This document shows, one piece after another, positions 1 to 64,000 of a stretch of DNA of 64,000 nucleotides. How positions within the stretch are numbered: position 1 is the first letter of the stretch; the number at the start of each line of letters is the position of its first letter. The notes under the pieces are model-generated. The model had not been told where the DNA came from and made no database searches. It was given only the letters and a program-made list of their open reading frames with translations. Source of the DNA: Shouchella rhizosphaerae (GTDB taxonomy: Bacteria > Bacillota > Bacilli > Bacillales > Bacillaceae_D); assembly GCF_900142675.1 (NCBI RefSeq), contig NZ_FRBS01000004.1, positions 164,380-228,379 of the forward strand, in the 5' to 3' direction. Both the position numbers and the translations under genes were made by a program.

Positions 1-1760
1 TGAATCGTATACCGAAGTGTGTCGCCCACTTCTGGGTTGTCCTCATCGGTATTGCCGTCTGCTTTTTCAAGCAGTGCTGCCGATTTTTCTGATTCAAGCT
101 TTGGCTCTTTCGGATCGACATCAATTTCCGTTCCTGGCTCATCTGGCTCGTCAATATTTGGTACTTCAACGAGTGCGACGTTTTCGATCGTCTCGCCTAC
201 ATAACCAGAGTCGATCGTTGCTTCAAACGTAACCGTGCGCCATTCGGTGTCTGTGACTTCGCCGAACTCAGCCGTTACCGTGCCGTTTTCAAAACTGCCT
301 GTGCCACCATGGCTGACTTCCAAGCTGCCTTCGACAAACGTTAGCCCTTCTGGAAGTTGGTCCGTGATGATGAGGTTTTCAAACAAGCTATCAGAGACTG
401 TGTTCCGTGCTTCAATCGTGTACACAACCGTGTCGCCGACTTCATAGCCGTCTTTGCTTTCGTCTGCGTTTGTGGCTGATTTTCTTGACTCAAGCTTTGG
501 CTCACGTGGGTAGATTTTGACTTCTTCTTGCGGACGATCTGGCTCGTCCAAATTGTCGCCATCGACAACGGCTGTATTCTCAATGTCTTCCCCTGCTTGA
601 CCTGGCAATACGACCACATCAAATTCAAGGGTATGCCATTCTGTATCTTCGACATTGCCGAACTGGCCTACCACTGTGCCATCGACATAGTGACCTTGAT
701 CGTCATCTTCCTCATCAGTGACCGCTTCGCCATTGACTTTCAGCGTGCCCGGTACGTATTCCAAGCCTTCTGGAATCACGTCAGAGATGGTGAGGTTTTC
801 GATCAAGCTATCTTCGATCGTGTTACGTGTTTGAATCGTATACCGAAGTGTGTCGCCCACTTCTGGGTTGTCCTCATCGGTATTGCCTTCTGCCTTTTCA
901 ATTAGGCTTGCAGCTTTCTCAGACTCTAACACTGGCTCTTTTGGATCGACATCAATTTCTGTTTCTGGCTCGTCTGGCTCGTCAATATTTGGCACTTCGA
1001 CGACGGCAACGTTTTTAATCGTCTCGCCTGAATAGCCTGTGTCAATCGTTGCTTCAAACGTAACTGTGCGCCATTCGGTGTCTGCGACTTCACCGAAGTC
1101 TGCTGTTACGGTACCGTCTTCAAAGCTTCCTGTGCCACCATGGCTGACTTCCAAACTGCCTTCCACAAACGTTAGCCCTTCTGGAAGGACATCTGTGATG
1201 GTAAGGTTTTCAAGCAAGCTATCAGAGACCGTGTTGCGGGATTCAATCGTGTATACAACTGTATCGCCGACTTCATAGCGCTCTTTGTTTTCATCCGCAT
1301 TTTGTGCAGATTTTCTTGACTCTAGCTTTGGCTCACGTGGGTAGATTTTGACTTCTTCACGTGGCTCATCTGGCTCATCGAGATTATCGCCATCAACGAC
1401 CGCGACGTTTTCGATGTCCTTGCCAGCTTGACCTTCGCCAACGATGACTTGGAATTCAAGCGTTTGCCACTCGGTGTTCGTTACGTCACGGAAGGAACCA
1501 AACGCTTCGCCACCAACGTAATGGCCTTCGTCGTCATCTTCTTCATCGGTAACCGCTTCTCCGTTCACTTTCAGCGTTCCTGGTACATACTCTAGTCCTT
1601 CTGGAATCACGTCGAAAATGACAAAGTTTTCAACAATGCTTCCTTCAAGTGTATTACGGGCCTGAATTGTGTACAGAAGCGTATCGCCGACTTCTGGGTT
1701 GTCAGCATCGGTGTTGCCATCTGCTTTTTCGAGCAGTGTTGCATTTTTCTCTGATTCGAT
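1..1760 (-). repeat. 831-bp coding super-repeat (two alternating DUF11-like modules)
   Basis: The same sequence recurs at exact spacing: the string beginning tgaatcgtataccgaagtgt at 1 is repeated at 832, with a diverged copy at 1663. The period of 831 bases is 277 codons, so the frame is kept. Each period holds module A (LLEKADGNTDxDNPEVGDTL) and module B (ESRKSAxNADExKxxYEVGDTVVYTI). At least two full periods are present and the array continues beyond the left edge. The copies at 1 and 832 are nearly identical over long stretches, whereas the 1663 copy is more diverged, which suggests recent duplication or gene conversion. Confidence 0.85.
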
Positions 1761-3566
1761 TACTGGTTTTTGATACACAATCGGTGTTTCCACTTCATTG
1801 GTATCAATTGTTTCATCCTCACCCAGCAGTAAGTTTTTGTAGCCAATATTTGCTTGGTTGACGACAACGTCATTGGCATGGCTGGCGAGTGTTTTGACCT
1901 TAAATTGGACGGTGATGCCGTCTGGCAATTCCGTTGTATTCGCTAAATTACCAAGATTAATAACGATTTTGTCACCATCAAAATGGCCACCATCCTCATC
2001 ATTATCGTCAGTCAAGTCGCCCGCATTTGGACCATTAACAATTTTCATCGAGCCAGGGACATATTCCGTGCCTTCTGGAATCGCATCTTCAATGACGGTA
2101 TTTCCAGCAATGTCGCCACCGCCATTTTTAACCGTTACTTCATAGGTTAGCTCATCGCCAACACCGACTTCTCCTTCTGGAGAAACGGATTTTTCAGCAT
2201 CGACACACGGTTCTGTACCTAGGAAAACATTATCAATGTAATTACCGAAAGCCAACTGTCCAGTAGCTGTACTAATGGCTTTAAATCCAAAACGCGTCAC
2301 TGTTTGGCCTGCTGGAACCGTATAACTTCCTGAATACGTTTCCCATACAGTCCCAGTTGAAAATCTCTCTATTTCTGGCGTGGTGTTGAATGGATCGGCC
2401 GTAACCGGTCCAATATTCACACTCATCGTATCCACACCAGCCCACCCTCGGTGATCTAAGCGCCAATAAATGGTCTGCCCTGGTACAGTCGGCAATTCTT
2501 GATACAACATACTATGTGTATCAGCATTTAACTCTGCAAATCTACTCGTAAGATTTTCCCGATTCGGAGTATTTGGAGGTATCGTGCTCGGCCGGGCTGG
2601 GTCCATGATTTGAATGATCCCTCTTGGTGTACGGGCGACATCAGTCGTTTCCCACCCTGGAACAGTGTCTGCGTAGTAATAACCGCCGCCTGCTATTGGG
2701 ATATCAAAGTTACCAGGTCCCTCCGGCAAATCAAACTCACCATTCACCAACGCTACACGGTTCGCACATCCATCAATATCTAGTTTTTCAATTATTTCAT
2801 TATTATTCGCTTCGACACCTGTCGCCTCTTCAGCAGCCTCTTCGCCAGCAGCTTCTTCCTCTGTGGCTTGCTCTTCTACTGAAGTTTGCGCTTCTTCCGA
2901 AACTTTTTCCTCTTCTGAAACTTGTTCCTCTTCCGAAGACTCTTCACCAACGTTTTCCTCTTCTTGCTGGGCTTCTTCTTCAGTAGTCTCTTCTTCCGCA
3001 GGGGCTTCAGCATCAGCTAAAAGCGCGACTGTTACGGGTTCTGCTTTCTCGGCTAATTCGCCGTTGATGAATGCTTCTGCCACATGTTCGATTTCTGTGC
3101 CTGCTTCTACTTCATCTTGAAAAGCAGCGGTAATCTTCAGAGTGACATGTTGGCCAGCGACTGTGTCCAGTTGTTCTGGCGTAAGCTCAAGACTGACATC
3201 TTGTTCTTCTACAGTTGCCTCCAAATCGCTTTCTTCTTCATTCACAACGACTTCCACATTCTCAATCGCTAGTTGTTTATTGACTTGATTAAGAATCGTT
3301 AACGTTCCCTCATTCGATCCGCTTTCTGGGATCAACGCATCGACATTGAACGTAAAGGTGGCGCCTTTTTCAACTTCCTTGCGCTCTTCCCCATCGACAT
3401 CTTGTTTGAGTTCAAGATCAGAAAGGGAAGGCGTTTCATTCGCTTGCGCATATTGCGCCGAGTAAGGAAGGAAGTTGCTAAGCGAAAGCAAGAAAACCAT
3501 CGTAACAATGACGAGTTTTCTTAATTCCAGAAGTCTTCTCCTGGTCAATAGTTTTTTCGATTGCAA
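1..3566 (-). CDS. large DUF11-repeat cell-wall surface protein, 3' end cut by window edge
   Basis: Open on the minus strand from a TTG at 3566 to the window edge (~1188 codons) with no stop. A GAAGGTG ribosome site lies about 8 bases upstream and no ATG or GTG is available before an upstream stop. Residues 1-42 form a signal peptide (basic start, hydrophobic core, ending near AQA). Then come a ~110-residue domain, a Glu/Ser-rich linker at about 165-245, a ~190-residue domain beginning with VNGEFDLPEGPG that resembles the jelly-roll domains of other Bacillus surface proteins, and DUF11-like modules with the signature VGDxLxYTIxxRN ... VIPEGLEYVPGTL. The modules alternate between two types with a period of 831 bases. 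The protein is probably wall-anchored, because a sortase gene lies just upstream; the LPXTG signal would be outside the window. Function is likely adhesion or stalk formation; this is inference. Confidence 0.88.
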   Translation of the reverse strand, partial: MQSKKLLTRRRLLELRKLVIVTMVFLLSLSNFLPYSAQYAQANETPSLSDLELKQDVDGEERKEVEKGATFTFNVDALIPESGSNEGTLTILNQVNKQLAIENVEVVVNEEESDLEATVEEQDVSLELTPEQLDTVAGQHVTLKITAAFQDEVEAGTEIEHVAEAFINGELAEKAEPVTVALLADAEAPAEEETTEEEAQQEEENVGEESSEEEQVSEEEKVSEEAQTSVEEQATEEEAAGEEAAEEATGVEANNNEIIEKLDIDGCANRVALVNGEFDLPEGPGNFDIPIAGGGYYYADTVPGWETTDVARTPRGIIQIMDPARPSTIPPNTPNRENLTSRFAELNADTHSMLYQELPTVPGQTIYWRLDHRGWAGVDTMSVNIGPVTADPFNTTPEIERFSTGTVWETYSGSYTVPAGQTVTRFGFKAISTATGQLAFGNYIDNVFLGTEPCVDAEKSVSPEGEVGVGDELTYEVTVKNGGGDIAGNTVIEDAIPEGTEYVPGSMKIVNGPNAGDLTDDNDEDGGHFDGDKIVINLGNLANTTELPDGITVQFKVKTLASHANDVVVNQANIGYKNLLLGEDETIDTNEVETPIVYQKPVIESEKNATLLEKADGNTDADNPEVGDTLLYTIQARNTLEGSIVENFVIFDVIPEGLEYVPGTLKVNGEAVTDEEDDDEGHYVGGEAFGSFRDVTNTEWQTLEFQVIVGEGQAGKDIENVAVVDGDNLDEPDEPREEVKIYPREPKLESRKSAQNADENKERYEVGDTVVYTIESRNTVSDSLLENLTITDVLPEGLTFVEGSLEVSHGGTGSFEDGTVTADFGEVADTEWRTVTFEATIDTGYSGETIKNVAVVEVPNIDEPDEPETEIDVDPKEPVLESEKAASLIEKAEGNTDEDNPEVGDTLRYTIQTRNTIEDSLIENLTISDVIPEGLEYVPGTLKVNGEAVTDEEDDDQGHYVDGTVVGQFGNVEDTEWHTLEFDVVVLPGQAGEDIENTAVVDGDNLDEPDRPQEEVKIYPREPKLESRKSATNADESKDGYEVGDTVVYTIEARNTVSDSLFENLIITDQLPEGLTFVEGSLEVSHGGTGSFENGTVTAEFGEVTDTEWRTVTFEATIDSGYVGETIENVALVEVPNIDEPDEPGTEIDVDPKEPKLESEKSAALLEKADGNTDEDNPEVGDTLRYTI

Positions 3567-3679
3567 CGTATTCGCACCTTCTTTTTTTAGTCTTCTAACA
3601 CCTTCTTTTTCTGAAAATTTATTTGGTCACCATGGCCATCACCCCCTTAAAAGGATGTGTTTGCTGGTACGATGTTTGA

Positions 3680-4240
3680 TCAGGCTTCATCCTCCAGTGG
3701 ATATGCATAAATGACAAACCGTTCTGGAGCGTTGCCAATAAAGTGGAATGGGTAGCAGGTGCTGACCACTAGGACTTCTTCTCCCATTTTGCGGATCACC
3801 GACGTATCGTCTTCTGGCACGATTTCGGTATAAGCGATTTCATAGGTAAACGTTCCATAAGGCATTTCAACAATGAGTGCGTCTCCTATTTCTAATTGAT
3901 CGAAATTGCGGAAAACGGTATCGCGATGTCCCGACAAAACAATTTGTTCATCCTGCCCAGGTAAAGCGGTCTCAGGCAAGTGGCCAACGCCAGCATCCAA
4001 TGAATCAGGATCAGCCCCTTCAACGATGGGAAGCGTTCTTTCAAGCTTTGGAATCTCCAATGTCGCAAACGCCTCGCCTTGTTTAGCGGAAAAACCTTCT
4101 GACGACGCTTTTTCGCCAATCCGCGCCTGTGCTTCCGTCAATGACTGTTGTTCAGCTTTGTGTTGGCTGTATAACTCGAAAGCGAACCACCCTAGAAAAA
4201 TGAGGCCTGCCAGAAGAAATAAGGAACCCAGTTTTCGCAT
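3680..4240 (-). CDS. class D sortase
   Basis: The 186-residue protein has one N-terminal membrane anchor (about residues 5-24) and a sortase domain. The catalytic triad is readable: His105 in SGHRDTVF, Cys162 in VVSTCYPF and Arg174 in APERFVIYA. Sortases cut LPXTG-type signals and join the protein to peptidoglycan; the compact form and the STCYPF context fit the class D group of Gram-positive spore formers. A GGAGGG ribosome site precedes the ATG. The gene is followed at 114 bases by the large surface protein on the same strand, so that protein is the likely dedicated substrate. Confidence 0.9.
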   Translation of the reverse strand: MRKLGSLFLLAGLIFLGWFAFELYSQHKAEQQSLTEAQARIGEKASSEGFSAKQGEAFATLEIPKLERTLPIVEGADPDSLDAGVGHLPETALPGQDEQIVLSGHRDTVFRNFDQLEIGDALIVEMPYGTFTYEIAYTEIVPEDDTSVIRKMGEEVLVVSTCYPFHFIGNAPERFVIYAYPLEDEA

Positions 4241-5087
4241 ATATGGCCCTCCAATTTTTTTATCCTAATTGCAACTAATAATAATAAAAATAATAAAGCA
4301 ATTGTTTTATTTAGATAAAATGGGTAAAAAAAGGTGACATCTATAAATATATCAATCTATTTTTTAATTTAATTCGGTTATAGAAGCAAGTCAAGAGTTC
4401 TGAACAATCAAACAACTATAGCCTCTTTTAATTACGTTCGCATGGATTATTTGGATATTTATACCAATTACCAGGTATTATTAACTGATTTTTTATGCCT
4501 ATTTTTTTGTCATTATTCATCTATCTTCGTTTGTTCATAAAAACTATAAATCTACTACAACTGAAATGATTTTAGGCTACATATCAGTGGTTCTTGGTTT
4601 GGCAATTAACCGCTTTAACGGCTTGAAGAGAGTAGGATTTTTTTCCTTCATGTTATCTATTTTTTCCCAACTACCCTTCGCAAGTGCAGAAATTTTGTCA
4701 TAGGACTAATAGGATTTTAAGTGAAAGAACAAGAATAAGCTGATAAAGAAATCGCCCTCCAATCAATATACGAATGGAAAAACGCTGTATTCGGGACATT
4801 CGATAGAAAAATGAATGGGTCGATGTATGTAATTGCCGATTAAATTCGTTCACCAAACCAATTCACAAGACTTGCAGCACATATGCAAGATTTTTGTTAT
4901 GAGTGACTTAGACCGATGTATAGGCATCATCACTACTAGCACCATAACCGCTGCTCAGCATCATTTTTGTTAAACGGAGAATCAGGATTAAGCCCGGCAT
5001 AGACTTAGCGTCTTTTCTGCGTTTCTACGTCTCTGCCAGCTTGATTGATAAATGAGAGGCTATACTCTTAAAAAAATGGGGGATTTC
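4241..5087. other. AT-rich intergenic stretch without a confident gene
   Basis: Apart from the sortase promoter, nothing here is convincing. A 45-codon frame starts at the ATG near 4566 (MILGYISVVLGLAINR..., hydrophobic) and is open about 23 codons further upstream, but it lacks a ribosome site. A second stop-bounded piece around 4740-4842 reads EIALQSIYEWKNAVFGTF... without a start. These could be remnants of decayed genes; I do not recognise them. Confidence 0.4.
4366..4394 (-). promoter_or_regulatory. candidate sigma-A promoter for sortase/surface-protein genes
   Basis: Reading the minus strand, TTGACT (-35, 4394-4389) is followed by a 17-base spacer and TAAATT (-10, 4371-4366). It lies about 120 bases upstream of the sortase ATG. 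The match is fair and position-based; no start-site data exist. Confidence 0.45.
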
Positions 5088-5294
5088 ATGAAAACATTGT
5101 CGGACAACATTTTAATTGAGGCGTGTAAAAATGCAATCAAGCTTAACCTTGATCCAGACTTTATTCATCTTTTACTCAAGGAATGTCAACGTCGAAACAT
5201 TTCCATTTCACACCACTTGAATGGCAACGACCGTCAAGTACTAGATAAAACATGGAGTGAAAAGGAAGAGGATTCTACATATGAACGTTTTTAA
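5088..5294 (+). CDS. sda: Sda-like sporulation histidine kinase inhibitor, C-terminally extended
   Basis: The 68-residue product starts at the ATG at 5088, after a GGGGG ribosome site; an upstream in-frame ATG at 5052 has no such site. The first ~45 residues (MKTLSDNILIEACKNAIKLN... then DPDFIHLLLKECQRRNI) follow the pattern of Bacillus Sda (short, LSDELLIES...NRDFIELIENEIKRR), a helical hairpin that binds KinA-type sensor kinases and blocks the sporulation phosphorelay when replication is disturbed. Known Sda proteins are about 46 residues; this one carries some 24 more polar residues (NGNDRQVLDKTWSEKEEDS). I see no DnaA boxes immediately upstream. The identification is by remembered pattern and is fairly confident for the core. 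Confidence 0.72.
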   Translation: MKTLSDNILIEACKNAIKLNLDPDFIHLLLKECQRRNISISHHLNGNDRQVLDKTWSEKEEDSTYERF

Positions 5295-5466
5295 TCAATA
5301 GACAAGTCTATTCCGATTGACTCTTAAGTATAGACTGGCGATGCTTCCATGTTCTGAAATTAAAATAGATCATGATCACTGGAAAAAATTCGTTATAAAA
5401 TTTGTATCAATGTTATATACATATTCATGAAAGTTGTAACAACCTAAATGTTTTAAGGAGGACTGT

Positions 5467-6252
5467 ATGGTTAAAGAAAAATGGATGAAATGTTGTCGCG
5501 CCGTCTTGTTACAAACAGTCGTGTTTGGGTTGCTTGCTTTTGCAGGAGTCCAAGTTGCTTCCGCTCATGGGTACATTGAAAGTCCTAGCTCCCGTGGGCT
5601 CCTTTGCCAGCAAGGGATCAATCAGGATTGTGGAGCGATTGTTTGGGAACCACAAAGCTTGGAAGCGCCAAAAGGATTTCCAGGGCAGAGCGTTCCAGAT
5701 GGCCAAATTGCCTCAGCAGGTGGCTTGTTCCCAAAACTGGATGAGCAAAGCTCAACTCGTTGGTCAAAAGTGCCGCTTACAAGTGGGACACATACATTTA
5801 CTTGGCACTTAACAGCCATGCATTCGACAGCAAAGTGGCATTATTACATCACAAAACCAGACTGGAACCCCAATCAGCCATTAACTCGTGATCAATTTGT
5901 ACTTATTCCCTTTTATGAGAGACATGACAATGGGGCGAGACCAGGTGAGAAGGTCACTCACGAAGTAACGATTCCTGAGCGTACAGGATACCATGTGATT
6001 TTAGGTGTCTGGGATGTAGCAGATACAGCCAATGCGTTTTACAATGTGATTGACGTACATTTTGGTCCTAACGATGGCACTTCGCCTGGCGAACCAAGCC
6101 CCCCTGACCCTGCGCCGGCCTATCCAGAGTGGAATGCAGGTACTGTTTATCTCGGTGGTGATCGCGTCACCTACGAAGGCCGTGCCTATGAAGCAAGATG
6201 GTGGACCCAAGGTGAAAGGCCAGGGACTGCCGAAGTATGGCGCCCCCTTTAA
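5467..6252 (+). CDS. secreted AA10 lytic polysaccharide monooxygenase with C-terminal CBM5/12-like module
   Basis: The 261-residue protein follows an AAGGAGG ribosome site. Residues 1-33 are a signal peptide cut after ASA, exposing His34 (HGYIESP) as the N-terminal copper ligand. The catalytic domain (34-200) carries the second histidine His119 in AMHSTAKWHYYITKP and the family pattern VWDVADTANAFYNVIDV, with Phe191 at the axial position. Residues 201-220 are a Pro-rich linker and 221-261 a short chitin/cellulose-binding module (PEWNAGTVYLGGDRVTYEG ... WWTQGERPG). The enzyme oxidatively cuts crystalline chitin or cellulose outside the cell. It stands alone between the sda homologue and the convergent glucitol operon. 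Confidence 0.93.
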   Translation: MVKEKWMKCCRAVLLQTVVFGLLAFAGVQVASAHGYIESPSSRGLLCQQGINQDCGAIVWEPQSLEAPKGFPGQSVPDGQIASAGGLFPKLDEQSSTRWSKVPLTSGTHTFTWHLTAMHSTAKWHYYITKPDWNPNQPLTRDQFVLIPFYERHDNGARPGEKVTHEVTIPERTGYHVILGVWDVADTANAFYNVIDVHFGPNDGTSPGEPSPPDPAPAYPEWNAGTVYLGGDRVTYEGRAYEARWWTQGERPGTAEVWRPL

Positions 6253-6362
6253 CCGCACAGGAAATGATCTTTGGAAGAAAAATGGGACTACTAGTGAATA
6301 AAAATCTGCTGTATTTGAGTAAATAGGTGGTTGTAGTGATTTTAATCTGTCTTTAAAACAAC

Positions 6363-6406
6363 ATCCCCCTCCTTGTTTGGCCACATGCCAAAGCAAAGAG
6401 GGGGAT
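6363..6406. terminator. shared terminator between the LPMO gene and the glucitol operon
   Basis: Inverted repeat with outer arms ATCCCCCTC/GAGGGGGAT and inner arms TTTGGC/GCCAAA around CACAT. It lies between convergent genes, 110 bases after the LPMO stop and 10 bases after the srlD stop. Confidence 0.75.
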
Positions 6407-6416
6407 TCTAGTTAAC

Positions 6417-7199
6417 TTAAAACATCACTTGCCCGCCGGTAACGTTGATCGATTGACCAGTCATATAGGCGGCTTTGTCTGAACTATAGAAAACGACAGC
6501 ATTGGCAACATCTTCATACGTGCAGCCCCGCCTTAAGGGCACCTTGTCGATATAGACTTGTTCGACTTCGCTTTCTTTGATGCCAAGTTTTTTCGCATAG
6601 GAGGGGATTAGACTTTGGAACATCGGCGACGACAAAAGATTCCCTGGCATAATCGCATTGACACGGATGTTGTGCTCTGCTAAATCCAACGCCAAGCTTT
6701 GTGTGAGTCCAACACCGCCGAATTTGGAAGCGGAATAGGCAACATTGTGTTTGCTCCCGACTTTTCCTGACTTTGAATTAATTTGAATGATGTTGCCGCT
6801 GTTTTGTTTGATCATGATTTTGCTTGCTTCTCTAGCGCAGTAAAAATAGCCTGTCAAATTGACGTCTAGTGCCATTTGCCAATCTTTTGTCGGGAAATGA
6901 TCAATTTTGGCGCTGCGGGCCACGCCTGCGTTGTAGACGAGCAAATCAAGAGATCCGAACGTGTTGGCCGCCGTCTCCATGACATAAGCAACCTCGTCTT
7001 CTACCGTAGCGTCAAAGCCAATTCCAAGTGTTTTGCTTCCCGTTTGATTAGCAATCTTTTCGGCGACGGCTTCCGCCCTGCTCCCTTGCAGATCAGCGAC
7101 AACAACATGATAGCCTTCTTCTGCTAATCGCCAGCTAATATGTTCTCCTAAATTTTGGCCGCCCCCGGCGACAACAGCTGTTTTTTTTGTTTCTGCCAT
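6417..7199 (-). CDS. srlD: sorbitol-6-phosphate 2-dehydrogenase
   Basis: This is a 260-residue short-chain dehydrogenase: NAD-binding GGGQNLG near residue 12, NAG at 90-92, and the YxxxK pair Tyr155/Lys159 in YSASKFGG. Segments such as INSKSGKVGSKHN and the C-terminal TGQSINVTGGQVMF match the enterobacterial SrlD/GutD enzyme closely. It oxidises D-glucitol 6-phosphate to fructose 6-phosphate in the cytoplasm. It is the last gene of the glucitol operon, 19 bases after srlB, with a terminator right behind it. Confidence 0.95.
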   Translation of the reverse strand: MAETKKTAVVAGGGQNLGEHISWRLAEEGYHVVVADLQGSRAEAVAEKIANQTGSKTLGIGFDATVEDEVAYVMETAANTFGSLDLLVYNAGVARSAKIDHFPTKDWQMALDVNLTGYFYCAREASKIMIKQNSGNIIQINSKSGKVGSKHNVAYSASKFGGVGLTQSLALDLAEHNIRVNAIMPGNLLSSPMFQSLIPSYAKKLGIKESEVEQVYIDKVPLRRGCTYEDVANAVVFYSSDKAAYMTGQSINVTGGQVMF

Positions 7200-7218
7200 G
7201 ATATCTCCACTCCTTTAT

Positions 7219-7575
7219 TTATCTAGAAATTGTAATGGTGTCTCCTTCTTTTAGTAGTGGCAGCGACTTTGCTTCGAGTGACAAAGTCCCTGGCAATTCC
7301 GCTTCCTTCGCCCCATCGGCTTTTATCGTTATATGCCCGAGGGAGCGTAAATTTTTTTCAACCGCACTGCCAACGGCTGTAACCACAAACGCTTGTCCTG
7401 CTAAAATCGCCGTATCGCCTGGTTGGATCTTGTCTATTAATTGGTTTTCCTGATGAAGGACACAATACTCCGCTAACTCTTCTGGCGCATTGTTTTTAAA
7501 CAAGATCAGCATATTTTCTTCCAAAAAATCGCTAGCAAGAGCGCCTAACTTTGTCACAGTTGTTTTGTAAATCAT
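7219..7575 (-). CDS. srlB: PTS glucitol/sorbitol-specific EIIA component
   Basis: The 118-residue protein has the usual size of glucitol EIIA. The N-terminal MIYKTTVTKLGALA and the central NAPEELAEYCVLHQ, carrying the phospho-accepting histidine, followed by IQPGDTAILAGQAFVVTAVG, fit the family. It passes phosphate from HPr to the IIB domain of SrlE. It lies 88 bases after srlE in the operon. Confidence 0.93.
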   Translation of the reverse strand: MIYKTTVTKLGALASDFLEENMLILFKNNAPEELAEYCVLHQENQLIDKIQPGDTAILAGQAFVVTAVGSAVEKNLRSLGHITIKADGAKEAELPGTLSLEAKSLPLLKEGDTITISR

Positions 7576-7663
7576 CGTAAATTTCCACCTTTTCGCTTTA
7601 CTTTCCCTTTTACAAAAATAGTGATTGCTTGTTAAGCACGTTTTAGCGGTCTCCCACTATCTG

Positions 7664-8665
7664 TTATCCATCGTACATGCCGAAACTGGCTAGCCAAGCA
7701 ACAAAGACAGTTGGCGGGCCGGTTAAGAACCTTCCATACAGAACGGCAGGAACACCGACTTCGACCGTTTCAGGCTCTGCCTCAGCTAAGCCAAGCCCTA
7801 CAGGGACAAAGTCTGCAGCTGCTTGGGCATTAATCGCAAATAAAGCAGGCAACGCAAACTGGGGCGGAATGTTGCCTCTGCCAATTTCGACGCCGATTAG
7901 CGTGCCGATCACTTGGGCAATGACCGCTCCTGGTCCGAGAAAAGGAGACAGCAACGGAAAAGATACAATCGCTGATAAAATTAACAGTCCCCAAATCGTA
8001 CCGCCAAGTGGCTTTAAGACATTGGCGATGACATCGCCTACGCCAGAAGCTAAAATCAAGCCAATTAAGAGCGACACAAACGCCATAAACGGCAAGATTG
8101 TCTTTAAGACGGTATCAATCGCTTCACGGCCAGCTTGGTAAAACACATTGACGATGCCGCCCATCATTTTGCCAATCTTCGCCATTAAGTTGTCGTTTTG
8201 CTCGGTTATTTTTTTGCTTGTGTCATAGGTTGCTTGTTTTGTAGCGGCGCTTTCTTCGGTTGGTATGCTTTGTTCTTGTTGATGTCCCTCTTTGTCGACG
8301 ATCGTCAAATGGCTTGGTTTCACACCTGATACATAAATATCGGGGACGATGAATTTGGCCATTGGCCCGCTTTGGCCAGTCGGCATAATATTGATCGTCG
8401 GAATTCGTTTTTTTGGATACAGCCCGGCCCGAAGCGTTCCGCCACAGTCAATGACAACTGCTGCGATTTGTTCTTCTGGCACAGAAGTCGTAAACCCATT
8501 GACAAGCTCAGCCCCGCTAAGTTCCGACAACTTTGCAGCCACATCGGAAACAGGCCCGCCTGTAATGTTGACGATCTTATTTTTTTCAGGTGTTGGCGTA
8601 ATCTCAAGCGGTCCTCCAAATCCGCCTGTCCCTTTTACGACTCGAACGGTTTTAAAATCAGCCAT
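7664..8665 (-). CDS. srlE: PTS glucitol/sorbitol-specific EIIB/C component
   Basis: The 333-residue protein starts at the ATG at 8665 behind TAGGAGGTG; an in-frame GTG three codons upstream sits inside that ribosome site and is unlikely to be used. The N-terminal IIB half ([17 protein letters not shown], then [20 protein letters not shown] with the phospho-cysteine) is followed by a charged linker at about residues 125-160 and a membrane half with several helices (from [27 protein letters not shown] on). It imports and phosphorylates glucitol together with SrlA. Its start overlaps the end of srlA by 8 bases. Confidence 0.94.
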
Positions 8666-9227
8666 TGCGAACACCTCCTAACGATTCGCTCATAGACGTT
8701 TTCAACTTGACTTTCTGCTGCTTTTCTACATACGCGACCATCCAATCGGTCACAAGCCCACGGAACATATTCATGACGACACCGACGAGAAAATACCGTA
8801 GCGCTAGCTCAGCGGTGGAGTGGCCTAATTGCGTAATCCCGGCAGCAACGCCAAGAAAGACAAATAGTTCGGCCGGGTTGACATGGGGAAACAACCCGTT
8901 CATCGAGTGGCAAGAATAGCTGGCTGACGCATAATAGCCAGGCTTGTACCGTTCTGGTAAAAAACGCCCTAATGACAACGTCATCGGATTGAGGAAGAAA
9001 AAAGTGCCAATAACAGGCAGGACTAAATACCGAGTAAAGATGTTTTTTGCTGATTTCATCGCCAATTTTTCAATTCGTTCTTGCCCGACAAATTGGACGA
9101 CCGCATTCATCGCGACAAGCAGCATAATTAAAAGTGGGACGATATCACCGACTAATCCAACAAATGTGGATGCTCCTTCTGCAAATAAACCGATAAAGCC
9201 TTCGGCCATTTTTACGAGCCAATCCAT
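8658..9227 (-). CDS. srlA: PTS glucitol/sorbitol-specific EIIC component
   Basis: The 189-residue membrane protein begins [18 protein letters not shown] and carries the conserved segment [18 protein letters not shown]. About four hydrophobic helices are visible. It forms the translocation channel with the C domain of SrlE. Its ATG directly follows the gutM coding sequence and its 3' end overlaps srlE, the standard gutM-A-E-B-D order of Gram-positive glucitol operons. Confidence 0.94.
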
Positions 9228-9676
9228 TAGCTACTCACCTCACGCTTTCTTGTAAATACCGCCAAAAGTTGGCTAAGCGGGGCTTTCGGCGGTTTTACTT
9301 CCCCGCCGGCCTTAACGACGCGATAGACATGTTTTGCGTCCGCCAGCGCTTTTCTCGTAAAGGGGTCCAACCGCCTTTCTACCCCTTGGTCGACGTAAAA
9401 CAACGGCTGCCCTTTTAATGACGGCAATTCCTTAAACCTGGAAAAAATCGTCATTCCTTGCATCCGTTCAGCACGAATAATATTCGCTTTACGGTCTACT
9501 AACAACAGCAAGATCACGCCAGTGCGAATGATTCCTTTTGAGCGGCCAATCGCCACTTGGCCTTCTTGCCGAAAGGAGCGATAGCGGTTGTTAAAATGCT
9601 TGATTTGCCAAAAACCAAGTACACTTTGCAACAGGAAACCGACTCCGAGACAGACAATTGCTAGCAAAATTGCCAT
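9227..9676 (-). CDS. gutM: glucitol operon activator GutM
   Basis: The 149-residue protein starts at the ATG at 9676, which overlaps the stop of the regulator gene (TAATG); the AAGGAG ribosome site lies in the end of that gene. One N-terminal membrane helix (about residues 2-20) is followed by the GutM pattern FNNRYRSFRQEGQVAIGRSKG and GMTIFSRFKELPSLKG. In E. coli GutM is needed for full expression of the glucitol genes; how the membrane-bound form acts is not settled. Confidence 0.9.
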   Translation of the reverse strand: MAILLAIVCLGVGFLLQSVLGFWQIKHFNNRYRSFRQEGQVAIGRSKGIIRTGVILLLLVDRKANIIRAERMQGMTIFSRFKELPSLKGQPLFYVDQGVERRLDPFTRKALADAKHVYRVVKAGGEVKPPKAPLSQLLAVFTRKREVSS

Positions 9677-10632
9677 TACTGATTCTCCTTCCACTTAATA
9701 AGTTCGATCGCTGTTTCTTCATCTGTGATCAAGTGGGAAATATAGCCTCCCTGCAAACCGCCTATGATCGAAGGTACTTTTTCTTTCGACTCGGCGATCG
9801 CGACTGTAGCCCGGTTTTCCTTTAAACGATCTAGCTCGACCGCAATCGTCCGTTCTCTTATAGGCGTTTGCACTTCTTTGCCATCAATCGTGTAAAAACG
9901 GGAAAGAATATCGCCAATCGCTTGTTTTTTCGCAAGCAGCTGCTGTTCAGCTTCGCCAATAAAACCGCTCCAAACTAAATTGGATGAACGGACGTGGGCA
10001 CCAATGCCAATGACAGCGACGGTCATTTCCTCCCAAAGCTTTAAAACGTCTTGCAAGTAAGCCGATTCGCGAATGTCTTTTTGCGCGTCGGCTGACGTCA
10101 CAATAGCCGCAGCATCGATATACTGTGCTTTGCCTTTAAAGGCACGGGCAAAATTGTAGACAATCGTATTGATATGATGCTTGACGTGCATCTTGCCAGG
10201 ACCGCCTACGATTGGCACAAAAACGGTGTCACGCTTTCGAAAAGAACCAATCGTTTCAGCCATCGTTCCAAGGGTGTCTCCCCATGCAAGACCGATGACA
10301 TCGCCATCAACGAGGAGGCTGTCGAGCAAATTCGCTCCTGATTCCCCTAATGCTTTTAGGCGCTCTTCTCTGCTCGCGTGACGGTCTACCGGGACAATCA
10401 CAGCCTCGCGAATGCCGAACATGCGCGCCAACTTTGCTTCCAAATCAACGCGAAGACGCTGTGTGCTGGCAATTTTTATTTGCACAATTCCTGCCTCGCG
10501 TGCTTTTTGCAGCATTCTTGTCACCGTTGTCCGGTAAAGGCCTAGCCGTTTAGCAATTTCATTTTGTGTAAGCGCTTCCTCATAGTACATTTTTGCGACA
10601 ATGACTAGTTGGCGTTCCTCTTGCCACTTCAT
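9676..10632 (-). CDS. SorC-family sugar-binding transcriptional regulator of the glucitol operon
   Basis: The 318-residue protein is taken to start at the ATG at 10632 (MKWQEERQLVIVAKMYY) behind GAAGGTG. An in-frame ATG at 10683 is only about 11 bases past the predicted transcription start, has no ribosome site, and would put a palindromic operator inside the coding region. Residues ~20-45 form a helix-turn-helix (LTQNEIAKRLGLYRTTVTRML); the rest is the SorC effector domain (GLAWGDTLGTMAETIG, VPIVGGPGKMHVKHHIN), expected to bind a sugar phosphate. It is first in the operon and probably regulates itself. Confidence 0.88.
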   Translation of the reverse strand: MKWQEERQLVIVAKMYYEEALTQNEIAKRLGLYRTTVTRMLQKAREAGIVQIKIASTQRLRVDLEAKLARMFGIREAVIVPVDRHASREERLKALGESGANLLDSLLVDGDVIGLAWGDTLGTMAETIGSFRKRDTVFVPIVGGPGKMHVKHHINTIVYNFARAFKGKAQYIDAAAIVTSADAQKDIRESAYLQDVLKLWEEMTVAVIGIGAHVRSSNLVWSGFIGEAEQQLLAKKQAIGDILSRFYTIDGKEVQTPIRERTIAVELDRLKENRATVAIAESKEKVPSIIGGLQGGYISHLITDEETAIELIKWKENQ

Positions 10633-10656
10633 GCCTGTTTGTTCACCTTCTTTCGT

Positions 10657-10672
10657 TTGCACATATGTGCAA
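10657..10672. promoter_or_regulatory. palindromic operator O1 of the glucitol operon
   Basis: A perfect 16-base palindrome, TTGCACATATGTGCAA, lies between the predicted transcription start (~10694) and the regulator ATG (10632). It shares its half-site with the second copy at 10766. It is the likely binding site of the SorC-type regulator. Confidence 0.65.
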
Positions 10673-10700
10673 TACTCGCTCATATGTGGTTGATAGATCG

Positions 10701-10729
10701 AATATAACCGCTTTCATTTCATTATGCAA
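10701..10729 (-). promoter_or_regulatory. sigma-A promoter of the glucitol operon
   Basis: On the minus strand TTGCAT (10729-10724), a spacer of exactly 17 bases and TATATT (10706-10701). It lies between the two palindromes and overlaps a cre-like box. Confidence 0.7.
10703..10716 (-). promoter_or_regulatory. cre-like CcpA box over the glucitol promoter
   Basis: TGAAAGCGGTTATA on the minus strand fits the Bacillus cre consensus TGWAANCGNTNWCA at 13 of 14 positions and covers the spacer and -10 region, where bound CcpA would block RNA polymerase. Confidence 0.6.
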
Positions 10730-10765
10730 TTCGATTTGGCAAATGGAATAAAATTCAAATTCGAT

Positions 10766-10781
10766 TTGCACATTTGTGTTC
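10766..10781. promoter_or_regulatory. imperfect operator O2 of the glucitol operon
   Basis: TTGCACATTTGTGTTC matches the downstream palindrome at 13 of 16 positions. Its centre is 109 bases from the centre of O1, with the promoter between them. Confidence 0.5.
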
Positions 10782-10805
10782 TTCTTTAGTAAGAAAGCGC
10801 AAAAA

Positions 10806-10829
10806 AAAGAAGGCGCGGTCGCCTTCTTT
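10806..10829 (-). terminator. rho-independent terminator after uxaB
   Basis: AAAGAAGGCG-CGGT-CGCCTTCTTT stem followed on the minus strand by eight T. It starts immediately behind the uxaB stop and ends the long galacturonan gene run. Confidence 0.88.
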
Positions 10830-10830
10830 A

Positions 10831-12312
10831 TTATCCTTCTATCATTTTGAACAGATCGCCATTCAACAAGCCATATGCGCAATCAGCAACCTTCTCGCTA
10901 TAACGGCTTAAATCACGGCCCCACAGTCCGTCTGCTTGCAGCAATGTGGAAATCGTTTCTGCTAATGTCGCTTCACCCGCATCATACTGGCACCATGTCG
11001 CTTCTAGTAGTGCGAGTGCTGTTTCGTTTTCCCGAATTTGATAGGTTCTGCCTTGCCAGTTTCCTTTTAGAAACGCGCCATCTCTTTCCTGTGGCTTCAT
11101 ATAGACAAGCAATGCTGCGAGGCTCGCTAACAACTGACTCGGCTCGTTGTCTTGCTGTTCATGGGCCTCTAATGCTGGCAGAAGCCGTGTCTTAAATTTG
11201 TAGATCGCATTTAAACCAATGTCGGTCAGCTTGTGTGCCAAAAACGGATTTTCAAACCGCTCTATCACGCTAGCCGCATAGGCTTGCTTTTCTTCCTCCG
11301 GCGCGTTGACAACGGGGATCAGTTCTTGTTCGAGCCCTCGTTCAATAAAGCGCCGCAAGCGCGGAGAGTGAAGGGCGCCTTTGACCGTGTCTTCTCCTGC
11401 TAAAAAGCTGAGTGCGAACATCATCGTGTGCAATCCGTTTAAGAGCCTTACTTTTAGCTCCCGATGCAACGCCACAGGTTCCCATTTGACATTGAGCCCT
11501 GCTTGCTCGAACGGCAAACGCTCGTCTAGCGGGCGCTCTGGTTCGATCACGAACAAATGGTACGGTTCAGCGACTGTCAACAGGCGGTCTTCGTAGCCGA
11601 GCCTGTTTGCCCACGTTTCTTCTTCGCCATGGGGAAAGCCTGTTACAATTCGATCGACGAGCGTGTTGCAAAAGACATTCGCTTTTCTTAGCCATTGCCC
11701 AAATTCAATCGGCAACTCCCAGTCTTCGGCAATCGTTTCAACAATGTCTTTTAACACAGCGCCATTGTCTTCGATTAACTCACAAGGCACGAGTGTGATC
11801 CCTGCCTCGAGAGCACCATCGAACGCTAAAAAGCGTTCATATAAAAAGGCAGTCACCTTCCCTGGGAAAGACAGTGGCGCTTTGTCCTTTTCATATCGTT
11901 CCTGTTGATAGACAAGGCCTGCTTCTGTTGTATTGGAAAACAACCATTTTACATCAGGGGAGCGCGCTAATTTTTTGACCTCTTCCCAATCACTGTAAGG
12001 ATTGATGCCACGGGCGATTGATTGGACCACTTCCGTATTATCGATAACCGTGCCGTCAAGTTTTCCCCGTAAAATCACGGTGTACAAGCCATCCTGTGCT
12101 TGAAGGACAGGGACGATTTTGCCGTGTGGCGTCGGCTGTATCGCCGCGACGCGGCCATCATACAGCCGTTGCTGGTGAAGTTGGTCGACCATCCAATCGA
12201 TGAAACCGCGCATGAAGTTGCCTTCCCCGATTTGAACGATTGTTTCCTTGCCTGCCAACGTCTCTTGGCCAACGAGCTTTTTTGTCAATTGCTTTGTTTC
12301 TATTCGATCCAT
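10831..12312 (-). CDS. uxaB: tagaturonate reductase (altronate oxidoreductase)
   Basis: The 493-residue protein starts at the ATG at 12312 behind AAGGAG; longer in-frame versions upstream run into uxaA and lack a ribosome site. The N-terminal IVQIGEGNFMRGFIDWMVDQL is the UxaB coenzyme-binding region, and the C-terminal part has the polyol-dehydrogenase motif KVRLLNGLHTMM with the catalytic Lys, Asn and His. It reduces D-tagaturonate to D-altronate with NADH in the galacturonate pathway. It sits 13 bases after uxaA and is followed by a terminator. The preceding enzyme, uronate isomerase UxaC, is not in this window. Confidence 0.94.
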   Translation of the reverse strand: MDRIETKQLTKKLVGQETLAGKETIVQIGEGNFMRGFIDWMVDQLHQQRLYDGRVAAIQPTPHGKIVPVLQAQDGLYTVILRGKLDGTVIDNTEVVQSIARGINPYSDWEEVKKLARSPDVKWLFSNTTEAGLVYQQERYEKDKAPLSFPGKVTAFLYERFLAFDGALEAGITLVPCELIEDNGAVLKDIVETIAEDWELPIEFGQWLRKANVFCNTLVDRIVTGFPHGEEETWANRLGYEDRLLTVAEPYHLFVIEPERPLDERLPFEQAGLNVKWEPVALHRELKVRLLNGLHTMMFALSFLAGEDTVKGALHSPRLRRFIERGLEQELIPVVNAPEEEKQAYAASVIERFENPFLAHKLTDIGLNAIYKFKTRLLPALEAHEQQDNEPSQLLASLAALLVYMKPQERDGAFLKGNWQGRTYQIRENETALALLEATWCQYDAGEATLAETISTLLQADGLWGRDLSRYSEKVADCAYGLLNGDLFKMIEG

Positions 12313-12325
12313 GCTGTCACTCCTT

Positions 12326-13822
12326 TTATAAAATGACGCCATCTTTGAACAGGGCGATTTCTTTAAAGCCATTCCGTTCATTGTGAGTCGCCCGTTCCCC
12401 TGAGGCGACTTGTAGCACATAGGCAAAAAGTTCGTCTGCTCGTTCGCCTAGTTCTTTCCCGTCAAGAAGTGTGCCTGCATCAAAGTCAATCCAGTTTTTC
12501 TTCCGTTCATACAAAGGTGTATTCGTTGATAACTTGACAGTTGGAACAGGGCCACCAAATGGTGTACCGCGCCCTGTTGTAAACAAGACGATATGGGCGC
12601 CTGAAGCGGCAAGGGCGGTGACGGAAACAAGGTCATTCCCTGGCCCTTCCACGAGTGTTAGCCCTGGCTTTTTGATTCTGCCGCCGTAAGGGACGACATC
12701 GGCTACTGGCGCAAAACCGCCTTTTTGCACACACCCGAGTGACTTCTCTTCAAGGGTGGTAATGCCGCCTTTTTTATTGCCCGGGGAAGGGTTTTCATAA
12801 ACAGGCTGGTTATGGCGGATAAAATAGTCTTTAAAGCCATTGACCATGTTGACAATGCCGTTAAAAACCGTTTCATCTGCAGCTCGTTCCATCAAAATTG
12901 TTTCTGCGCCAAACATTTCAGGTACTTCTGTCAGCACTGTTGACCCGCCTTGGGCAATGAGCCGATCGGAAAATGCGCCGACAAGTGGGTTGGCTGTAAT
13001 CCCTGAAAAACCGTCAGAGCCTCCACATTTTAAGCCTACTTTTAATTTTGACGCTGGCACGTCTGTCCGCACATCGTTTTTAGCGACAGCAGCGATTTCA
13101 GAAACAAGCTGAAGGGCTTCCTCCAGTTCGTCTTCTACTTCTTGGACAGCTAGAAACTTGACGCGGTCGCTGTCGTAAGCGCCAACGGCCTCTTTAAACA
13201 CGTCAATATAGTTGTTTTCGCAGCCAAGGCCAAGCACAAGGACACCTGCCGCATTAGGGTGGTGGACTAAGCTGCTCAGGATTGCTTGCGTGCTTTTTAA
13301 ATCGTCGCCTAGCTGGGAACAGCCAAAAGGATGTGGATAATGGTAGACGCCATCAATATTGGCAAAATGCTCTTGTTGGGCGAGGCGGGCAACGAGCTCA
13401 GCCGTTTTATTAATGCAGCCGACCGTATTTAAAATCCAAATTTCATTGCGTATGCCGACATCGCCGTTTTTGCGGACGTATCCTTTAAACGTAAAAGCGG
13501 GCGTCCCTTTGTCTGTGTCTGCCGTGGCTGCGCTTTGGCTTTGCTTGTATTCATACGCCAACTTGCCGTCTAGAGCAGTCTTTAAGTTGTGTGTATGGAC
13601 CCACTCCCCTGTGGCAATCGCCTGTTTGGCGATCCCAATCGGGAAGCCGTATTTTAACACCGGTTCCCCTTCGCGAATGTCGCGGAGGGCCACTTTGTGG
13701 CCACGTTCGACTGGCTCTGCTAGCTCGAGCTGCTGTTGGCCCACGCTAATGACGTCGCCTTTAGCTGCCTCTTTTAACACGATAAGGACATCGTCTTTTG
13801 GGTGGATCTTTACGCCGTCCAC
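12326..13822 (-). CDS. uxaA: altronate dehydratase
   Basis: The 498-residue protein starts at GTG 13822 behind GAGGAGG. Residues 1-95 form the SAF domain (VALRDIREGEPVLKYGFPIG, WVHTHNLK); the catalytic UxaA domain follows, with the conserved Cys-containing loops HPFGCSQLGDD, VLGLGCENN and KCGGSDGFSGITANP, and the C-terminal TTGRGTPFGGPVP. It dehydrates D-altronate to 2-keto-3-deoxygluconate using iron or manganese. It lies 3 bases after the oxidoreductase gene. Confidence 0.95.
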   Translation of the reverse strand: MDGVKIHPKDDVLIVLKEAAKGDVISVGQQQLELAEPVERGHKVALRDIREGEPVLKYGFPIGIAKQAIATGEWVHTHNLKTALDGKLAYEYKQSQSAATADTDKGTPAFTFKGYVRKNGDVGIRNEIWILNTVGCINKTAELVARLAQQEHFANIDGVYHYPHPFGCSQLGDDLKSTQAILSSLVHHPNAAGVLVLGLGCENNYIDVFKEAVGAYDSDRVKFLAVQEVEDELEEALQLVSEIAAVAKNDVRTDVPASKLKVGLKCGGSDGFSGITANPLVGAFSDRLIAQGGSTVLTEVPEMFGAETILMERAADETVFNGIVNMVNGFKDYFIRHNQPVYENPSPGNKKGGITTLEEKSLGCVQKGGFAPVADVVPYGGRIKKPGLTLVEGPGNDLVSVTALAASGAHIVLFTTGRGTPFGGPVPTVKLSTNTPLYERKKNWIDFDAGTLLDGKELGERADELFAYVLQVASGERATHNERNGFKEIALFKDGVIL

Positions 13823-13825
13823 AGC

Positions 13826-15112
13826 CTATACCTCCTCTTTATTGGCGAGCAACGTTTCAATTCGAATCGGCGCGCCCTGTTTCGCCGACTTCCACACCGC
13901 TTCGCCGACAGCGACCGAAAGCGCCCCTGCTTCTGCCCCGGCGAGGACGTCGAATGGCCGTGTAGGATCTTCGCCTAAAAACAAGTCTTCTTGGATCACC
14001 GGGTCGCCGCCGCCATGGCCGCCCTCTTTTTGGACGACATGGATCGTTTCTTTCGCTCCGAATAGCGGAAATAAGTCAATCGTTTGTTCTGGCACAGGAA
14101 ATGGCGTCCTTGATGGTGCATGGTATTCCTGCGTCTCAATTCGTCCGTTTGTGCCATTGATCGCCAAGCGGTAGCCTTCATACGGAAGCGAAAAGTTGAT
14201 CGAATAACTGAGCAATGCACCGCCATCGTAGCGGACATTGGCGACATACGTATCTTCAATGTTAATTTCTTCATCAAACACACAGGCGTCGGGACGATAG
14301 CCTGTGTACGCGCCAAGGTCCTGCCCTGCCATTAAATGGTCGTCTTTTATTTGCGTCGATTGGTTGCGGCCAAACCAGCGCCTGTAATACGAACAATTTT
14401 GCCGGTCGCTGCACGTCCCGCAATGGCGGCCATTTTCCCGCCGTGGGTTTAATTCGCTGTTTGCCCCGTAATAGTGCAGGTCGCCAAAGGCAAACACTTC
14501 TTGGGGGCGCTGGCTAATCCACCAATTAACGAGGTCAAAATGGTGCGTCGACTTATGGACAGACAAACCGCCAGAAAAAGCGCGGTTTCGGTTCCAGCGT
14601 TTAAAGTAACTCGATCCGTGGTACGTATCGATATACCAATTTAAGTCAATCGACGTTATACGGCCAATTCGCCCTGATTGGATTAATTCCTTAATTTTGA
14701 TGTGGTACGGGTTGTAACGATAGTTAAACGCGACAGTGACCTTTCCTTTGCTTGCCTTTTCCGCTTCGAGGACACGCCTCGCATCTTCACTTGTTGTCAC
14801 CATCGGCTTCTCGCTAATTATGTTGAGTCCTAACGCCAAGCCGCGTAAAATGTAATCCACATGTGTATCATCGCGGCTTGCGACAACCGCCATCGTCGCG
14901 TTCGTTTCTTTGACCATTTGTTCAAATTGGTCCGGCCGGTAAAACGTGGCATTGGCAAGTGCAGGATACGTTTTCAAACAAACTTCATACCGTTTCGGGT
15001 CAATATCAAGCAAAGCGACAATTTCATTGTCATGATGAAAACGAGCAATAAGCGGTTCAACGAACATCTTAAGCGCCCTGTTGCTCAGGCCGCAAATCAC
15101 GACTCTTTCCAT
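13826..15112 (-). CDS. Gfo/Idh/MocA-family oxidoreductase
   Basis: This is a 428-residue protein with a Rossmann N-terminus (VVICGLSNRALKMF), the family EKP motif in NIISEKPMVT at about residue 97, and the C-terminal alpha/beta domain (HKSTHHFDLVNWW). Family members oxidise or reduce sugars and sugar acids with NAD(P). The placement between the GH105 hydrolase and uxaA suggests it handles the 4-deoxy-5-keto-uronate released by GH105, or another pectin-derived acid; this is inference. A cysteine cluster (HCGTCSDRQNC, around residue 233) lies in an inserted loop and may bind a metal. Its start overlaps the YesL-like gene. Confidence 0.85.
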   Translation of the reverse strand: MERVVICGLSNRALKMFVEPLIARFHHDNEIVALLDIDPKRYEVCLKTYPALANATFYRPDQFEQMVKETNATMAVVASRDDTHVDYILRGLALGLNIISEKPMVTTSEDARRVLEAEKASKGKVTVAFNYRYNPYHIKIKELIQSGRIGRITSIDLNWYIDTYHGSSYFKRWNRNRAFSGGLSVHKSTHHFDLVNWWISQRPQEVFAFGDLHYYGANSELNPRRENGRHCGTCSDRQNCSYYRRWFGRNQSTQIKDDHLMAGQDLGAYTGYRPDACVFDEEINIEDTYVANVRYDGGALLSYSINFSLPYEGYRLAINGTNGRIETQEYHAPSRTPFPVPEQTIDLFPLFGAKETIHVVQKEGGHGGGDPVIQEDLFLGEDPTRPFDVLAGAEAGALSVAVGEAVWKSAKQGAPIRIETLLANKEEV

Positions 15113-15776
15113 TTGACACTCCTTCTGGCTCCTTTTCGGAAGAAGCCTTTTGCTGAGAAAGCTGTAATCGTTTCATCGAGCGGAAAATCCGCTCGGCTAC
15201 CCAAGAAATCAAATAAGCGACGCTTGCTGCGCCAAAAAACAAGATCAGGCCTGGCATCGACATAAACAAAAATTGCAGGCCGTACAAGGAGGCGCCTAAC
15301 AAAATTAAGTGGAGGGGGTGGCCGCAGCCAATCAGCAATGCAGCGCGGACACGGTTCAAACCTTTTAAATCAAAACCGACATACGTAGGAAAATAGAGTA
15401 GCAGCATGCTGCTGTACAGCACCGACACAATCAGCAATAAGCCACGAACGACCACCATCGCGAGGCCAGGGCCAGCAAACAGTGTAAAATTCCAGTACAG
15501 GAGAAAACCGACAAGGAACAAAGCAAGCGCTGCGCCGTTGGCGCGCCAAAACTCCTGTTTGTACGTTTGCCAAAACGTCTTGAACACAGGCGTCTCTTCC
15601 CATTGGCCGTTCACCCATCCCCGGGTGACGGAAAATAAAGCGACCGTCGCTGGAGCGGCGCCAAACAAGCCAAGCCCGAGCAACGTAAAACCGAGCCAGA
15701 GAGCGTTTCCATAAGCCAGTTTGGAAATAAATACAGATACACGGTAAAAGCTACCCCACATTCCCGTTAACTCCAC
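15069..15776 (-). CDS. yesL: YesL-like DUF624 membrane protein
   Basis: The 235-residue protein is taken to start at GTG 15776 behind AGGAGG; a longer frame upstream overlaps the lipoprotein gene. About five hydrophobic helices are visible (LWLGFTLLGLGLFGAAPATVALFSV; LALFLVGFLLYW; and others), with the pattern GAAPATVALF...RGWV and FWQTYKQEFWRAN typical of DUF624/YesL. In B. subtilis yesL sits with rhamnogalacturonan genes and yesMN; its role is unknown. It overlaps the genes on both sides, so it is translated within the operon. Confidence 0.83.
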   Translation of the reverse strand: MELTGMWGSFYRVSVFISKLAYGNALWLGFTLLGLGLFGAAPATVALFSVTRGWVNGQWEETPVFKTFWQTYKQEFWRANGAALALFLVGFLLYWNFTLFAGPGLAMVVVRGLLLIVSVLYSSMLLLYFPTYVGFDLKGLNRVRAALLIGCGHPLHLILLGASLYGLQFLFMSMPGLILFFGAASVAYLISWVAERIFRSMKRLQLSQQKASSEKEPEGVSNGKSRDLRPEQQGA

Positions 15777-16245
15777 GTTGTTCTCCCTCCTGCCATTTTT
15801 CGACTTGCTTTTTTGCCTTTCCTTGCTTATCGCTATAAACAGGCAGGACAAGGACGGCTTCATGGTCGAGGGCGAAGCTTGTGGCAAGCACGCTGTCAAC
15901 AGACACTGCGACTGTCGTCTCTTCTCCCTTTAATTGGACAGGAACGCCGTCCATTCCTTCTAATGAAACGAGCCCTTCTGGATCGATTGCCTCTGTTAGG
16001 CTGCCATCCACAAGCAAAATGTCAGCTTCGTGGCCTGCCAACTCAACGACAAGCCTTTCTAAAACGCTTGGAAACACCGTCAGCCTTGCTTCGTCTTCAT
16101 TGACGAGTTCATGCAACTGGTCTTGCTGTTGATAGAGCTCGTCAGAGAAGGCCATCACATGGAGGCGGTCATCGTCTCCTTGTTTGCCGCATCCTGCTAA
16201 CGCGATCAAAACGATGGCAGCAAAGCAAACAAACCGCCGGTTCAT
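15751..16245 (-). CDS. small lipoprotein of the rhamnogalacturonan operon, function unknown
   Basis: The 164-residue protein starts at ATG 16245, overlapping the GH105 stop as ATGA. Residues 1-19 (MNRRFVCFAAIVLIALAGC) end in a lipobox LAGC, so it is an exported lipoprotein. The rest is soluble (VMAFSDELYQQQDQLHELVNEDEARLTVFPSVLERLV ... DILLVDGSLTEAID) and looks like a fragment of a periplasmic-binding-protein fold, but I do not recognise the family. It overlaps the yesL-like gene by 26 bases. Confidence 0.75.
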   Translation of the reverse strand: MNRRFVCFAAIVLIALAGCGKQGDDDRLHVMAFSDELYQQQDQLHELVNEDEARLTVFPSVLERLVVELAGHEADILLVDGSLTEAIDPEGLVSLEGMDGVPVQLKGEETTVAVSVDSVLATSFALDHEAVLVLPVYSDKQGKAKKQVEKWQEGEQRGVNGNVG

Positions 16246-17354
16246 CGGTGCTTCCGTCCTTTTTCGATTTCCGTACAAGCGAGTGCAAAGGCGCCGACGC
16301 CATGCAAGTCATTGGCGCTCGTCGGCCGGCTAATGTAATCGTCGTAACGGCCGATTGACGTACCGATGCAAATCATTTTTAAAACGAGCGCGCCGTCCTC
16401 TTCTATGTCAACCGCATAGTCCAACAAGCCTGAAAGCCCTTTTTCAGCATGGAAGAACGCGTCTTCGCCAAGCAACCCTAGGCGGTAGCCTTTTGCCAAA
16501 GCATAGACAAACAGGCTCGTGCAGGAGCTTTCTAGCCAGTTATCAGGCTGGTTGCCTTTGTCGACGACTTGATACCAGAGCCCTGTTTGTTCGTCTTGGT
16601 ACGTGAGGAGGCGGGCCATTAAAGACTGGAACGCGCTTTCTAACACAGGGCGTTTCATATGATTCTCGCCAAGCAAGTCAATTAAGTCGGCAAGCGCCAT
16701 TGCATACCAGCCAAGAGCACGGCCCCAAACTTCCTCTGTCTTGCCTGTTTCTTTGTCGCAGACAGCTACTTGTTTGCTTGCGTCCCAAGCATGGACATAC
16801 AGACCTGTCGCTTCGTCTTTCGTATGGTTGCGCATCAGCTCTTCTTGCTTCAGGACAAGATCGATCAATTCAGGCTCATTAAATTGTTGCCCGTATTGGA
16901 CTGCAAATGGGCCAGCCATATAAAGGCCGTCGAGCCACATTTGGTTCGGGTATTTGTCCTTATGCCAAAAGCCGCCAAAGCGGTTGCGGTTTAAGGTATG
17001 GAGCAAACCTCGGAGTTTGCGGGCTGCTTCTTGGTAGCGATACTCACCTGTACGCCTAAACAGCGGCAAAAGCAACAGTCCAGCTTGAATCGCGTCTAAC
17101 TCATCACGGCGAAACAGGAAGTTGCCGTCTTCATCAATTAAGGCATCGACGTAGTCTTTCACGTACTGAAAGTAGGCTTCGTTGTGATCCATTTCCCAAA
17201 TCCGGTGAACGCCGCATAAAAACACGCCTTGATGGTAATGCCAGCGGTTGGCTGGCGGCATTTCAACCGGCTCGTACTTGCTCATAATCGCCTCACACGC
17301 CTTTTTTCCCCACTCTAACGGCTGTTGGCTCCGTACTTTCGCGAATGATGTCAT
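16242..17354 (-). CDS. yesR: GH105 unsaturated rhamnogalacturonyl hydrolase (YteR/YesR type)
   Basis: The 370-residue protein has no signal peptide. The GH105 alpha/alpha-barrel pattern is clear: NRWHYHQGVFLCGV near residue 36, FWHKDKYPNQMWLDGLYM with the catalytic Asp142, EVWGRALGWYAMAL, LWYQVVD and the closing SANDLHGVGAFALAC. These enzymes add water across the double bond of unsaturated galacturonyl-rhamnose released by RG lyases, giving rhamnose and 4-deoxy-5-keto-uronate in the cytoplasm. It overlaps the GH43 stop by 4 bases and its own stop overlaps the lipoprotein start. Confidence 0.93.
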   Translation of the reverse strand: MTSFAKVRSQQPLEWGKKACEAIMSKYEPVEMPPANRWHYHQGVFLCGVHRIWEMDHNEAYFQYVKDYVDALIDEDGNFLFRRDELDAIQAGLLLLPLFRRTGEYRYQEAARKLRGLLHTLNRNRFGGFWHKDKYPNQMWLDGLYMAGPFAVQYGQQFNEPELIDLVLKQEELMRNHTKDEATGLYVHAWDASKQVAVCDKETGKTEEVWGRALGWYAMALADLIDLLGENHMKRPVLESAFQSLMARLLTYQDEQTGLWYQVVDKGNQPDNWLESSCTSLFVYALAKGYRLGLLGEDAFFHAEKGLSGLLDYAVDIEEDGALVLKMICIGTSIGRYDDYISRPTSANDLHGVGAFALACTEIEKGRKHR

Positions 17355-18637
17355 GTCGATTCCCCCTTGTATTCAAACCAATCAAATGCGGCTGTCGTTG
17401 TGCTGTTTTGTCCGTTGCTTGTCGCAAACATGCCAATATAGGTGCCGACAAAGCCCCCTGCTCGATCTGTGCTCAATAGCCTGCCATCTTGCTTATTAGC
17501 GACCATGCGCCACTTGCCACCTGGCACACGGTATGAAAACGAAAGTTCTTGCAAATCGGCGGCAACTTGCCATTCAATCGCCGTTGCCGGAATCGGCGCC
17601 GTGCTTTTACCTGCCACCGTTTCCACGCCATCTTCCACTTTTACGAGCCGTATAAACAACTGCCCACTATGTATAAGTTCAAAGCGGTAATGGTTTTTCT
17701 GGCTGTAAAATAAAGCAAGTCCAGCAGCCTCGCCACTTTGCTTAGGATCGAATTCCATAAAAGCGCGGACAGTAAACGATCGATGTTGCTGGCGGCGCCC
17801 GATAAAACTCGGATTTGCCTCGTCAGAAAGCGTTTCCGGGCGCACGTTTAACTGTAAATACCCTTTCCTCGCTTCAAGGGAGTAAAACGGCGTCCGCGGC
17901 GTGCGGATCATATTCCATTGAAAGCCTAGCTTGCGAGCGTTAAAATCATCCCGGACCGGCAATGGTTCCACCTTTTGCCGCGGCAAAGACGGGCCTGGCA
18001 TCTCGACTTCGATTTTCCCTGTCTCAGGACAAACAACAGGCCAATCGTCCTCCCAGCGCATAGGCGCTAAAAACGTCTCACGCCCCATATTGCGGTACAT
18101 GCCCCCATATGGGCGGGAACCTAAACAGACAAGCCACCATTCATCGTCTTGTGTTTGGACGATATCGGCGTGGCCTACATTCGTGATCGGGTAGTCCTGG
18201 CCGAGATGGCGGTGCGTCAGCACGGGGTTGCGCCGATTCGCCTCATAAGGGCCGGCAATCTCCCGGCTTCGCGCAACTGTCACCGCATGGGTGAATCCAG
18301 TCCCCCCTTCGGCAATAAACAAGTAATAGTAGCCGTCTTTTTTATAAAGATGGGGTGCTTCCTGGGCATGGGCTATTTTTAGCGCACCATCCCAAATCCC
18401 AGTCGGTTCGCCAAGCAGGCAGCCTGTAATGGGATCGATTTCCTGGAGCCAAATTTCCATATGCTTGGCGTGCGTTTGCCCTGTAGGTGGGACACGATTG
18501 CCTGTGTAATAGACGCGGCCATCATCATCAAAAAACAAGGATGGGTCAATCCCAGGCGCCCCCTTTATCCAAACTGGGTCTGACCAAGGCCCAGCGGGGT
18601 CTTTTGCGGTTACAAACGGATTGTTAAACGGTTCCAC
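17351..18637 (-). CDS. GH43-family glycosidase, N-terminally shortened
   Basis: The 428-residue product begins at GTG 18637 behind AAAGGAG. Its first lines (VTAKDPAGPWSDPVWIKGAPGIDPSLFFDDDG) are what normally appears around residue 100-130 of GH43 beta-xylosidases/arabinofuranosidases of ~500 residues, so the first propeller blade with the general base Asp is absent. Asp31 (the pKa-tuning Asp) and Glu93 (general acid, in HAQEAPHLYKKDGYYYLF) are present, and residues ~225-428 form the C-terminal jelly-roll (DDFNARKLGFQWNMIRTP). The upstream esterase gene ends 14 bases inside it, leaving no room for the missing part. Activity is doubtful unless the base is supplied otherwise. Confidence 0.82.
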   Translation of the reverse strand: MEPFNNPFVTAKDPAGPWSDPVWIKGAPGIDPSLFFDDDGRVYYTGNRVPPTGQTHAKHMEIWLQEIDPITGCLLGEPTGIWDGALKIAHAQEAPHLYKKDGYYYLFIAEGGTGFTHAVTVARSREIAGPYEANRRNPVLTHRHLGQDYPITNVGHADIVQTQDDEWWLVCLGSRPYGGMYRNMGRETFLAPMRWEDDWPVVCPETGKIEVEMPGPSLPRQKVEPLPVRDDFNARKLGFQWNMIRTPRTPFYSLEARKGYLQLNVRPETLSDEANPSFIGRRQQHRSFTVRAFMEFDPKQSGEAAGLALFYSQKNHYRFELIHSGQLFIRLVKVEDGVETVAGKSTAPIPATAIEWQVAADLQELSFSYRVPGGKWRMVANKQDGRLLSTDRAGGFVGTYIGMFATSNGQNSTTTAAFDWFEYKGEST

Positions 18638-19556
18638 GTTGTTGTTGCTCCTTTCCCAATTCGTTCAAAAGCCATGGGATCGCTTTTGTTCCGTTCACTT
18701 GATGGCCTCCGGCAAAAAAATGCGCTTCTCCCCATTTGCTTTCATGCAATGCGTGCTTTACCGATTCAGACGGGAAAAGATGATCGTCGCTGCCGCTTTC
18801 AATAAACAGTGCCCTCGGCTTAATCAGTTCAAACAATTGCGGCGTCTCGCCAATCGCCAGCAAGCCAGGAATATAGTTGTCTAAGCAATGGCGTGAAGCT
18901 AAAATGCTGTCGCGCATGAGACTTGCAAAACCGCTCAGTACGGTTGCTTTGATCCGCTCATCGGTTGCTGCCAACAACAGCGCAATCAAGGCCCCACCTG
19001 AAAAACCGATACAGCCAACGTTGCCACGGCGCGTTTCGCCTACCCAATCAAGCAAGCGGGCGCATTCAAACACGCGCAGGCCAGCAAGTGTTTTGCCGTA
19101 AAGAAGCAAGTGAGAGGCAATGGAAAAACAACTGTTCTGCTCCGCTTGATCTTGCTTTCGTTTCCGGGCGCCAAAGCCGGCGAGCTCAGGCAACACAACA
19201 ACTGCCCCTTGCTCAACAAGCTTTAAGGCAAAAGCGTTATGGCTCGAATCTTCCTGCAACGCTTCTTCTGCGCCTGCGCCATGGCCATGCAATGCGAGCA
19301 CAACCGTCTCCTTGTTGCCGCCAACAGGCTCGAATAAACGGAACGGCAATTTTAGTTCTGCCGTTGTTGGAAGCACGTAAGCGCTCTCCGTAAACGAAGG
19401 GTGTTGCCGCTTATAAAGGCATGTCGCCTCAAGCATCGTCGCTTTCGGGAAATCGCCCATCGCTTCGCGCAATGCTGCCAACCGCTCGTCTTTACAAGTG
19501 ATGGTGCCAACCTCTTGCCGGTAGAGCCCTTGCAAGTAATCATCGATTTCTGCCAT
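18624..19556 (-). CDS. alpha/beta hydrolase, probable sugar esterase
   Basis: The 310-residue cytoplasmic protein has the hydrolase core: oxyanion loop LALHGHGAGAEEA (~residue 88), nucleophile Ser186 in GCIGFSGGALIAL, an acidic residue in IESGSDDHLFP and His in FAGGHQVNG. The fold and context suggest a dienelactone-hydrolase or acetyl-xylan-esterase-like enzyme removing acetyl groups from imported pectin oligosaccharides; the substrate is inference. It sits 4 bases after the ABC permease gene and overlaps the GH43 start. Confidence 0.8.
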   Translation of the reverse strand: MAEIDDYLQGLYRQEVGTITCKDERLAALREAMGDFPKATMLEATCLYKRQHPSFTESAYVLPTTAELKLPFRLFEPVGGNKETVVLALHGHGAGAEEALQEDSSHNAFALKLVEQGAVVVLPELAGFGARKRKQDQAEQNSCFSIASHLLLYGKTLAGLRVFECARLLDWVGETRRGNVGCIGFSGGALIALLLAATDERIKATVLSGFASLMRDSILASRHCLDNYIPGLLAIGETPQLFELIKPRALFIESGSDDHLFPSESVKHALHESKWGEAHFFAGGHQVNGTKAIPWLLNELGKEQQQRGTV

Positions 19557-19560
19557 AGGC

Positions 19561-20436
19561 TTACCCTTTCATTGAGCCAATTAAGGCGCCCTTGGCAAAA
19601 TATTTTTGCAAGAATGGATAAACGAGCAAAACAGGAATCGTTGCGACAACGATCACCGCCATTTTGACGCTAATTTCCGGTGGCGGAACGCTTGTATATT
19701 CAGAACCATCGTAATTCAACCCCGTTGCTAAGACGACAATTTGCCGCAACAATACTTGCACAGGCCACTTATCAGGGTCATTTATATAAAGAATCGCATG
19801 CATGTAAGTGTTCCAGTAGGTGACGGCATAAAACAAGGAAATCGTCGCGATGGCCGGCAACGAGCACGGGATGACAATCCGAAACAGCACGCCGAAATCG
19901 CTACACCCATCAATTTTTGCCGATTCCTCTAGCCCGCTCGGCAAATTCATAAAGAAGCTCCGCAAAATAATCATGTTAAACGCGTTAATCGTTACAGGTA
20001 CGATAAGAGCTAGCAATGAATCAATTAGCCCTGTTTGCTGGACAACGAGAAATGTCGGGATCATGCCGCCGTTGAACAACATCGTAAAGACGATAAAAAA
20101 CATGAGAAAACGCCGGCCGACTAAATCTCTCCGCGACAAGCCATAGGCGGTTAAAACGGACAACAGCATGCTCCACACCGTACCGCCTAATGTGACGCCG
20201 ATGGAAACGCCCATGGAGCGCAGAAGCGTGTCTGTTGAAAAAATATAGCGATAGGCGTCTAGACTAAATTGTGTTGGGAACAGCAAAAAGCTGCGTTGGG
20301 CAATTTCAGCGCCTGTCGCAAACGAGCTGCCGATGACATGAATAAACGGCAAAATGCAAAGCAAGGCAATGATGCCTAGAATGATGATATTGGACGCATT
20401 AAAAATGCGGCTTGATAACGATTTATCGCCAACCAT
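19561..20436 (-). CDS. carbohydrate ABC transporter permease (LplC/YtcP/YesQ type)
   Basis: The 291-residue protein has six membrane helices and the permease EAA loop EESAKIDGCSDFGVLFRIVIP near residue 180; it ends with the family-typical VYPFLQKYFAKGALIGSMKG. It pairs with the permease encoded just upstream (20 bases) and the lipoprotein at 21511 to import oligosaccharides. No ATPase gene is present, so it probably shares a general sugar ATPase such as MsmX. Confidence 0.93.
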   Translation of the reverse strand: MVGDKSLSSRIFNASNIIILGIIALLCILPFIHVIGSSFATGAEIAQRSFLLFPTQFSLDAYRYIFSTDTLLRSMGVSIGVTLGGTVWSMLLSVLTAYGLSRRDLVGRRFLMFFIVFTMLFNGGMIPTFLVVQQTGLIDSLLALIVPVTINAFNMIILRSFFMNLPSGLEESAKIDGCSDFGVLFRIVIPCSLPAIATISLFYAVTYWNTYMHAILYINDPDKWPVQVLLRQIVVLATGLNYDGSEYTSVPPPEISVKMAVIVVATIPVLLVYPFLQKYFAKGALIGSMKG

Positions 20437-20455
20437 AAAACAAACGCCCCCTTTC

Positions 20456-21415
20456 CTAGTAAATTCCTTCTTCTCCGTATCTCTTCGCCAGCCAGTTGGC
20501 CATCACAACAAGAATTAAGCCAACAACCCCTTTAAAAAAGCCAACGGCGGTACTGTAGCTAAATTGGCCTTGCCTCAATCCGGCCGTATAAACATAAGTG
20601 TCGAAAATTTCCGCCACTTCGCGGTTGGACGCATTTAACAGCAAATAGACATGTTCAAATCCTAATTCAAGCACATCGCCGATTTTCAAAATGAGCAAGA
20701 CGATGATGACACTGCGAATCGCTGGCAGCGTAATATGCCACATTTGCCGGAAACGGTTGGCGCCATCCATTTTTGCCGCTTCGTATAACTGGGGATCGAC
20801 TGCAGCAATCGCTGCTAAGAAAATGATTGTGCCCCAGCCAGCCTCGCGCCAAATAATTTGCAAAATGTACATTGGCCGAAACCATTCAGGGTTGAGCAAG
20901 AAATTGATTTGGTCAAACTGGAGCGCGCGCAAAATGTTGTTCACAATCCCGCCATCAAGCGTCAGCATGACATAGCTGATTGAAACGATGACGACCCACG
21001 ACATAAAATGGGGAATGTAAATCATCGTCTGAATGCTGCGTTGGTACGCGCGGCTCCGCAATTCATTGAGCATAAGCGCCAGTATGATTGGCACTGGAAA
21101 CGAAATACACACTTGCAACGCAAAGAGAACGAGCGTATTTTTAAAGATCATCCAAAAGTCGGGATCGGAAAACAGCCGGCGGAAATGGTCCAATCCGACC
21201 CACTGACTTCCAGTGATGCCGAGATACGGTTTATAATCTTGAAACGCAATGATTAACCCATACATGGGAATATATTTATAGACAAAAAAATAGAGAAGAC
21301 CCGGTGCAATCATTAAGTAAATCCATTTGTTCTTTTTGATTTTGCGCCATAGTTCCTGGCGCCTTTCTGCTTTTGTCCGGGTCCATTTTTTATTTGCCAT
21401 TATCGGGCTGTCCAT
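20456..21415 (-). CDS. carbohydrate ABC transporter permease (LplB/YteP type)
   Basis: The 319-residue protein starts with a basic segment and six helices (YLMIAPGLLYFFVYKYIPMYGLIIAFQDYKP). The EAA loop is EAAKMDGANRFRQMWHITLP near residue 215. These LplB-type permeases take up pectin-derived di- and oligosaccharides in Bacillus. GAGGTG precedes the ATG. A strong stem-loop separates it from the upstream binding-protein gene. Confidence 0.93.
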   Translation of the reverse strand: MDSPIMANKKWTRTKAERRQELWRKIKKNKWIYLMIAPGLLYFFVYKYIPMYGLIIAFQDYKPYLGITGSQWVGLDHFRRLFSDPDFWMIFKNTLVLFALQVCISFPVPIILALMLNELRSRAYQRSIQTMIYIPHFMSWVVIVSISYVMLTLDGGIVNNILRALQFDQINFLLNPEWFRPMYILQIIWREAGWGTIIFLAAIAAVDPQLYEAAKMDGANRFRQMWHITLPAIRSVIIVLLILKIGDVLELGFEHVYLLLNASNREVAEIFDTYVYTAGLRQGQFSYSTAVGFFKGVVGLILVVMANWLAKRYGEEGIY

Positions 21416-21445
21416 GGCACACCTCTTTCATTGAATATAAAGGGA

Positions 21446-21483
21446 GGCAAGCCTCCGCCCGATTAATCGGGCGGAAGCTTGCC
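21446..21483. other. intercistronic stem-loop between binding protein and permease genes
   Basis: Arms GGCAAGC and CCGCCCGAT pair with ATCGGGCGG and GCTTGCC around a two-base loop, 38 bases in all, without a following T-run. Such a hairpin is not a classical terminator; it may protect the upstream binding-protein mRNA and lower permease expression. Confidence 0.7.
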
Positions 21484-21510
21484 AGCCCTTTCAGTCTGGA
21501 TGATTGCTGC

Positions 21511-23025
21511 TTATTGCTGGTTGTATGACTCGTTGTACTCGCTGATCATGTCATCGCCGCCTTGGCTTCTCCACGTTTCAACTGCTTGCTCAAAGCCAGC
21601 GAGGTCGGTTTGTCCAAGGATATACTGGTACGTTGCATCGTTTATAATTTGCTGCAAACGTTCGCCATGTGTTTGCGCCGTTGGCGAATGAAGCGTCGTT
21701 GTCGGGTCGTGAACCAAATAAGACTCGTTATCGATTTCGAGTTCATCGGCCTTTAATTTGACTGGATAATGGCTTTGCCCTAAGTAGCGTCCATTGGTTT
21801 CAGCTTCGCCGATTTCAATCGATTGGTACGGTTTGACTTCGCGCTCCGTCCGCTGCGTATCCTCAATCGCAACGGCTTTGCCGTCTTCAATAGTGTAGTG
21901 CTCGTCTTCGATGCCCCAGTAAATCAAGTTTGCGTTCTCCGGCTCCATGAGCTGGTCATAGAAAGAAAGAATGCTTTTTAACTCTTCTTCCGTTTGTACG
22001 GCTGATTTCGGGAATATCACCAAATTGCCGTAACCTGGAATCGCCCAAATGTTGTATTCGCCATCTGGCCCTTCGACATAGTTATGGACATCAAATTCTA
22101 AATCAGGATTGATTTGCGACGCTTCTGAATACAGCGTCAATACGTCGCCCATCGAGCCTACATAAATGCCCGCTGTTCCATTTTTTAAGAGCGCTTGTTG
22201 GTCTGGCTTGCTTGTAACCGGAAAGTCTTTGTTCATGTATCCGTTTTCATGAAGTTCTTTAAAAAAGTCTAACGTATCGATATACTCATCAAACATAAAT
22301 TCTGGCAAAAGCTCGCCGTCTTTTTCGCCCCATCCATTTGGCGTCCCATGCCAAGATGCCACTGTTTTAAAGGCCCCATAAATGAGGTCGTTCCGGTCTG
22401 TTAAGCCAATCGTATCGTCGCGGCCATTGCCATCAGGGTCGTCTTCTGTAAAAGCGCGCGCCATTTCTGCAAACTCTTCAATCGTTGTTGGCGCCTCAAG
22501 ACCAAGGTTGTCAGCCCAGTCTTTGCGATAGATGATGCCTGAACGGGCTAACGGACGGCCTTGGTAGAGCGCATATACTTTTCCATCAACCATTGTATTT
22601 TCAACGACTTCTGGCTTTAGTTTTTTCAAATTCTCGAATTCCTCTAAATAAGGGCCAATTTCCCAAAATTGCCCATCGCGAATCGCATCTTTAAACTGGT
22701 CATAGGTTGTTTGGTTTTTCATATAAACAGCTTGTGGCAACGTCCCTGTCGCAAACGCGGTATTTAACCGTTCTTCATAATTGCTGTCTGGCACCCATTG
22801 AATGTCGAGCTCTGTGTTTGTTGCCTCTTCTAATAAATGTTGGACTTCTTTTTCTGGTACTTCTGCTGTATGCAAATTAGCCATGATTGTAAATTTAAAC
22901 GGGCCTTCTTCAGCCGAAGTCTTTTCCCCTTCTGAGGAAGCGCTTTCATTTTCGCCGCATCCTGCGATTGCTACTAAACTAACGCCCACGCTCAATGCTG
23001 CACACATTTGTTTCCAACTTGCCAT
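21511..23025 (-). CDS. extracellular sugar-binding lipoprotein of ABC importer 1 (LplA/YtcQ type)
   Basis: The 504-residue protein has a lipoprotein signal ending in AIAGC at residue 23, then a Ser/Glu-rich linker and a family 1 solute-binding domain (KFTIMANLHTAEVPEKEVQHLLEEATNTELD, TGTLPQAVYMKN, YRKDWADNLGLEAPTT, DPDGNGRDDTIGL). It captures the oligosaccharide for the two permeases downstream. Directly upstream is the gene for the RhgR-type activator, so rhamnogalacturonan fragments are the likely ligand. Confidence 0.93.
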   Translation of the reverse strand: MASWKQMCAALSVGVSLVAIAGCGENESASSEGEKTSAEEGPFKFTIMANLHTAEVPEKEVQHLLEEATNTELDIQWVPDSNYEERLNTAFATGTLPQAVYMKNQTTYDQFKDAIRDGQFWEIGPYLEEFENLKKLKPEVVENTMVDGKVYALYQGRPLARSGIIYRKDWADNLGLEAPTTIEEFAEMARAFTEDDPDGNGRDDTIGLTDRNDLIYGAFKTVASWHGTPNGWGEKDGELLPEFMFDEYIDTLDFFKELHENGYMNKDFPVTSKPDQQALLKNGTAGIYVGSMGDVLTLYSEASQINPDLEFDVHNYVEGPDGEYNIWAIPGYGNLVIFPKSAVQTEEELKSILSFYDQLMEPENANLIYWGIEDEHYTIEDGKAVAIEDTQRTEREVKPYQSIEIGEAETNGRYLGQSHYPVKLKADELEIDNESYLVHDPTTTLHSPTAQTHGERLQQIINDATYQYILGQTDLAGFEQAVETWRSQGGDDMISEYNESYNQQ

Positions 23026-23234
23026 TTGTAAACCCCCACCTTTTTGTTCATTTTTTCTCCGCTTCCCACCTGCTTGTTTTTTGGCTGCAGCCTTTTTTCT
23101 CTGCTTCCCATATTAGCGAGGCGCCGCATTTTTTTGAATAATCATTTGCCCATAATCCCAGCAGCAATCCACGATTTGCGCCTCACCTAACAAAATGATT
23201 ACTGCCGTTATGGGCCTGTTTTTTGCTTATAACG
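23026..23234 (-). promoter_or_regulatory. leader region of the ABC importer 1 operon
   Basis: This 209-base gap lies between rhgR and the binding-protein gene. It contains an inverted repeat GCCCATAA (23149) / TTATGGGC (23208) and a possible -10 TAATAT near 23113 with a poor -35. It probably carries the RhgR-activated promoter, but no site is sharp enough to call precisely. Confidence 0.35.
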
Positions 23235-25532
23235 TCATTTTAATTGTTTTTGTTGCCTGTATTGGCCTGGCGTCATTCCAGTCATTTTTTTGAACGAGCG
23301 GATAAAGTTTTGCGAGTTGTTGTAACCAAGCTTTTCGGCAATCGTTTTGACTGGTTCTGATGTCTTCGCCAACCATTCCTTTGCTTTTTTCAAGCGATAT
23401 TGGGCCAAATATTCACTAAACGTCATTGCCGTGCCTTCTTTAAACACGCTGCTCAAGTAATTGGCATTGTAATGCAAATCAGCTGCGCATTGTTCAAGCG
23501 TTACCGCTTGGTGGTAATGCTGGTGGATGTAGTCGATCATTTTTTCTGATAAGTGTTGGAACTGGGATTCGCTCACTTGTTTGAAGGCTGATAGCAATGG
23601 GTCAATCAGGCGACTGACAAACCAATTTTTCATTTGCTCTTGGCTAGGAATCGTTAAGCACTCTTGATAAAGGGTGCCTTCTGGCAAGAGCACGCCTTGA
23701 TCGTGGCGCAATCCGCTTTGTTGGTAAAGTTGCAGCATTCGGTTGAGCAACCGCATAAAGGAAACACGGACTTCACCGAGATGATGGGCTCCTTCGCTAA
23801 CCTCTGCCAGCAAGTGGTTAAACAAGTCATACGCTTGTTTATCATCGGCAAGACGGAGCGCTAGCAACAATTCTTCTTCCAAGTGTTCAGGATACTGGAA
23901 CATACTCGACTTTTCTTTCGCTTGGATGCTTTCGTAATTAATAATGACGTTATCGACAAATTTAAGCCGATGGGTGAGTGCTTCTTTTGCTTCTTTATAG
24001 GCGGTGCTCGTCTGGGCCATGTTTGTAAATGGGGCGCTAATGCCAATGCTGACATCGGCTTCTAAGTAATGGTGCATAAATGATTTAAGCCGTTCACTCC
24101 ATTGGTAAATGACTGATTTCCCTTGTTCTTGGCTATCTGTTTCTAAACCGATAAACAGGACAAGCAGCTGGTCGACCCACACGGCGGGAAGACGGTATTC
24201 ATCGGGAATGGTGTCCTCAGCGACATTGAGCATCGCAAACGTAAGCAAATCCATTTCCTGTTGGTCTTCTTCTTTTTGAGTTTGCTCGTAATGGACAACG
24301 AGCAAACTGTAGGAATGCCACTTTGCCATTCGGCTGTCGAGCCCATAAAGTTTGAGCCGTTCTTGCCTTTCTGCTTCCGAGAAATGGCCTTGGTACAAAC
24401 GCATTAAAAATAACGTCATTGACTGTTTCGCATGGATGCTTAGTTCTTGTTCCAGCATCGACTTTGATGAGAAAAGCTCTTGCAGTGTATCTTCAATAAC
24501 TTGAAACTCCGTCCGCCTTTTCCCAGTTGGCACGCCGTTCTCCTTTTGCGTGACTGCGGCAACAAGCTTTTGCACAGGCAAATACAATTTGCGTGAGAAC
24601 AGCCATACAACGAGTGCTGACAACAAAATGATCGCAAGCACAACATAAAACGTAAACCAGCCAATGCTTTTTGTTTCAGCCATTAATTCGTCCATTGGTG
24701 TAACCGAGACATATTTCCAACCTGTAAATGTAGAAGAGGAATAGGTAATGGCAAATGGCTCTTGATCTCGGTCAACCGTAAACTGGCCGGCTGCCTCCGT
24801 TGTCCACACTGGTTCTGAAAAGCCTAATTCAGCTAATGTTTTTCCGACTGCCTGCTCATCAGAGTGGACAATGACACGGTTATGTTCGTCTAAAATCATC
24901 AGCTCGTCGTCCACTTCATCTCCGCCGATCATTTCTTGGATCGTACACATCGGGATATTGGCAAAGACAAGCCCAAATTTCTCACTAGCACGCGCTGGCA
25001 ATTTTTTTATAAGACTGAGACTATACGGACAATTACGCCGTATGATCGGCTCTGTAAAAGAATCATTGGCTATCAATTTCCATGTCGTATCATACGGCAA
25101 ATCAAAAAAAGTCAAATAGCGTTCATAATCTACGTGGCTGTCTAGGCGCCGAATGCCCTGATTGGTGGCAAGCCAATTCTGGTCCTTGTTTAACACAATC
25201 GTTTCCTCTACTTTTGTATCAAATGATTGCAGTTTGCTGAGCTCCGTCCGCAAGTCTCGGTAAACGAGAAAATCCTCGCCATCTAAAGACGTGCGAATGG
25301 CTGCTTCCATCGTCGGCGACTCAATCGTATTATTTAAAGAATGGTGGACGGTTGTCAGCACCGTTTCAATATTTGCCTGGACTTGTCTCATCAATTGCAA
25401 CTTTTCATTTTCAACCCTTTGTTCGGCCTGGTTCGTTGACTGGATATAAGCAAACACGCCAACGACAATAACCGGTATGGTGCTCAGCAGGCCGCCATAT
25501 AGCAGCAATTTCATCCACATGCTACGCTGCAA
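23235..25532 (-). CDS. rhgR: membrane-bound AraC-type activator, RhgR/YesS family
   Basis: The 765-residue protein starts at TTG 25532 behind AAAGGGG; ATGs four and six codons later are alternatives. Layout: membrane helix ~8-29, extracytoplasmic sensor domain to ~285, second helix ~290-312 (FTFYVVLAIILLSALVVWLFS), cytoplasmic linker, and a C-terminal AraC DNA-binding domain (~665-765) with two helix-turn-helix units (TLEQCAADLHYNANYLSSVFK; PVKTIAEKLGYNNSQNFIRSFKKMTGMTPGQYR). YesS/RhgR activates the rhamnogalacturonan genes of B. subtilis; here it stands at the head of the equivalent cluster. Confidence 0.9.
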   Translation of the reverse strand: MQRSMWMKLLLYGGLLSTIPVIVVGVFAYIQSTNQAEQRVENEKLQLMRQVQANIETVLTTVHHSLNNTIESPTMEAAIRTSLDGEDFLVYRDLRTELSKLQSFDTKVEETIVLNKDQNWLATNQGIRRLDSHVDYERYLTFFDLPYDTTWKLIANDSFTEPIIRRNCPYSLSLIKKLPARASEKFGLVFANIPMCTIQEMIGGDEVDDELMILDEHNRVIVHSDEQAVGKTLAELGFSEPVWTTEAAGQFTVDRDQEPFAITYSSSTFTGWKYVSVTPMDELMAETKSIGWFTFYVVLAIILLSALVVWLFSRKLYLPVQKLVAAVTQKENGVPTGKRRTEFQVIEDTLQELFSSKSMLEQELSIHAKQSMTLFLMRLYQGHFSEAERQERLKLYGLDSRMAKWHSYSLLVVHYEQTQKEEDQQEMDLLTFAMLNVAEDTIPDEYRLPAVWVDQLLVLFIGLETDSQEQGKSVIYQWSERLKSFMHHYLEADVSIGISAPFTNMAQTSTAYKEAKEALTHRLKFVDNVIINYESIQAKEKSSMFQYPEHLEEELLLALRLADDKQAYDLFNHLLAEVSEGAHHLGEVRVSFMRLLNRMLQLYQQSGLRHDQGVLLPEGTLYQECLTIPSQEQMKNWFVSRLIDPLLSAFKQVSESQFQHLSEKMIDYIHQHYHQAVTLEQCAADLHYNANYLSSVFKEGTAMTFSEYLAQYRLKKAKEWLAKTSEPVKTIAEKLGYNNSQNFIRSFKKMTGMTPGQYRQQKQLK

Positions 25533-25558
25533 TCAAAACACCCCTTTTTCTGCATATA

Positions 25559-25572
25559 TGAAAGCGCTTAAA
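25559..25572 (+). promoter_or_regulatory. cre-like box between rhgR and the divergent araC gene
   Basis: TGAAAGCGCTTAAA fits the cre consensus at 13 of 14 positions, in the 96-base divergent promoter region. It is placed to repress one or both genes. Confidence 0.6.
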
Positions 25573-25628
25573 TTTCTGATATAGTGAAAGATACCGAGCA
25601 GGTCATCCATAAAGAAAGGAGTTTGATT

Positions 25629-26507
25629 ATGGACCGATTGGCCATTTCTGTCCGAAGCCGCTCTATTTATGTAGATTACAACTGCAAGATAAAACCACCG
25701 TTTGATATGAACCATTACCATCTCCATAACGATTTTGAGTTTCATTGGCTGGAAGAAGGCGAGCGTTTGTTCATGTCCAAAAACGGCTCGATCTTGTTAA
25801 AGAAGCACACCCTTTTAATTATTTCACCCCACTTCATCCATAGAATGAAAGCCGCTCCTGTACCCGAACATGCCCGTTATGTCGTTAATTTCCAACCAGC
25901 GGTCCTCTCAAACGAGTTAAAAAAACTGGCTAAACCGCTGCTGTCCCCTGCCTTTACGGTTTTGCAAATTCCGCAAAAGCGGGCAGATGAATTTAATCAG
26001 CTTTTTATGCAGCTTCTTAAAGAGTACAACAGTCCTGCGACGAAGGATAGCCTTCTTTATCAGCAATCGCTGCTGTCACAGCTGTTAATCGAAAGCAAAC
26101 GGGCGCTTGATTTTACGCTGCACATGGAGCAACAGCCGTTGCCAGCTCTTTCCGAACAAACACGCGTGGCATCACAGCTAATTCAGCACATCGAACAGCA
26201 TTACCAAGAGCGGTTAGACCTTAATCGACTTGCCTCTCATGTCCACTTAAGCCCTTCATACGTAAGCCGGCTATTCAAACATGTCACAGGTACTCGTTTA
26301 AGCGAGTACATTCAAAAAGTCCGTATTGCAGAGGCTTGCAAACTGTTGGGAGAGTCGAGCTTGCCTGTTAAAATCGTCTGCCAGAGAGCAGGCTTTGCCA
26401 GCCTTGAACATTTTCATCGCGTCTTTAAACGTATAATGGCGGTTTCGCCGATTCAATACCGTCATTCCTATTTGCACAAAAATAGGCAATCTTTAGGTGG
26501 CAGATAA
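25629..26507 (+). CDS. AraC-family transcriptional regulator
   Basis: The 292-residue protein starts at ATG 25629 behind AAAGGAG; an upstream in-frame start (25584) has no ribosome site. The N-terminal cupin part has the typical NHYHLHNDFEFHWLEEGERLF segment; the C-terminal AraC domain (~185-285) has both helix-turn-helix units (DLNRLASHVHLSPSYVSRLFKHVTG; PVKIVCQRAGFASLEHFHRVFKRIM). It likely responds to a sugar and controls the pectate lyase gene that follows at 65 bases and perhaps the divergent rhgR. Confidence 0.87.
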   Translation: MDRLAISVRSRSIYVDYNCKIKPPFDMNHYHLHNDFEFHWLEEGERLFMSKNGSILLKKHTLLIISPHFIHRMKAAPVPEHARYVVNFQPAVLSNELKKLAKPLLSPAFTVLQIPQKRADEFNQLFMQLLKEYNSPATKDSLLYQQSLLSQLLIESKRALDFTLHMEQQPLPALSEQTRVASQLIQHIEQHYQERLDLNRLASHVHLSPSYVSRLFKHVTGTRLSEYIQKVRIAEACKLLGESSLPVKIVCQRAGFASLEHFHRVFKRIMAVSPIQYRHSYLHKNRQSLGGR

Positions 26508-26572
26508 ACAAAATGAGTCAATTCTTCTTTGTTATGCTAAAGGCAACTTAACGAAAGGAGGATGGTCCTTTT

Positions 26573-27604
26573 TTGAAAGCGCTTAAACGAATGTCCAAGT
26601 TTGCTATTTTTGGATTATGTGCTGGCTTTTTCGTTATGCTGACATCCACTGCTGCTGCAGAAGAAGCAACGGTTTCCAACGAAACGATCATTAAACAAGC
26701 GAACCATCTGTTGACTTGGCAAATGGACCATGGCGGCTGGTCGAAAGACATGCCGCAAATGTATACGCGAGACTGGAACGGCAGGGAAGCGAAATCGGTT
26801 TGGACTTCAAATGGACAAGAACTTGGGACGATTGACAATGATGCCACCGTCTCTGAAATTCGCGTTGTGGCCGAAGCGTACCAACTGACAAAAGACGAAC
26901 GCTTTAAAGCGAGCGTCCACAACGGCATTGATTTTCTTTATAAACTCCAATATCCGAGCGGCGGCTTTCGCCAAGTGTACCCGCAACGAGGCAGCGATCC
27001 GTCCAGTTCCGTCTGGTACTCCAATTATGTCACTTTTAACGACCATGCGATGGTCAACGTCCTCCGTTTACTGGAAGACGCCCGCCAAGGAAAAGCGCCA
27101 TTTGAAGGCGACTTATTCAATGATTCACAGCGCAAACAAATGGCCGCATCCATTGAGGGCGGATTGGATTATATTTTACAAGCCCAAATTGTCGCAAACG
27201 GCAAGAAAACCGCCTGGGGCCAACAACATGACCCTGTGACGCTACAACCACAGCAAGGACGTGCTTATGAGCATCCTTCAATTGCAACAGATGAATCGGT
27301 AGGCATTGTCCAATGGCTGGAAGACCAGCCAAACCAATCAGCTGCGGTCCAAGAAGCGATTGCTGCAGCGCGGGCGTGGATGGATGAAGCTCGTGTCGCT
27401 GATACACGCTACGAGCGCCGCGTTGAGCCCCATTTTTTCTATGAGCCTGGGGCAGAGATTTGGTATCGTTTTTATCAAATCGGCACCAACCGCCCGATTT
27501 TTTCAGGGCGTGATGGCGTCATCCACCATGACATCATGAACGTTGAACAAGAACGGCGTTATGGCTATGCTTGGGCCGGCACGTGGCCGCAAAAACTTCG
27601 TTAA
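26573..27604 (+). CDS. pelA: secreted pectate lyase, family PL10
   Basis: The 343-residue protein uses TTG 26573, with AAAGGAGG 11 bases upstream; the next ATG (26591) has no ribosome site. Residues 1-29 are a signal peptide ending STAAA. The mature enzyme shows the PL10 pattern: LTWQMDHGGWSKDMPQMY, TIDNDATVSEIRVVAEAY, GIDFLYKLQYPSGGFRQVYP and YVTFNDHAMVNVLRLLED, and it ends with GRDGVIHHDIMNVEQERRYGYAW. It cleaves de-esterified polygalacturonan by beta-elimination outside the cell, feeding unsaturated oligomers to the importer and GH105 enzyme of the adjacent cluster. Confidence 0.93.
   Translation: MKALKRMSKFAIFGLCAGFFVMLTSTAAAEEATVSNETIIKQANHLLTWQMDHGGWSKDMPQMYTRDWNGREAKSVWTSNGQELGTIDNDATVSEIRVVAEAYQLTKDERFKASVHNGIDFLYKLQYPSGGFRQVYPQRGSDPSSSVWYSNYVTFNDHAMVNVLRLLEDARQGKAPFEGDLFNDSQRKQMAASIEGGLDYILQAQIVANGKKTAWGQQHDPVTLQPQQGRAYEHPSIATDESVGIVQWLEDQPNQSAAVQEAIAAARAWMDEARVADTRYERRVEPHFFYEPGAEIWYRFYQIGTNRPIFSGRDGVIHHDIMNVEQERRYGYAWAGTWPQKLR
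26574..26587 (+). promoter_or_regulatory. cre-like box over the pectate lyase start codon
   Basis: TGAAAGCGCTTAAA, the same 14-mer as at 25559, covers the TTG start and the first codons of pelA. A roadblock type of CcpA repression is implied. Confidence 0.55.
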
Positions 27605-27634
27605 ACGTTGGTTTTAGGTTGTCGTTTGGCTACA

Positions 27635-27668
27635 GTCAAGGACTTTCACAACGTTGGAAGTCCTTGAC
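27635..27668. terminator. stem-loop after the pectate lyase gene
   Basis: Perfect 11-base arms GTCAAGGACTT / AAGTCCTTGAC around a 12-base loop, 31 bases after the stop. There is no T-run, so termination efficiency is uncertain. Confidence 0.6.
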
Positions 27669-27713
27669 CTATCTAGCCCATTACATTACCTGCCTGTTTA
27701 AAGGAGAAAGAAA

Positions 27714-27741
27714 AAGCGACCTTCCGAATGAAGAATCGCTT
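27714..27741 (-). terminator. terminator of the GNAT gene
   Basis: On the minus strand AAGCGA ... CTTC-ATTCG-GAAG ... TCGCTT followed by TTTCTTT, directly behind the stop codon. Confidence 0.7.
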
Positions 27742-27742
27742 C

Positions 27743-28342
27743 TTAGCCAAACGTATACGCTTCTTTTCGCGCTTCCACAAATTCATCTTTTGTTAATCCA
27801 AACAGAATTAAATCTACATATTGTCCGTCCATGTAGACTACTTGTCGACGAACCCCTTCTTGAATACAGCCCAGTTTTTCCATCATTTTAACAGAACCTT
27901 CATTTCCTTTGAGAACACAGTCATTAAATTTGTGAAGTCTTCGTTCAAAAAAAGCATATTTTAAAAGAATATTCATGGCGCTTGTACCGTATCCCTTTCC
28001 CCGGTACTGTTTATCAATGATGATCCCAATACTAAATGTCCCATTTCTCTCATCAATACGGTTTAAATTTATACTGCCTATATTGTTGCCTTTTTCATTT
28101 TCGATCGTAAACATGATTCTTCCCTTTGTTGACGCAAAATCGGCATGTTCCTCCGCGAACGTTTGAGAACCTGAAACAGTAGGAGGCAACTCAATCGCAC
28201 ATGCTAAAAAACGACGAGCAGGCGTATCAAACTTACTAAGGTAGTCTGCTTGCCAATCTTCAGGTTGCATCGCACGCAATCTAACGTTATCGTCTTGCCA
28301 AAAATAATGGCTATCATCTACTTTTTGTAAAATATCTTCCAT
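27743..28342 (-). CDS. GNAT-family N-acetyltransferase
   Basis: The 199-residue protein is taken to start at ATG 28342, 8 bases after AAGGGG; an ATG two codons earlier is too close to that site. The acetyl-CoA motif is QYRGKGYGTSAMNILL near residue 112, preceded by the strand GTFSIGIIID and followed by NEGSVKMMEKLGCIQEGVRRQ, the layout of RimJ/RimL-like enzymes. The target is unknown. It is a single gene with its own terminator and no functional link to its neighbours. Confidence 0.87.
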   Translation of the reverse strand: MEDILQKVDDSHYFWQDDNVRLRAMQPEDWQADYLSKFDTPARRFLACAIELPPTVSGSQTFAEEHADFASTKGRIMFTIENEKGNNIGSINLNRIDERNGTFSIGIIIDKQYRGKGYGTSAMNILLKYAFFERRLHKFNDCVLKGNEGSVKMMEKLGCIQEGVRRQVVYMDGQYVDLILFGLTKDEFVEARKEAYTFG

Positions 28343-28470
28343 ATTCATAACCCCTTCATTCTATCTGTTTCCTACCCTATCTTATCATTCATCGTCTATC
28401 CTGCCATTCTTTTTTAAAAAAAGCTGCCCAACTAGACACGCGGCCTTTTTGGACAACCCTATTTCCTCCC

Positions 28471-29202
28471 CTACTCCTTTTTGCTAGCTTTTCCGCCAAA
28501 CCCTAGCTCCTGATAAGCGTTTAATGTGCTCCACGGTTTATGACGATTGTCAGAAACGCCGTAATACGTCCCGTAGTTTTTATCTGTTTCGATCGATGCT
28601 TGAACGAGCGCCACTAAGTCTTCATCGGCAAGCAACGTCCGCTTAAGCCGATCATTCGGCTGTTTTCGTTTTTCGGCTGGTGGAACAGAGGCAATCCGCA
28701 AGTTGATGACAGATAGCTTGCCTTCTTTGGCAAACAAATAACCTAGCTGTTCGGAGGCAAATTTCAGCACGCCATAAAGGCTGTTCGTTTTCGGAAAATC
28801 GTCAACGGTAATTTCCCGTGGCAATAAAGAGTAGCCGTCTTTTTCGTAACCATCCGTGACGTGGTTGCTGCTCGCAAACACGACCCGGCGAATGCCTTTT
28901 GTTTGTGCTGCCAATAACAGATAATAACTGGCATTGAAAAACAGCGCCGTCATCTCGTCAAAATGCGCTTTGCTGTCAATGCCCTTTGTTGACTCGATCC
29001 GCAACAAATTGACAATTGTATCTGTGTCATCAGGAAGCGTTTCTAAGAGCCCGTCAAAATCAACAGCATCCCCTTCAATAAAAGCCACATTGTCGTCTGG
29101 CTTTTGCACGTCCATAATGACGATTTCATACTTGTCCTTTAGCCCTTTCGCAAGAATAGCACCAACCGTTCCTGCCCCGCCTACTAAAACGATCTTTTTC
29201 AC
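28471..29202 (-). CDS. NAD-dependent epimerase/dehydratase-family protein, uronate dehydrogenase-like
   Basis: The 243-residue protein starts at GTG 29202 (VKKIVLVGGAGTVG) behind AAGGAGG. It is an extended short-chain dehydrogenase: Gly motif VGGAGTVG, FASSNHVTDGY at the Ser position, and the YxxxK pair in SLYGVLKFASEQLG. The FASSNH...YGVxKxxxE pattern is that of uronate dehydrogenases, which oxidise galacturonate or glucuronate to the aldarolactone. Its place among pectin genes supports that, but other sugar substrates are possible. It stands 69 bases downstream of the GH95 gene on the same strand. Confidence 0.75.
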   Translation of the reverse strand: MKKIVLVGGAGTVGAILAKGLKDKYEIVIMDVQKPDDNVAFIEGDAVDFDGLLETLPDDTDTIVNLLRIESTKGIDSKAHFDEMTALFFNASYYLLLAAQTKGIRRVVFASSNHVTDGYEKDGYSLLPREITVDDFPKTNSLYGVLKFASEQLGYLFAKEGKLSVINLRIASVPPAEKRKQPNDRLKRTLLADEDLVALVQASIETDKNYGTYYGVSDNRHKPWSTLNAYQELGFGGKASKKE

Positions 29203-29270
29203 CACCGCGCCCTCCTTCTCATTCGGCAAACTCGTGCCTCTTAGTGATTATTACCGTTTTCTTCCTAACA

Positions 29271-31619
29271 TTAACCATTGTTTTGAAATGTATAGGATTG
29301 GCCTTTTTCCGCCTTAAACGCATAAAGCTTGCCTGCATCAATCGCCATTCGTTCCCCGTTTTCAGTCGTACTCATCGCATTCGGGAAGACGACGACGCAT
29401 GCATTCTCGCAACTGGCATAGACGGTACAAGCAAGAACGCTGCTGTTTTGCCATTCGAGGTCAATCGTAAAACCACCTCGGCATCTGACTCCTGTAATGG
29501 CGCCTTGTTTCCAACGACGGGGAAGAGCCGGCAACAACCGGATAAACCCTTCATGGGACTGGACGAGCGTTTCAATCACTCCGGCAACAAAGCCAAAGTT
29601 GCCATCTATTTGGAAAGGTGGGTGGGCGGAAAACAAATTCGGGTAGACGCCGCCGCTTTCATGCTGTTCATCGCCTTCGCGCACTAGTTGCATAGAACGA
29701 GAAATGAGCGCATCTGTCCGATCCCCGTCAAGAAACCGCGCCCATAAACAGAGCTTCCACGCCAAACTCCAGCCAGTCCCTCCGTCGCCTCGTTCGCTTA
29801 ACGATTGCTTCGCTGCTTGGTAGCGTTTTTGTTGGTGGTTGCTGCTCCACTGGCTGCCTGGGTAGACACCATACAAATGAGAAAGATGGCGATGGTGCAT
29901 GTCTTCTCCTGGAAAGCCATGCGTCCACTCTTGCAACGCGCCTTCAGCGCTTAACGGCGGCTTTTTCAACTGATTTAAAGCATCTTTCACATCGGTGGCC
30001 AACTGTTGGTCCCCGCCAACTAGCTCGTTGGCCGCTAAAAAAAGGTGAAAGACATCTTCCAGTAAGGCAAGATCCATCACAGCGCCTTCTGATACTGGGT
30101 AAGGCTGGCCTTTGTACAAAAAGCGATGCTCTGGCGAAGTCGACGGGCTCGTATAAACGGCGCCGTTTTCATCTTGAACGAGCCAATCGAGGCAAAATAA
30201 TACGGCGCCTTTCATGACTGGATAGGCGCGCTCCGTTAAATAGGCACGATCGGCTGAAAACAAATAATGCTCCCACAAATGGCGCGTCAGCCACGGAGCG
30301 GCCATTGGCCAAAAAGCCCAGACAGGATCGCCGCCACCAAAACCGCCGACTGGCTCTGCTTGCCGCCAAATGTCGCTATTATGGTGCGCTGTCCAGCCCC
30401 TACATTGGTAGTAATTTTTGGCGACGGCTTTTCCTTGCTCGGACAGCTCTTCGATAAACGTTAAAAAAGGCTGATGGCATTCTGGCAAAGCGGCGGTTTC
30501 TGCTGGCCAATAGTTCATTTGTGCATTAATGTTTAATGTATAATTGCTGCTCCATGGCGGTCGAATATGTTCATTCCATATTCCTTGAAGATTGGCTGCC
30601 TCTGTCCCCTCCCTTGAGCTGGCAATAAGGAGATAACGGCCCATTTGAAAGAGCAGCTCAACAAGCTTACCATCATTGGCGCCGTACTTGGCGAGGCGTT
30701 CGCTTGTGGAAAGCTTCTCTCGTTCCGTTTCGTTAAGGGTAAACGTCATCCGTTGAAAAAGGGATTGATAGTCTTGCAAATGCCGGCTCTGCAACGTCTC
30801 GTACGTGCTCGTAACCGTTTCGCTAAGGCGTTTGCGAATGAGCGTGATTGGCTCTTTGCCTTGGGATGCCTGTGCTGACGCAAAACTAGTTTCCATATGA
30901 ACGAGCACCGTCGCATAACGGGCATCCTCAACAACGAGTTTGTTGTTCTTAACCGCTGCGTTCCCGTCTGTTTCGAGCAATTGTACCGCACTAGCAAACC
31001 GGATCGCCGACGATGTTTCATAGCTTGTGTAACGGATCGGCTCTGAAGACGGGACATAGTTAGGGGCTACATATTCTGGGCACCAGCCTGCTAGGCCGAC
31101 ATGGTCCTGATCGGGCCATCCAATCGTACGCAATGGCGATGTTAGCCACACCGAAAAAGATAGCGGCAGCTCGGCAACAGCCTCTAAACGCAAAATGATC
31201 GCTTCGTCAGGCTTACTAGCAAAAACGCTTCTTTTGTATAACCCGTCTTCCACCGTCACCGTTGCCGTTTCCAACTGAAGCGTCCGTTCATAACGAGTGC
31301 TTGAATGCATACGCAAAGGAAACAAGATATGCAAATCGCCGAGTGGCAAATACGATTGCGTGTATGGGCCTTGCATGTCTTTTGCGTATCGACTTGCCGC
31401 TTGAAAGTCTCTTGCGGCAATGGCTGCGCGCATGTCTGCTACTGTTCCTTTCACAGGCGCTTGGTTCCTTTTAGCAGGCGGCCCTGACCAAAGGCTATCC
31501 ACGTTTAAAGCGATTTTTTCGTGTTCCACACCACCATAAACCATCGCCCCTATCCGCCCATTTCCAATCGGATAAGCCTCGGTCCACGTTTGCGCTGGTT
31601 GCTGTTCGGTCAGTTGCAT
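29271..31619 (-). CDS. GH95-family glycosidase (alpha-L-fucosidase or alpha-L-galactosidase)
   Basis: The 782-residue cytoplasmic enzyme has no signal peptide and begins with the GH95 hallmark EAYPIGNGRIGAMVYGGVEHEKIALNVDSLWSG. The catalytic centre is readable: NLQGIWNEHIRPPWSSNYTLNINAQMNYWP with the paired Asn residues, the general-acid Glu in LQEWTHGF, HHRHLSHLYGVYPGSQ, and Asp in FQIDGNFG. The family removes terminal alpha-1,2-L-fucose or the related L-galactose from xyloglucan or pectin side chains. It follows the binding-protein gene of ABC importer 2 after a terminator-like hairpin. Confidence 0.93.
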   Translation of the reverse strand: MQLTEQQPAQTWTEAYPIGNGRIGAMVYGGVEHEKIALNVDSLWSGPPAKRNQAPVKGTVADMRAAIAARDFQAASRYAKDMQGPYTQSYLPLGDLHILFPLRMHSSTRYERTLQLETATVTVEDGLYKRSVFASKPDEAIILRLEAVAELPLSFSVWLTSPLRTIGWPDQDHVGLAGWCPEYVAPNYVPSSEPIRYTSYETSSAIRFASAVQLLETDGNAAVKNNKLVVEDARYATVLVHMETSFASAQASQGKEPITLIRKRLSETVTSTYETLQSRHLQDYQSLFQRMTFTLNETEREKLSTSERLAKYGANDGKLVELLFQMGRYLLIASSREGTEAANLQGIWNEHIRPPWSSNYTLNINAQMNYWPAETAALPECHQPFLTFIEELSEQGKAVAKNYYQCRGWTAHHNSDIWRQAEPVGGFGGGDPVWAFWPMAAPWLTRHLWEHYLFSADRAYLTERAYPVMKGAVLFCLDWLVQDENGAVYTSPSTSPEHRFLYKGQPYPVSEGAVMDLALLEDVFHLFLAANELVGGDQQLATDVKDALNQLKKPPLSAEGALQEWTHGFPGEDMHHRHLSHLYGVYPGSQWSSNHQQKRYQAAKQSLSERGDGGTGWSLAWKLCLWARFLDGDRTDALISRSMQLVREGDEQHESGGVYPNLFSAHPPFQIDGNFGFVAGVIETLVQSHEGFIRLLPALPRRWKQGAITGVRCRGGFTIDLEWQNSSVLACTVYASCENACVVVFPNAMSTTENGERMAIDAGKLYAFKAEKGQSYTFQNNG

Positions 31620-31654
31620 CTGTTCTTCCTCCTTTTGTATATAAAGTTTAAAAA

Positions 31655-31677
31655 AGAACCTGCTTGCCGCAGGTTCT
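31655..31677 (-). terminator. terminator-like hairpin between importer 2 binding-protein gene and GH95 gene
   Basis: On the minus strand AGAACCTGC-GGCAA-GCAGGTTCT followed by TTTTTT, a full intrinsic terminator. Only about 35 bases separate it from the GH95 start codon. Confidence 0.85.
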
Positions 31678-31743
31678 CAGACTGTAGCCAAGCGCTCGCA
31701 CCCGTCGTCTCAGCTAATGTGTCGTGGTCCGCCACCGTTATTG

Positions 31744-33405
31744 TTAGTCATTCCACAATTCAACGCGTGTGCGCACAAGTTCCGTGTATTCTTTTTCGGC
31801 TTCTTCGACGCCAGCTCCTTCAAGCTCGGCCATAAATTCATCCCAAATTTGGTCAAATTCCTCTGGAGCCGCTAAAATCGCTTCAGGGACTTTGCGTTTG
31901 ACAATGTCAAGGCAGCGCTGCATAATGACATTCAAATCGGAGGTAGAATCAACTGGAATGTTGTAAGCGGCTCCCCATGGCTTAACTGGAAATTCGTCTT
32001 CTTGTGGGTATAAATCTTTCCACATCTCAATGCCATAGTTGCTTAAGACTTCTTTTTCCACTTCTGTATAGGAATCGATGATTTGTTCTGTATTGGCGAT
32101 TGTAAATGTTTGCCCTGTCGAATCTTCCACGCCATCGCCGTAAGCTGGAGCGAAGCCTTTCAAGACGCCAATGCCCGTTTCCTTCACATAGTTGGCATTG
32201 TTATTCCGTTCCTCCATTTCTTCTGGAGGGATGACGCGTTTGCCATCGACGATTTCATAGTGTTCTCCTTCCAATCCCCAGTTTTGCAGGATTTGCCCCT
32301 CTTCTGAAACGAGGTAATCCAGAAATTGAATCGCCTTGACTGGGTCTTCATTGTCGATGGATATGCCGATGCCCCAGCCGCCAAGATACCCAGTATCTTG
32401 GAAATTAGGGTGCTTGTATTCTTCCGTTAATGTCACAGGATACATGCCGTACATCCGTTCATGTTTGCCTGCTTCTCGCAATGCCCTTTCCGCATCGTCG
32501 ACTTGCCAGTCTGCATCAATGAGCCCGAGCACACGCCCTGATGAGATTTTCTCTAAATATTGGTCGTATTTTTGCACGAAGCTTTCTGGGTCCAGTAAAC
32601 CGCTGTCATTCATATGGTTCAGCCAGCGGAAATATTCCTTTTCTTCCGCACGGCGGTAATGCATCGTCGCTTCATAGGTGTCCGGGTCAATATAAAACTC
32701 GCCGTCATCTGGAGCGCCAGTCGCATAGAAAGCCGGATTCGTTGTCGATATCATAATCCGCCAATCATCAGCCAATAACGACAAACCGAGCGTCGGCTGG
32801 CCATCAATGGTCGGGTTTTCCTCCATGTAAGCACGAATGGCGTCTTCAAAGTCTTTGACAGTACGAATGTCTGGATAACCAAGTTCTTTTACGACTTCAT
32901 GCTGGAGCATAAAGCCGTTGCCAGGTTCCCAATACGTATGGTCGATTGGCGAAGTCGGCAAAATGTAAATGCTCTCGTCTTCTTCGCTCCATTTCAGGCG
33001 GTTAAAATAGTCGCCATACGCTTTCTTTAAATTCGGCCCGTGCTCTTCGATCAAGTCTGTCAAGTCGATAAAAGCGCCAGCGTTGACAAGTGTGCTCGCT
33101 GAGCCTTTTGGCAAAATAAAATCTGGGTAATCGCCACTCGCCGCCATTAAGGCAATTTTTTGCTCGCCTCCATTGACATCAAATTCAGGCTGCAACGTAA
33201 CGCCTGTTTCTTCCATCACTTTTTGGCTTACAGGGCTTTCCATGTTGTCCCACTGGGAGTGAGGATCGGCGCTAAACAACGTAAAGGTAACCGGGCTATC
33301 GTCTGATTCATTGCTAGCATCATCGCTCGTGCACCCTGCCATTCCCAGTGCCACCATAACCGCTCCAGCAATGGTTGATGCCCTTACCACGCTTTTTTTC
33401 TCCAT
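31744..33405 (-). CDS. extracellular sugar-binding lipoprotein of ABC importer 2
   Basis: The 553-residue protein has a lipoprotein signal (GAVMVALGMAGC, Cys25), an acidic linker and a large family 1 binding domain (VTFTLFSADPHSQWDNMESPVSQKVMEETGVTLQP, SGDYPDFILPKG, FQDTGYLGGWGIGISIDNEDPVKAIQFLDYL). It is about 50 residues longer than the importer 1 protein and clearly different from it, so the two systems take different ligands. The GH95 and alpha-xylosidase genes nearby suggest xyloglucan-type or branched pectin oligosaccharides. Confidence 0.93.
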   Translation of the reverse strand: MEKKSVVRASTIAGAVMVALGMAGCTSDDASNESDDSPVTFTLFSADPHSQWDNMESPVSQKVMEETGVTLQPEFDVNGGEQKIALMAASGDYPDFILPKGSASTLVNAGAFIDLTDLIEEHGPNLKKAYGDYFNRLKWSEEDESIYILPTSPIDHTYWEPGNGFMLQHEVVKELGYPDIRTVKDFEDAIRAYMEENPTIDGQPTLGLSLLADDWRIMISTTNPAFYATGAPDDGEFYIDPDTYEATMHYRRAEEKEYFRWLNHMNDSGLLDPESFVQKYDQYLEKISSGRVLGLIDADWQVDDAERALREAGKHERMYGMYPVTLTEEYKHPNFQDTGYLGGWGIGISIDNEDPVKAIQFLDYLVSEEGQILQNWGLEGEHYEIVDGKRVIPPEEMEERNNNANYVKETGIGVLKGFAPAYGDGVEDSTGQTFTIANTEQIIDSYTEVEKEVLSNYGIEMWKDLYPQEDEFPVKPWGAAYNIPVDSTSDLNVIMQRCLDIVKRKVPEAILAAPEEFDQIWDEFMAELEGAGVEEAEKEYTELVRTRVELWND

Positions 33406-33430
33406 GTCTCTTCTTCCCCCTTTTTACTAT

Positions 33431-34345
33431 TTAGCTTTTTACAGCACCAAGCGTCATGCCTTGGACGAAAAAGCGCTGTAAAAATGGGTAAACCAATAAA
33501 ATTGGCACGACCGTCACCATGGAAATCGCCATTTTAATCGACTCAGGTGAGACCGTTTGTGCAGCTTGATCGCCGCTTATGCTGCGGTAAGCGTTGGCAT
33601 CGCCAGAACCGCCCATCGTCGTATTTTGCAAGATTTTCATCAGTTCATACTGCAATGTCGTCAAGTCTGGATTGCTGCCATTGTACAAATACGTATCAAA
33701 CCAAGCATTCCACTGGCCAACTGCGACAAACAAGGCAATTGTCGCAAGCACTGGCGTACATAATGGCATGATAATGCGCCAAAAAATCGTAAAATCATTG
33801 GCGCCATCCATCTTCGCCGATTCCTGAAGGGAGTACGGCAGCCCGTCCATAAACGAGCGGACGATGATAATGTGAAATGCATTCACCATTCCAGGGAGGA
33901 CATAAACCCAAAACGTGTTAATTAAGTTCAATTCCCGCATGAGCATGTAGCCAGGAATCAATCCTCCTGTAAAATAAAGCGTTAACACAAGCATCATCGA
34001 CACAAACTTTCGCCCTTGAAAATCGGCGCGGCTTAGTGTAAACGCAACCATAGCCGAGGAAAAAATGCCAAGGACAGTGCCAATGATCGTCCGCAACACA
34101 GAATTGATGAACCCTGTCACTAAATGGTCGTATTGGAAGATCGTTCGGTAATTTTCAAGCGTCCATTCCCGTGGCCAAATGTAAATGCCGCCTCGGACTG
34201 TGTCGGTTGAATCATTTAAAGAAATCGCCAGCACGTTTAAAAAAGGGTAAAGCGTTGCTAAAAACACGATCGTTAAAAAACAGTAATTGATGACATTAAA
34301 TAACCCATCGCCTGTTAAAAAGCGCATCGGCTTGCTATGATTCAC
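33431..34345 (-). CDS. carbohydrate ABC transporter permease 2 (LplC/YtcP type)
   Basis: The 304-residue protein starts at GTG 34345 behind GGGAGG. Six membrane helices and the EAA loop QESAKMDGANDFTIFWRIIMP near residue 185 are visible; it ends YPFLQRFFVQGMTLGAVKS. It is the second permease of importer 2, 12 bases after its partner gene. No ATPase gene is nearby. Confidence 0.93.
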   Translation of the reverse strand: MNHSKPMRFLTGDGLFNVINYCFLTIVFLATLYPFLNVLAISLNDSTDTVRGGIYIWPREWTLENYRTIFQYDHLVTGFINSVLRTIIGTVLGIFSSAMVAFTLSRADFQGRKFVSMMLVLTLYFTGGLIPGYMLMRELNLINTFWVYVLPGMVNAFHIIIVRSFMDGLPYSLQESAKMDGANDFTIFWRIIMPLCTPVLATIALFVAVGQWNAWFDTYLYNGSNPDLTTLQYELMKILQNTTMGGSGDANAYRSISGDQAAQTVSPESIKMAISMVTVVPILLVYPFLQRFFVQGMTLGAVKS

Positions 34346-34357
34346 TTCCCTCCCCCC

Positions 34358-35323
34358 TTACATGACACTTTGATTGGCATAGCGTTTGAATAGGCCGTTT
34401 GCAATAAAAAGCAGAATAATCGCTACAAGCGAGTTGAAAATGCCGATCGCCGTCCCATAAGAAAAACGGCTAAGGTTAATGCCATAATTTAATGCATACA
34501 AATCAAGTACTTCAGAATAGTTAACGACTGTCGGGTTTCCAAGCAAAAATTGCTTTTCAAAACCGATGGTCATTAAGCTGCCAATCGACAGAATCAGCAC
34601 GACTAAAATCGTGGGGCGGATGCCTGGCAACGTAATATGCCAAATTTGCCGCCATCTGCTGGCACCATCAACTTTTGCCGCCTCATAAAGCTGAGGATCG
34701 ACTCCGGCCATTGCCGCCAAGAAGATGATCGAGTTCCAGCCCATTTCCTTCCACAAATCAGCAAGTGTGACAATAATCCAAAACCATTCGCCTTTCGTCA
34801 TAAATTGGATCGGCTTATCAGCGGCCCCTGTCGCCACGAGTACTTCATTGACAATGCCTCCATCAACAGAAAGCATTTTTGTGACAATCCCAGCAACAAC
34901 GACCCACGAGACAAAATGGGGCAAATACGAAACGGTTTGTACAGTCTTTTTAAACAATTTGGCCCGCGCCTCGTTTAACAGCACAGCAAATAATATCGGA
35001 AATGTAAAACCGACAAGCAGCCCTAAAAGGCTCATCACTAATGTGTTCCGCAACACTAAGTAAAAGCGTTCATCTTGGAACAACTCAATGAAATGTTTGA
35101 ACCCTACCCATTCCTGCTCAAAAAAGGCCAACCCTGGGCGATAATCTTGAAAGGCCATCGTCCAGCCAAACAACGGAAAATAATGGAATACAAACACCCA
35201 GGCGACAAACGGCAATGACATCGCATAGAGATACCGTTGCTGCCATACAGTTTGCCTAAAGGAGCGTTTTTGCCCTAAAGGCGCAGCAGCGACTGAATGC
35301 GCTTTCTTTTTTATAAGCTTCAT
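34358..35323 (-). CDS. carbohydrate ABC transporter permease 2 (LplB/YteP type)
   Basis: The 321-residue protein has a basic N-terminus and six helices (YAMSLPFVAWVFVFHYFPLFGWTMAFQDYRP). The EAA loop is EAAKVDGASRWRQIWHITLP near residue 215. It heads the importer 2 operon (permease, permease, binding protein, GH95), whose promoter region lies between it and the response-regulator gene (35324-35417). Confidence 0.93.
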   Translation of the reverse strand: MKLIKKKAHSVAAAPLGQKRSFRQTVWQQRYLYAMSLPFVAWVFVFHYFPLFGWTMAFQDYRPGLAFFEQEWVGFKHFIELFQDERFYLVLRNTLVMSLLGLLVGFTFPILFAVLLNEARAKLFKKTVQTVSYLPHFVSWVVVAGIVTKMLSVDGGIVNEVLVATGAADKPIQFMTKGEWFWIIVTLADLWKEMGWNSIIFLAAMAGVDPQLYEAAKVDGASRWRQIWHITLPGIRPTILVVLILSIGSLMTIGFEKQFLLGNPTVVNYSEVLDLYALNYGINLSRFSYGTAIGIFNSLVAIILLFIANGLFKRYANQSVM

Positions 35324-35417
35324 TTCACCCCCGCCTCTCTGTCTTTCATCTTAGCTGGATTTCGATTTTGGAAATACCAACTAAATCCGACTAGAAATCA
35401 GGTCAAAATTGGAGTGT

Positions 35418-36899
35418 CTAGTCTTTCTTTCTGAATGCCGACGGCGACATTCCCGTGTATTTTTTAAACTTGCGGTGAAAGTAATCGACATTGGGATAGC
35501 CTACTTTTTCTGCGGCTTCGTATACTTTGCAGCCAGCGCGAAGCAGCTCTTTGCTTTTGTGAATCCGGACTTTATCCAAATACGTGTTAAAATAATCGCC
35601 TGTTTCTTGTTTAAAGCGTTTGCCTAAATAGGCGCTGTTGTAGTTTAAAACAGCAGATATCGTCTCAAGCCGCAAATTCTCGTCATAGCGGCTATCGATC
35701 ATGTCGATCATTTTTTTAACAGCGGTGTCGTTGCTGCGCACGTTCGTATTGGCCGCAAGCTCGTCGCACAAACATCGAAGCACATGCCGTAACTGTAAAA
35801 AGTCTTCCGCTTCTTGAAGCTGTGCCGTGAAACGATAGCCTTTTTGCGCCCATTCTTTTGCCAACACATGGCTAGCGATTAAGCGTTGGATGACGTTCAG
35901 TGCCAATTCACTTGCTTTTGCTTTTAAAGAAGCCTCCTTCATACGCCGGGCAGCGACATCCGCCAAAAAATCGGAGACTGCCTGTTTGGCCGGCTCTTTC
36001 TCGCCAATGTGGAGCGCCAAGTAGGTGCGCTCTTCATAAAACGAAAGCTGCTTTTTCGCTAGTTGCCCGTCTTGGAGCACAGTCGGCAGCTCTGAAATCA
36101 CACTGCCTTTGTCTGCATAAAAGGCTAGTGAAAGGAGGTATTTGGCAGCAGTATAGGAAGCTTGAATCGCAGACAGCTTGCGGACGCACTTCCCTAATGC
36201 CCCATGGCGCATAGGCGCGAGCAAATGAGACGCCCACTGCTGCAACTCGCTTTTCGTTAGCCCCTCTTGAAGATGGCAAATCAATAAGCCAGCGTCCCCG
36301 CCTTTGGCAAAAGGCACAGCGGTGTGGGGAATCTGTTCGGCTAAGTGCTCTAATGCGTCTCTCTCCCCAGCGTGCACCAAAAATATTTGATACCGTGAAG
36401 CAGCAAGACCGAGGCGGGAGATATCCACACTTGGCGGCAGCGGCTTTCCTGCCAACAAGTTGAGCAGAAGGCGTTCTTGCTCAATCCGTACACTTTGCTG
36501 GCGCAGGACATGCGCTTGTTTTCTTTGTTCCAATTTGTGAAAGACGATTTGCAAATGCTCAATAAGCTCATCTTCCTCTAAAGGTTTGAGCAAGTACCCG
36601 TCTACGCCGTGGCCGATCGCCTCTTGGGCGTAGTGAAAGTCGGCATGCCCACTAAGCAATAAGAAAGGGACCGCTTCGTTTTCAGTGCGAATTTGCTTCA
36701 GCAAAGACAGCCCGTCCATTTGTGGCATTCGTATATCTGCGATGACCAAGTCAGGCTTATCGTGTTTGTATTTTTCAAGGGCATCTTTGCCATTGCATGC
36801 TAAGCTAGCCACTTCGAAGCCATAGTGTTCCCAGGGAATTAGATTTTTTACCCCTTCCCGAATCATCCACTCATCATCGGCAATCAACACTTTATACAT
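35418..36899 (-). CDS. yesN: AraC-type response regulator (YesN family)
   Basis: The 493-residue protein has an N-terminal receiver domain with phospho-acceptor Asp55 (LVIADIRMPQMDG), acidic DDEW at 8-11 and Lys in DGYLLKPLEEDE; a middle region of unknown fold; and a C-terminal AraC domain (~390-493; NLRLETISAVLNYNSAYLGKRFKQETG; AAEKVGYPNVDYFHRKFKKYTGMSP). It is activated by the sensor kinase encoded just upstream, with which it overlaps by 8 bases, and probably switches on importer 2 and GH95. Confidence 0.92.
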   Translation of the reverse strand: MYKVLIADDEWMIREGVKNLIPWEHYGFEVASLACNGKDALEKYKHDKPDLVIADIRMPQMDGLSLLKQIRTENEAVPFLLLSGHADFHYAQEAIGHGVDGYLLKPLEEDELIEHLQIVFHKLEQRKQAHVLRQQSVRIEQERLLLNLLAGKPLPPSVDISRLGLAASRYQIFLVHAGERDALEHLAEQIPHTAVPFAKGGDAGLLICHLQEGLTKSELQQWASHLLAPMRHGALGKCVRKLSAIQASYTAAKYLLSLAFYADKGSVISELPTVLQDGQLAKKQLSFYEERTYLALHIGEKEPAKQAVSDFLADVAARRMKEASLKAKASELALNVIQRLIASHVLAKEWAQKGYRFTAQLQEAEDFLQLRHVLRCLCDELAANTNVRSNDTAVKKMIDMIDSRYDENLRLETISAVLNYNSAYLGKRFKQETGDYFNTYLDKVRIHKSKELLRAGCKVYEAAEKVGYPNVDYFHRKFKKYTGMSPSAFRKKD

Positions 36900-38691
36900 A
36901 GCTTCCTTCCTCCTTCGGAATCAAAAAGCGCACCGTTGTCCCCTCTCCTTGGCTGCTGCTAATTAGGAGGCCGTCGGTGCCGTACGTTTGTTTTAAGCGC
37001 TGATGGACATTGCGCAAACCAATCCGGTTTTCCGGCTTTTCGAGAGGATCTTCGATCATTTCCCGGACTTCTTGCTGCCGTTGTGGTCCCATTCCGATCC
37101 CGTTATCGCTCACTTCAATCCATGTCCCATCTTCTGCCTGCTTGATGCGAATGTTCACATAACCATCTGCCTCTTTGGCTTCAAGCCCATGGGAGACGGC
37201 GTTTTCGACGAGCGGTTGGATTGTGAGCGGAATCACAGCAACGTTATCGCTTGTGACAGCATCGTCCATGTCATACGTTAGGCGCTCGCCATAGCGAAAC
37301 GACTGTATCTCTAAATAGCTCCGCACCATTTCCAGTTCCTCCTTTAATGGAATCATGCTGCTGCCGACTTCTAAACTTTTTCGCAATAGCTGTCCTAGGC
37401 GTTTGACTGCCTTCGCAATGTCCGTTTCATTGCTCATATGGGCGCGCATCCGGATCGCCTCCAGCGTATTAAACAAAAAATGGGGATTCATTTGGCTCGC
37501 CATCATTTTAAATTTCATTTCATTTTGCTTCCGTTCAAGGGCTGTTTTCTGTTCATTGGCTTCGAGCAACTGGGCAATCGATTCGTTCAAGTCATCAATC
37601 ATTTTGTTTAACTGCAAAGAAATTTGGCCAATTTCATCTGTTCCATCGAGTGCAACTTTCGTTGTTAAATTGCCTTGTGCCACTTCTTTCATCGTCGCAC
37701 TTAAACGCGAAAGCCTATTCACATAGCCCCATGAAAACCAAACGATCAAAAATAACGAGAACGCAATGCCGAGCCCGGTAACAAGAATGCCAAAATAACT
37801 AAGTTTTTTCGCCGCGCCAACGATATCCTCGGTATGGATGATGGAGACAATCCGCAGTTGGTTTTGGCTTAGCTCGGGAAACAAACTTGTTTCCATCATG
37901 TGAATCGGTTCCCCATTTGCTTGGCCTTCGTAAAATCCATGCTTTCCTTCTCCCCTGTCTGTCACTACGACAAGCTCGTCTAAGTTTTCGCCAATGAATG
38001 ACGGTTCCGACGACGAAATAATGGAATTCTGTTCATCGACAACGACCGTCTGGTGCGTTTCCTGTTGCATAATCGTTTCCAACAGGTCAGGGGCAATTGT
38101 AATAACGAGCAATCCGAATGTGCCGTATTCAATAAAATTAATCCGTTTCATTAAACTTAAATAGTGGCCGCCACCTTGCGTCTCATCTTGCAAATAAAAC
38201 CATTGGTAAAAGCCTACATCCTCTTTTGCGATGGTGTACCAACTAGCCATTTGCGACCCTTCCACTGGTATAAACGTCCAGTTATTCAACAACGTTGGGT
38301 TGTCCACATAAAGGCGGATCGTTTCAATTTCTGGGTGGTTTCCTTTATGGTAGGCAAAATCAGGGTAAGAGCGGTATGCTTGAAAGACAGAAAATGAGTG
38401 TTCGTAGTCGGTGTTGACCAATTCGCTTAACCGTTCATCAAATTGCAAATGATTCGCAACCATAATTGGCCCTTTCAGTACTTCATTGATTCGCTGTTTG
38501 ACACGTTCGACATTCATGTCTGCCTGTTCTTGCGCATCCTTTATGGCATTGGCTTTTAATTCATTGGTTAAAAACAAGCCAACAACGGCAATTGGAATGA
38601 CCACGCTAGACAGGAACATGAGAATAAGCTTATCCCGTATTTTGATTTGATTCAGTTTCGTCGAAACATATTGATGAAAAGCATTCCTCAT
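36892..38691 (-). CDS. yesM: sensor histidine kinase (YesM family)
   Basis: The 599-residue protein starts at ATG 38691 behind AAAGGAG. Layout: membrane helix ~20-42, extracytoplasmic dCache-like sensor to ~300, second helix ~305-330, HAMP domain (GYVNRLSRLSATMKEVAQGNLTTKV), coiled coil, His_kinase region with the phospho-histidine in MASQMNPHFLFNTLEAIRM, and an ATPase domain (N box IQPLVENAVSHGLE; G boxes DNGIGMG and GIGLRNVHQRL). It probably senses a sugar, perhaps through the importer 2 lipoprotein, and phosphorylates the partner regulator. Confidence 0.93.
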   Translation of the reverse strand: MRNAFHQYVSTKLNQIKIRDKLILMFLSSVVIPIAVVGLFLTNELKANAIKDAQEQADMNVERVKQRINEVLKGPIMVANHLQFDERLSELVNTDYEHSFSVFQAYRSYPDFAYHKGNHPEIETIRLYVDNPTLLNNWTFIPVEGSQMASWYTIAKEDVGFYQWFYLQDETQGGGHYLSLMKRINFIEYGTFGLLVITIAPDLLETIMQQETHQTVVVDEQNSIISSSEPSFIGENLDELVVVTDRGEGKHGFYEGQANGEPIHMMETSLFPELSQNQLRIVSIIHTEDIVGAAKKLSYFGILVTGLGIAFSLFLIVWFSWGYVNRLSRLSATMKEVAQGNLTTKVALDGTDEIGQISLQLNKMIDDLNESIAQLLEANEQKTALERKQNEMKFKMMASQMNPHFLFNTLEAIRMRAHMSNETDIAKAVKRLGQLLRKSLEVGSSMIPLKEELEMVRSYLEIQSFRYGERLTYDMDDAVTSDNVAVIPLTIQPLVENAVSHGLEAKEADGYVNIRIKQAEDGTWIEVSDNGIGMGPQRQQEVREMIEDPLEKPENRIGLRNVHQRLKQTYGTDGLLISSSQGEGTTVRFLIPKEEGSYV

Positions 38692-38707
38692 GTTGTCATC
38701 TCCTTTA

Positions 38708-38721
38708 AGCAAACGCTTTCA
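38708..38721 (-). promoter_or_regulatory. cre-like box in the yesM leader
   Basis: TGAAAGCGTTTGCT on the minus strand matches the cre consensus at 12 of 14 positions. It lies just downstream of a perfect -10 TATAAT (38738-38733), in the position for CcpA repression. Confidence 0.5.
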
Positions 38722-38732
38722 ATTGTGCCCTC

Positions 38733-38790
38733 ATTATAACGTATGCCTAAAAAGCCGAATCCGCTATGGTTGTCGATTCTTCGACAACCA
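38733..38790 (-). promoter_or_regulatory. yesMN promoter with upstream 24-base palindrome
   Basis: TATAAT at 38738-38733 serves as -10; no good -35 is present 16-18 bases upstream, which suggests activator dependence. At 38767-38790 stands a perfect inverted repeat, TGGTTGTCGA-TTCT-TCGACAACCA, about 30-50 bases upstream of the -10. Confidence 0.55.
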
Positions 38791-39108
38791 TCAGACTGAT
38801 GAAAACACTTGTCAGACAAAGATGCGAGTAGACCGTAGGAAAATGCCAACGACGACAGAAGCGCCCCGTTTGGCTATCGTTGTTGTTCCTGCGTCTACAT
38901 TCAGTGTAGGACAAAGGCAAGGACAGCATATAGAGAGAAAATCAGTGCAAATTTCATGTTAAAATTATAGGTAACAAAACAATCTGGTTGCTGGAAAACC
39001 TCCATGCCATCAAGACTTTTCCCCGGCCCTCCTGTCGTTTTTTTGCTTTTTTCCCTTTAGCCGCCTCATTGCGCACGGCGGCAATCTCATGTACGATAAT
39101 CCCGATTT
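38791..39108. other. intergenic region between yesM and the divergent GH31 gene
   Basis: No gene or RNA is recognisable. Near its right end, TTGCGC (39069) and TACGAT (39092) with a 17-base spacer form a possible plus-strand promoter for the GH31 gene. The remainder shows nothing I can name. Confidence 0.35.
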
Positions 39109-39122
39109 CGAAAACGCTATCA
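39109..39122 (+). promoter_or_regulatory. cre-like box upstream of the alpha-xylosidase gene
   Basis: CGAAAACGCTATCA fits the cre consensus at 13 of 14 positions, 19 bases before the ATG. Confidence 0.55.
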
Positions 39123-39140
39123 TATAAATGAGGTGAGACG

Positions 39141-41444
39141 ATGAAGTTCAGCAATGGCTGCTGGATGAACCGAGCAGGCTTTGAAATTCGATCTCCGCAA
39201 GAAGTGTATGACATTCGCAAAACAGATTCAGAGGCAACACTGTATGGCCCATTCCAAAAAATCGCCCATCCAGGGATGACGCTTGACGGCGGCATGATGA
39301 CCGTCACTGTATCGGCGCCTATGAATGATGTGATTCGTGTCCGTAGCGTCCACCACGGAGGCGGCGTTGACAAGGGGCCCGATTTCCCTCTATATACGGA
39401 AAAAGCAGACATTACCAGCAAAGAAGACGAACAGTCCTTTTCTTTCCAAAGCGGCGAACTTGTTCTAACGGTCAACAAAAATGATTGGTGCTTCGCTTTT
39501 TCACGAAAAGGCGACTTGGTTACAACAAGCGAAAGGCAATGCTTAAGCCATATTGTCGCTGATAACGGAGCTCCCTTTATGCGGGAACAGCTGTCACTTG
39601 ACGTCGGTGAATATGTATATGGGCTCGGCGAACGGTTTACGCCATTTGTCAAAAACGGCCAGTCTGTTGACATTTGGAACGAAGACGGCGGCACTGGCAG
39701 CGAGCAAGCATACAAAAACATCCCGTTTTACGTGAGCAATAAAGGCTACGGCGTTTTTGTCAACCATCCAGAACGGGTATCTTTTGAAATCGCTTCAGAG
39801 AAAGTATCAAAAGCGCAATTCAGCGTTCCCGGCGAACAGCTTGAGTATTTCATTATTTCGGGTGACACCCTTAAAGATGTGCTCCGCACCTACACAACGC
39901 TCACCGGTAAGCCGCCGCTATTGCCAAAATGGTCATTTGGCCTGTGGCTAAGCACATCGTTTTTGACAAACTATGATGAAAAGACGGTCCATTCGTTTGT
40001 CGACGGCATGCAAGAACGGGACTTGCCCTTTGATGTCTTCCATTTTGACTGCTTATGGATGAAAGAGTTCGAATGGTGCAACTTTCAGTGGGATGAACGG
40101 ACATTTCCAGACCCAAAAGGCATGCTTTCCCGTTTAAAAGAAAAAGGGCTAAACATTTGTGTATGGATCAATCCATACATCGGCCAAAAATCACCGCTAT
40201 TTGCCGAAGCCAAGCAGAAAGGCTACTTGCTAAAGCGCCCTGACGGCAGCGTGTGGCAGTGGGACAAATGGCAGCCTGGCCTTGGCGTAGTTGACTTTAC
40301 AAATGAAGAGGCAAAAACGTGGTATACAGACATGCTGGAAACATTAATTGACATGGGCGTTGATAGCTTTAAAACCGATTTTGGCGAACGAATACCGACG
40401 GACGTCGTTTATGCAAATGGAGCCGACCCTCTGAAAATGCATAACTATTACACGCACCTTTATAACGAAACCGTTTACACATTGCTTGAAAAGCGCCTAG
40501 GAAAAAACAAAGCGGTCCTGTTTGCCCGCTCGGCAACGGTGGGCGGGCAGCAATTTCCAGTCCATTGGGGCGGCGATAGCTTTTCCACATACGCTTCGAT
40601 GGCCGAGACGCTCCGTGGCGGCCTTTCACTTGGACTAGCCGGCTTTGGCTATTGGAGCCACGACATTGGCGGATTTGAGACAGGCTCTACGCCTGATCTG
40701 TACAAGCGCTGGACGCAATTTGGCTTGCTGTCCTCCCATAGCCGTTACCATGGAAGCGGCGATTACAAAGTGCCATGGCTGTATGACGAGGAAGCGGTAG
40801 ATGTCACACGGTCGTTTACGAAATTGAAAAACCGATTAATGCCTTATTTATTTGCCAAAGCCGTCGAAGCAAGCAAAGATGGCGTGCCAATGCTGCGGCC
40901 GATGCTGCTCGAATACCGAGATGACGAAACATGCCACACACTTGACCGCCAATACATGCTTGGCGACCGCCTGCTCGTCGCTCCGATTTTTAATGACACA
41001 GGAAACGTCCGCTATTACGCGCCAGCAGGCAATTGGACCAACCTCCTGACAAACGCGTTCATCGCCGGCGGGAAATGGCATAGCGAACACCACAGTTATG
41101 AAACATTGCCACTGCTCGTCCGCGAAAACACGATTCTCCCTTTCGGTGCAGAAGAGCAAACAGCGGACTATGATTATACCGAAAATGTTGCCTTTCATTT
41201 ATTCGCGATTAGCGATGAAGCAACGTGTACGATCCACGATGAAAACGGGACAGCTGCCGCTTCTGCCCGCGCCTCCAAAACAGGCAACACACTCGCTTTA
41301 AGCGCAAACGGCGTAACAGGAACATGTACTTGGCTGCTGCGCAACGTCGACACCATTCTCTCCATAGACGGCGGGGCGTGGACACCACATGAGCTTGGCG
41401 TCTTAATAGAGGGCGAAGAAGTAAGCGTCACATTGCCTGATTAA
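39141..41444 (+). CDS. xylS: GH31 alpha-xylosidase
   Basis: The 767-residue protein has no signal peptide and starts behind GAGGTG. The GH31 core is clear: VYGLGERFTPFVKNGQSVDIWNEDGG, FDVFHFDCLWMKEFEWCNFQWD (the YicI-like alpha-xylosidase pattern), nucleophile Asp413 in SFKTDFGERIPTD and general acid Asp479 in HWGGDSFSTYASM, then GFGYWSHDIGGFE. It removes alpha-xylosyl units from the non-reducing end of xyloglucan oligosaccharides in the cytoplasm. It is divergent from yesMN and a natural partner of the importer 2/GH95 genes. Confidence 0.94.
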   Translation: MKFSNGCWMNRAGFEIRSPQEVYDIRKTDSEATLYGPFQKIAHPGMTLDGGMMTVTVSAPMNDVIRVRSVHHGGGVDKGPDFPLYTEKADITSKEDEQSFSFQSGELVLTVNKNDWCFAFSRKGDLVTTSERQCLSHIVADNGAPFMREQLSLDVGEYVYGLGERFTPFVKNGQSVDIWNEDGGTGSEQAYKNIPFYVSNKGYGVFVNHPERVSFEIASEKVSKAQFSVPGEQLEYFIISGDTLKDVLRTYTTLTGKPPLLPKWSFGLWLSTSFLTNYDEKTVHSFVDGMQERDLPFDVFHFDCLWMKEFEWCNFQWDERTFPDPKGMLSRLKEKGLNICVWINPYIGQKSPLFAEAKQKGYLLKRPDGSVWQWDKWQPGLGVVDFTNEEAKTWYTDMLETLIDMGVDSFKTDFGERIPTDVVYANGADPLKMHNYYTHLYNETVYTLLEKRLGKNKAVLFARSATVGGQQFPVHWGGDSFSTYASMAETLRGGLSLGLAGFGYWSHDIGGFETGSTPDLYKRWTQFGLLSSHSRYHGSGDYKVPWLYDEEAVDVTRSFTKLKNRLMPYLFAKAVEASKDGVPMLRPMLLEYRDDETCHTLDRQYMLGDRLLVAPIFNDTGNVRYYAPAGNWTNLLTNAFIAGGKWHSEHHSYETLPLLVRENTILPFGAEEQTADYDYTENVAFHLFAISDEATCTIHDENGTAAASARASKTGNTLALSANGVTGTCTWLLRNVDTILSIDGGAWTPHELGVLIEGEEVSVTLPD

Positions 41445-41450
41445 CGTAAG

Positions 41451-41477
41451 AACGGGGCAGCCGTCGCTGCCCCGTTT
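41451..41477. terminator. terminator between GH31 and MFS genes
   Basis: AACGGGGCAGC-CGTC-GCTGCCCCGTT stem, 6 bases after the GH31 stop and facing the convergent MFS gene, which it may also serve. Confidence 0.85.
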
Positions 41478-41549
41478 CAAACTGTCTATTGCGGCTTTCA
41501 CTCTCCTGACTTGTCAGGTTCTCATCAACATTTTTCTCTGTCGTCCTCA

Positions 41550-42773
41550 TCAACCAACTTCACTTATCCGTTCACTGCCACCTTTTCCCGCTTCTGTAAA
41601 CAACCGTTTGCGAAAATGGAAGATGAGAAACATCAACGCTGTCATCACGAGCGCAAACGCGAAGATCACGAGCAGTGTTACTTGTACGGAATAATGATCA
41701 AGCAAGCTTCCTGTTAGACGAGGCAACAGCGCTCCGCCTAGTCCACCCATCGCAATTAACAAGCTCGTTGTCCGGTCTTCAAGCCCTGGCAGCCCTTCAT
41801 TGACAACAAGCAATCCTAACGAAAAGATGCCTCCCATTAGCAACCCTGCGAAAAAGATGACGATAAAACTGATGATGTAATGGGGAGAAATCGCAAACAG
41901 TCCGAGCGTCGCTAACTGGCCAAAAACAGCAAGCAAAAACAAGGTCGCGACGTTTACTTTGCCGACAACAAAGACCATGATCATCCGGCCAATCGTCATC
42001 GCCCCCCAAAAGACGGTAATGCTAAGGGCAAGCACAGACGGGGAAAGGTCAGATGTCATTGCTAAAATTGAAGGCAAATAATTCGGGAACGTCATTTCGA
42101 CGCCAACATAGCAAAAGAAAAAGATCGAGCCAAATAAAACCAATGGCAGCGACGTTTTTGGATAACGAGCCTTTAATGGCCTCTCATCCCCATCAGCACC
42201 GGCAACGGCTTCTTTTGTTAGCAGTGGCTCATGTTCATCAAAACGAAGAAACAGCCATAAACAGAAGCTAACCACCACAGCTGCGCCGACGACCAAAAAC
42301 ACCATATTCCAATTTCCATTTGCAATCAATAGAGCGGAAAGGACGGGCACAGCCAGCGCGCCTACCCCGAAAAACACTTCTGTCAGCACCATAATCGAAG
42401 CCTTTTTTTCCTTCAACTTGCCAATAATTAAACCGGCAAGCACGGTCTCTGTAAGCCCTAACCCTGCACCTCCAAGGGGGATGATGGCAAGCAATACATT
42501 CCAAGGCAGCATCAAGAACAGCGACAATTGCGAGGCTGCAAACAACGCTAACGCCAACAGCAAAACGAGTCTGCGGCCAAGTACCTTTATAACAAGAGGC
42601 GCAAACAACACCCCTACTAAAAATCCAAGAAATTGGTTCATAATTAGCTGTCCGCCATCACGGTAATCAAGCTGATACGCATCCATCATTGGCTCTAGGA
42701 CAGAACCGATAATAATATGGCCAAACCCGGCAAGTAAATATGCCAAACAAGCCATCCATACGAGTTTTCTCAT
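41550..42773 (-). CDS. MFS transporter, probable sugar permease
   Basis: The 407-residue protein has twelve hydrophobic segments with a charged central loop (about residues 175-200, FDEHEPLLTKEAVAGADGDE). Sequence features such as DYRDGGQLIMNQFLGFLVG and the helix pattern resemble the FHS/glucose-mannose permease group (B. subtilis GlcP). The substrate is not readable. It is followed upstream, at 21 bases, by a ROK repressor gene on the same strand, which suggests the repressor and transporter form one sugar-responsive unit. Confidence 0.82.
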   Translation of the reverse strand: MRKLVWMACLAYLLAGFGHIIIGSVLEPMMDAYQLDYRDGGQLIMNQFLGFLVGVLFAPLVIKVLGRRLVLLLALALFAASQLSLFLMLPWNVLLAIIPLGGAGLGLTETVLAGLIIGKLKEKKASIMVLTEVFFGVGALAVPVLSALLIANGNWNMVFLVVGAAVVVSFCLWLFLRFDEHEPLLTKEAVAGADGDERPLKARYPKTSLPLVLFGSIFFFCYVGVEMTFPNYLPSILAMTSDLSPSVLALSITVFWGAMTIGRMIMVFVVGKVNVATLFLLAVFGQLATLGLFAISPHYIISFIVIFFAGLLMGGIFSLGLLVVNEGLPGLEDRTTSLLIAMGGLGGALLPRLTGSLLDHYSVQVTLLVIFAFALVMTALMFLIFHFRKRLFTEAGKGGSERISEVG

Positions 42774-42794
42774 CGTTTCCTCCGATTTCGTCTC

Positions 42795-43787
42795 TCATTC
42801 ATACGCATTTTCTTCTAGTCCTCTTAACACCATCGCCTTTAAGCCTCGCAAAAAATCAGCGCCAAAACCGTCAGATACAATCACTTTCGGCGAGACTGGC
42901 ATCGGGTGATCGTGCTCGTGTGCTTGCCAAGCAGCTAGCAATTCTTCTTTGTTGCAGCGATGTTGGTAAATAATGATTTTGTCAGGGGCAAGCACTGCAT
43001 TAAGCAGTTGCAGCGTGTAGCAAACGAATTCAGTAAAACGCCTGCTTTCAAGCGGCTGGTACCAATCAACGTCGACAGGCAGAAATTTAATTTCTCCCGC
43101 CATCCCGTTTTTGCCTTTAAACAATTTTCCGTCTATATACATGGCTGAACCAGGTGGGCGATGTTCTGGAAAAAAGAGGCCAATGACAGACTCCCCTTCA
43201 TTTGGCGGATATTTTGCACAATAGCCGCTCAAGGCTGCATTAATGTCATTTTCCCACCATACTGGCAAAGCACATCGCTGTTGGATCGTTTCCGTTAACC
43301 TCGCTCCAATTAGTTTTTCATGGCTGCTGACTTTCATTTCTCCGTCCACTTGCTGGCCAGGAATGCCCATTCCAATCATTTTAATCGCCGGATAGGCCGC
43401 TACATATTCATCGACAAGGATACAAATCGCGTCCACATCAAAATTGGCAACTACATGTGTTTGTTTTTTCAAGGCATCGCCGTTTAAGTTAATCACCGAC
43501 ACAAGTACTTCTTCCTTATGCTCATGAAGGATTACCAACAACGCCATGCAAATGTCATAGTTGTAATGATACGTGACTGGCGGACGGCCTCCCGTTGAAT
43601 GAGCTGCCTTTCCTTCGTAAATTTCCCCTATCTGTATAAGCTCTTTTACAAGCGAGGCGATTGTCACAACGCTTAACCCAGTTGCTTCCGCCAATTCCGG
43701 TTTTGTCGCACTTCCTGCTGTCCGCATGGCACGGCGCACATTGCCCAAATTGATTTCTTTGAGCAACTGCGTATGCGCTTTTCCCAT
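42795..43787 (-). CDS. ROK-family transcriptional repressor
   Basis: The 330-residue protein is taken to start at ATG 43787 (MGKAHTQLLKEINLGNVRR) behind GGAGG. Residues ~20-48 are a winged helix-turn-helix (SATKPELAEATGLSVVTIASLVKEL) and the rest a ROK sugar-kinase-like domain (MIGMGIPGQQVDGEM, WENDINAALSGY, AMYIDGKLFKGKNGMAGEI). The usual ROK zinc-binding Cys cluster is not visible, so it is more like XylR/NagC repressors with degenerate kinase sites. It heads the MFS gene and probably binds the palindrome at 43818. Confidence 0.87.
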   Translation of the reverse strand: MGKAHTQLLKEINLGNVRRAMRTAGSATKPELAEATGLSVVTIASLVKELIQIGEIYEGKAAHSTGGRPPVTYHYNYDICMALLVILHEHKEEVLVSVINLNGDALKKQTHVVANFDVDAICILVDEYVAAYPAIKMIGMGIPGQQVDGEMKVSSHEKLIGARLTETIQQRCALPVWWENDINAALSGYCAKYPPNEGESVIGLFFPEHRPPGSAMYIDGKLFKGKNGMAGEIKFLPVDVDWYQPLESRRFTEFVCYTLQLLNAVLAPDKIIIYQHRCNKEELLAAWQAHEHDHPMPVSPKVIVSDGFGADFLRGLKAMVLRGLEENAYE

Positions 43788-43817
43788 AGGCACCTCCATC
43801 CCCACCTTTATAAACTC

Positions 43818-43829
43818 ACTTTATAAAGT
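43818..43829. promoter_or_regulatory. possible ROK operator palindrome
   Basis: ACTTTATAAAGT, a perfect 12-base palindrome, lies 30 bases upstream of the repressor ATG with partly repeated flanks (TTTATAAAC at 43808, GACAAAGTAAGT at 43834). Confidence 0.45.
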
Positions 43830-43879
43830 CATTTGACAAAGTAAGTATGGCTCAGCAAGCACTTGCTGTCAAGACAAAA

Positions 43880-43908
43880 AAAGAGCATAACACTTGGTTA
43901 TGCTCTTT
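43880..43908 (-). terminator. terminator of the selO gene
   Basis: AAAGAGCATAAC-CAAGT-GTTATGCTCTTT read on the minus strand, followed by a run of T; it lies 34 bases after the selO stop. Confidence 0.88.
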
Positions 43909-43941
43909 CTTTAGAACATGGGTAGCACCCTTGTTTTACAC

Positions 43942-45402
43942 TTATGTGCCACAATAGGTCACATAGCCATGTTGGCAACGTTCTGGCACCTCGGCATATC
44001 GTTCTTGCTCTTCGCTGTACGCATAAGGCTCTTTTAATACAGCAATCAATTGTTTCACCAAGCTGTCATCTTCTTCATCGACTGCAGCCGCAAGCGCTTC
44101 TTCGACGCGGTGGTTACGTGGGATAACGGCAGGATTGTTGGTTCGCATCAGCTTCATCGCCTCATCCTTCGTTTGCGCTTGCCTGCTTTGCCGCTGTTGC
44201 CATTGTTCGAGCCACTCGGAAAATTCAGCAGCTCCATTCATCGCCGTTTTTTCTGGTTGGCCTAGTGTTAACAACCGGAATGTATTGGTGTAATCCGCTT
44301 CATGTTCATGCATAAGGCGGAGCAACTTCTCTACAAAGTCCTTGTCACCGTCTTCCGCATTGAATAAGCCTAGCTTTTTGCGCATGCCTGCCAGCCAATT
44401 GCTTACATATTGACCTTTAAAGCCTTCAATCGCTGATTGGGCCATTTCCACCCCTTTAGTTTCATCTTCAGCAAGCAAAGGCACGAGTGTTTCAGCGAAC
44501 CTGGCCAAATTCCAGTTGGCGATTTGCGGCTGGTTGCCGTACGCATACCGCCCTTGCGTATCAATCGAACTAAATACAGTCGCCGGGTCGTAGTTATCCA
44601 TAAAAGCGCATGGCCCGTAATCGATCGTTTCCCCGCTTATCGTCATATTGTCGGTATTCATGACGCCGTGGACAAAGCCAACGAGCTGCCATTGGGAAAT
44701 CAGTTTGGCTTGGCGGGAAATGACTTGTTCCAACAAGGATAAATAAGGATTCTCGCTTTCCGCTAGTTCTGGATAGTGGCGCTTAATCGCATAGTCAGCC
44801 AATGTTTTCACATCGCTTACTTCGCCACGCCCAGCTGCATATTGAAACGTGCCCACACGAAGATGGCTTTTAGCGACACGAGTCAGCACAGCGCCAGGCA
44901 GTTCCGTTTCCCGCCATATTTCTTCTCCTGTAGTTACAACAGCGAGACTTCTAGTTGTCGGAATGCCAAGTGCGTGCATCGCTTCGCTAATCAAAAATTC
45001 CCTTAACATCGGTCCAAGCGCCGCACGGCCGTCGCCGCCACGGGAAAAAGGCGTCCGCCCTGATCCTTTTAACTGGATGTCAAAGCGATTGCCATCAGGC
45101 GTGATTTGCTCGCCAATCAGTAATGCGCGGCCGTCCCCTAACATTGTAAAGTGGCCGAATTGGTGGCCAGCATACGCTTGCGCGAGCGCCTCCCCTCCCT
45201 CAGGGATCACATTGCCAGCAAGGACGGCGACGCCTTCAGGCTGCTGCAACGCTTCCCCATTCAAGCCAAGGGCAGTCGCCAACGGTTCATTAAAGAGGAC
45301 AAGCTTTGGCGACCGCACTGGGTTTGGCTTAAGACGGGCGAAAAACGGCTGTGGAAGACGGGTGTAACTGTTGTCAAAATTCCATTTCGCTTGTTCAGTC
45401 AT
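43942..45402 (-). CDS. selO: protein adenylyltransferase SelO (YdiU family)
   Basis: The 486-residue protein has the SelO pseudokinase pattern: [92 protein letters not shown] and [25 protein letters not shown] with the metal-binding Asn and Asp. SelO transfers AMP to Ser, Thr or Tyr of target proteins, linked to redox control. The C-terminus YCGT puts a Cys third from the end, where animal SelO has selenocysteine. It is a single gene with its own terminator. Confidence 0.95.
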
Positions 45403-45546
45403 GGTATCCCCTTTTCGTATGTGCCATTGATTATAGTCAGTGTTTGTTGTTTATTTTTCATTATACATGGCATCATTGCACATACCAATGATAACGGCCG
45501 CCTTCCCTTTTCGTCAGCCAACGCCAGCGGAGATTGAACGTGCTGC

Positions 45547-46713
45547 TTAAAAAGTAGGGCCAATCCGCCAAATGCCAAAATCATGCTGTTTTAAGATTTC
45601 CGCTTTCGTTCGTTTGCCTGACGCAACTGCAGCGACTTCTGCTAATAGGCGTTCGCCTGTTGATTCGATGCTTTCTTTTCCCTCAATAATCGTACCTGCA
45701 TTAAAATCGATGTTTTCGTTCATTTTTTCAAACATCGCCGTGTTGGTTGCGATTTTAATGACTGGGGCAATTGGCGAGCCCGTGGGCGTGCCTCTTCCAC
45801 TTGTAAACAAGACAAGTTGCGCGCCCCCTGCCGTCATCCCTGTAAGCTGCTCAATATCGTGACCTGGCGTATCCATCCAGACGAGGCCTTTTTTCGTTGG
45901 TCGTTTTGCATAATCAACAATTTCATGCAATGTTCGTGTTCCCGCTTTTGCTGCTGCACCTAAAGACTTTTCTTCTAATGTCGTCAGCCCCCCTTGTTTA
46001 TTGCCTGGACTCGGGTTACCAGTACGAATGTCAACACCCATTTGATAAGCGCGGTTCTCCATTGCTTCAATCACTTCATAAACACGCTTGGCGACGTGGT
46101 CATTGGCTGCCCTGCCGGCGAGTAAATGTTCAGCACCGATTAACTCAGTCGTTTCAGCCAAAATCGATGTGCCTCCATAATCAGCAATGGCATCGCTGAC
46201 ATAACCGACAGCTGGGTTGGCCGACAATCCAGAACAGGCATCGGAGCCGCCACATTCCGTGCCGACAATAAGATCAGAAAACGCAATCGGTTCCCGTTCT
46301 AGCATGGATGCGTCTTGCACCATTTTGGTCGCAATCCGCGCTGCTTCACAAGTCGCTTGCAACGTCCCGCCATAGTCTTGGATCGAGACTAGTTCAACAG
46401 GCTTGTTGCTCTTCTTAGCAATTTCTTCAGCGACACTTTTGCCTTGGTGTGTTTCACACCCGAGCCCCATTACAACCACTCCGTAAACATTTGCGTTTAA
46501 TCCCATTCCGACGTACGTCCGAAACGTTTGCTCATAGTCGCTTCCCACTTGTGCACACCCGTGCTGGTGAATGACAGAAACAGTGCCATCGACCAGTTTG
46601 GTTACGTTTTGCGCAGCCTGGGTGGCACAGACAATCGTTGGCAAAATGAGCACATGGTTGCGGATGCCGACTTGACCATCTTGACGGCGAAAACCTGTTA
46701 TTTTTAAACTCAT
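45547..46713 (-). CDS. UxaA-family hydrolyase, large (catalytic) subunit
   Basis: The 388-residue protein corresponds to the C-terminal domain of altronate/galactarate dehydratases as a separate chain. Conserved Cys loops are HQHGCAQVGSDYE, VVMGLGCETHQGKS and VGTECGGSDACSGLSANPAVG; later come GNPSPGNKQGGLTTLEEKSLG and LFTSGRGTPTGSP. It lacks the SAF domain, which is encoded by the overlapping upstream gene (ATGA). Two-chain forms include sulfolactate sulfo-lyase SuyAB and several aldonate dehydratases; the substrate is not readable. It is the last gene of the TRAP operon. Confidence 0.87.
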   Translation of the reverse strand: MSLKITGFRRQDGQVGIRNHVLILPTIVCATQAAQNVTKLVDGTVSVIHQHGCAQVGSDYEQTFRTYVGMGLNANVYGVVVMGLGCETHQGKSVAEEIAKKSNKPVELVSIQDYGGTLQATCEAARIATKMVQDASMLEREPIAFSDLIVGTECGGSDACSGLSANPAVGYVSDAIADYGGTSILAETTELIGAEHLLAGRAANDHVAKRVYEVIEAMENRAYQMGVDIRTGNPSPGNKQGGLTTLEEKSLGAAAKAGTRTLHEIVDYAKRPTKKGLVWMDTPGHDIEQLTGMTAGGAQLVLFTSGRGTPTGSPIAPVIKIATNTAMFEKMNENIDFNAGTIIEGKESIESTGERLLAEVAAVASGKRTKAEILKQHDFGIWRIGPTF

Positions 46714-47000
46714 ACGCGTTGATCTCCCCTTCCCCTTTTGCCTTCCACATTATGGAGATGGACATGCTCTCCTGCTGCAATATCGGTTGAAGCAACACCG
46801 ATCACTTCTCCATATTTTGTAATGTCTGCTCCCTTTTTGATCGGGCAAAGGGCAAATTTATGGCCAAAGCCTATATGATTTTTTAAATGTAGTCGCTGTT
46901 CTCCGGCGAGCGTGACTACTTGCCCTTTTTCAAAATCCCGCAAGGCAGTGGCGACATTGTCCTTTTGCTGCATGACGACATGGGTCTTTGTTTCACTCAA
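46710..47000 (-). CDS. UxaA-family hydrolyase, small SAF-domain subunit
   Basis: The ~96-residue chain is a lone SAF domain: VMQQKDNVATALRDFEKGQVV, GHKFALCPIKKGADITKYGEVIGVAS and EHVHLHNVEG, the latter like the HTHN motif of altronate dehydratase. The start is uncertain: TTG 47000 behind GGATGAAGG is preferred, an in-frame TTG lies at 47060 and an ATG at 46973. The stop overlaps the large-subunit ATG, so the two chains are probably made in equal amounts and form one enzyme. Confidence 0.82.
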   Translation of the reverse strand: MSETKTHVVMQQKDNVATALRDFEKGQVVTLAGEQRLHLKNHIGFGHKFALCPIKKGADITKYGEVIGVASTDIAAGEHVHLHNVEGKRGRGDQRV

Positions 47001-47159
47001 ATTGCCTTCATCCTTTCCATTCAAATGGAACAGCAAACCAATGTTTTGGTAGCATTCCAATGTGTGGTCATCACTTCCTTGATCAACCTACATACACAGC
47101 CGCAAATGGAGCGACGGCCATTTTCATTGGCAACTGCTCCGACACAGGTCTTTGCGATC

Positions 47160-48443
47160 TTAAGACAAGACAGACGGCAACCATAACGACAAAGCCGGGA
47201 TGAAAATAATGATTAGCGTTAAGCCAATCAGCAGCAGCCAAAATGGTATGACCTCTTTAATGAACGTTTCAATTTTCACCTTTGTGATCGAGGCGGTTGT
47301 GAACATAATCGTGCCGATCGGTGGTGTAATTGTGCCAATGCTCAAACAAAGAATAAAAAAGATTCCAAAATGAACAGGGTCAATTCCGTATGTCTCTAGC
47401 ATGGGCATAAAGATTGGCGTTAAAATAATGAGCATGACGTTTCCTTCAATAAACATCCCGACAATGAGCAGAAACACCAACAATAACACTAAAAATACAA
47501 GTGGCTGTTCGACTGAAGTAGTCATTGCAGAAGCAAGCTGTTGCGGGACTTGCTCAAGCGTCAACATCCAGCCGAATGCGGTGCCTGCTGCAATAATAAT
47601 CATGACAGTGGCAATAATTTGCACGGATTCTTTCGCAGCGGAGACTAAATCCTTGAACGTCATTTCCCTGTATATAAACAAGCCAATAACAAGTGCATAC
47701 AAGACTGCAACGGCTCCAGCTTCTGTCGGGCCAAACATCCCTAAACGGATGCCACCGATAATAAGAATTGGCAGCAAAAGAGCAAGCAAAGCGTCTTTTG
47801 AAGCAATCGCTACTTGTTTGAAAGAAGGGAAAGGGTTCTTTTCTTGCTCAAAGCCACGCTTTTTAGCGGCAAAGTGGACATAAACGAGTAAAATCGCCGC
47901 CAACAAAAAACCTGGGATAATACCGGCAATAAATAAATCACCGATAGAGACATTGCCCACATAGCCATATAAGATCAAAGCAATTCCTGGAGGCAAAATC
48001 GGCGTGATGAGCGAGCTTGTCGCTGTTAATGCTGCTGAAAAACCAGGCGCGTACCCTTTTTTGACCATTTCTGGGACGACAATTTTTGATTGCATTGCGG
48101 CGTCCGCTACATTCGAACCCGATAAGCCACCCATTAGCACACTAAGCAACACATTCACTTTCGCCAATCCGCCAGTCAAGTGTCCGGTTACAAGTTTGGC
48201 AAATACAAGCATTCGTTGTGTAATTCCGGTATAGTTCATCAAAACGCCAGCAGTGATAAAAAAGACAATCCCAAGCAACGGAAAGGATTCAACTCCGCTT
48301 ACTACCCGTTGCGTCAATGTCTCATTCATAAAGCTTGGATTGGCAATAAAGTAAATAGCCACACCTGCAAGCATCGCGTAAGCTACAGGAACATTCAGGA
48401 CAATTAGGAGCACAATCACACTAACGATCAAAAGAAGCATCAT
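47160..48443 (-). CDS. dctM: TRAP transporter large permease subunit
   Basis: The 427-residue protein has about twelve hydrophobic segments with the DctM pattern: VLMNYTGITQRMLVFAKLVTGHLTGGLAKVNVLLSVLMGGLSGSNVADAAMQSKIVVPEM and TATSSLITPILPPGIALILYG. It moves a carboxylate with a sodium gradient, using a soluble binding protein. It starts inside the end of dctQ (23-base overlap) behind AGAGG and is followed at about 160 bases by the SAF-subunit gene. Confidence 0.94.
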   Translation of the reverse strand: MMLLLIVSVIVLLIVLNVPVAYAMLAGVAIYFIANPSFMNETLTQRVVSGVESFPLLGIVFFITAGVLMNYTGITQRMLVFAKLVTGHLTGGLAKVNVLLSVLMGGLSGSNVADAAMQSKIVVPEMVKKGYAPGFSAALTATSSLITPILPPGIALILYGYVGNVSIGDLFIAGIIPGFLLAAILLVYVHFAAKKRGFEQEKNPFPSFKQVAIASKDALLALLLPILIIGGIRLGMFGPTEAGAVAVLYALVIGLFIYREMTFKDLVSAAKESVQIIATVMIIIAAGTAFGWMLTLEQVPQQLASAMTTSVEQPLVFLVLLLVFLLIVGMFIEGNVMLIILTPIFMPMLETYGIDPVHFGIFFILCLSIGTITPPIGTIMFTTASITKVKIETFIKEVIPFWLLLIGLTLIIIFIPALSLWLPSVLS

Positions 48444-48936
48444 CGCTATTCCTCTCTTCCTGGTAAATAAATGAGCGGTCCTTGCGCAAAAGTACGCTGA
48501 CTAAATGATAGAGCGCAAGGATGCCGCCGACAGGAAGCGCCATATAAATGAGGCGAAAAGGAACGCCAAGCACAGGTGTTACCTTCCAATGAGTATCAAT
48601 GGCTAGCTTTGCGCCCCAATAAACAAAAACAACGCCTGTCACAGCTAGTAACACAAATAGGCGAAAACGTTGCACCCACATGAACGCCCCTTTAGGCAGT
48701 TTGCGGACAAAATAATCAATTCCAACATGTTCATTTCGCTTCATGACAGCACTAATGCCGACAAACGTTAACCAAACAAACAGCGCTAAACTTATTTCTT
48801 CGCTCCACGTAATCGGCTGGGACAGCACAAATCGGAAAAACACATTGGCACCAATCAACATGACAATCAGGCTCAAAGCAATCGCACCAATCCAATCATC
48901 AACGGACTCAAGCCAATTATTCGCTTTCTTCTTCAT
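48421..48936 (-). CDS. dctQ: TRAP transporter small permease subunit
   Basis: The 171-residue protein starts at ATG 48936, overlapping the dctP stop as ATGA. Four hydrophobic helices are visible (WIGAIALSLIVMLIGANVFFRFVL; ISLALFVWLTFVGISAVM; FVLLAVTGVVFVYWGAKLAI; LIYMALPVGGILALYHLVSVL) with the DctQ motif VFFRFVLSQPITWSEEISLALFVW. It docks the binding protein to DctM. Confidence 0.92.
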   Translation of the reverse strand: MKKKANNWLESVDDWIGAIALSLIVMLIGANVFFRFVLSQPITWSEEISLALFVWLTFVGISAVMKRNEHVGIDYFVRKLPKGAFMWVQRFRLFVLLAVTGVVFVYWGAKLAIDTHWKVTPVLGVPFRLIYMALPVGGILALYHLVSVLLRKDRSFIYQEERNSDDASFDR

Positions 48937-49966
48937 TCCTCTCCCTCTTTCGGCCTCTGTGCCATTAAATCGCGCACGTTTTCGTAAAGCCCTGGTGACC
49001 ATGATGGCATCTTTTCGTAAAAAGGAGCGACTTTTTCTCGGAACAGAGCTTGATCGACGTCATTGACCATCATCCCTTCGTCGACAAAAAATTGCAGCGC
49101 CTCCTGTTCCTTTTGTTTGGTAATGTCATAAGTATACTCAGCCGCTTCCTCACTCGTTTCAGCAAGGATCTTGGCAAGGTCATCAGGCAAATCTTCCATC
49201 ATTTTCGCACCTGCCACCCACACACTCATTACTTTAATGTGGCCTGTTAGTGTTAAATGTGACGTCACCTCATTCGTACGAGTGCCCTGAAGCACAGGTA
49301 GAGGATTTTCAGCGCCATCAATGACCCCTTGCTGCAATGATGCATATAAATCACCAAGTGGAAGAGGCGTTGGCGAAGCTCCTAACTCTTGGAAAGCACG
49401 GATATACAAGTTGTTATTTGGGACACGAATTTTCATTCCTCGCAAATCATCCGGCGTGTTGACTTCTTTTTTGGTCATCAAGTGCCGCTCTCCGTAAATT
49501 GTCCTCTTCCCTAATAGAGAAAGTCCGAGCTCGTTCATCTCCTCTTCAAGCCCTGCATACCAATCGGTCGTCGTCAAATAAAGCAAGTCTTCAAAGCTCT
49601 CTGCTAAATATGGCGCCCCTAAAATGCCAAAGTCAGGTACGTAATCCATTAAAAAATCATACGCAGTGAAGACGATGACGTTGTTGCCGCGCATCGCCAA
49701 CTCAATCATGTCGCTTTCACTGCCAAGCTGAGAGCTAGGGTATACGTGAAGTTGCAAGCGGCCGTTGCTCGCTTCTGCTGCTAGCTCTTGCCATTTCCTT
49801 GCCTGTTGATCAATTGGTTCCCCAGGCTGATTCCCATAAGCAATATTAATTGTATACACATCGTCTAACGCCGTCTTCGATGCCAGGTCGGATACCCACA
49901 GCCAACTAACAGCAAGCACCACATTGCACATACGACTGTATTGAACGTCGCCCCCTTCATTGGCAT
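48933..49966 (-). CDS. dctP: TRAP transporter substrate-binding protein, signal peptide frameshifted
   Basis: The mature part is a clear DctP protein (YTINIAYGNQPGEPIDQQARKWQELAAEASNGRL, SQLGSESDMIELAMRG, LGKRTIYGERHLMTKKEVNTPDDLRGMKIRVPNN, LPLGDLYASLQQGVIDGAENP). The start of that frame (ATG 49970, MDANEGGDVQYSRM) does not look like a signal peptide. In the neighbouring frame ATG 49966/49960 behind GGGGG encodes a perfect lipoprotein signal (MKGATFNTVVCAMWCLLLVGC) but that frame stops about 14 codons later. Adding one A in CGAAGACGG (around 49876) joins the two frames as ...WHRKTALDDVYT. As read, the gene carries a one-base deletion or the base is a sequencing error. Confidence 0.8.
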
Positions 49967-50016
49967 CCATCCCCCTTTTGCTGTAATCGCCTTTCTCACG
50001 ATCCAGTGTGACCAAC

Positions 50017-50030
50017 AGAAAGCGCTTTCA
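50017..50030. promoter_or_regulatory. cre box between the TRAP operon and the divergent araC gene
   Basis: AGAAAGCGCTTTCA contains a perfect 12-base palindrome GAAAGCGCTTTC and fits the cre consensus at 13 of 14 positions on either strand. It lies just downstream of the predicted TRAP operon promoter. Confidence 0.68.
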
Positions 50031-50045
50031 AACATGGTCCTCTGT

Positions 50046-50074
50046 ATGCTACCATGATTACCAAACACGATAAA
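50046..50074 (-). promoter_or_regulatory. candidate promoter of the TRAP operon
   Basis: TTTATC (50074-50069), 17-base spacer, TAGCAT (50051-50046) on the minus strand, about 80 bases upstream of dctP. The match is moderate. Confidence 0.4.
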
Positions 50075-50128
50075 TTGCGATTGTGGGTGTAAAAGTTGCT
50101 TTTTTTAGTCTAAACCAGGAGGTGCTAT

Positions 50129-50980
50129 ATGGGGCCGATTCGCAAATGCTTTAACCAATCTCACATTGTGCCTTTCCAGCTTGTCCATAACAAAACCAAA
50201 TCTTGTGACGACGAATTGCCACACCATTTGCATGAATGGCATGAAATTATTGTGGTCCATCAAGGTACGTGCACGTTTTTTATTGATGATTGTTTTTTTG
50301 AGCTTGCTTCAGGCGATATTGTGATTGTCCCCGGCAATAGCATTCATTGTTCGCTTCTTGACAAAGGCAAAACCGTAACAACGTCCGCATTATACTTTTG
50401 TCCAAGCTTGCTTGCATCGATGATCGGCTCCGAGTCTGACTCACTCCATTCTCTTTTTACAACGGCTAAAACAACAAAACAGTACCGCTATTATATGGAA
50501 CGAGAGAAACGGGCGTTTTTAGCTGGCCTCTTTGACGAAATAGCCAAAGAAACAGCTATTGCTGATTTGTATTCAGGCGAAACAGTGGCGTTGCTTATCC
50601 GCTACGCAATCGTGTTTGTCTCGCGAAACTGCGGCACTGCCCAAGAAAAACTGTCTCCGCTCGTACCTGCATGGATAAAAGAGAGCTTAGCTTATATTGA
50701 CGCCCATTTGCACGAAGAACTCGATTTAAAAATGTTAGCCGCCCATGCTTGTGTCCATCCCTCTTATTTCAGCAAAAAATTCAAAGCCTCTATTGGCCTG
50801 ACTTATATCGAGTTTTTAAAGTCAAAACGCCTTGTTAAAGCAAAAGATTTGCTAAAAACGACTGACCTTAGCATCCAAGCCATTGCCGAAGCCTGCGGCT
50901 ATCACAGTATGCCCCATTTTTATCGGACTTTCCGCGCTGCAACTGGAACAACGCCAGCCGCATACCGAAAAAACAGCTAG
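50129..50980 (+). CDS. AraC-family transcriptional regulator of the TRAP/hydrolyase operon
   Basis: The 283-residue protein starts behind AGGAGGTG. The N-terminal cupin domain (LPHHLHEWHEIIVVHQGTCTFFIDD, SGDIVIVPGNSIHCS) probably binds the sugar acid; the C-terminal AraC domain (~180-280) has both helix-turn-helix units (DLKMLAAHACVHPSYFSKKFKASIG; SIQAIAEACGYHSMPHFYRTFRAATGTTPAAYR). It is divergent from the TRAP operon and shares its control region. Confidence 0.88.
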   Translation: MGPIRKCFNQSHIVPFQLVHNKTKSCDDELPHHLHEWHEIIVVHQGTCTFFIDDCFFELASGDIVIVPGNSIHCSLLDKGKTVTTSALYFCPSLLASMIGSESDSLHSLFTTAKTTKQYRYYMEREKRAFLAGLFDEIAKETAIADLYSGETVALLIRYAIVFVSRNCGTAQEKLSPLVPAWIKESLAYIDAHLHEELDLKMLAAHACVHPSYFSKKFKASIGLTYIEFLKSKRLVKAKDLLKTTDLSIQAIAEACGYHSMPHFYRTFRAATGTTPAAYRKNS

Positions 50981-51077
50981 GCATTCACAATAAGAGCAAG
51001 AGCCCCATCATTGATAGCACGGATAAAAAGAAGCAACTAGTCTACGAAAGAAGTCGATGATTGATTTCTGATTTTTA

Positions 51078-51086
51078 TGCTAAAAT
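51078..51086 (+). promoter_or_regulatory. extended -10 promoter of the FAH-family gene
   Basis: TGCTAAAAT, an extended -10 element with TTGATT further upstream (51061) at too short a spacing for a normal -35; it lies 55 bases before the TTG start. Confidence 0.4.
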
Positions 51087-51140
51087 AGAACAATCATCTT
51101 TAAAAGCAGCAGTTAACAAACCAAAAAAGGAGCGGTTCCC

Positions 51141-52019
51141 TTGAAATTATGCACGTTGGAACACAACCACTTAGGCGTCGAACGAAATGGGCAAATTGCG
51201 AATATTTATGAGGCTTTGCAAGCTCGCCCTGCTGAGGAAGTCCCAGCAACAATGGACGAATTGATCAATCAGCCGGAATCGCTGCCAGCTTTAGAAGCTT
51301 ACATGCAAACATTAGAACAAACAGGGCCTTACATGCATGCCATTGAGTCCTGTACGTTTGGCCCTGCCATTCCGAACCCAGAGAAAATCATTTGCATCGG
51401 TCTTAACTATAGGCGCCATGCAGATGAAACAGGTTCCCCTTATCCAGAAACGCCGATTCTCTTTAGCAAATTTAATAACACCCTTACTGGTCATGGCAGC
51501 AACATTGTCGTTCCTCCTGTAACGCAAGCATTGGATTACGAAGTAGAGCTCGCTATTGTTATTGGCAAAACGGCGAAACAAGTCACTGAGGACGAGGCGC
51601 TTAATTATGTGTTAGGCTACTGCACGGCTAACGACTTGTCCGCCCGTGATCTGCAAATGAAAACAGCGCAATGGCTTTTAGGCAAAACATGCGATGGATT
51701 TTGCCCAATCGGTCCGTTTCTTGTCACAAAAGAAGACATTGCTGATCCGCAAAACTTAGCGCTTGAGACAAGAGTCAACGGCGAAATCAAACAGCAATCG
51801 AATACAGCCGATATGATCTTCACATGTGCCGAGATTATCAGTTATGTTTCCCGCCACTTTACGCTAAAGCCAGGGGATATTCTCCTTACTGGCACGCCTG
51901 AAGGAGTCATTCTCGGCCTACCTGAAGCAGAGCGGCGTTATTTGCAACCTGGAGACACCGTTTCCGTTCATATTGAACAATTAGGGACATTAACAAACAA
52001 GCTCGTGAACGCTGAATAA
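51141..52019 (+). CDS. fumarylacetoacetate hydrolase (FAH) family protein
   Basis: The 292-residue protein starts at TTG 51141 behind AAGGAG. The FAH core is clear: KIICIGLNYRRHADETG, PILFSKFNNTLTGHGSNIVVP, DYEVELAIVIGK with the metal-binding Glu pair, GYCTANDLSARDLQ, and GDILLTGTPEGV. Such enzymes hydrolyse, decarboxylate or dehydrate keto acids with Mg. Close to the TRAP/UxaA-like operon it may handle the keto-acid product of that pathway; the reaction is not readable. Confidence 0.88.
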   Translation: MKLCTLEHNHLGVERNGQIANIYEALQARPAEEVPATMDELINQPESLPALEAYMQTLEQTGPYMHAIESCTFGPAIPNPEKIICIGLNYRRHADETGSPYPETPILFSKFNNTLTGHGSNIVVPPVTQALDYEVELAIVIGKTAKQVTEDEALNYVLGYCTANDLSARDLQMKTAQWLLGKTCDGFCPIGPFLVTKEDIADPQNLALETRVNGEIKQQSNTADMIFTCAEIISYVSRHFTLKPGDILLTGTPEGVILGLPEAERRYLQPGDTVSVHIEQLGTLTNKLVNAE

Positions 52020-52056
52020 GAGCAAATCGTTCGTTATTAGAGAAAGGATGAATCGA

Positions 52057-52761
52057 ATGAGGCAAATCATTGCCCTTGGAGGAGGAGGGTTCTCGATGGA
52101 ACCTGGCAACCCTTTATTAGACCGCTACATACTGAATCAATCCGCCAAACCTAAGCCAACCATATGCTTTATTCCGACTGCTAGCGGTGATGCCGAACAT
52201 TATATCGCTAAATTTTACCACTTCTTCCGCAACGAACATTGCCAGCCTTCGGATTTGTCTTTATTTAGACCGCCGACTCGAGATTTAGAAAGCTATTTGC
52301 TTGAAAAAGACATCATCTATGTAGGCGGCGGAAACACGAAAAATTTGCTCGTTTTATGGAGGGAATGGGGCTTAGATGCGATAATGAAAAAAGCGTGGGA
52401 ACAAGGAACCGTACTAGCAGGCATTAGCGCCGGTTCGATTTGTTGGTTTGAAGAAGGCGTGACAGACTCTTACGGAAAGGGGCTCGAACCATTAACCAAT
52501 GGACTTGGGTTTTTAACGGGAAGCAACTGTCCCCATTATGACGGCGAAACAGACAGAAGGCCGCGCTACCAGCAATTCGTAGCGGCTGGCAACATCAAAC
52601 CTGGAATAGCCGCCGATGACGGAGTCGCCCTTCATTATAAAGAAAAAGACGTGTGGAAAATCGTCAGCTCAAGGCCGCAAGCGAAAGCCTACCAAGTCGA
52701 TTATGATGGCAAACAGGTGAAGGAAATCGAGTTAGAGACAACATTTTTAGGGGCTGATTGA
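52057..52761 (+). CDS. S51-family peptidase (peptidase E-like)
   Basis: The 234-residue protein is taken to start at ATG 52057 (MRQIIALGGGGFSME), 8 bases after AAAGG; an ATG at 52048 lies too close. The S51 features are IALGGGG, DIIYVGGGNTKNLL, the nucleophile Ser in LAGISAGSICWF, and NCPHYDGE with the catalytic His region. It resembles B. subtilis YgaJ. S51 enzymes include Asp-dipeptidases and cyanophycinases; the substrate here is unknown. Confidence 0.88.
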   Translation: MRQIIALGGGGFSMEPGNPLLDRYILNQSAKPKPTICFIPTASGDAEHYIAKFYHFFRNEHCQPSDLSLFRPPTRDLESYLLEKDIIYVGGGNTKNLLVLWREWGLDAIMKKAWEQGTVLAGISAGSICWFEEGVTDSYGKGLEPLTNGLGFLTGSNCPHYDGETDRRPRYQQFVAAGNIKPGIAADDGVALHYKEKDVWKIVSSRPQAKAYQVDYDGKQVKEIELETTFLGAD

Positions 52762-52900
52762 AAAGGAGCATGACTTAAGTAGCGATGTTTGCCTTTGGCG
52801 CTGCTTTCCGGCGCCTTTCCTGTCCATGCGCTGCTGAGGTCGAGGCAATCGGATACATGCAGCTGTTTTCAAAATCGGTCAACACAAAAGGAGAAACACA

Positions 52901-53722
52901 ATGAAATTAAAACAACGAGTCCTTGAAAAGGATGGGTGCCCAATTCATTATTGGGTGACTGCCAACCATCGCGGCCCTTGGTTGATTTTCATGCATGGCG
53001 CCGGTACGGACCATCGCATGTTTGCTGAACAACTTCATGTAATCGATGAAACGTACGGCCTGCTTTTGTGGGATGCACGAGGGCATGGGCTGTCCCGGCC
53101 AATTGGGACGGATTTTACGATCAAGCTGTTGATCGATGACATGTTGGCGATTATGACGAAAGAAGGCATTGAAAAAGCGACATTTATCGGCCAATCGATG
53201 GGCGGAAATGCAGCTCAAGAGTTGGTATTCCACCATCCAGACAAAGTCGAGAGCTTGGTTTTGATTGATTGTACGTGCAATACGCAAAAGATGACGTTCA
53301 TAGAGAAAGGATTAATCACCCTCACGCCGCTGCTCTTGTCACTGTATCCGTGGAAGATGTTAGTCAATCAAAGTGCACGCGCTAGCTCGATTAAACCCGA
53401 TGTGCAAGCCTATTTACGCGAGTGCTTTCATACGGTTGGCCGGAAGGATTTCCCGAAAATCTTTCAAGGCATGCAAGACTGCTTGCACGAAGAAGAAACA
53501 TACTATATCCAAAAACGATTTTTACTTGTCTGTGGCGTCAATGACCAAACAGGCAACATAAAAAAAACGGCACCACGCTGGGCGAAGCGAGAGCCAAATG
53601 GGGAGTTCTATTGGATTGACAATGCCAGCCATTGCGCCCATCAAGATAACCCTGAAGCGTTTAACAAGGTGTTTTTATCGTTTCTTGACAACGTTTATTC
53701 CTCGCATTCCGATAACAGATGA
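52901..53722 (+). CDS. alpha/beta hydrolase
   Basis: The 273-residue protein starts behind AAGGAG. Oxyanion loop IFMHGAGTDHRMF, nucleophile Ser in TFIGQSMGGNAAQEL, Asp in LVCGVNDQTG and catalytic His in NASHCAHQDNPEAFN are in the right order. It is a cytoplasmic esterase or lactonase type of unknown substrate. The 139 bases before it show no other gene. Confidence 0.85.
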   Translation: MKLKQRVLEKDGCPIHYWVTANHRGPWLIFMHGAGTDHRMFAEQLHVIDETYGLLLWDARGHGLSRPIGTDFTIKLLIDDMLAIMTKEGIEKATFIGQSMGGNAAQELVFHHPDKVESLVLIDCTCNTQKMTFIEKGLITLTPLLLSLYPWKMLVNQSARASSIKPDVQAYLRECFHTVGRKDFPKIFQGMQDCLHEEETYYIQKRFLLVCGVNDQTGNIKKTAPRWAKREPNGEFYWIDNASHCAHQDNPEAFNKVFLSFLDNVYSSHSDNR

Positions 53723-53752
53723 ATACTGCACGATTCTTGTGTTGGAGGTTTT

Positions 53753-53926
53753 ATGAAAAACATTCTTCTTGGTTTCTTAGCGGCACTAGGGGCGGCGCTC
53801 GGATCGGCAATCATCCAGACCTTTTTTGACAGCATGAACGGGTTTTATGTACTCGGCTCCGCTCTCGGGGCATTCTGCCTTATAGCCGTGGTTAGGCCTC
53901 TGTATCTGAAAGCTTATAGGGAATGA
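53753..53926 (+). CDS. 57-residue small membrane protein
   Basis: ATG 53753 follows GGAGGT by three bases. The product (MKNILLGFLAALGAALGSAI ... then FFDSMNGFYVLGSALGAFCLIAVV and a basic end) has two hydrophobic segments that could form a hairpin in the membrane. A strong terminator begins at its stop codon, supporting expression, probably from the hydrolase transcript 30 bases upstream. I do not recognise a family. Confidence 0.6.
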   Translation: MKNILLGFLAALGAALGSAIIQTFFDSMNGFYVLGSALGAFCLIAVVRPLYLKAYRE

Positions 53927-53957
53927 GCCACTGTTTTTAGAAGCAGTGGCTCATTCC
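53920..53957 (+). terminator. terminator behind the small membrane protein gene
   Basis: GGAATGAGCCACTG / CAGTGGCTCATTCC arms around a 10-base loop; the stem includes the stop codon. The following T-run is weak (TTATTCTCG). Confidence 0.75.
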
Positions 53958-54076
53958 TTATTCTCGTCCTTATCTTGATCCATGTACACTTTTCTAGGAT
54001 AGAGGCTTGTCCGTTGTACAATGATCTGCCAACTATCTATTCATTGTGATCTTCAACCAAGCCAAAATCAATACAT

Positions 54077-55054
54077 TTAAGTCGCAAAAAATGAAGCACG
54101 ACAATAGTGAAAGCCTTTCGCTAGTTCCTGTTTGTCAAGATGCTTGCCAATAAAAACAATTTCACTTTGCCTCTTTTCCTCTTTCGCCCACGGCGCTCCC
54201 TCTGTACTTGCAAATAGCATATGTACGCCTTGAAAAACAACTCTTTTCTCAAGTTGCTTTATATAAAGGACTCCTTTATAACGAAACAACGTTTCTCCTT
54301 TACATTGGACTAAATAGGCAAACCACTTATTCACTTTTTCTAAATCAAGGGGATGATCTTCCTGAAACACAAAAGAAGTCACTTGTTCATTATGGTGGTG
54401 GTGATGCATTTCGGTTAATAAAGTTGGATCTATTTTCACTACATTTTTTAAATCAAAGGATTTTTTCCCAACGACATCTCGACTATCTACATGTGCAAAT
54501 GTTGTATAAATTTGCTTCGCATGTGGGTTCATATCAGCCGTTGTCCCAGTTTATTTTTTTCATCGTCCGTAATCAAATCAACCTTATTTATTAAGAGAAT
54601 ATCAGCAAAAGCGATTTGTTGCCCAGCCTCTTCTTCCGCTAAATGTTGCCAAATATGTTTGGCGTCAACCATCGTAATCACATGATCGCTTTCAAATGAA
54701 TGGGCCGTTTCCTTATCCATTAAAAACGTTTGAATGACGGGTGCCGGATTCGCCATACCCGTTGTCTCAATGACAATACGGTCAAGGGATTCTTCTCGTT
54801 CATTCAAATTTCTTAATCGATTGATTAAATCAGCCCGTACATTGCAACAAATACAACCACTATTCACCTCTATAATTTCTTCCTTAGTTGGCACGACCAA
54901 GTGGCTATCAATCGATGTATCGCCAAATTCATTAATGATGACAGCCACATTTTGCTCATCTATCCCTTTTAAGAAGTGATTGAGCAATGTGGTTTTTCCC
55001 TGCGCCTAGAAAGCCCGTTAAAATCGTTACCGGAACTGTTTGTTGTTTTGGCAA
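54077..55054 (-). pseudogene. CobW/COG0523-type zinc-chaperone GTPase with two frameshifts
   Basis: Read together, three frames give a ~325-residue CobW protein. Part 1 starts at TTG 55054 behind GGAGG (KQQTVPVTILTGFLGAGK) but an AAAAA run at ~55000 has one A too many, breaking the Walker A motif (GAGKTTLLNHFLKG continues in the next frame). Part 2 (54987-54529) holds VAVIINEFGDTSID, the metal motif GCICC (VNSGCICCNVRADL), TTGMANPAPV and NKVDLIT. A second indel near 54532 (one base short) leads to part 3 (MNPHAKQIYTTF, a HHHHH segment, YKGVLYIKQLEKRVVFQGVHMLFA). A Zur box and a good promoter lie upstream, so the intact gene would be made under zinc starvation. Confidence 0.82.
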
Positions 55055-55117
55055 GCCTCTTTTTCCTCCATCGCCTACATTTCCAACTTTGATCGTAACA
55101 TGTGTTGCCGCAAACAC

Positions 55118-55138
55118 AAATCGTATCAATTACGATTT
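55118..55138. promoter_or_regulatory. Zur box upstream of the CobW-type gene
   Basis: AAATCGTATCAATTACGATTT fits the B. subtilis Zur consensus AAATCGTAATNATTACGATTT at 18 of 20 defined positions and covers the predicted transcription start. Confidence 0.85.
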
Positions 55139-55144
55139 AAAAGA

Positions 55145-55173
55145 ATTATATGATGTTCATGTAGGAATGTAAA
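55145..55173 (-). promoter_or_regulatory. sigma-A promoter of the CobW-type gene
   Basis: TTTACA (55173-55168), 17-base spacer and TATAAT (55150-55145) on the minus strand, immediately followed by the Zur box. A near-consensus promoter. Confidence 0.8.
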
Positions 55174-55398
55174 TAGCAAAGATGGTGCCCTCCTTCATAC
55201 GTCGTTTTCCACACAAACGAAAAACAATGGTCAAATCAATTAGAGTTTTCTCCTCTTTTAACAGCGACTTATAACAACTATGATTACCCTCCACAAATCC
55301 ACTTTGATAGAAGCAAAGCAAGAGTTTCAATCAACCAACAGCTCCGATATCCCCCTTTATGGATATCGATTATTATTCGAACGAAAGAAATAAAACTC

Positions 55399-55428
55399 TT
55401 GACGGAATAGCAAAAGAAGTGTTAGCTT
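55399..55428 (+). promoter_or_regulatory. sigma-A promoter of the zinc-uptake operon
   Basis: TTGACG (55399-55404), 18-base spacer, TAGCTT (55423-55428); the predicted start lies inside the Zur box at 55434. Confidence 0.6.
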
Positions 55429-55433
55429 GTAAC

Positions 55434-55454
55434 AAAACGTAATAATTACGATTT
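55434..55454. promoter_or_regulatory. Zur box of the zinc-uptake operon
   Basis: AAAACGTAATAATTACGATTT matches the Bacillus Zur consensus at 19 of 20 defined positions. It sits right behind the promoter and 33 bases before the first start codon. Confidence 0.9.
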
Positions 55455-55486
55455 ATACTTTTACCTTAAAGGAGAGGAAAGAAAAA

Positions 55487-56488
55487 ATGAAAAAGCTACT
55501 TATTGGCTTATCAAGTTTAGTGGTACTCAGTACTTATTTAACAGCATGTCAAGGGACAAAAGAGAAGGAGCAAGTAAACGGAATAGAAAAAGAAGAATCA
55601 GAAGTACATACAGATGAGGATCACTCCCATGGTGATACAAGCGATTTTGAGGCTCCCGAAAAGATAAACATTGAAGGGGTTGCTGATCACTACCATACTG
55701 GCGATGCAATTGAGCTAACTGCAGAACAGGATGAAAAAACAGACTATGATCATTGGCACTGGTATAGCCGAGAAAACGCGGATGAGGAATGGGAAGTCGT
55801 TTCAGGGCAGGAAACGGATACATTTACAGGAGAAGCAACAATAGATGGCTTAGAAATAAAAGCTGTATTATTCGATCATGACCATAAGCCTCACGTTCAA
55901 TCTGCACCAGTCAAAGTGGTGATTGATGATCATCATGGACATGATGAAGAAAGCCGCCAAATCTATCAAGGCTATTTTGAAGATAGTCAAGTTGAAGATC
56001 GCGAATTGTCTGATTGGGAAGGTGATTGGCAATCGGTTTATCCTTACCTTCTATCTGGAGATCTAGACGAAGTGTTTGAACATAAAGCAGAAGATGGAGA
56101 TAAGACAGCAGATGAGTACAAGCAATATTATACGGTCGGATATGAAACAGATGTTGATCGTATCATCATTGAAGACAATATTGTCACTTTCTTTGAAAAT
56201 GACAACGAGTATGCAGGAGAGTACGAGTCAGATGGTTACGAGATTCTTACCTATGAAGCAGGCAATAGAGGGGTACGATTTATCTTTAAATTAGTTGATG
56301 GATCAGATGAAATGCCTCAATACATTCAGTTTAGTGATCACAATATCTATCCCGTAGATTCCCATCATTTCCACTTATATTGGGGAGATGACCGCGAGGC
56401 CCTATTGGACGAAGTTACCAATTGGCCAACGTACTACCCTTCTGAATTAGACAAAGATGGTATCGTACGTGATATGTTGGCACATTAA
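55487..56488 (+). CDS. zinT: zinc-binding lipoprotein: HWHW module plus ZinT domain
   Basis: The 333-residue protein follows AAAGGAGAGG. It is a lipoprotein (lipobox LTAC, Cys21) with an acidic His-containing linker (DEDHSHGD), a ~90-residue His/Trp-rich module at ~60-149 (GVADHYHTGD ... DYDHWHWYSRE ... AVLFDHDHKPH ... VIDDHHGHD), and a ZinT domain at ~155-333 (YQGYFEDSQVEDRELSDWEGDWQSVYPYLLSGDLDEVFE, YYTVGYETDVDRIIIEDN, SDHNIYPVDSHHFHLYWG with the zinc histidines). ZinT proteins bind zinc and hand it to ZnuA/AdcA; fusing an extra module in front is unusual. Confidence 0.92.
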   Translation: MKKLLIGLSSLVVLSTYLTACQGTKEKEQVNGIEKEESEVHTDEDHSHGDTSDFEAPEKINIEGVADHYHTGDAIELTAEQDEKTDYDHWHWYSRENADEEWEVVSGQETDTFTGEATIDGLEIKAVLFDHDHKPHVQSAPVKVVIDDHHGHDEESRQIYQGYFEDSQVEDRELSDWEGDWQSVYPYLLSGDLDEVFEHKAEDGDKTADEYKQYYTVGYETDVDRIIIEDNIVTFFENDNEYAGEYESDGYEILTYEAGNRGVRFIFKLVDGSDEMPQYIQFSDHNIYPVDSHHFHLYWGDDREALLDEVTNWPTYYPSELDKDGIVRDMLAH

Positions 56489-56552
56489 ATGTCGCAGAAG
56501 TTCATTTAAAAGAATATAGTTGAAATTCGTACTAATGTGAGGAGAATATAGG

Positions 56553-58127
56553 ATGAAAAGCACTTGGTTCGCTACCATTTTGTTTAGTTCACTTGTGTGT
56601 ACGACTCTTATAGGCTGTAGCCAAAATGAAGACGAAAATGCTGCAAGTGAGAAATTATCGGTTGTAACATCGTTTTATCCAATGTATGAATTTGCTCAAC
56701 AAGTCGCAGGGGATCGTGCAGACGTATCACTCATGGTTTCTGCAGGAGAAGATGCTCATCATTATGAACCAAGTGCCCAAGATGTAGCGGCTGTGAATGA
56801 GGCAAAAGTATTTGTCTATAGTAGTGAAGAAATGGAACATTGGGTTTCAAGTCTATTAAACACAGTCGAAAACGATGATCTCGTCATTGCTCGCACAGCA
56901 GATGGTGTGGATGTAGTTGATACGAGTGGATCAGGTCATGCTCATGACCACGATCAACATGGAGACGAGGAAAAGCAACAAGCTGCTGGAACGATCAGCA
57001 TTCAAGGGGTTGCGGATCATTATCATACTGGCAACATGATTGAATTAACGGCGGAAATAGATGAAGAGGTAGACTATGATCATTGGCACTGGTATACAAG
57101 AGAAAGTGCGGATGATGAATGGGCAACTGTTCCGAATCAAGGAGGACCTGAATTCAACTATGAGGCATCAAGAGAAAGCTTTGAGGTCCGGGCAGTCCTT
57201 TTTGATGAGAACCACAATGAATACGCCGAGTCAGACCCAGTAGAAATTGTCATTGATGATCATGGCCAGGAAGACGAACATGAGCACGATGAGGAACATG
57301 GTCAACACCATGAACATGGAAGTGATAGCGCAATTGAAATAGTTGGATTGGCGGATCACTACCATACAGGAGACGTGGTTACACTCGTTGCGCTGCTTGA
57401 AGAAGACGTAGACTACGATCATTGGCACTGGTACACACGTATGAGTGAAGAGGATGAATGGGAAGCTGTATCTGGTCAAGGAACCGACCACTTTGAGTAT
57501 AAAACGACTGGAGAAAGCTTCGAAGTACGGGCAGTCCTTTTTGATGACGATCATCATACGTATGCAGAATCAGAGCCAGTATCGGTCATTATTGATGATC
57601 ATGAATCACACGATCCACATATTTGGCTAGACCCTGTATTGGCACAAGAGCAAGTTAATGTTATCCGCGATGCCCTGATTGAGGCAGATCCAGACGGACA
57701 AGCGATTTATGAGGAAAATGCAGAAGCCTTTAATAAAGAGCTTCAAGCCTTACATGAGGACTATCAAGTTGCTCTTGAAGATGCAGAAAGCCGCGTTTTT
57801 GTCGTACAACACCAAGCATTTGGATACCTTGCGCAACGTTATCAGTTAGAGCAAGTAGCGATTGGCGGTTTATCTACAGAAGTAGAACCAAGTCCATCGC
57901 GCATTGCTGAAATTGGAAACCTCGTGGAAGAACATAATGTGCCCGTTATTTATTATCAACAAGGGGCAAATTCAGCCATTGCCGAAACAGTCGCTACTGA
58001 AACAGGGACAGAGACCGCCGTTTTGTATGACTTAGAAGTACTGTCTGAAGAGCTACAAGCAGAAAATCTAGGATACGTCGACGCCATGCGTAAAAACTTG
58101 GAAGCTTTACAGGTAAGCATCAAATAA
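56553..58127 (+). CDS. adcA: zinc ABC transporter substrate-binding lipoprotein AdcA with two inserted HWHW modules
   Basis: The 524-residue lipoprotein (lipobox LIGC, Cys22) is a ZnuA/AdcA cluster A-I protein: VVTSFYPMYEFAQQVAGD, AGEDAHHYEPSAQD with zinc ligand His70, DPHIWLDPVLAQEQ (His356) and VVQHQAFGYLAQRY. The usual short His-rich loop between the first two is replaced by ~230 residues: HAHDHDQHGDEE, module 1 (148-237), a second His/Glu tract (DEHEHDEEHGQHHEHG), and module 2 (261-350). Both modules repeat the one in the preceding ZinT-like protein. It delivers zinc to AdcB/AdcC. Typical family length is ~300 residues. Confidence 0.94.
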   Translation: MKSTWFATILFSSLVCTTLIGCSQNEDENAASEKLSVVTSFYPMYEFAQQVAGDRADVSLMVSAGEDAHHYEPSAQDVAAVNEAKVFVYSSEEMEHWVSSLLNTVENDDLVIARTADGVDVVDTSGSGHAHDHDQHGDEEKQQAAGTISIQGVADHYHTGNMIELTAEIDEEVDYDHWHWYTRESADDEWATVPNQGGPEFNYEASRESFEVRAVLFDENHNEYAESDPVEIVIDDHGQEDEHEHDEEHGQHHEHGSDSAIEIVGLADHYHTGDVVTLVALLEEDVDYDHWHWYTRMSEEDEWEAVSGQGTDHFEYKTTGESFEVRAVLFDDDHHTYAESEPVSVIIDDHESHDPHIWLDPVLAQEQVNVIRDALIEADPDGQAIYEENAEAFNKELQALHEDYQVALEDAESRVFVVQHQAFGYLAQRYQLEQVAIGGLSTEVEPSPSRIAEIGNLVEEHNVPVIYYQQGANSAIAETVATETGTETAVLYDLEVLSEELQAENLGYVDAMRKNLEALQVSIK

Positions 58128-58182
58128 CAAGATAATTAAACGATGGCAGATAGGAAACAACGAATAGAAAGGTCGTTTCATT

Positions 58183-58890
58183 ATGCATTATATTGAAGTA
58201 AAGAATCTCGCCTTTCAGTATGAACATGAACCGCTGTTAGAAAATATTTCATTTGAAGTAAATGCAGAAGATTTTGTGATGCTAACTGGAGAAAATGGTG
58301 CCGCAAAGACAACTTTGTTGCGCAATATTTTAGGTTTGCTGAAACCAACAAAAGGCAGCGTCCGCATTTCACCAAAAAATCGTTTTGGCGAGAAGCTCAT
58401 GATCGGATATGTTTCACAGCAGGTTGCCTCGTTTAACGCTGGATTTCCAAGTACTGTGCTTGAATTTGTGCAATCCGGCCGCTATCAAAGGGGCAAATGG
58501 TTTAAAAGATTAGATAAAGTAGACAAGGAGCATGTGCGGCGCTCACTAGAATCCGTGGGAATGTGGGACATGCGCCATAACAAAATAGGCGAATTATCTG
58601 GCGGGCAAAAACAGCGGATTTCGATTGCCCGTGTATTTGCAACAGACCCTGATTTGTTTGTCCTAGATGAACCGACGACTGGAATGGATGTGAATTCTAG
58701 AGAAGAATTCTATAAATTGTTGAAGCACAATTGTCGTGAACATGGGAAAGCGATTTTAATGGTTACCCATGATCATGAAGAAATCCGTCATTATGCTGAT
58801 AAACATATTGAGCTAGTCAGGAAGGAGGGCTCTCCATGGAGATGTTTTTCCATGGATTCATGCAAAGAGCTGTCCAAGCCTCCCTGCTAA
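58183..58890 (+). CDS. adcC: zinc ABC transporter ATP-binding protein
   Basis: The 235-residue ATPase has Walker A GENGAAKTT (36-44), signature LSGGQKQR, Walker B LFVLDEPTTGMD and the switch His in MVTHDHEE. The Walker A has Ala where most ABC proteins have the last Gly before Lys; as I recall, streptococcal AdcC proteins share this, along with SFNAGFPSTVLEFVQSGRY and the C-terminal SPWRCF, so it is a family trait rather than a defect. The 3' end overlaps adcB by 55 bases. Confidence 0.94.
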   Translation: MHYIEVKNLAFQYEHEPLLENISFEVNAEDFVMLTGENGAAKTTLLRNILGLLKPTKGSVRISPKNRFGEKLMIGYVSQQVASFNAGFPSTVLEFVQSGRYQRGKWFKRLDKVDKEHVRRSLESVGMWDMRHNKIGELSGGQKQRISIARVFATDPDLFVLDEPTTGMDVNSREEFYKLLKHNCREHGKAILMVTHDHEEIRHYADKHIELVRKEGSPWRCFSMDSCKELSKPPC

Positions 58891-59666
58891 TCTCATTCAT
58901 TGCACCATTGTTAGGCTTGTTTTTAATATTGCGTAGACAGTCTCTAATGGCGGATACTTTATCCCATGTATCCTTAGCCGGTGTAGCACTAGGTTTGCTA
59001 ATCGGCGTCAATCCAACGTGGACCAATCTTTTAGTCGTTGCGGCAATTGCCATCATGCTTGAATATTTACGAGTGGTGTATCGTACGTATTCAGAAATTT
59101 CGATTGCGATCTTAATGTCAGTTGGCATGGCTCTAGCCCTATTCTTGATGGGGTTAAATGAGGGTGGCGCGACTTTAAGTATGAACCAATTTTTATTTGG
59201 CTCCATTGTCACCATTAGTCAGCAGCAAGTATGGATGTTGTTCATCCTAACGATTATGATTAGTCTCCTCTATTTCGTTTTCCGCAAACCTATGTATATT
59301 TTGACATTCGACGAGGAAATTGCCTTCACCGCAGGTTTGCCTATCAAAACGATGTCTATTTTGTTTAACGTGTTAACAGGGGTAACGATTGCAATCATTA
59401 TGCCGATAGTCGGCGCTTTACTCGTTTCAGCCATTATCGTCTTACCTGCTGCAATTTCAATGCGGTTAAGCAAAAGCTTTAATGGTGTTATTTTCATTGG
59501 AATCGTGATTGCCTTAATTGGCATGTTGAGTGGTTTAGTCGCTTCGTATGAATTAGGTACACCACCGGGAGCTTCTATCATATTAATTTTTATGATCCTT
59601 TTTGCTGCGACTGCACTAGTTAAACAGATTTTGCGTCACACTAAATTAGAGAAACGATTTAAATAG
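58836..59666 (+). CDS. adcB: zinc ABC transporter permease
   Basis: The 276-residue protein has eight or nine hydrophobic helices and the ZnuB/AdcB pattern: LLGLFLILRRQSLMADTLSHVSLAGVALG, FGSIVTISQQQVW, AGLPIKTMSILFNVLTGVTIAIIMPIVGALLVSAIIVLPAA. It starts behind AGGAGGG inside the end of adcC. It completes the operon zinT-adcA-adcC-adcB, which is followed by a terminator. Confidence 0.95.
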   Translation: MEMFFHGFMQRAVQASLLISFIAPLLGLFLILRRQSLMADTLSHVSLAGVALGLLIGVNPTWTNLLVVAAIAIMLEYLRVVYRTYSEISIAILMSVGMALALFLMGLNEGGATLSMNQFLFGSIVTISQQQVWMLFILTIMISLLYFVFRKPMYILTFDEEIAFTAGLPIKTMSILFNVLTGVTIAIIMPIVGALLVSAIIVLPAAISMRLSKSFNGVIFIGIVIALIGMLSGLVASYELGTPPGASIILIFMILFAATALVKQILRHTKLEKRFK

Positions 59667-59757
59667 AAGTGATGGCATAAATTTTAATGACCGTTTTGCT
59701 TCGCCAGGGCCATGTTGTTCGTTTGGGCAAACCTCGATTTATCGAACCACTTTTAAA

Positions 59758-59796
59758 AAACGGCTTAAGCTCTAGACATCAGAGCTTAAGCCGTTT
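59758..59796. terminator. terminator after the zinc operon
   Basis: Perfect 16-base arms AAACGGCTTAAGCTCT / AGAGCTTAAGCCGTTT around a 7-base loop, lying between convergent transcription units. Confidence 0.88.
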
Positions 59797-59838
59797 ACAT
59801 GGTGATTATTTCGACTGCCTACTTGGACAAAGGTTCAC

Positions 59839-61308
59839 TCAACTTCTAATCAAAACCGTTTTAATCGCCGTATAAAATTCTTTGGCAGCTTCTCCTTGTT
59901 CACGCGTTCCTGTACTTGAAGCTTTCATCCCGCCAAATGGCGCCTGTAATTCGACTCCGGCACTTTCTGAGTTAACACGGACTAATCCAGCTTCGATGTC
60001 ATCAATGAAAGAAAGAGCTGAGCCAATATTGGATGTGTATAAGGATGCGCTTAACCCAAATTCAGTGTCATTTGCAATATCTATTGCTTCTTCGACAGTT
60101 TTTACTTTAATGAGAGCAATGACTGGTCCAAATATTTCTTCCTGGGCAATACGCATTGTGGACGTCACCTGTTCAAATATCGCTGGTTCAACGTAGAAGC
60201 CATGAGCGTATTCATTTTCAGTTAACCGTTGCCCACCGAATAGAAGTGTAGCGCCTTCTTCTTGGCCGATTTGAATGTACTCTAAAACGGTATTTAATTG
60301 GCTTTCACTGGCGCACGGCCCCATCCAAATGCTTGAATTCATTCCATCGCCAATCGTAATCTTTTTCGTTTCCGCTAAAAGGGCGGCTTTCAGTTCTTCG
60401 TAAATCCCTTCTTGTACAATGACACGACTCGTTGCTGTACATTTTTGCCCTGTTGATTTAAAGGCACCGCTTAAAATTCCTTGCACAGCGCTTTGGACAT
60501 CTGCGTCGTCTAGAACAATGACCGGATTTTTCCCGCCCATTTCCAGTTGGTATTTTATGCCATTAGCGCTTGCTGCTTTTGCGACTCGTTTACCGGTGGA
60601 CTCCGATCCAGTGAACGTAATCCCGTTTAATTTCTTGCTATTTATAAGCGCTTCGCCAACAATGGAGCCTTTTCCGGTTATAAAGTTCAATACCCCTTTA
60701 GGAAGGCCTGCATGTTCAAAACACTTAACCACTTTAGCGGCTGTGACCGCACTTTCAGAAGCTGGCTTAAAGACAACCGTATTTCCATAAACCAATGCCG
60801 GAGCGATTTTCCATATAGGGATTGCTACTGGAAAGTTCCAAGGGGTAATGATGCCAACTACGCCCAAAGGCGTCCGTTTTGTAAACATTAGCGCCTCTTT
60901 ATCGGAAGCTGGAATCACTTCCCCCTCTTTTCTCATCCCTTCTGCTGCATAATACCGTAAGATCGCTATCCCACGTTGCGTTTCACCAATTGCTTCGGGC
61001 AACGTTTTTCCCATTTCCTTTGTTAACGTTTCGGCAATGTCATCAACGTTTTTTTCTAACTCATTTGCGACACTAGCTAATAGTTGGCCCCGTTGATATG
61101 CCCCGGTTTTACGCCAGCCGATTTTCGCTTCAGTCGCCGATTGAATCGCCTCATCGACTTCTTCAGTTGTCGAAGACTGGAGTTGGCCGATCGTTTCAGT
61201 TTTGTTCGCTGGATTCACACTATCCATTACTTGTCCGCTCGTACTGTCTTTCCATTCACCGTTGATGTAATTTTGAAATACTTCTACTGTTTGTGTAAAT
61301 TTCGCCAC
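59839..61308 (-). CDS. gucD: aldehyde dehydrogenase, probable 2-oxoglutarate semialdehyde dehydrogenase
   Basis: The 489-residue enzyme starts at GTG 61308 (weak ribosome site). It has the aldehyde dehydrogenase core: [38 protein letters not shown], the general base in [13 protein letters not shown] and the catalytic Cys in [13 protein letters not shown]. The [10 protein letters not shown] form and C-terminal [19 protein letters not shown] point to the group oxidising 2,5-dioxopentanoate to 2-oxoglutarate. Its neighbours, a ketodeoxy-acid lyase and an FAH-family dehydratase, support that step. Confidence 0.87.
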
Positions 61309-61358
61309 TTATACGCACCCCTATCTGATTTTATTTAACTTACTAGAATTCCAATCAA

Positions 61359-62276
61359 TCAGTCTTCTTTCCATTTACGATTGATGTTATCGACGATTCT
61401 TTCTACTTCTGACCTTGTATTGGCGTTAATTAAATGAAAAGGTTTCTTATGATAGACACGTTCACCGTTAAACCATCTATAGGAAACCGCCTCTTTAATC
61501 GTTGAAAAGAATGAGTTGTTTATATCATATAGTTGCATGGCTTCGGCTATTAGGTTTTGGTAACGATTCACTGCTTCGAAATGTTGCTGTTCCATCGCTT
61601 TCTTTAGCTTGACGGAGATTTCTGGGAATACGACAGCTGTACTATTAATACTTCCGTTGGTGCCGATCATCATACCAGGTAATAAATGATCATCAAAACC
61701 TGTTAAAATTACAAATTCGGTGTTTTTAGGTCTAACGTTTTCAATTAATTTTCTGTATCTGCCTATGTCACTAACCGTTTCTTTTATTCCTTTTAAATTG
61801 TCATGTCTTTCTAGTAACTCAGGAATAATGTTTACTGGGATCTCTTGTGATGAAAGCATCGGCACATTATAGAGATAGGCATCTATTTTAATCGATTGAA
61901 TAATTTCGCTGAAATAATCGATCAGTTGTGCTTCACTTAATGGCCAATAAAAGGGATTAACAATTAAAACTGCATCCGCTCCTGCTTTTTCAGCTTTTAT
62001 CGCTAAATCTACCGCCTCTTCAACAACATTGCTTCCAACATTCACCATACACTTAACCCGCTTATTGATATAGGGGATAACGTGATCGATATAATCGCTC
62101 TTTTGTTGGTGCGTCATTGAAGTGAACTCACCGCTGCTCCCTAATAAGAGAAGTCCATCTACCTCTTTTTCAATCAGAATATCGATTAGTCGGAAATTCG
62201 TTTCTTTATCTACTGAGCCATTTTCATCAAAAAACGTAACAAGTGGAGGAATGATGCCTTGCAACAACTTAATCAC
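61359..62276 (-). CDS. DapA-family lyase/dehydratase acting on a 2-keto-3-deoxy sugar acid
   Basis: The 305-residue barrel enzyme starts at GTG 62276, 9 bases after the FAH-family gene stop. The Schiff-base Lys lies in NLKGIKETVSDI; LLLLGSSGEFTSMTHQQK and YLYNVPMLSS with the catalytic Tyr are typical of the dihydrodipicolinate synthase/N-acetylneuraminate lyase superfamily. In this setting it is more likely a 2-keto-3-deoxy-pentonate/gluconate aldolase or a 5-keto-4-deoxyglucarate dehydratase than lysine synthesis. Confidence 0.82.
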   Translation of the reverse strand: MIKLLQGIIPPLVTFFDENGSVDKETNFRLIDILIEKEVDGLLLLGSSGEFTSMTHQQKSDYIDHVIPYINKRVKCMVNVGSNVVEEAVDLAIKAEKAGADAVLIVNPFYWPLSEAQLIDYFSEIIQSIKIDAYLYNVPMLSSQEIPVNIIPELLERHDNLKGIKETVSDIGRYRKLIENVRPKNTEFVILTGFDDHLLPGMMIGTNGSINSTAVVFPEISVKLKKAMEQQHFEAVNRYQNLIAEAMQLYDINNSFFSTIKEAVSYRWFNGERVYHKKPFHLINANTRSEVERIVDNINRKWKED

Positions 62277-62287
62277 CTCAGACTTCT

Positions 62288-63160
62288 TTATTTTTGAAAG
62301 GAACCGACATAATTCTTTAATGTGCCGATGGGTGTAGAGCTAATGTCAATCACATCGCCTACCGCTAATGTGAAATCGTTATCGGGAACAATACACGTGC
62401 CCGTCAATAAGACCGTTCCAGGTACGATGTCATTGTCGCGTATTAGAAACTCTACTAATTCCTCTAATTTTCTTTTTAATTGACTCACACTTGCTGACCC
62501 CTGGAAAACAACCTCGTGCTCCCTGCTAATCGTACACATAATCGAAAGCTCATATGGATTTTCAATGCCAGTTGGCATAAGGATGGCTGGGCCAATGGAA
62601 CAAGATTTTTTCCACACTTTCGCCTGTGGCAAATATAAAGGATTTTCGCCCTCAATATCTCTGCAACTCATATCATTTCCTAATGTATAACCAATGATCT
62701 CTTCCCCTTCGCCAATAACTAAGCCTAGTTCAGGTTCAGGAATTTGCCAGTTTGAATCACTTCGGATCAATAACTCTTTATTTGGACCTTGGGTGCGCCG
62801 TGCAGTCGATTTTAAAAAGATCTCAGGGCGCTCAGCGTCATACACTTTATCGTAAAACGTTAATACATCGAGCTTTCCATTCGTTGCTTCGTAATTTCGG
62901 GCCTCTCTGCTTTTCATGTATGTTACTCCCGAAGCCCATACCTCATCTGCCTCTATTGGGATCTCCAAAGCCGTTTCTTCAATTGATACTGGAGCTAGGC
63001 TGTTCTCTTTAATATACATTTCTGCTGTTTTCGCATTTTCTTTAAGATAATAATAAAAATTCACATAGTTATCGAAAGGGACGACATACATTTCAGAAAA
63101 TGTCTGTCCAATCGCAGAATGGACAATATGCTCTGGATCTTTAAATCGAATGAATTTCAT
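62288..63160 (-). CDS. FAH-family 2-keto-3-deoxy-pentonate dehydratase
   Basis: The 290-residue protein starts behind AAAGGAG. The C-terminal FAH domain has VWASGVTYMKSREAR, PEIFLKSTARRTQGPN, IPEPELGLVIGEGEEIIGYTLGNDMSCRDIEGENPLYLPQAKVWKKSCSIGP and GTVLLTGTCIVPD. The segments MSCRDIEGENPLYLPQAK and WQIPEPELGLV are those of 2-keto-3-deoxy-arabinonate dehydratase. It converts the ketodeoxy acid to 2-oxoglutarate semialdehyde, the substrate of the aldehyde dehydrogenase two genes on. Confidence 0.85.
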   Translation of the reverse strand: MKFIRFKDPEHIVHSAIGQTFSEMYVVPFDNYVNFYYYLKENAKTAEMYIKENSLAPVSIEETALEIPIEADEVWASGVTYMKSREARNYEATNGKLDVLTFYDKVYDAERPEIFLKSTARRTQGPNKELLIRSDSNWQIPEPELGLVIGEGEEIIGYTLGNDMSCRDIEGENPLYLPQAKVWKKSCSIGPAILMPTGIENPYELSIMCTISREHEVVFQGSASVSQLKRKLEELVEFLIRDNDIVPGTVLLTGTCIVPDNDFTLAVGDVIDISSTPIGTLKNYVGSFQK

Positions 63161-63343
63161 ATAGAGTTAGTCTCCTTTTTGGATAGATTGTTTAGCCGGG
63201 TTTCAAATCGAACCTGCCCAAAGCATGATAACGCATTCATTTTTTTAGTCACTAACCGGAATACATATGAAAGCCGCCTTTTTTCAATCCAAGAAAATGG
63301 TCTTGAACCAAAACCATTATTCTTGGATTCTCACAAATTCGTT

Positions 63344-64000
63344 CTATTGAGGCCCGACAGGTTTTAAAAATCCTGCATGAAGAGAAATTCTCTTGGCCAA
63401 GTCTACAATCTCCCGCTCTGCTTCTTCTTGTTTCTTTTCCCAACTTGTTGTTAGCATCGTTACACTAACAGCAGCAATGACTTCATCCTCTTGATTCTTT
63501 ACTGGGGCAGCAATACAGAAGAAATTTTCTACGGCTTCTTGATATTCCTTAATGTAGCCCTGTTCAGCTAATAGGGCAATTTGTGCCCATAGCTCCTCTA
63601 ATGTTTTGATGGTGTATGGCGTTTTAGCCTCAAGGCTTCTTCCCTCATACAAGTCCTTCATTTCGTTAAACGTATATTTGGAAAGGAGAACTTTTCCCAT
63701 CGCAGTTGCATGAGCAGGAAATTTCATTCCTGGATCAGTGGCAACCCTTACTGGGGAACTCCCCTCTTTCTTTGCCAAATATAAAATATCGACACCATCT
63801 AAAATCGAAAGCTGAATCGTTTCATCTAAATTGTTGACAGTGCTTACTGCCTCCTCCGAAAACGTGCCAATTAAATCAAATTGACTCGAGTACAAAGCAC
63901 TAAATACACCAAATCTCATTCCAAGGGAATAAGTATCATCCTTCCCTTTCTTCACCCAACCGAGCGTTTCAAGTGTATTCAGCAATGAATAAAGTGAGCT
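63344..64000 (-). CDS. IclR-family transcriptional regulator, N-terminus outside the window
   Basis: The frame is open to the right edge (219 codons seen). The visible start (SSLYSLLNTLETLGWVKKGKDDTYSLGMRF) is the end of the winged helix-turn-helix, and the rest is the IclR effector domain (TVNNLDETIQLSILDGVDILYLAKKEG, FPAHATAMGKVLLS, IKEYQEAVENFFCIAAPVKNQEDEVIAAVSV, IVDLAKRISLHAGF). IclR proteins usually repress or activate aromatic and sugar-acid pathways; here it probably controls the three genes downstream, 183 bases away. Confidence 0.9.
   Translation of the reverse strand, partial: SSLYSLLNTLETLGWVKKGKDDTYSLGMRFGVFSALYSSQFDLIGTFSEEAVSTVNNLDETIQLSILDGVDILYLAKKEGSSPVRVATDPGMKFPAHATAMGKVLLSKYTFNEMKDLYEGRSLEAKTPYTIKTLEELWAQIALLAEQGYIKEYQEAVENFFCIAAPVKNQEDEVIAAVSVTMLTTSWEKKQEEAEREIVDLAKRISLHAGFLKPVGPQ

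Follow-up and report, generated by a model that had tools for sequence, protein, structure and literature searches.

A small unnamed domain with two histidine triads in zinc-linked proteins of Bacillota and Actinomycetota

The module repeated in two zinc-uptake lipoproteins of the window (the whole stretch of 64,000 nucleotides of Shouchella rhizosphaerae DNA that was analysed) is a small, so far unnamed domain with two clusters of three histidines. The data favour two predicted three-histidine sites per module over one. We consider it probable that the domain is a two-site zinc-recruiting Ig-like module, controlled by Zur, which passes zinc to ZnuA or ZinT.

The zinc-uptake locus and its module copies

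The window contains a zinT-znuA-znuC-znuB cluster with a Zur box ahead of it. The features of the locus are as follows.

55118..55138, + strand: second Zur box, 2 mismatches, facing a divergent cobW-like gene
55434..55454, + strand: Zur box, 1 mismatch, ending 32 bases ahead of the zinT-like start codon
55487..56488, + strand: zinT-like lipoprotein gene, 333 aa (open reading frame; ZinT PF09223, E 8.8e-84, aa 156-333)
55670..55942, + strand: module Z, aa 62-152 of the zinT-like protein (profile match); His 68, 70 and 149 are triad 1, His 89, 91 and 133 triad 2
56553..58127, + strand: adcA/znuA-like zinc substrate-binding lipoprotein gene, 524 aa (open reading frame; ZnuA PF01297)
57000..57272, + strand: module A1, AdcA aa 150-240 (profile match); His 156, 158 and 237 are triad 1, His 177, 179 and 221 triad 2
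57273..57338, + strand: His/Glu-rich linker between A1 and A2, aa 241-262 (translation)
57339..57611, + strand: module A2, AdcA aa 263-353 (profile match); His 269, 271 and 350 are triad 1, His 290, 292 and 334 triad 2
57612..57626, + strand: DPHIW motif of the substrate-binding protein, aa 354-358 (residue numbering)
58183..58890, + strand: znuC-like ABC ATPase (PF00005)
58836..59666, + strand: znuB-like permease (PF00950 ABC-3, E 4.8e-72)

Both lipoprotein genes were recovered where a sequence-only reading of this DNA had placed them (55487-56488, 333 aa; 56553-58127, 524 aa). The zinT-like product, which matched PF09223 at 280.3 bits against a cut-off of 27, is ordered as a His-rich linker, one module and the ZinT domain. 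The AdcA-like protein is ZnuA/AdcA by PF01297 (E 5.1e-72; 242.9 bits against a cut-off of 29), matched in two stretches that flank two modules within the His-rich loop. Its context is that of a cluster A-I zinc substrate-binding protein, with an ATPase and an ABC-3 permease in the cluster and a Zur box upstream. For the znuC-like product, the best NCBIfam models were metal/zinc ABC ATPases, all under their cut-offs (among the best 25 of 198 matches). The genome encodes three ZnuA-family proteins, of which two contain modules; the fourth module copy is in an orphan ZnuA on another contig, and the third, module-free protein is presumably of the manganese type.

The likeness of the window copies is far above chance. 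Pairwise identity among Z, A1 and A2 was 55-59% (50-54 of 91 residues), and 41 of 92 columns were invariant, including ADHYHTG, YDHWHWY, AVLFD, a following H and IDDH. A search with a single copy retrieved the window's two further copies (4e-35, 4e-30) as well as the fourth (2e-18). The sequence-only reading had counted the same three copies, one in the ZinT-like protein and two in AdcA, within three residues of the profile positions; its shared motifs were found overall, with slight variation (TDYDHWHWYSR in the ZinT-like protein, IIDDH in the last AdcA copy).

The placement of the AdcA modules at the His-rich loop was likewise borne out, as they lie just ahead of the DPHxW motif and His-rich linkers persist around them. 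Of 52 binding proteins measured, among them that of the window, 42 have DPHxW directly after the last module. His 356 of DPHIW lies six residues past the triad-1 His 350 of module A2 and is a putative zinc ligand, by analogy with the position of His140 in pneumococcal AdcA as given in PMC7858048.

Carriers, distribution and Zur boxes

Two motif patterns, which contain H7/H9 and H28/H30, were used to gather the family, and 166 distinct copies were obtained from members of Bacillota and Actinomycetota. These 166 modules and the 118 carriers were counted after removal of identical copies and of truncated frames other than L098, which is outside the 118. Removal of 11 actinobacterial proteins, 5 of which were scanned separately, left 107 Bacillota carriers. 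Among these, 56 matched ZnuA, 50 matched ZinT and 1 matched neither. Sorting the carriers by motif text left 35 unplaced, mostly ZinT-sized, and the split was therefore recounted by protein layout, which again gave 56/50/1. With ZnuA and ZinT making up 106 of the 107, the idea of a general module of many Bacillota protein types was rejected. In two ZnuA proteins (L020 and L022) the modules are at the C-terminus.

The actinobacterial carriers include surface proteins outside ZnuA and long proteins with tandem modules. In 10/10 actinobacterial genomes checked (of 12 loci), 0.7-9.2 kb separated a module from a ZnuA gene with an insert of its own; the content of the insert was read in two loci, L141 and L145. 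In genome G304, no ZnuA match was found near the second, weaker module protein.

The module was present in 18 of 299 genomes of the order, most of which do without it. In a phylum-wide sample of 398 genomes, full modules were detected in the window's own genome only, and in 7 others the matches were partial and weak (E 1.4e-6 to 8.9e-4), within open frames 548-2015 aa long. In an actinobacterial sample of 396 genomes, the centre genome alone was positive. At most 12 first-look candidates were scored per genome in these two samples, so misses are possible. One plasmid record, from Niallia taxi, carries the module. Nine pattern matches on viral contigs yielded no confirmed relatives.

A Zur box (at most 4 mismatches, within 500 bases upstream) was found in 51 of 53 Bacillota loci. 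When 65 loci were letter-shuffled once, 3 sites appeared in 524 kb; in the window, the mean was 0 in 100 shuffles. These boxes point to control of the module genes by Zur.

No Pfam, NCBIfam or PHROGs family covered the module in the window proteins, and no Pfam or NCBIfam family did so in 78 modules scanned singly. Literature searches found no published description, which agrees with the sequence-only reading, to which no such form was known in Bacillus; the profile, Pfam and NCBIfam searches that it had proposed placed the module within no named family. All weak Pfam matches listed with cut-offs fall below them. The matches of the window proteins to DUF5961 (0.0011) and Enc34_ssDNA-bd (0.012), of 6/78 modules to Phage_tail_2 (best 5.3e-4) and of part of module A1 to a PHROG Ig protein (0.021) were treated as chance or faint Ig signal.

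Histidine triads, proposed fold and role

The six conserved histidines sort into triad 1 (H7/H9/H88) and triad 2 (H28/H30/H72). All six were kept in 108 of the 166 modules. Triad 2 was wholly absent with triad 1 kept in 23 modules, and the reverse was seen in 4; a single six-histidine site was rejected on this ground. Triad 2 is missing, for example, from the second AdcA module of Shouchella miscanthi (L058), which is identical to that of L025, and triad 1 from the third copy in the Leucobacter protein L095. Triads were not always lost whole (25 modules lacked one or two histidines of triad 2 and 27 all three; for triad 1 the numbers were 3 and 7), but the members of each tended to go together, regardless of the other triad.

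Pagel-type tests, run on one quick, poorly resolved tree of the module itself (about 95 columns), supported 6/6 within-triad pairs (LR 20.8-51.9, p 3.5e-4 to 1.5e-10) and 0/9 cross-triad pairs (LR up to 2.4, p >= 0.67). The LR of 150 random control column pairs, run with fewer optimiser starts than the histidine pairs, was at most 14.4. In a stricter independent-pairs test on starred branches, the median p was never < 0.06. Fisher tests, whose p values ignore descent throughout, gave uncorrected cross-triad values down to 0.05. All 7 full triad-1 losses are actinobacterial and 2 changes suffice for H88 by parsimony, so that few events underlie both the triad-1 result and the absence of cross-coupling. 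The search patterns can favour the pairs H7/H9 and H28/H30, though not H72 or H88. The outcome is two coupled triads, with no coupling detected between them.

Two Asp residues followed the triads. With descent ignored, D86 was present in 140/156 modules with a full triad 1 versus 0/7 with none, and D27 in 96/114 modules with a full triad 2 versus 6/27 with none. W31 was found in all 78 rows of alignment A4 and W41 in 106 of the 108 six-histidine modules. In the module adjoining the binding-protein site, triad 1 was kept in 38/38 cases and triad 2 was complete in 21/38; in the first module, triad 2 was complete in 35/38. This pattern would fit a hand-over of zinc.

With E up to 0.1, the PDB yielded three matches, all of them Ig domains; the best was weak (E 0.032), and W31 was aligned to an Ig tryptophan. 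Ig-like Pfam matches were scattered in few modules (best 7.6e-4, 3/78, among the best 25 of 39 families). These weak matches are suggestive of a beta-sandwich carrying a triad at either end. The beta-sandwich zinc site proposed in the sequence-only reading is thus plausible in its fold, but two three-histidine sites are favoured rather than one.

In the preferred reading, the module would be a small extracellular Ig-like beta-sandwich binding zinc at two separate sites, probably at opposite ends of the domain. Site 1 would combine the HxH just ahead of the first turn (ADHYHTG) with the histidine closing the last strand (IDDH), and site 2 the HxH opening the Trp-bearing strand (DHWHWY) with the histidine of the next hairpin (DDDH). 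Produced in zinc starvation through Zur, the module would raise the local zinc supply outside the cell and deliver zinc to the sites at which ZnuA and ZinT bind it. The family, its context and the two coupled triads are computed results, whereas zinc as the bound metal, the Ig fold, the placing of the sites at opposite ends, control by Zur and the hand-over are the predicted parts of this scheme.

Structural zinc sites would give much the same pattern as zinc transfer. It is unlikely, though conceivable, that the triads pin the ends of an Ig domain that serves mainly as a rigid spacer lifting ZnuA or ZinT into the wall; disulfides or calcium pin exported domains elsewhere. The triads do join residues distant in sequence, like structural sites, tandem modules occur in long actinobacterial proteins, where spacers are common, and the domain stays recognisable after loss of triad 2. 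However, a plain spacer would be expected outside zinc-uptake proteins too, and these make up 106 of the 107 Bacillota carriers. Moreover, genes with Zur boxes are expected to be expressed under the most severe zinc shortage, when using the metal for spacers would be odd.

We give little credence to the module as a zinc sensor whose occupancy shifts the loop conformation and gates delivery from ZnuA to the permease. Its position in the loop, with the last triad-1 histidine six residues from the DPH-motif histidine, would suit this role, but modules that precede ZinT (50/107), lie at the C-terminus of L020 and L022 or sit in actinobacterial surface proteins outside ZnuA could not gate ZnuA directly. 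Least likely is a cell-wall or ligand-binding Ig domain whose His and Trp bind another metal, a wall polymer or a zinc chelate: it would account for the conserved aromatics W31 and W41 beside the histidines, but the Zur boxes, the zinc-protein carriers and the variation of the histidines and neighbouring Asp as sets, as in a metal site, speak against it.

The recruiting module can tentatively be carried further. Little is understood of how zinc passes through the thick wall of Gram-positive cells to reach a binding protein attached to the membrane. The module may be a two-ended zinc bead, that is, an unnamed Ig-like family common to Bacillota and Actinomycetota with a zinc site per pole, along which zinc would be relayed inward from the outer part of the wall until it reaches the importer. 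The beads would lie in the ZnuA loop, before ZinT and on wall proteins, and the last of them would have its inner pole next to the ZnuA metal site. Two unrelated zinc-linked domains would then have entered the same ZnuA loop in two phyla. Natural copies lacking exactly one triad are ready-made mutants, with which both the number of zinc ions bound by a module and the way that hand-over runs could be tested directly. A named family would improve how zinc proteins of many Bacillota are annotated and connect them with surface proteins of actinobacteria that are at present recognised by other domains only.

Comparison with known zinc-associated domains

The sequence-only reading had likened the module to anchored repeats of actinobacterial metal transporters. 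The two do share proteins: all 5 actinobacterial carriers scanned, from Streptomyces, Actinophytocola, Leucobacter and Frigoribacterium, contain the module and a choice-of-anchor-M/TIGR03769 domain side by side. They are not the same domain, as 0/78 modules scanned singly matched choice-of-anchor M (NF038134) or TIGR03769 (E up to 0.1) and hhalign against 6 such domains gave a probability of 0.2%. The choice-of-anchor M model has 184 positions versus about 91 for the module, with its HxD and HxH about 150 residues apart. Choice-of-anchor M and TIGR03769, in TIGR03773/TIGR03772 proteins, are likewise accessory zinc-associated parts of Gram-positive zinc uptake; they occur in surface proteins encoded close to ZnuA genes and, with the order reversed, within ZnuA. 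By motif, they would correspond to the HxD/HxH domain of Corynebacterium diphtheriae ZnuE/F/G/A described in PMC12445094.

The Pht histidine-triad proteins (PhtD, with AdcAII; PMC3842936) also have repeated extracellular His zinc modules and a zinc-binding lipoprotein partner. Unlike in Pht proteins, the motif HxxHxH, as quoted in PMC12445094, was found in 0/166 modules. With bacterial and immune Ig-like domains, the GDxVxLxA strand and the core Trp align, and with one bacterial Ig protein later strands do too; the module differs in its two conserved His triads, and the similarity is weak (E 0.032 at best). ZepA, a two-domain secreted cyanobacterial zinc exoprotein, also serves zinc uptake and was modelled as an Ig-like beta-sandwich, according to PMC10957091; the likeness is one of description.

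A parallel in position is pneumococcal AdcA, with an accessory zinc-recruiting His-rich loop and a C-terminal ZinT domain; that loop has 17 residues (120-136), is mostly unseen in the crystal, and the role of such loops in ZnuA proteins is called poorly defined in PMC7858048. The loop position is shared, but here the loop holds one or two modules of about 91 residues, and ZinT is encoded by a separate gene with its own module instead of forming a C-terminal domain. A flexible loop is occupied here by apparently folded modules with two countable, separable predicted sites.

Module copies in the Shouchella zinc cluster

The module is an unnamed domain linked to zinc, shared by two phyla and carrying two triads of histidines. 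The sequence-only reading had described it as a repeated His/Trp module built into both zinc lipoproteins of the window, and this was confirmed, with three copies recovered by profile that share 55-59% pairwise identity.

Features of the zinc cluster (window coordinates) and the orphan gene
55118-55138, Zur box with 2 mismatches, before the divergent cobW-like gene
55434-55454, Zur box with 1 mismatch, 32 bases between its end and the zinT-like gene
55487-56488, + strand, zinT-like lipoprotein gene
56553-58127, + strand, adcA/znuA-like gene
58183-58890, + strand, znuC-like ATPase gene
58836-59666, + strand, znuB-like permease gene
Residues 62-152 of the ZinT-like protein, module Z
Residues 150-240 and 263-353 of AdcA, modules A1 and A2
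Locus L004 (contig C4 of the host genome), 946-2298, - strand, orphan one-module ZnuA-type lipoprotein

The shuffled control for the Zur boxes at the cluster had a mean of 0 (100 shuffles). The cobW-like GTPase gene behind the second box (54077-54987, - strand) is split into separate frames, and its counterpart in an S. clausii locus (L034) is a single intact 342-aa frame. The split may be real decay or an assembly error.

The host genome (4.24 Mb, 13 contigs) is close to both Shouchella clausii and S. tritolerans, and module A2 has a 95% match in named records of both. A fourth module copy lies in the orphan lipoprotein (451 aa). No ABC-type ORF was seen by eye in the 3.3 kb of its locus; a neighboring gene presumably encodes a glycerophosphodiester phosphodiesterase. 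At a distance of 36 bases upstream, the S. clausii and S. tritolerans counterparts of the orphan (L090 and L091) have a Zur-like box with 3 mismatches. Contig C5 encodes the genome's third ZnuA-family protein, which is without the module and, from its sequence, is probably manganese-type.

Distribution and zinc context

In the window proteins, no Pfam, NCBIfam or PHROGs family covered the module, and only weak matches were obtained. The search for an already named domain was extended to 78 modules scanned singly, and it gave no consistent family in Pfam (weak matches to 39 families, the commonest among the best 25 of the 39 occurring in 6 of 78 modules) or in NCBIfam (15 families, each in 3 modules or fewer). 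The earlier remark that no description of this form was known in Bacillus holds at the level of titles and abstracts: none of the papers listed describes the module there, in a literature coverage mostly outside subscription journals and bioRxiv.

A sample of the order (299 genomes, 116 genera) gave the module in 18 genomes and 11 genera. The named genome collection yielded 65 loci. The 53 Bacillota loci include Shouchella, Gracilibacillus, Oceanobacillus, Amphibacillus, Niallia, Cytobacillus, Geomicrobium, Desemzia, Marinilactibacillus, Jeotgalicoccus and others, several of which are alkali- or salt-loving; the 12 actinobacterial loci are from Streptomyces, Actinophytocola, Leucobacter, Microbacterium, Frigoribacterium and Cellulomonas. 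Whole-phylum samples showed a patchy distribution across both phyla, with full modules only in the window's own genome among 398 genomes and, among 396 actinobacterial genomes, only in the centre genome. In Niallia taxi, the module is on a 1.44-Mb plasmid record (NZ_CP102590.1, 1278037-1278315), where the incomplete gene table has no feature.

Among 107 Bacillota carrier proteins, 56 match ZnuA and 50 match ZinT. The one remaining by layout is from Desemzia, and its gene directly precedes that of a one-module, 432-aa ZnuA-like protein:

L075, 3842-4336, 165-aa protein with one module and, by eye, a lipoprotein-like signal; no ZinT- or ZnuA-sized remainder

In 51 of 53 Bacillota loci (all but L082 and L093), the 500 bases preceding the first carrier gene contain a Zur box with 4 mismatches or fewer; in the control, with the letters of all 65 loci shuffled once, there were 3 such sites in 524 kb. 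The Bacillus-type box was not found in the 12 actinobacterial loci. A site with 4 mismatches or fewer to an actinobacterial Zur consensus was present in 10 of 11 upstream regions versus 4 of 550 shuffles, in two cases (L088 and L094) just past the presumed start codon. The actinobacterial genomes checked number 10 and cover 10 of the 12 loci; each has a module at 0.7-9.2 kb from a ZnuA match, and in 8 the distance is within 2.3 kb. One genome (G304) has a second module protein (C1:193009-194430; 811-aa frame, three weaker matches, best E 5e-13) with no ZnuA match nearby, and another (G303) has two faint matches elsewhere (E 7e-4).

Two histidine triads

The module has six conserved histidines, H7, H9, H28, H30, H72 and H88. 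Of the 166 distinct complete modules collected, which include 27 from actinobacteria, 108 keep all six. H28, H30 and H72 (triad 2) are missing together, with the rest kept, in 23 modules, and H7, H9 and H88 (triad 1) in 4; three modules lack all six. A triad is not always lost whole. Triad 2 is complete in 114 modules, partly kept in 25 and gone in 27; the corresponding counts for triad 1 are 156, 3 and 7, and all 7 modules without it are actinobacterial.

For Pagel-type likelihood tests, the histidine columns were left out of the module tree. Likelihood ratios were 20.8-51.9 within triads (six pairs, p 3.5e-4 to 1.5e-10) and 0.3-2.4 across triads (nine pairs). The maximum for 150 random pairs from 33 other variable conserved columns was 14.4 (median, 4.2). 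Cross-triad Fisher tests, which ignore descent, gave p 0.05-0.39. A stricter independent-pairs test pointed in the same direction (median p 0.06-0.5 within triads), with few well-supported branches to draw on (2-6 pairs). Triad 1 histidines changed only 2-4 times by parsimony, so few events underlie the independence of triad 1 from triad 2. D86 goes with triad 1 and D27 with triad 2. Such a pattern would be left by modules with a pair of separate metal sites, each built from three histidines and perhaps one aspartate. The sequence-only reading had proposed a zinc site from the conserved histidines; the data favor two sites of three histidines rather than one.

The three best PDB matches of the module profile are Ig domains, weak (E 0.032-0.074), with the GDxVxLxA stretch and W31 in register with the corresponding Ig strand and tryptophan. 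If this fold is right, Ig topology would bring together, at one end of the domain, H7/H9, which just precede the A-B turn, and H88, with which strand G ends. The opposite end would hold H28/H30, at the start of strand C, and H72, in the F-G hairpin, a geometry that would fit two separate triads.

A Frigoribacterium surface protein (L097, 1760-4756) has six modules in a row, which form a natural decay series: two lack all six histidines, two have triad 1 only, one has triad 2 only and one has triad 2 plus a further histidine.

ZnuA and accessory zinc domains

In AdcA, the last triad 1 histidine (350) is six residues before His 356 of the DPH motif, a probable zinc ligand by analogy with pneumococcal AdcA. 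Of 52 proteins measured, 42 have the DPH motif directly after a module. The module adjoining the motif kept triad 1 in 38 of 38 cases and a complete triad 2 in 21 of 38, versus 35 of 38 for triad 2 of the first module (Fisher p 5e-4, descent ignored). A zinc relay would require just such retention of triad 1 where the module would touch the acceptor. The His-rich loop of pneumococcal AdcA is described as helping zinc recruitment under scarcity jointly with its ZinT domain (PMC7858048), and the modules may be a stronger form of this. The module is most likely a zinc-recruiting one, with zinc binding predicted.

In the module tree, which has few columns and many unresolved forks, a branch with an SH-aLRT of 91 (not starred) separates the actinobacterial modules from the others. 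Copies group according to whether they are in ZinT, first in AdcA or second in AdcA (19 label changes versus about 96 in shuffles), although several changes between the AdcA positions are required by well-supported branches. The three-module layout may therefore be old and have been passed on mostly by inheritance, with some exchange. The module is movable, as indicated by its C-terminal position in two ZnuA proteins that keep the ordinary His-rich loop:

L020, 1489-2835, - strand, ZnuA with C-terminal module
L022, 1483-2808, - strand, ZnuA with C-terminal module

The sequence-only reading had likened the module to the actinobacterial surface-anchored repeats. The two do share proteins, since all five actinobacterial carriers scanned match choice-of-anchor M (NF038134), TIGR03769 and TIGR03773 (the last above cut-off in 2 of 5), but kinship was not borne out, as the module profile gave no alignment with choice-of-anchor M. 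The best choice-of-anchor M and TIGR03769 stretches do not overlap the modules in these five; in L097, the best TIGR03773 stretch covers part of the decayed first copy.

In each of the 10 genomes, the ZnuA gene beside the actinobacterial carrier gave a split match to the ZnuA profile. The first piece ended at position 80-83; the second started at 97 in eight genomes, at 65 in one and at 83 in one. The inserts read in two loci have an HTH-W motif, then a GHAD motif:

L141, 457-2040, ZnuA with insert in the loop that holds the module in Bacillota
L145, 121-2058, ZnuA with insert in the same loop

It therefore appears that one and the same ZnuA loop has received two unrelated zinc-linked domains in two phyla. 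The motif order of these inserts is the reverse of that in choice-of-anchor M, and the same reversed order is described for Corynebacterium diphtheriae ZnuA (PMC12445094). In that report, the thermal stability of ZnuE, ZnuF and ZnuG, which carry an HxD/HxH motif, shifts with zinc and the histidines matter for growth, with zinc binding by the motif itself unproven there. From the GHID and HTH letters, their HxD/HxH domain is probably choice-of-anchor M. The module belongs to neither accessory family tested (choice-of-anchor M/TIGR03769 and Pht) and would work like the known accessory zinc parts of ZnuA proteins.
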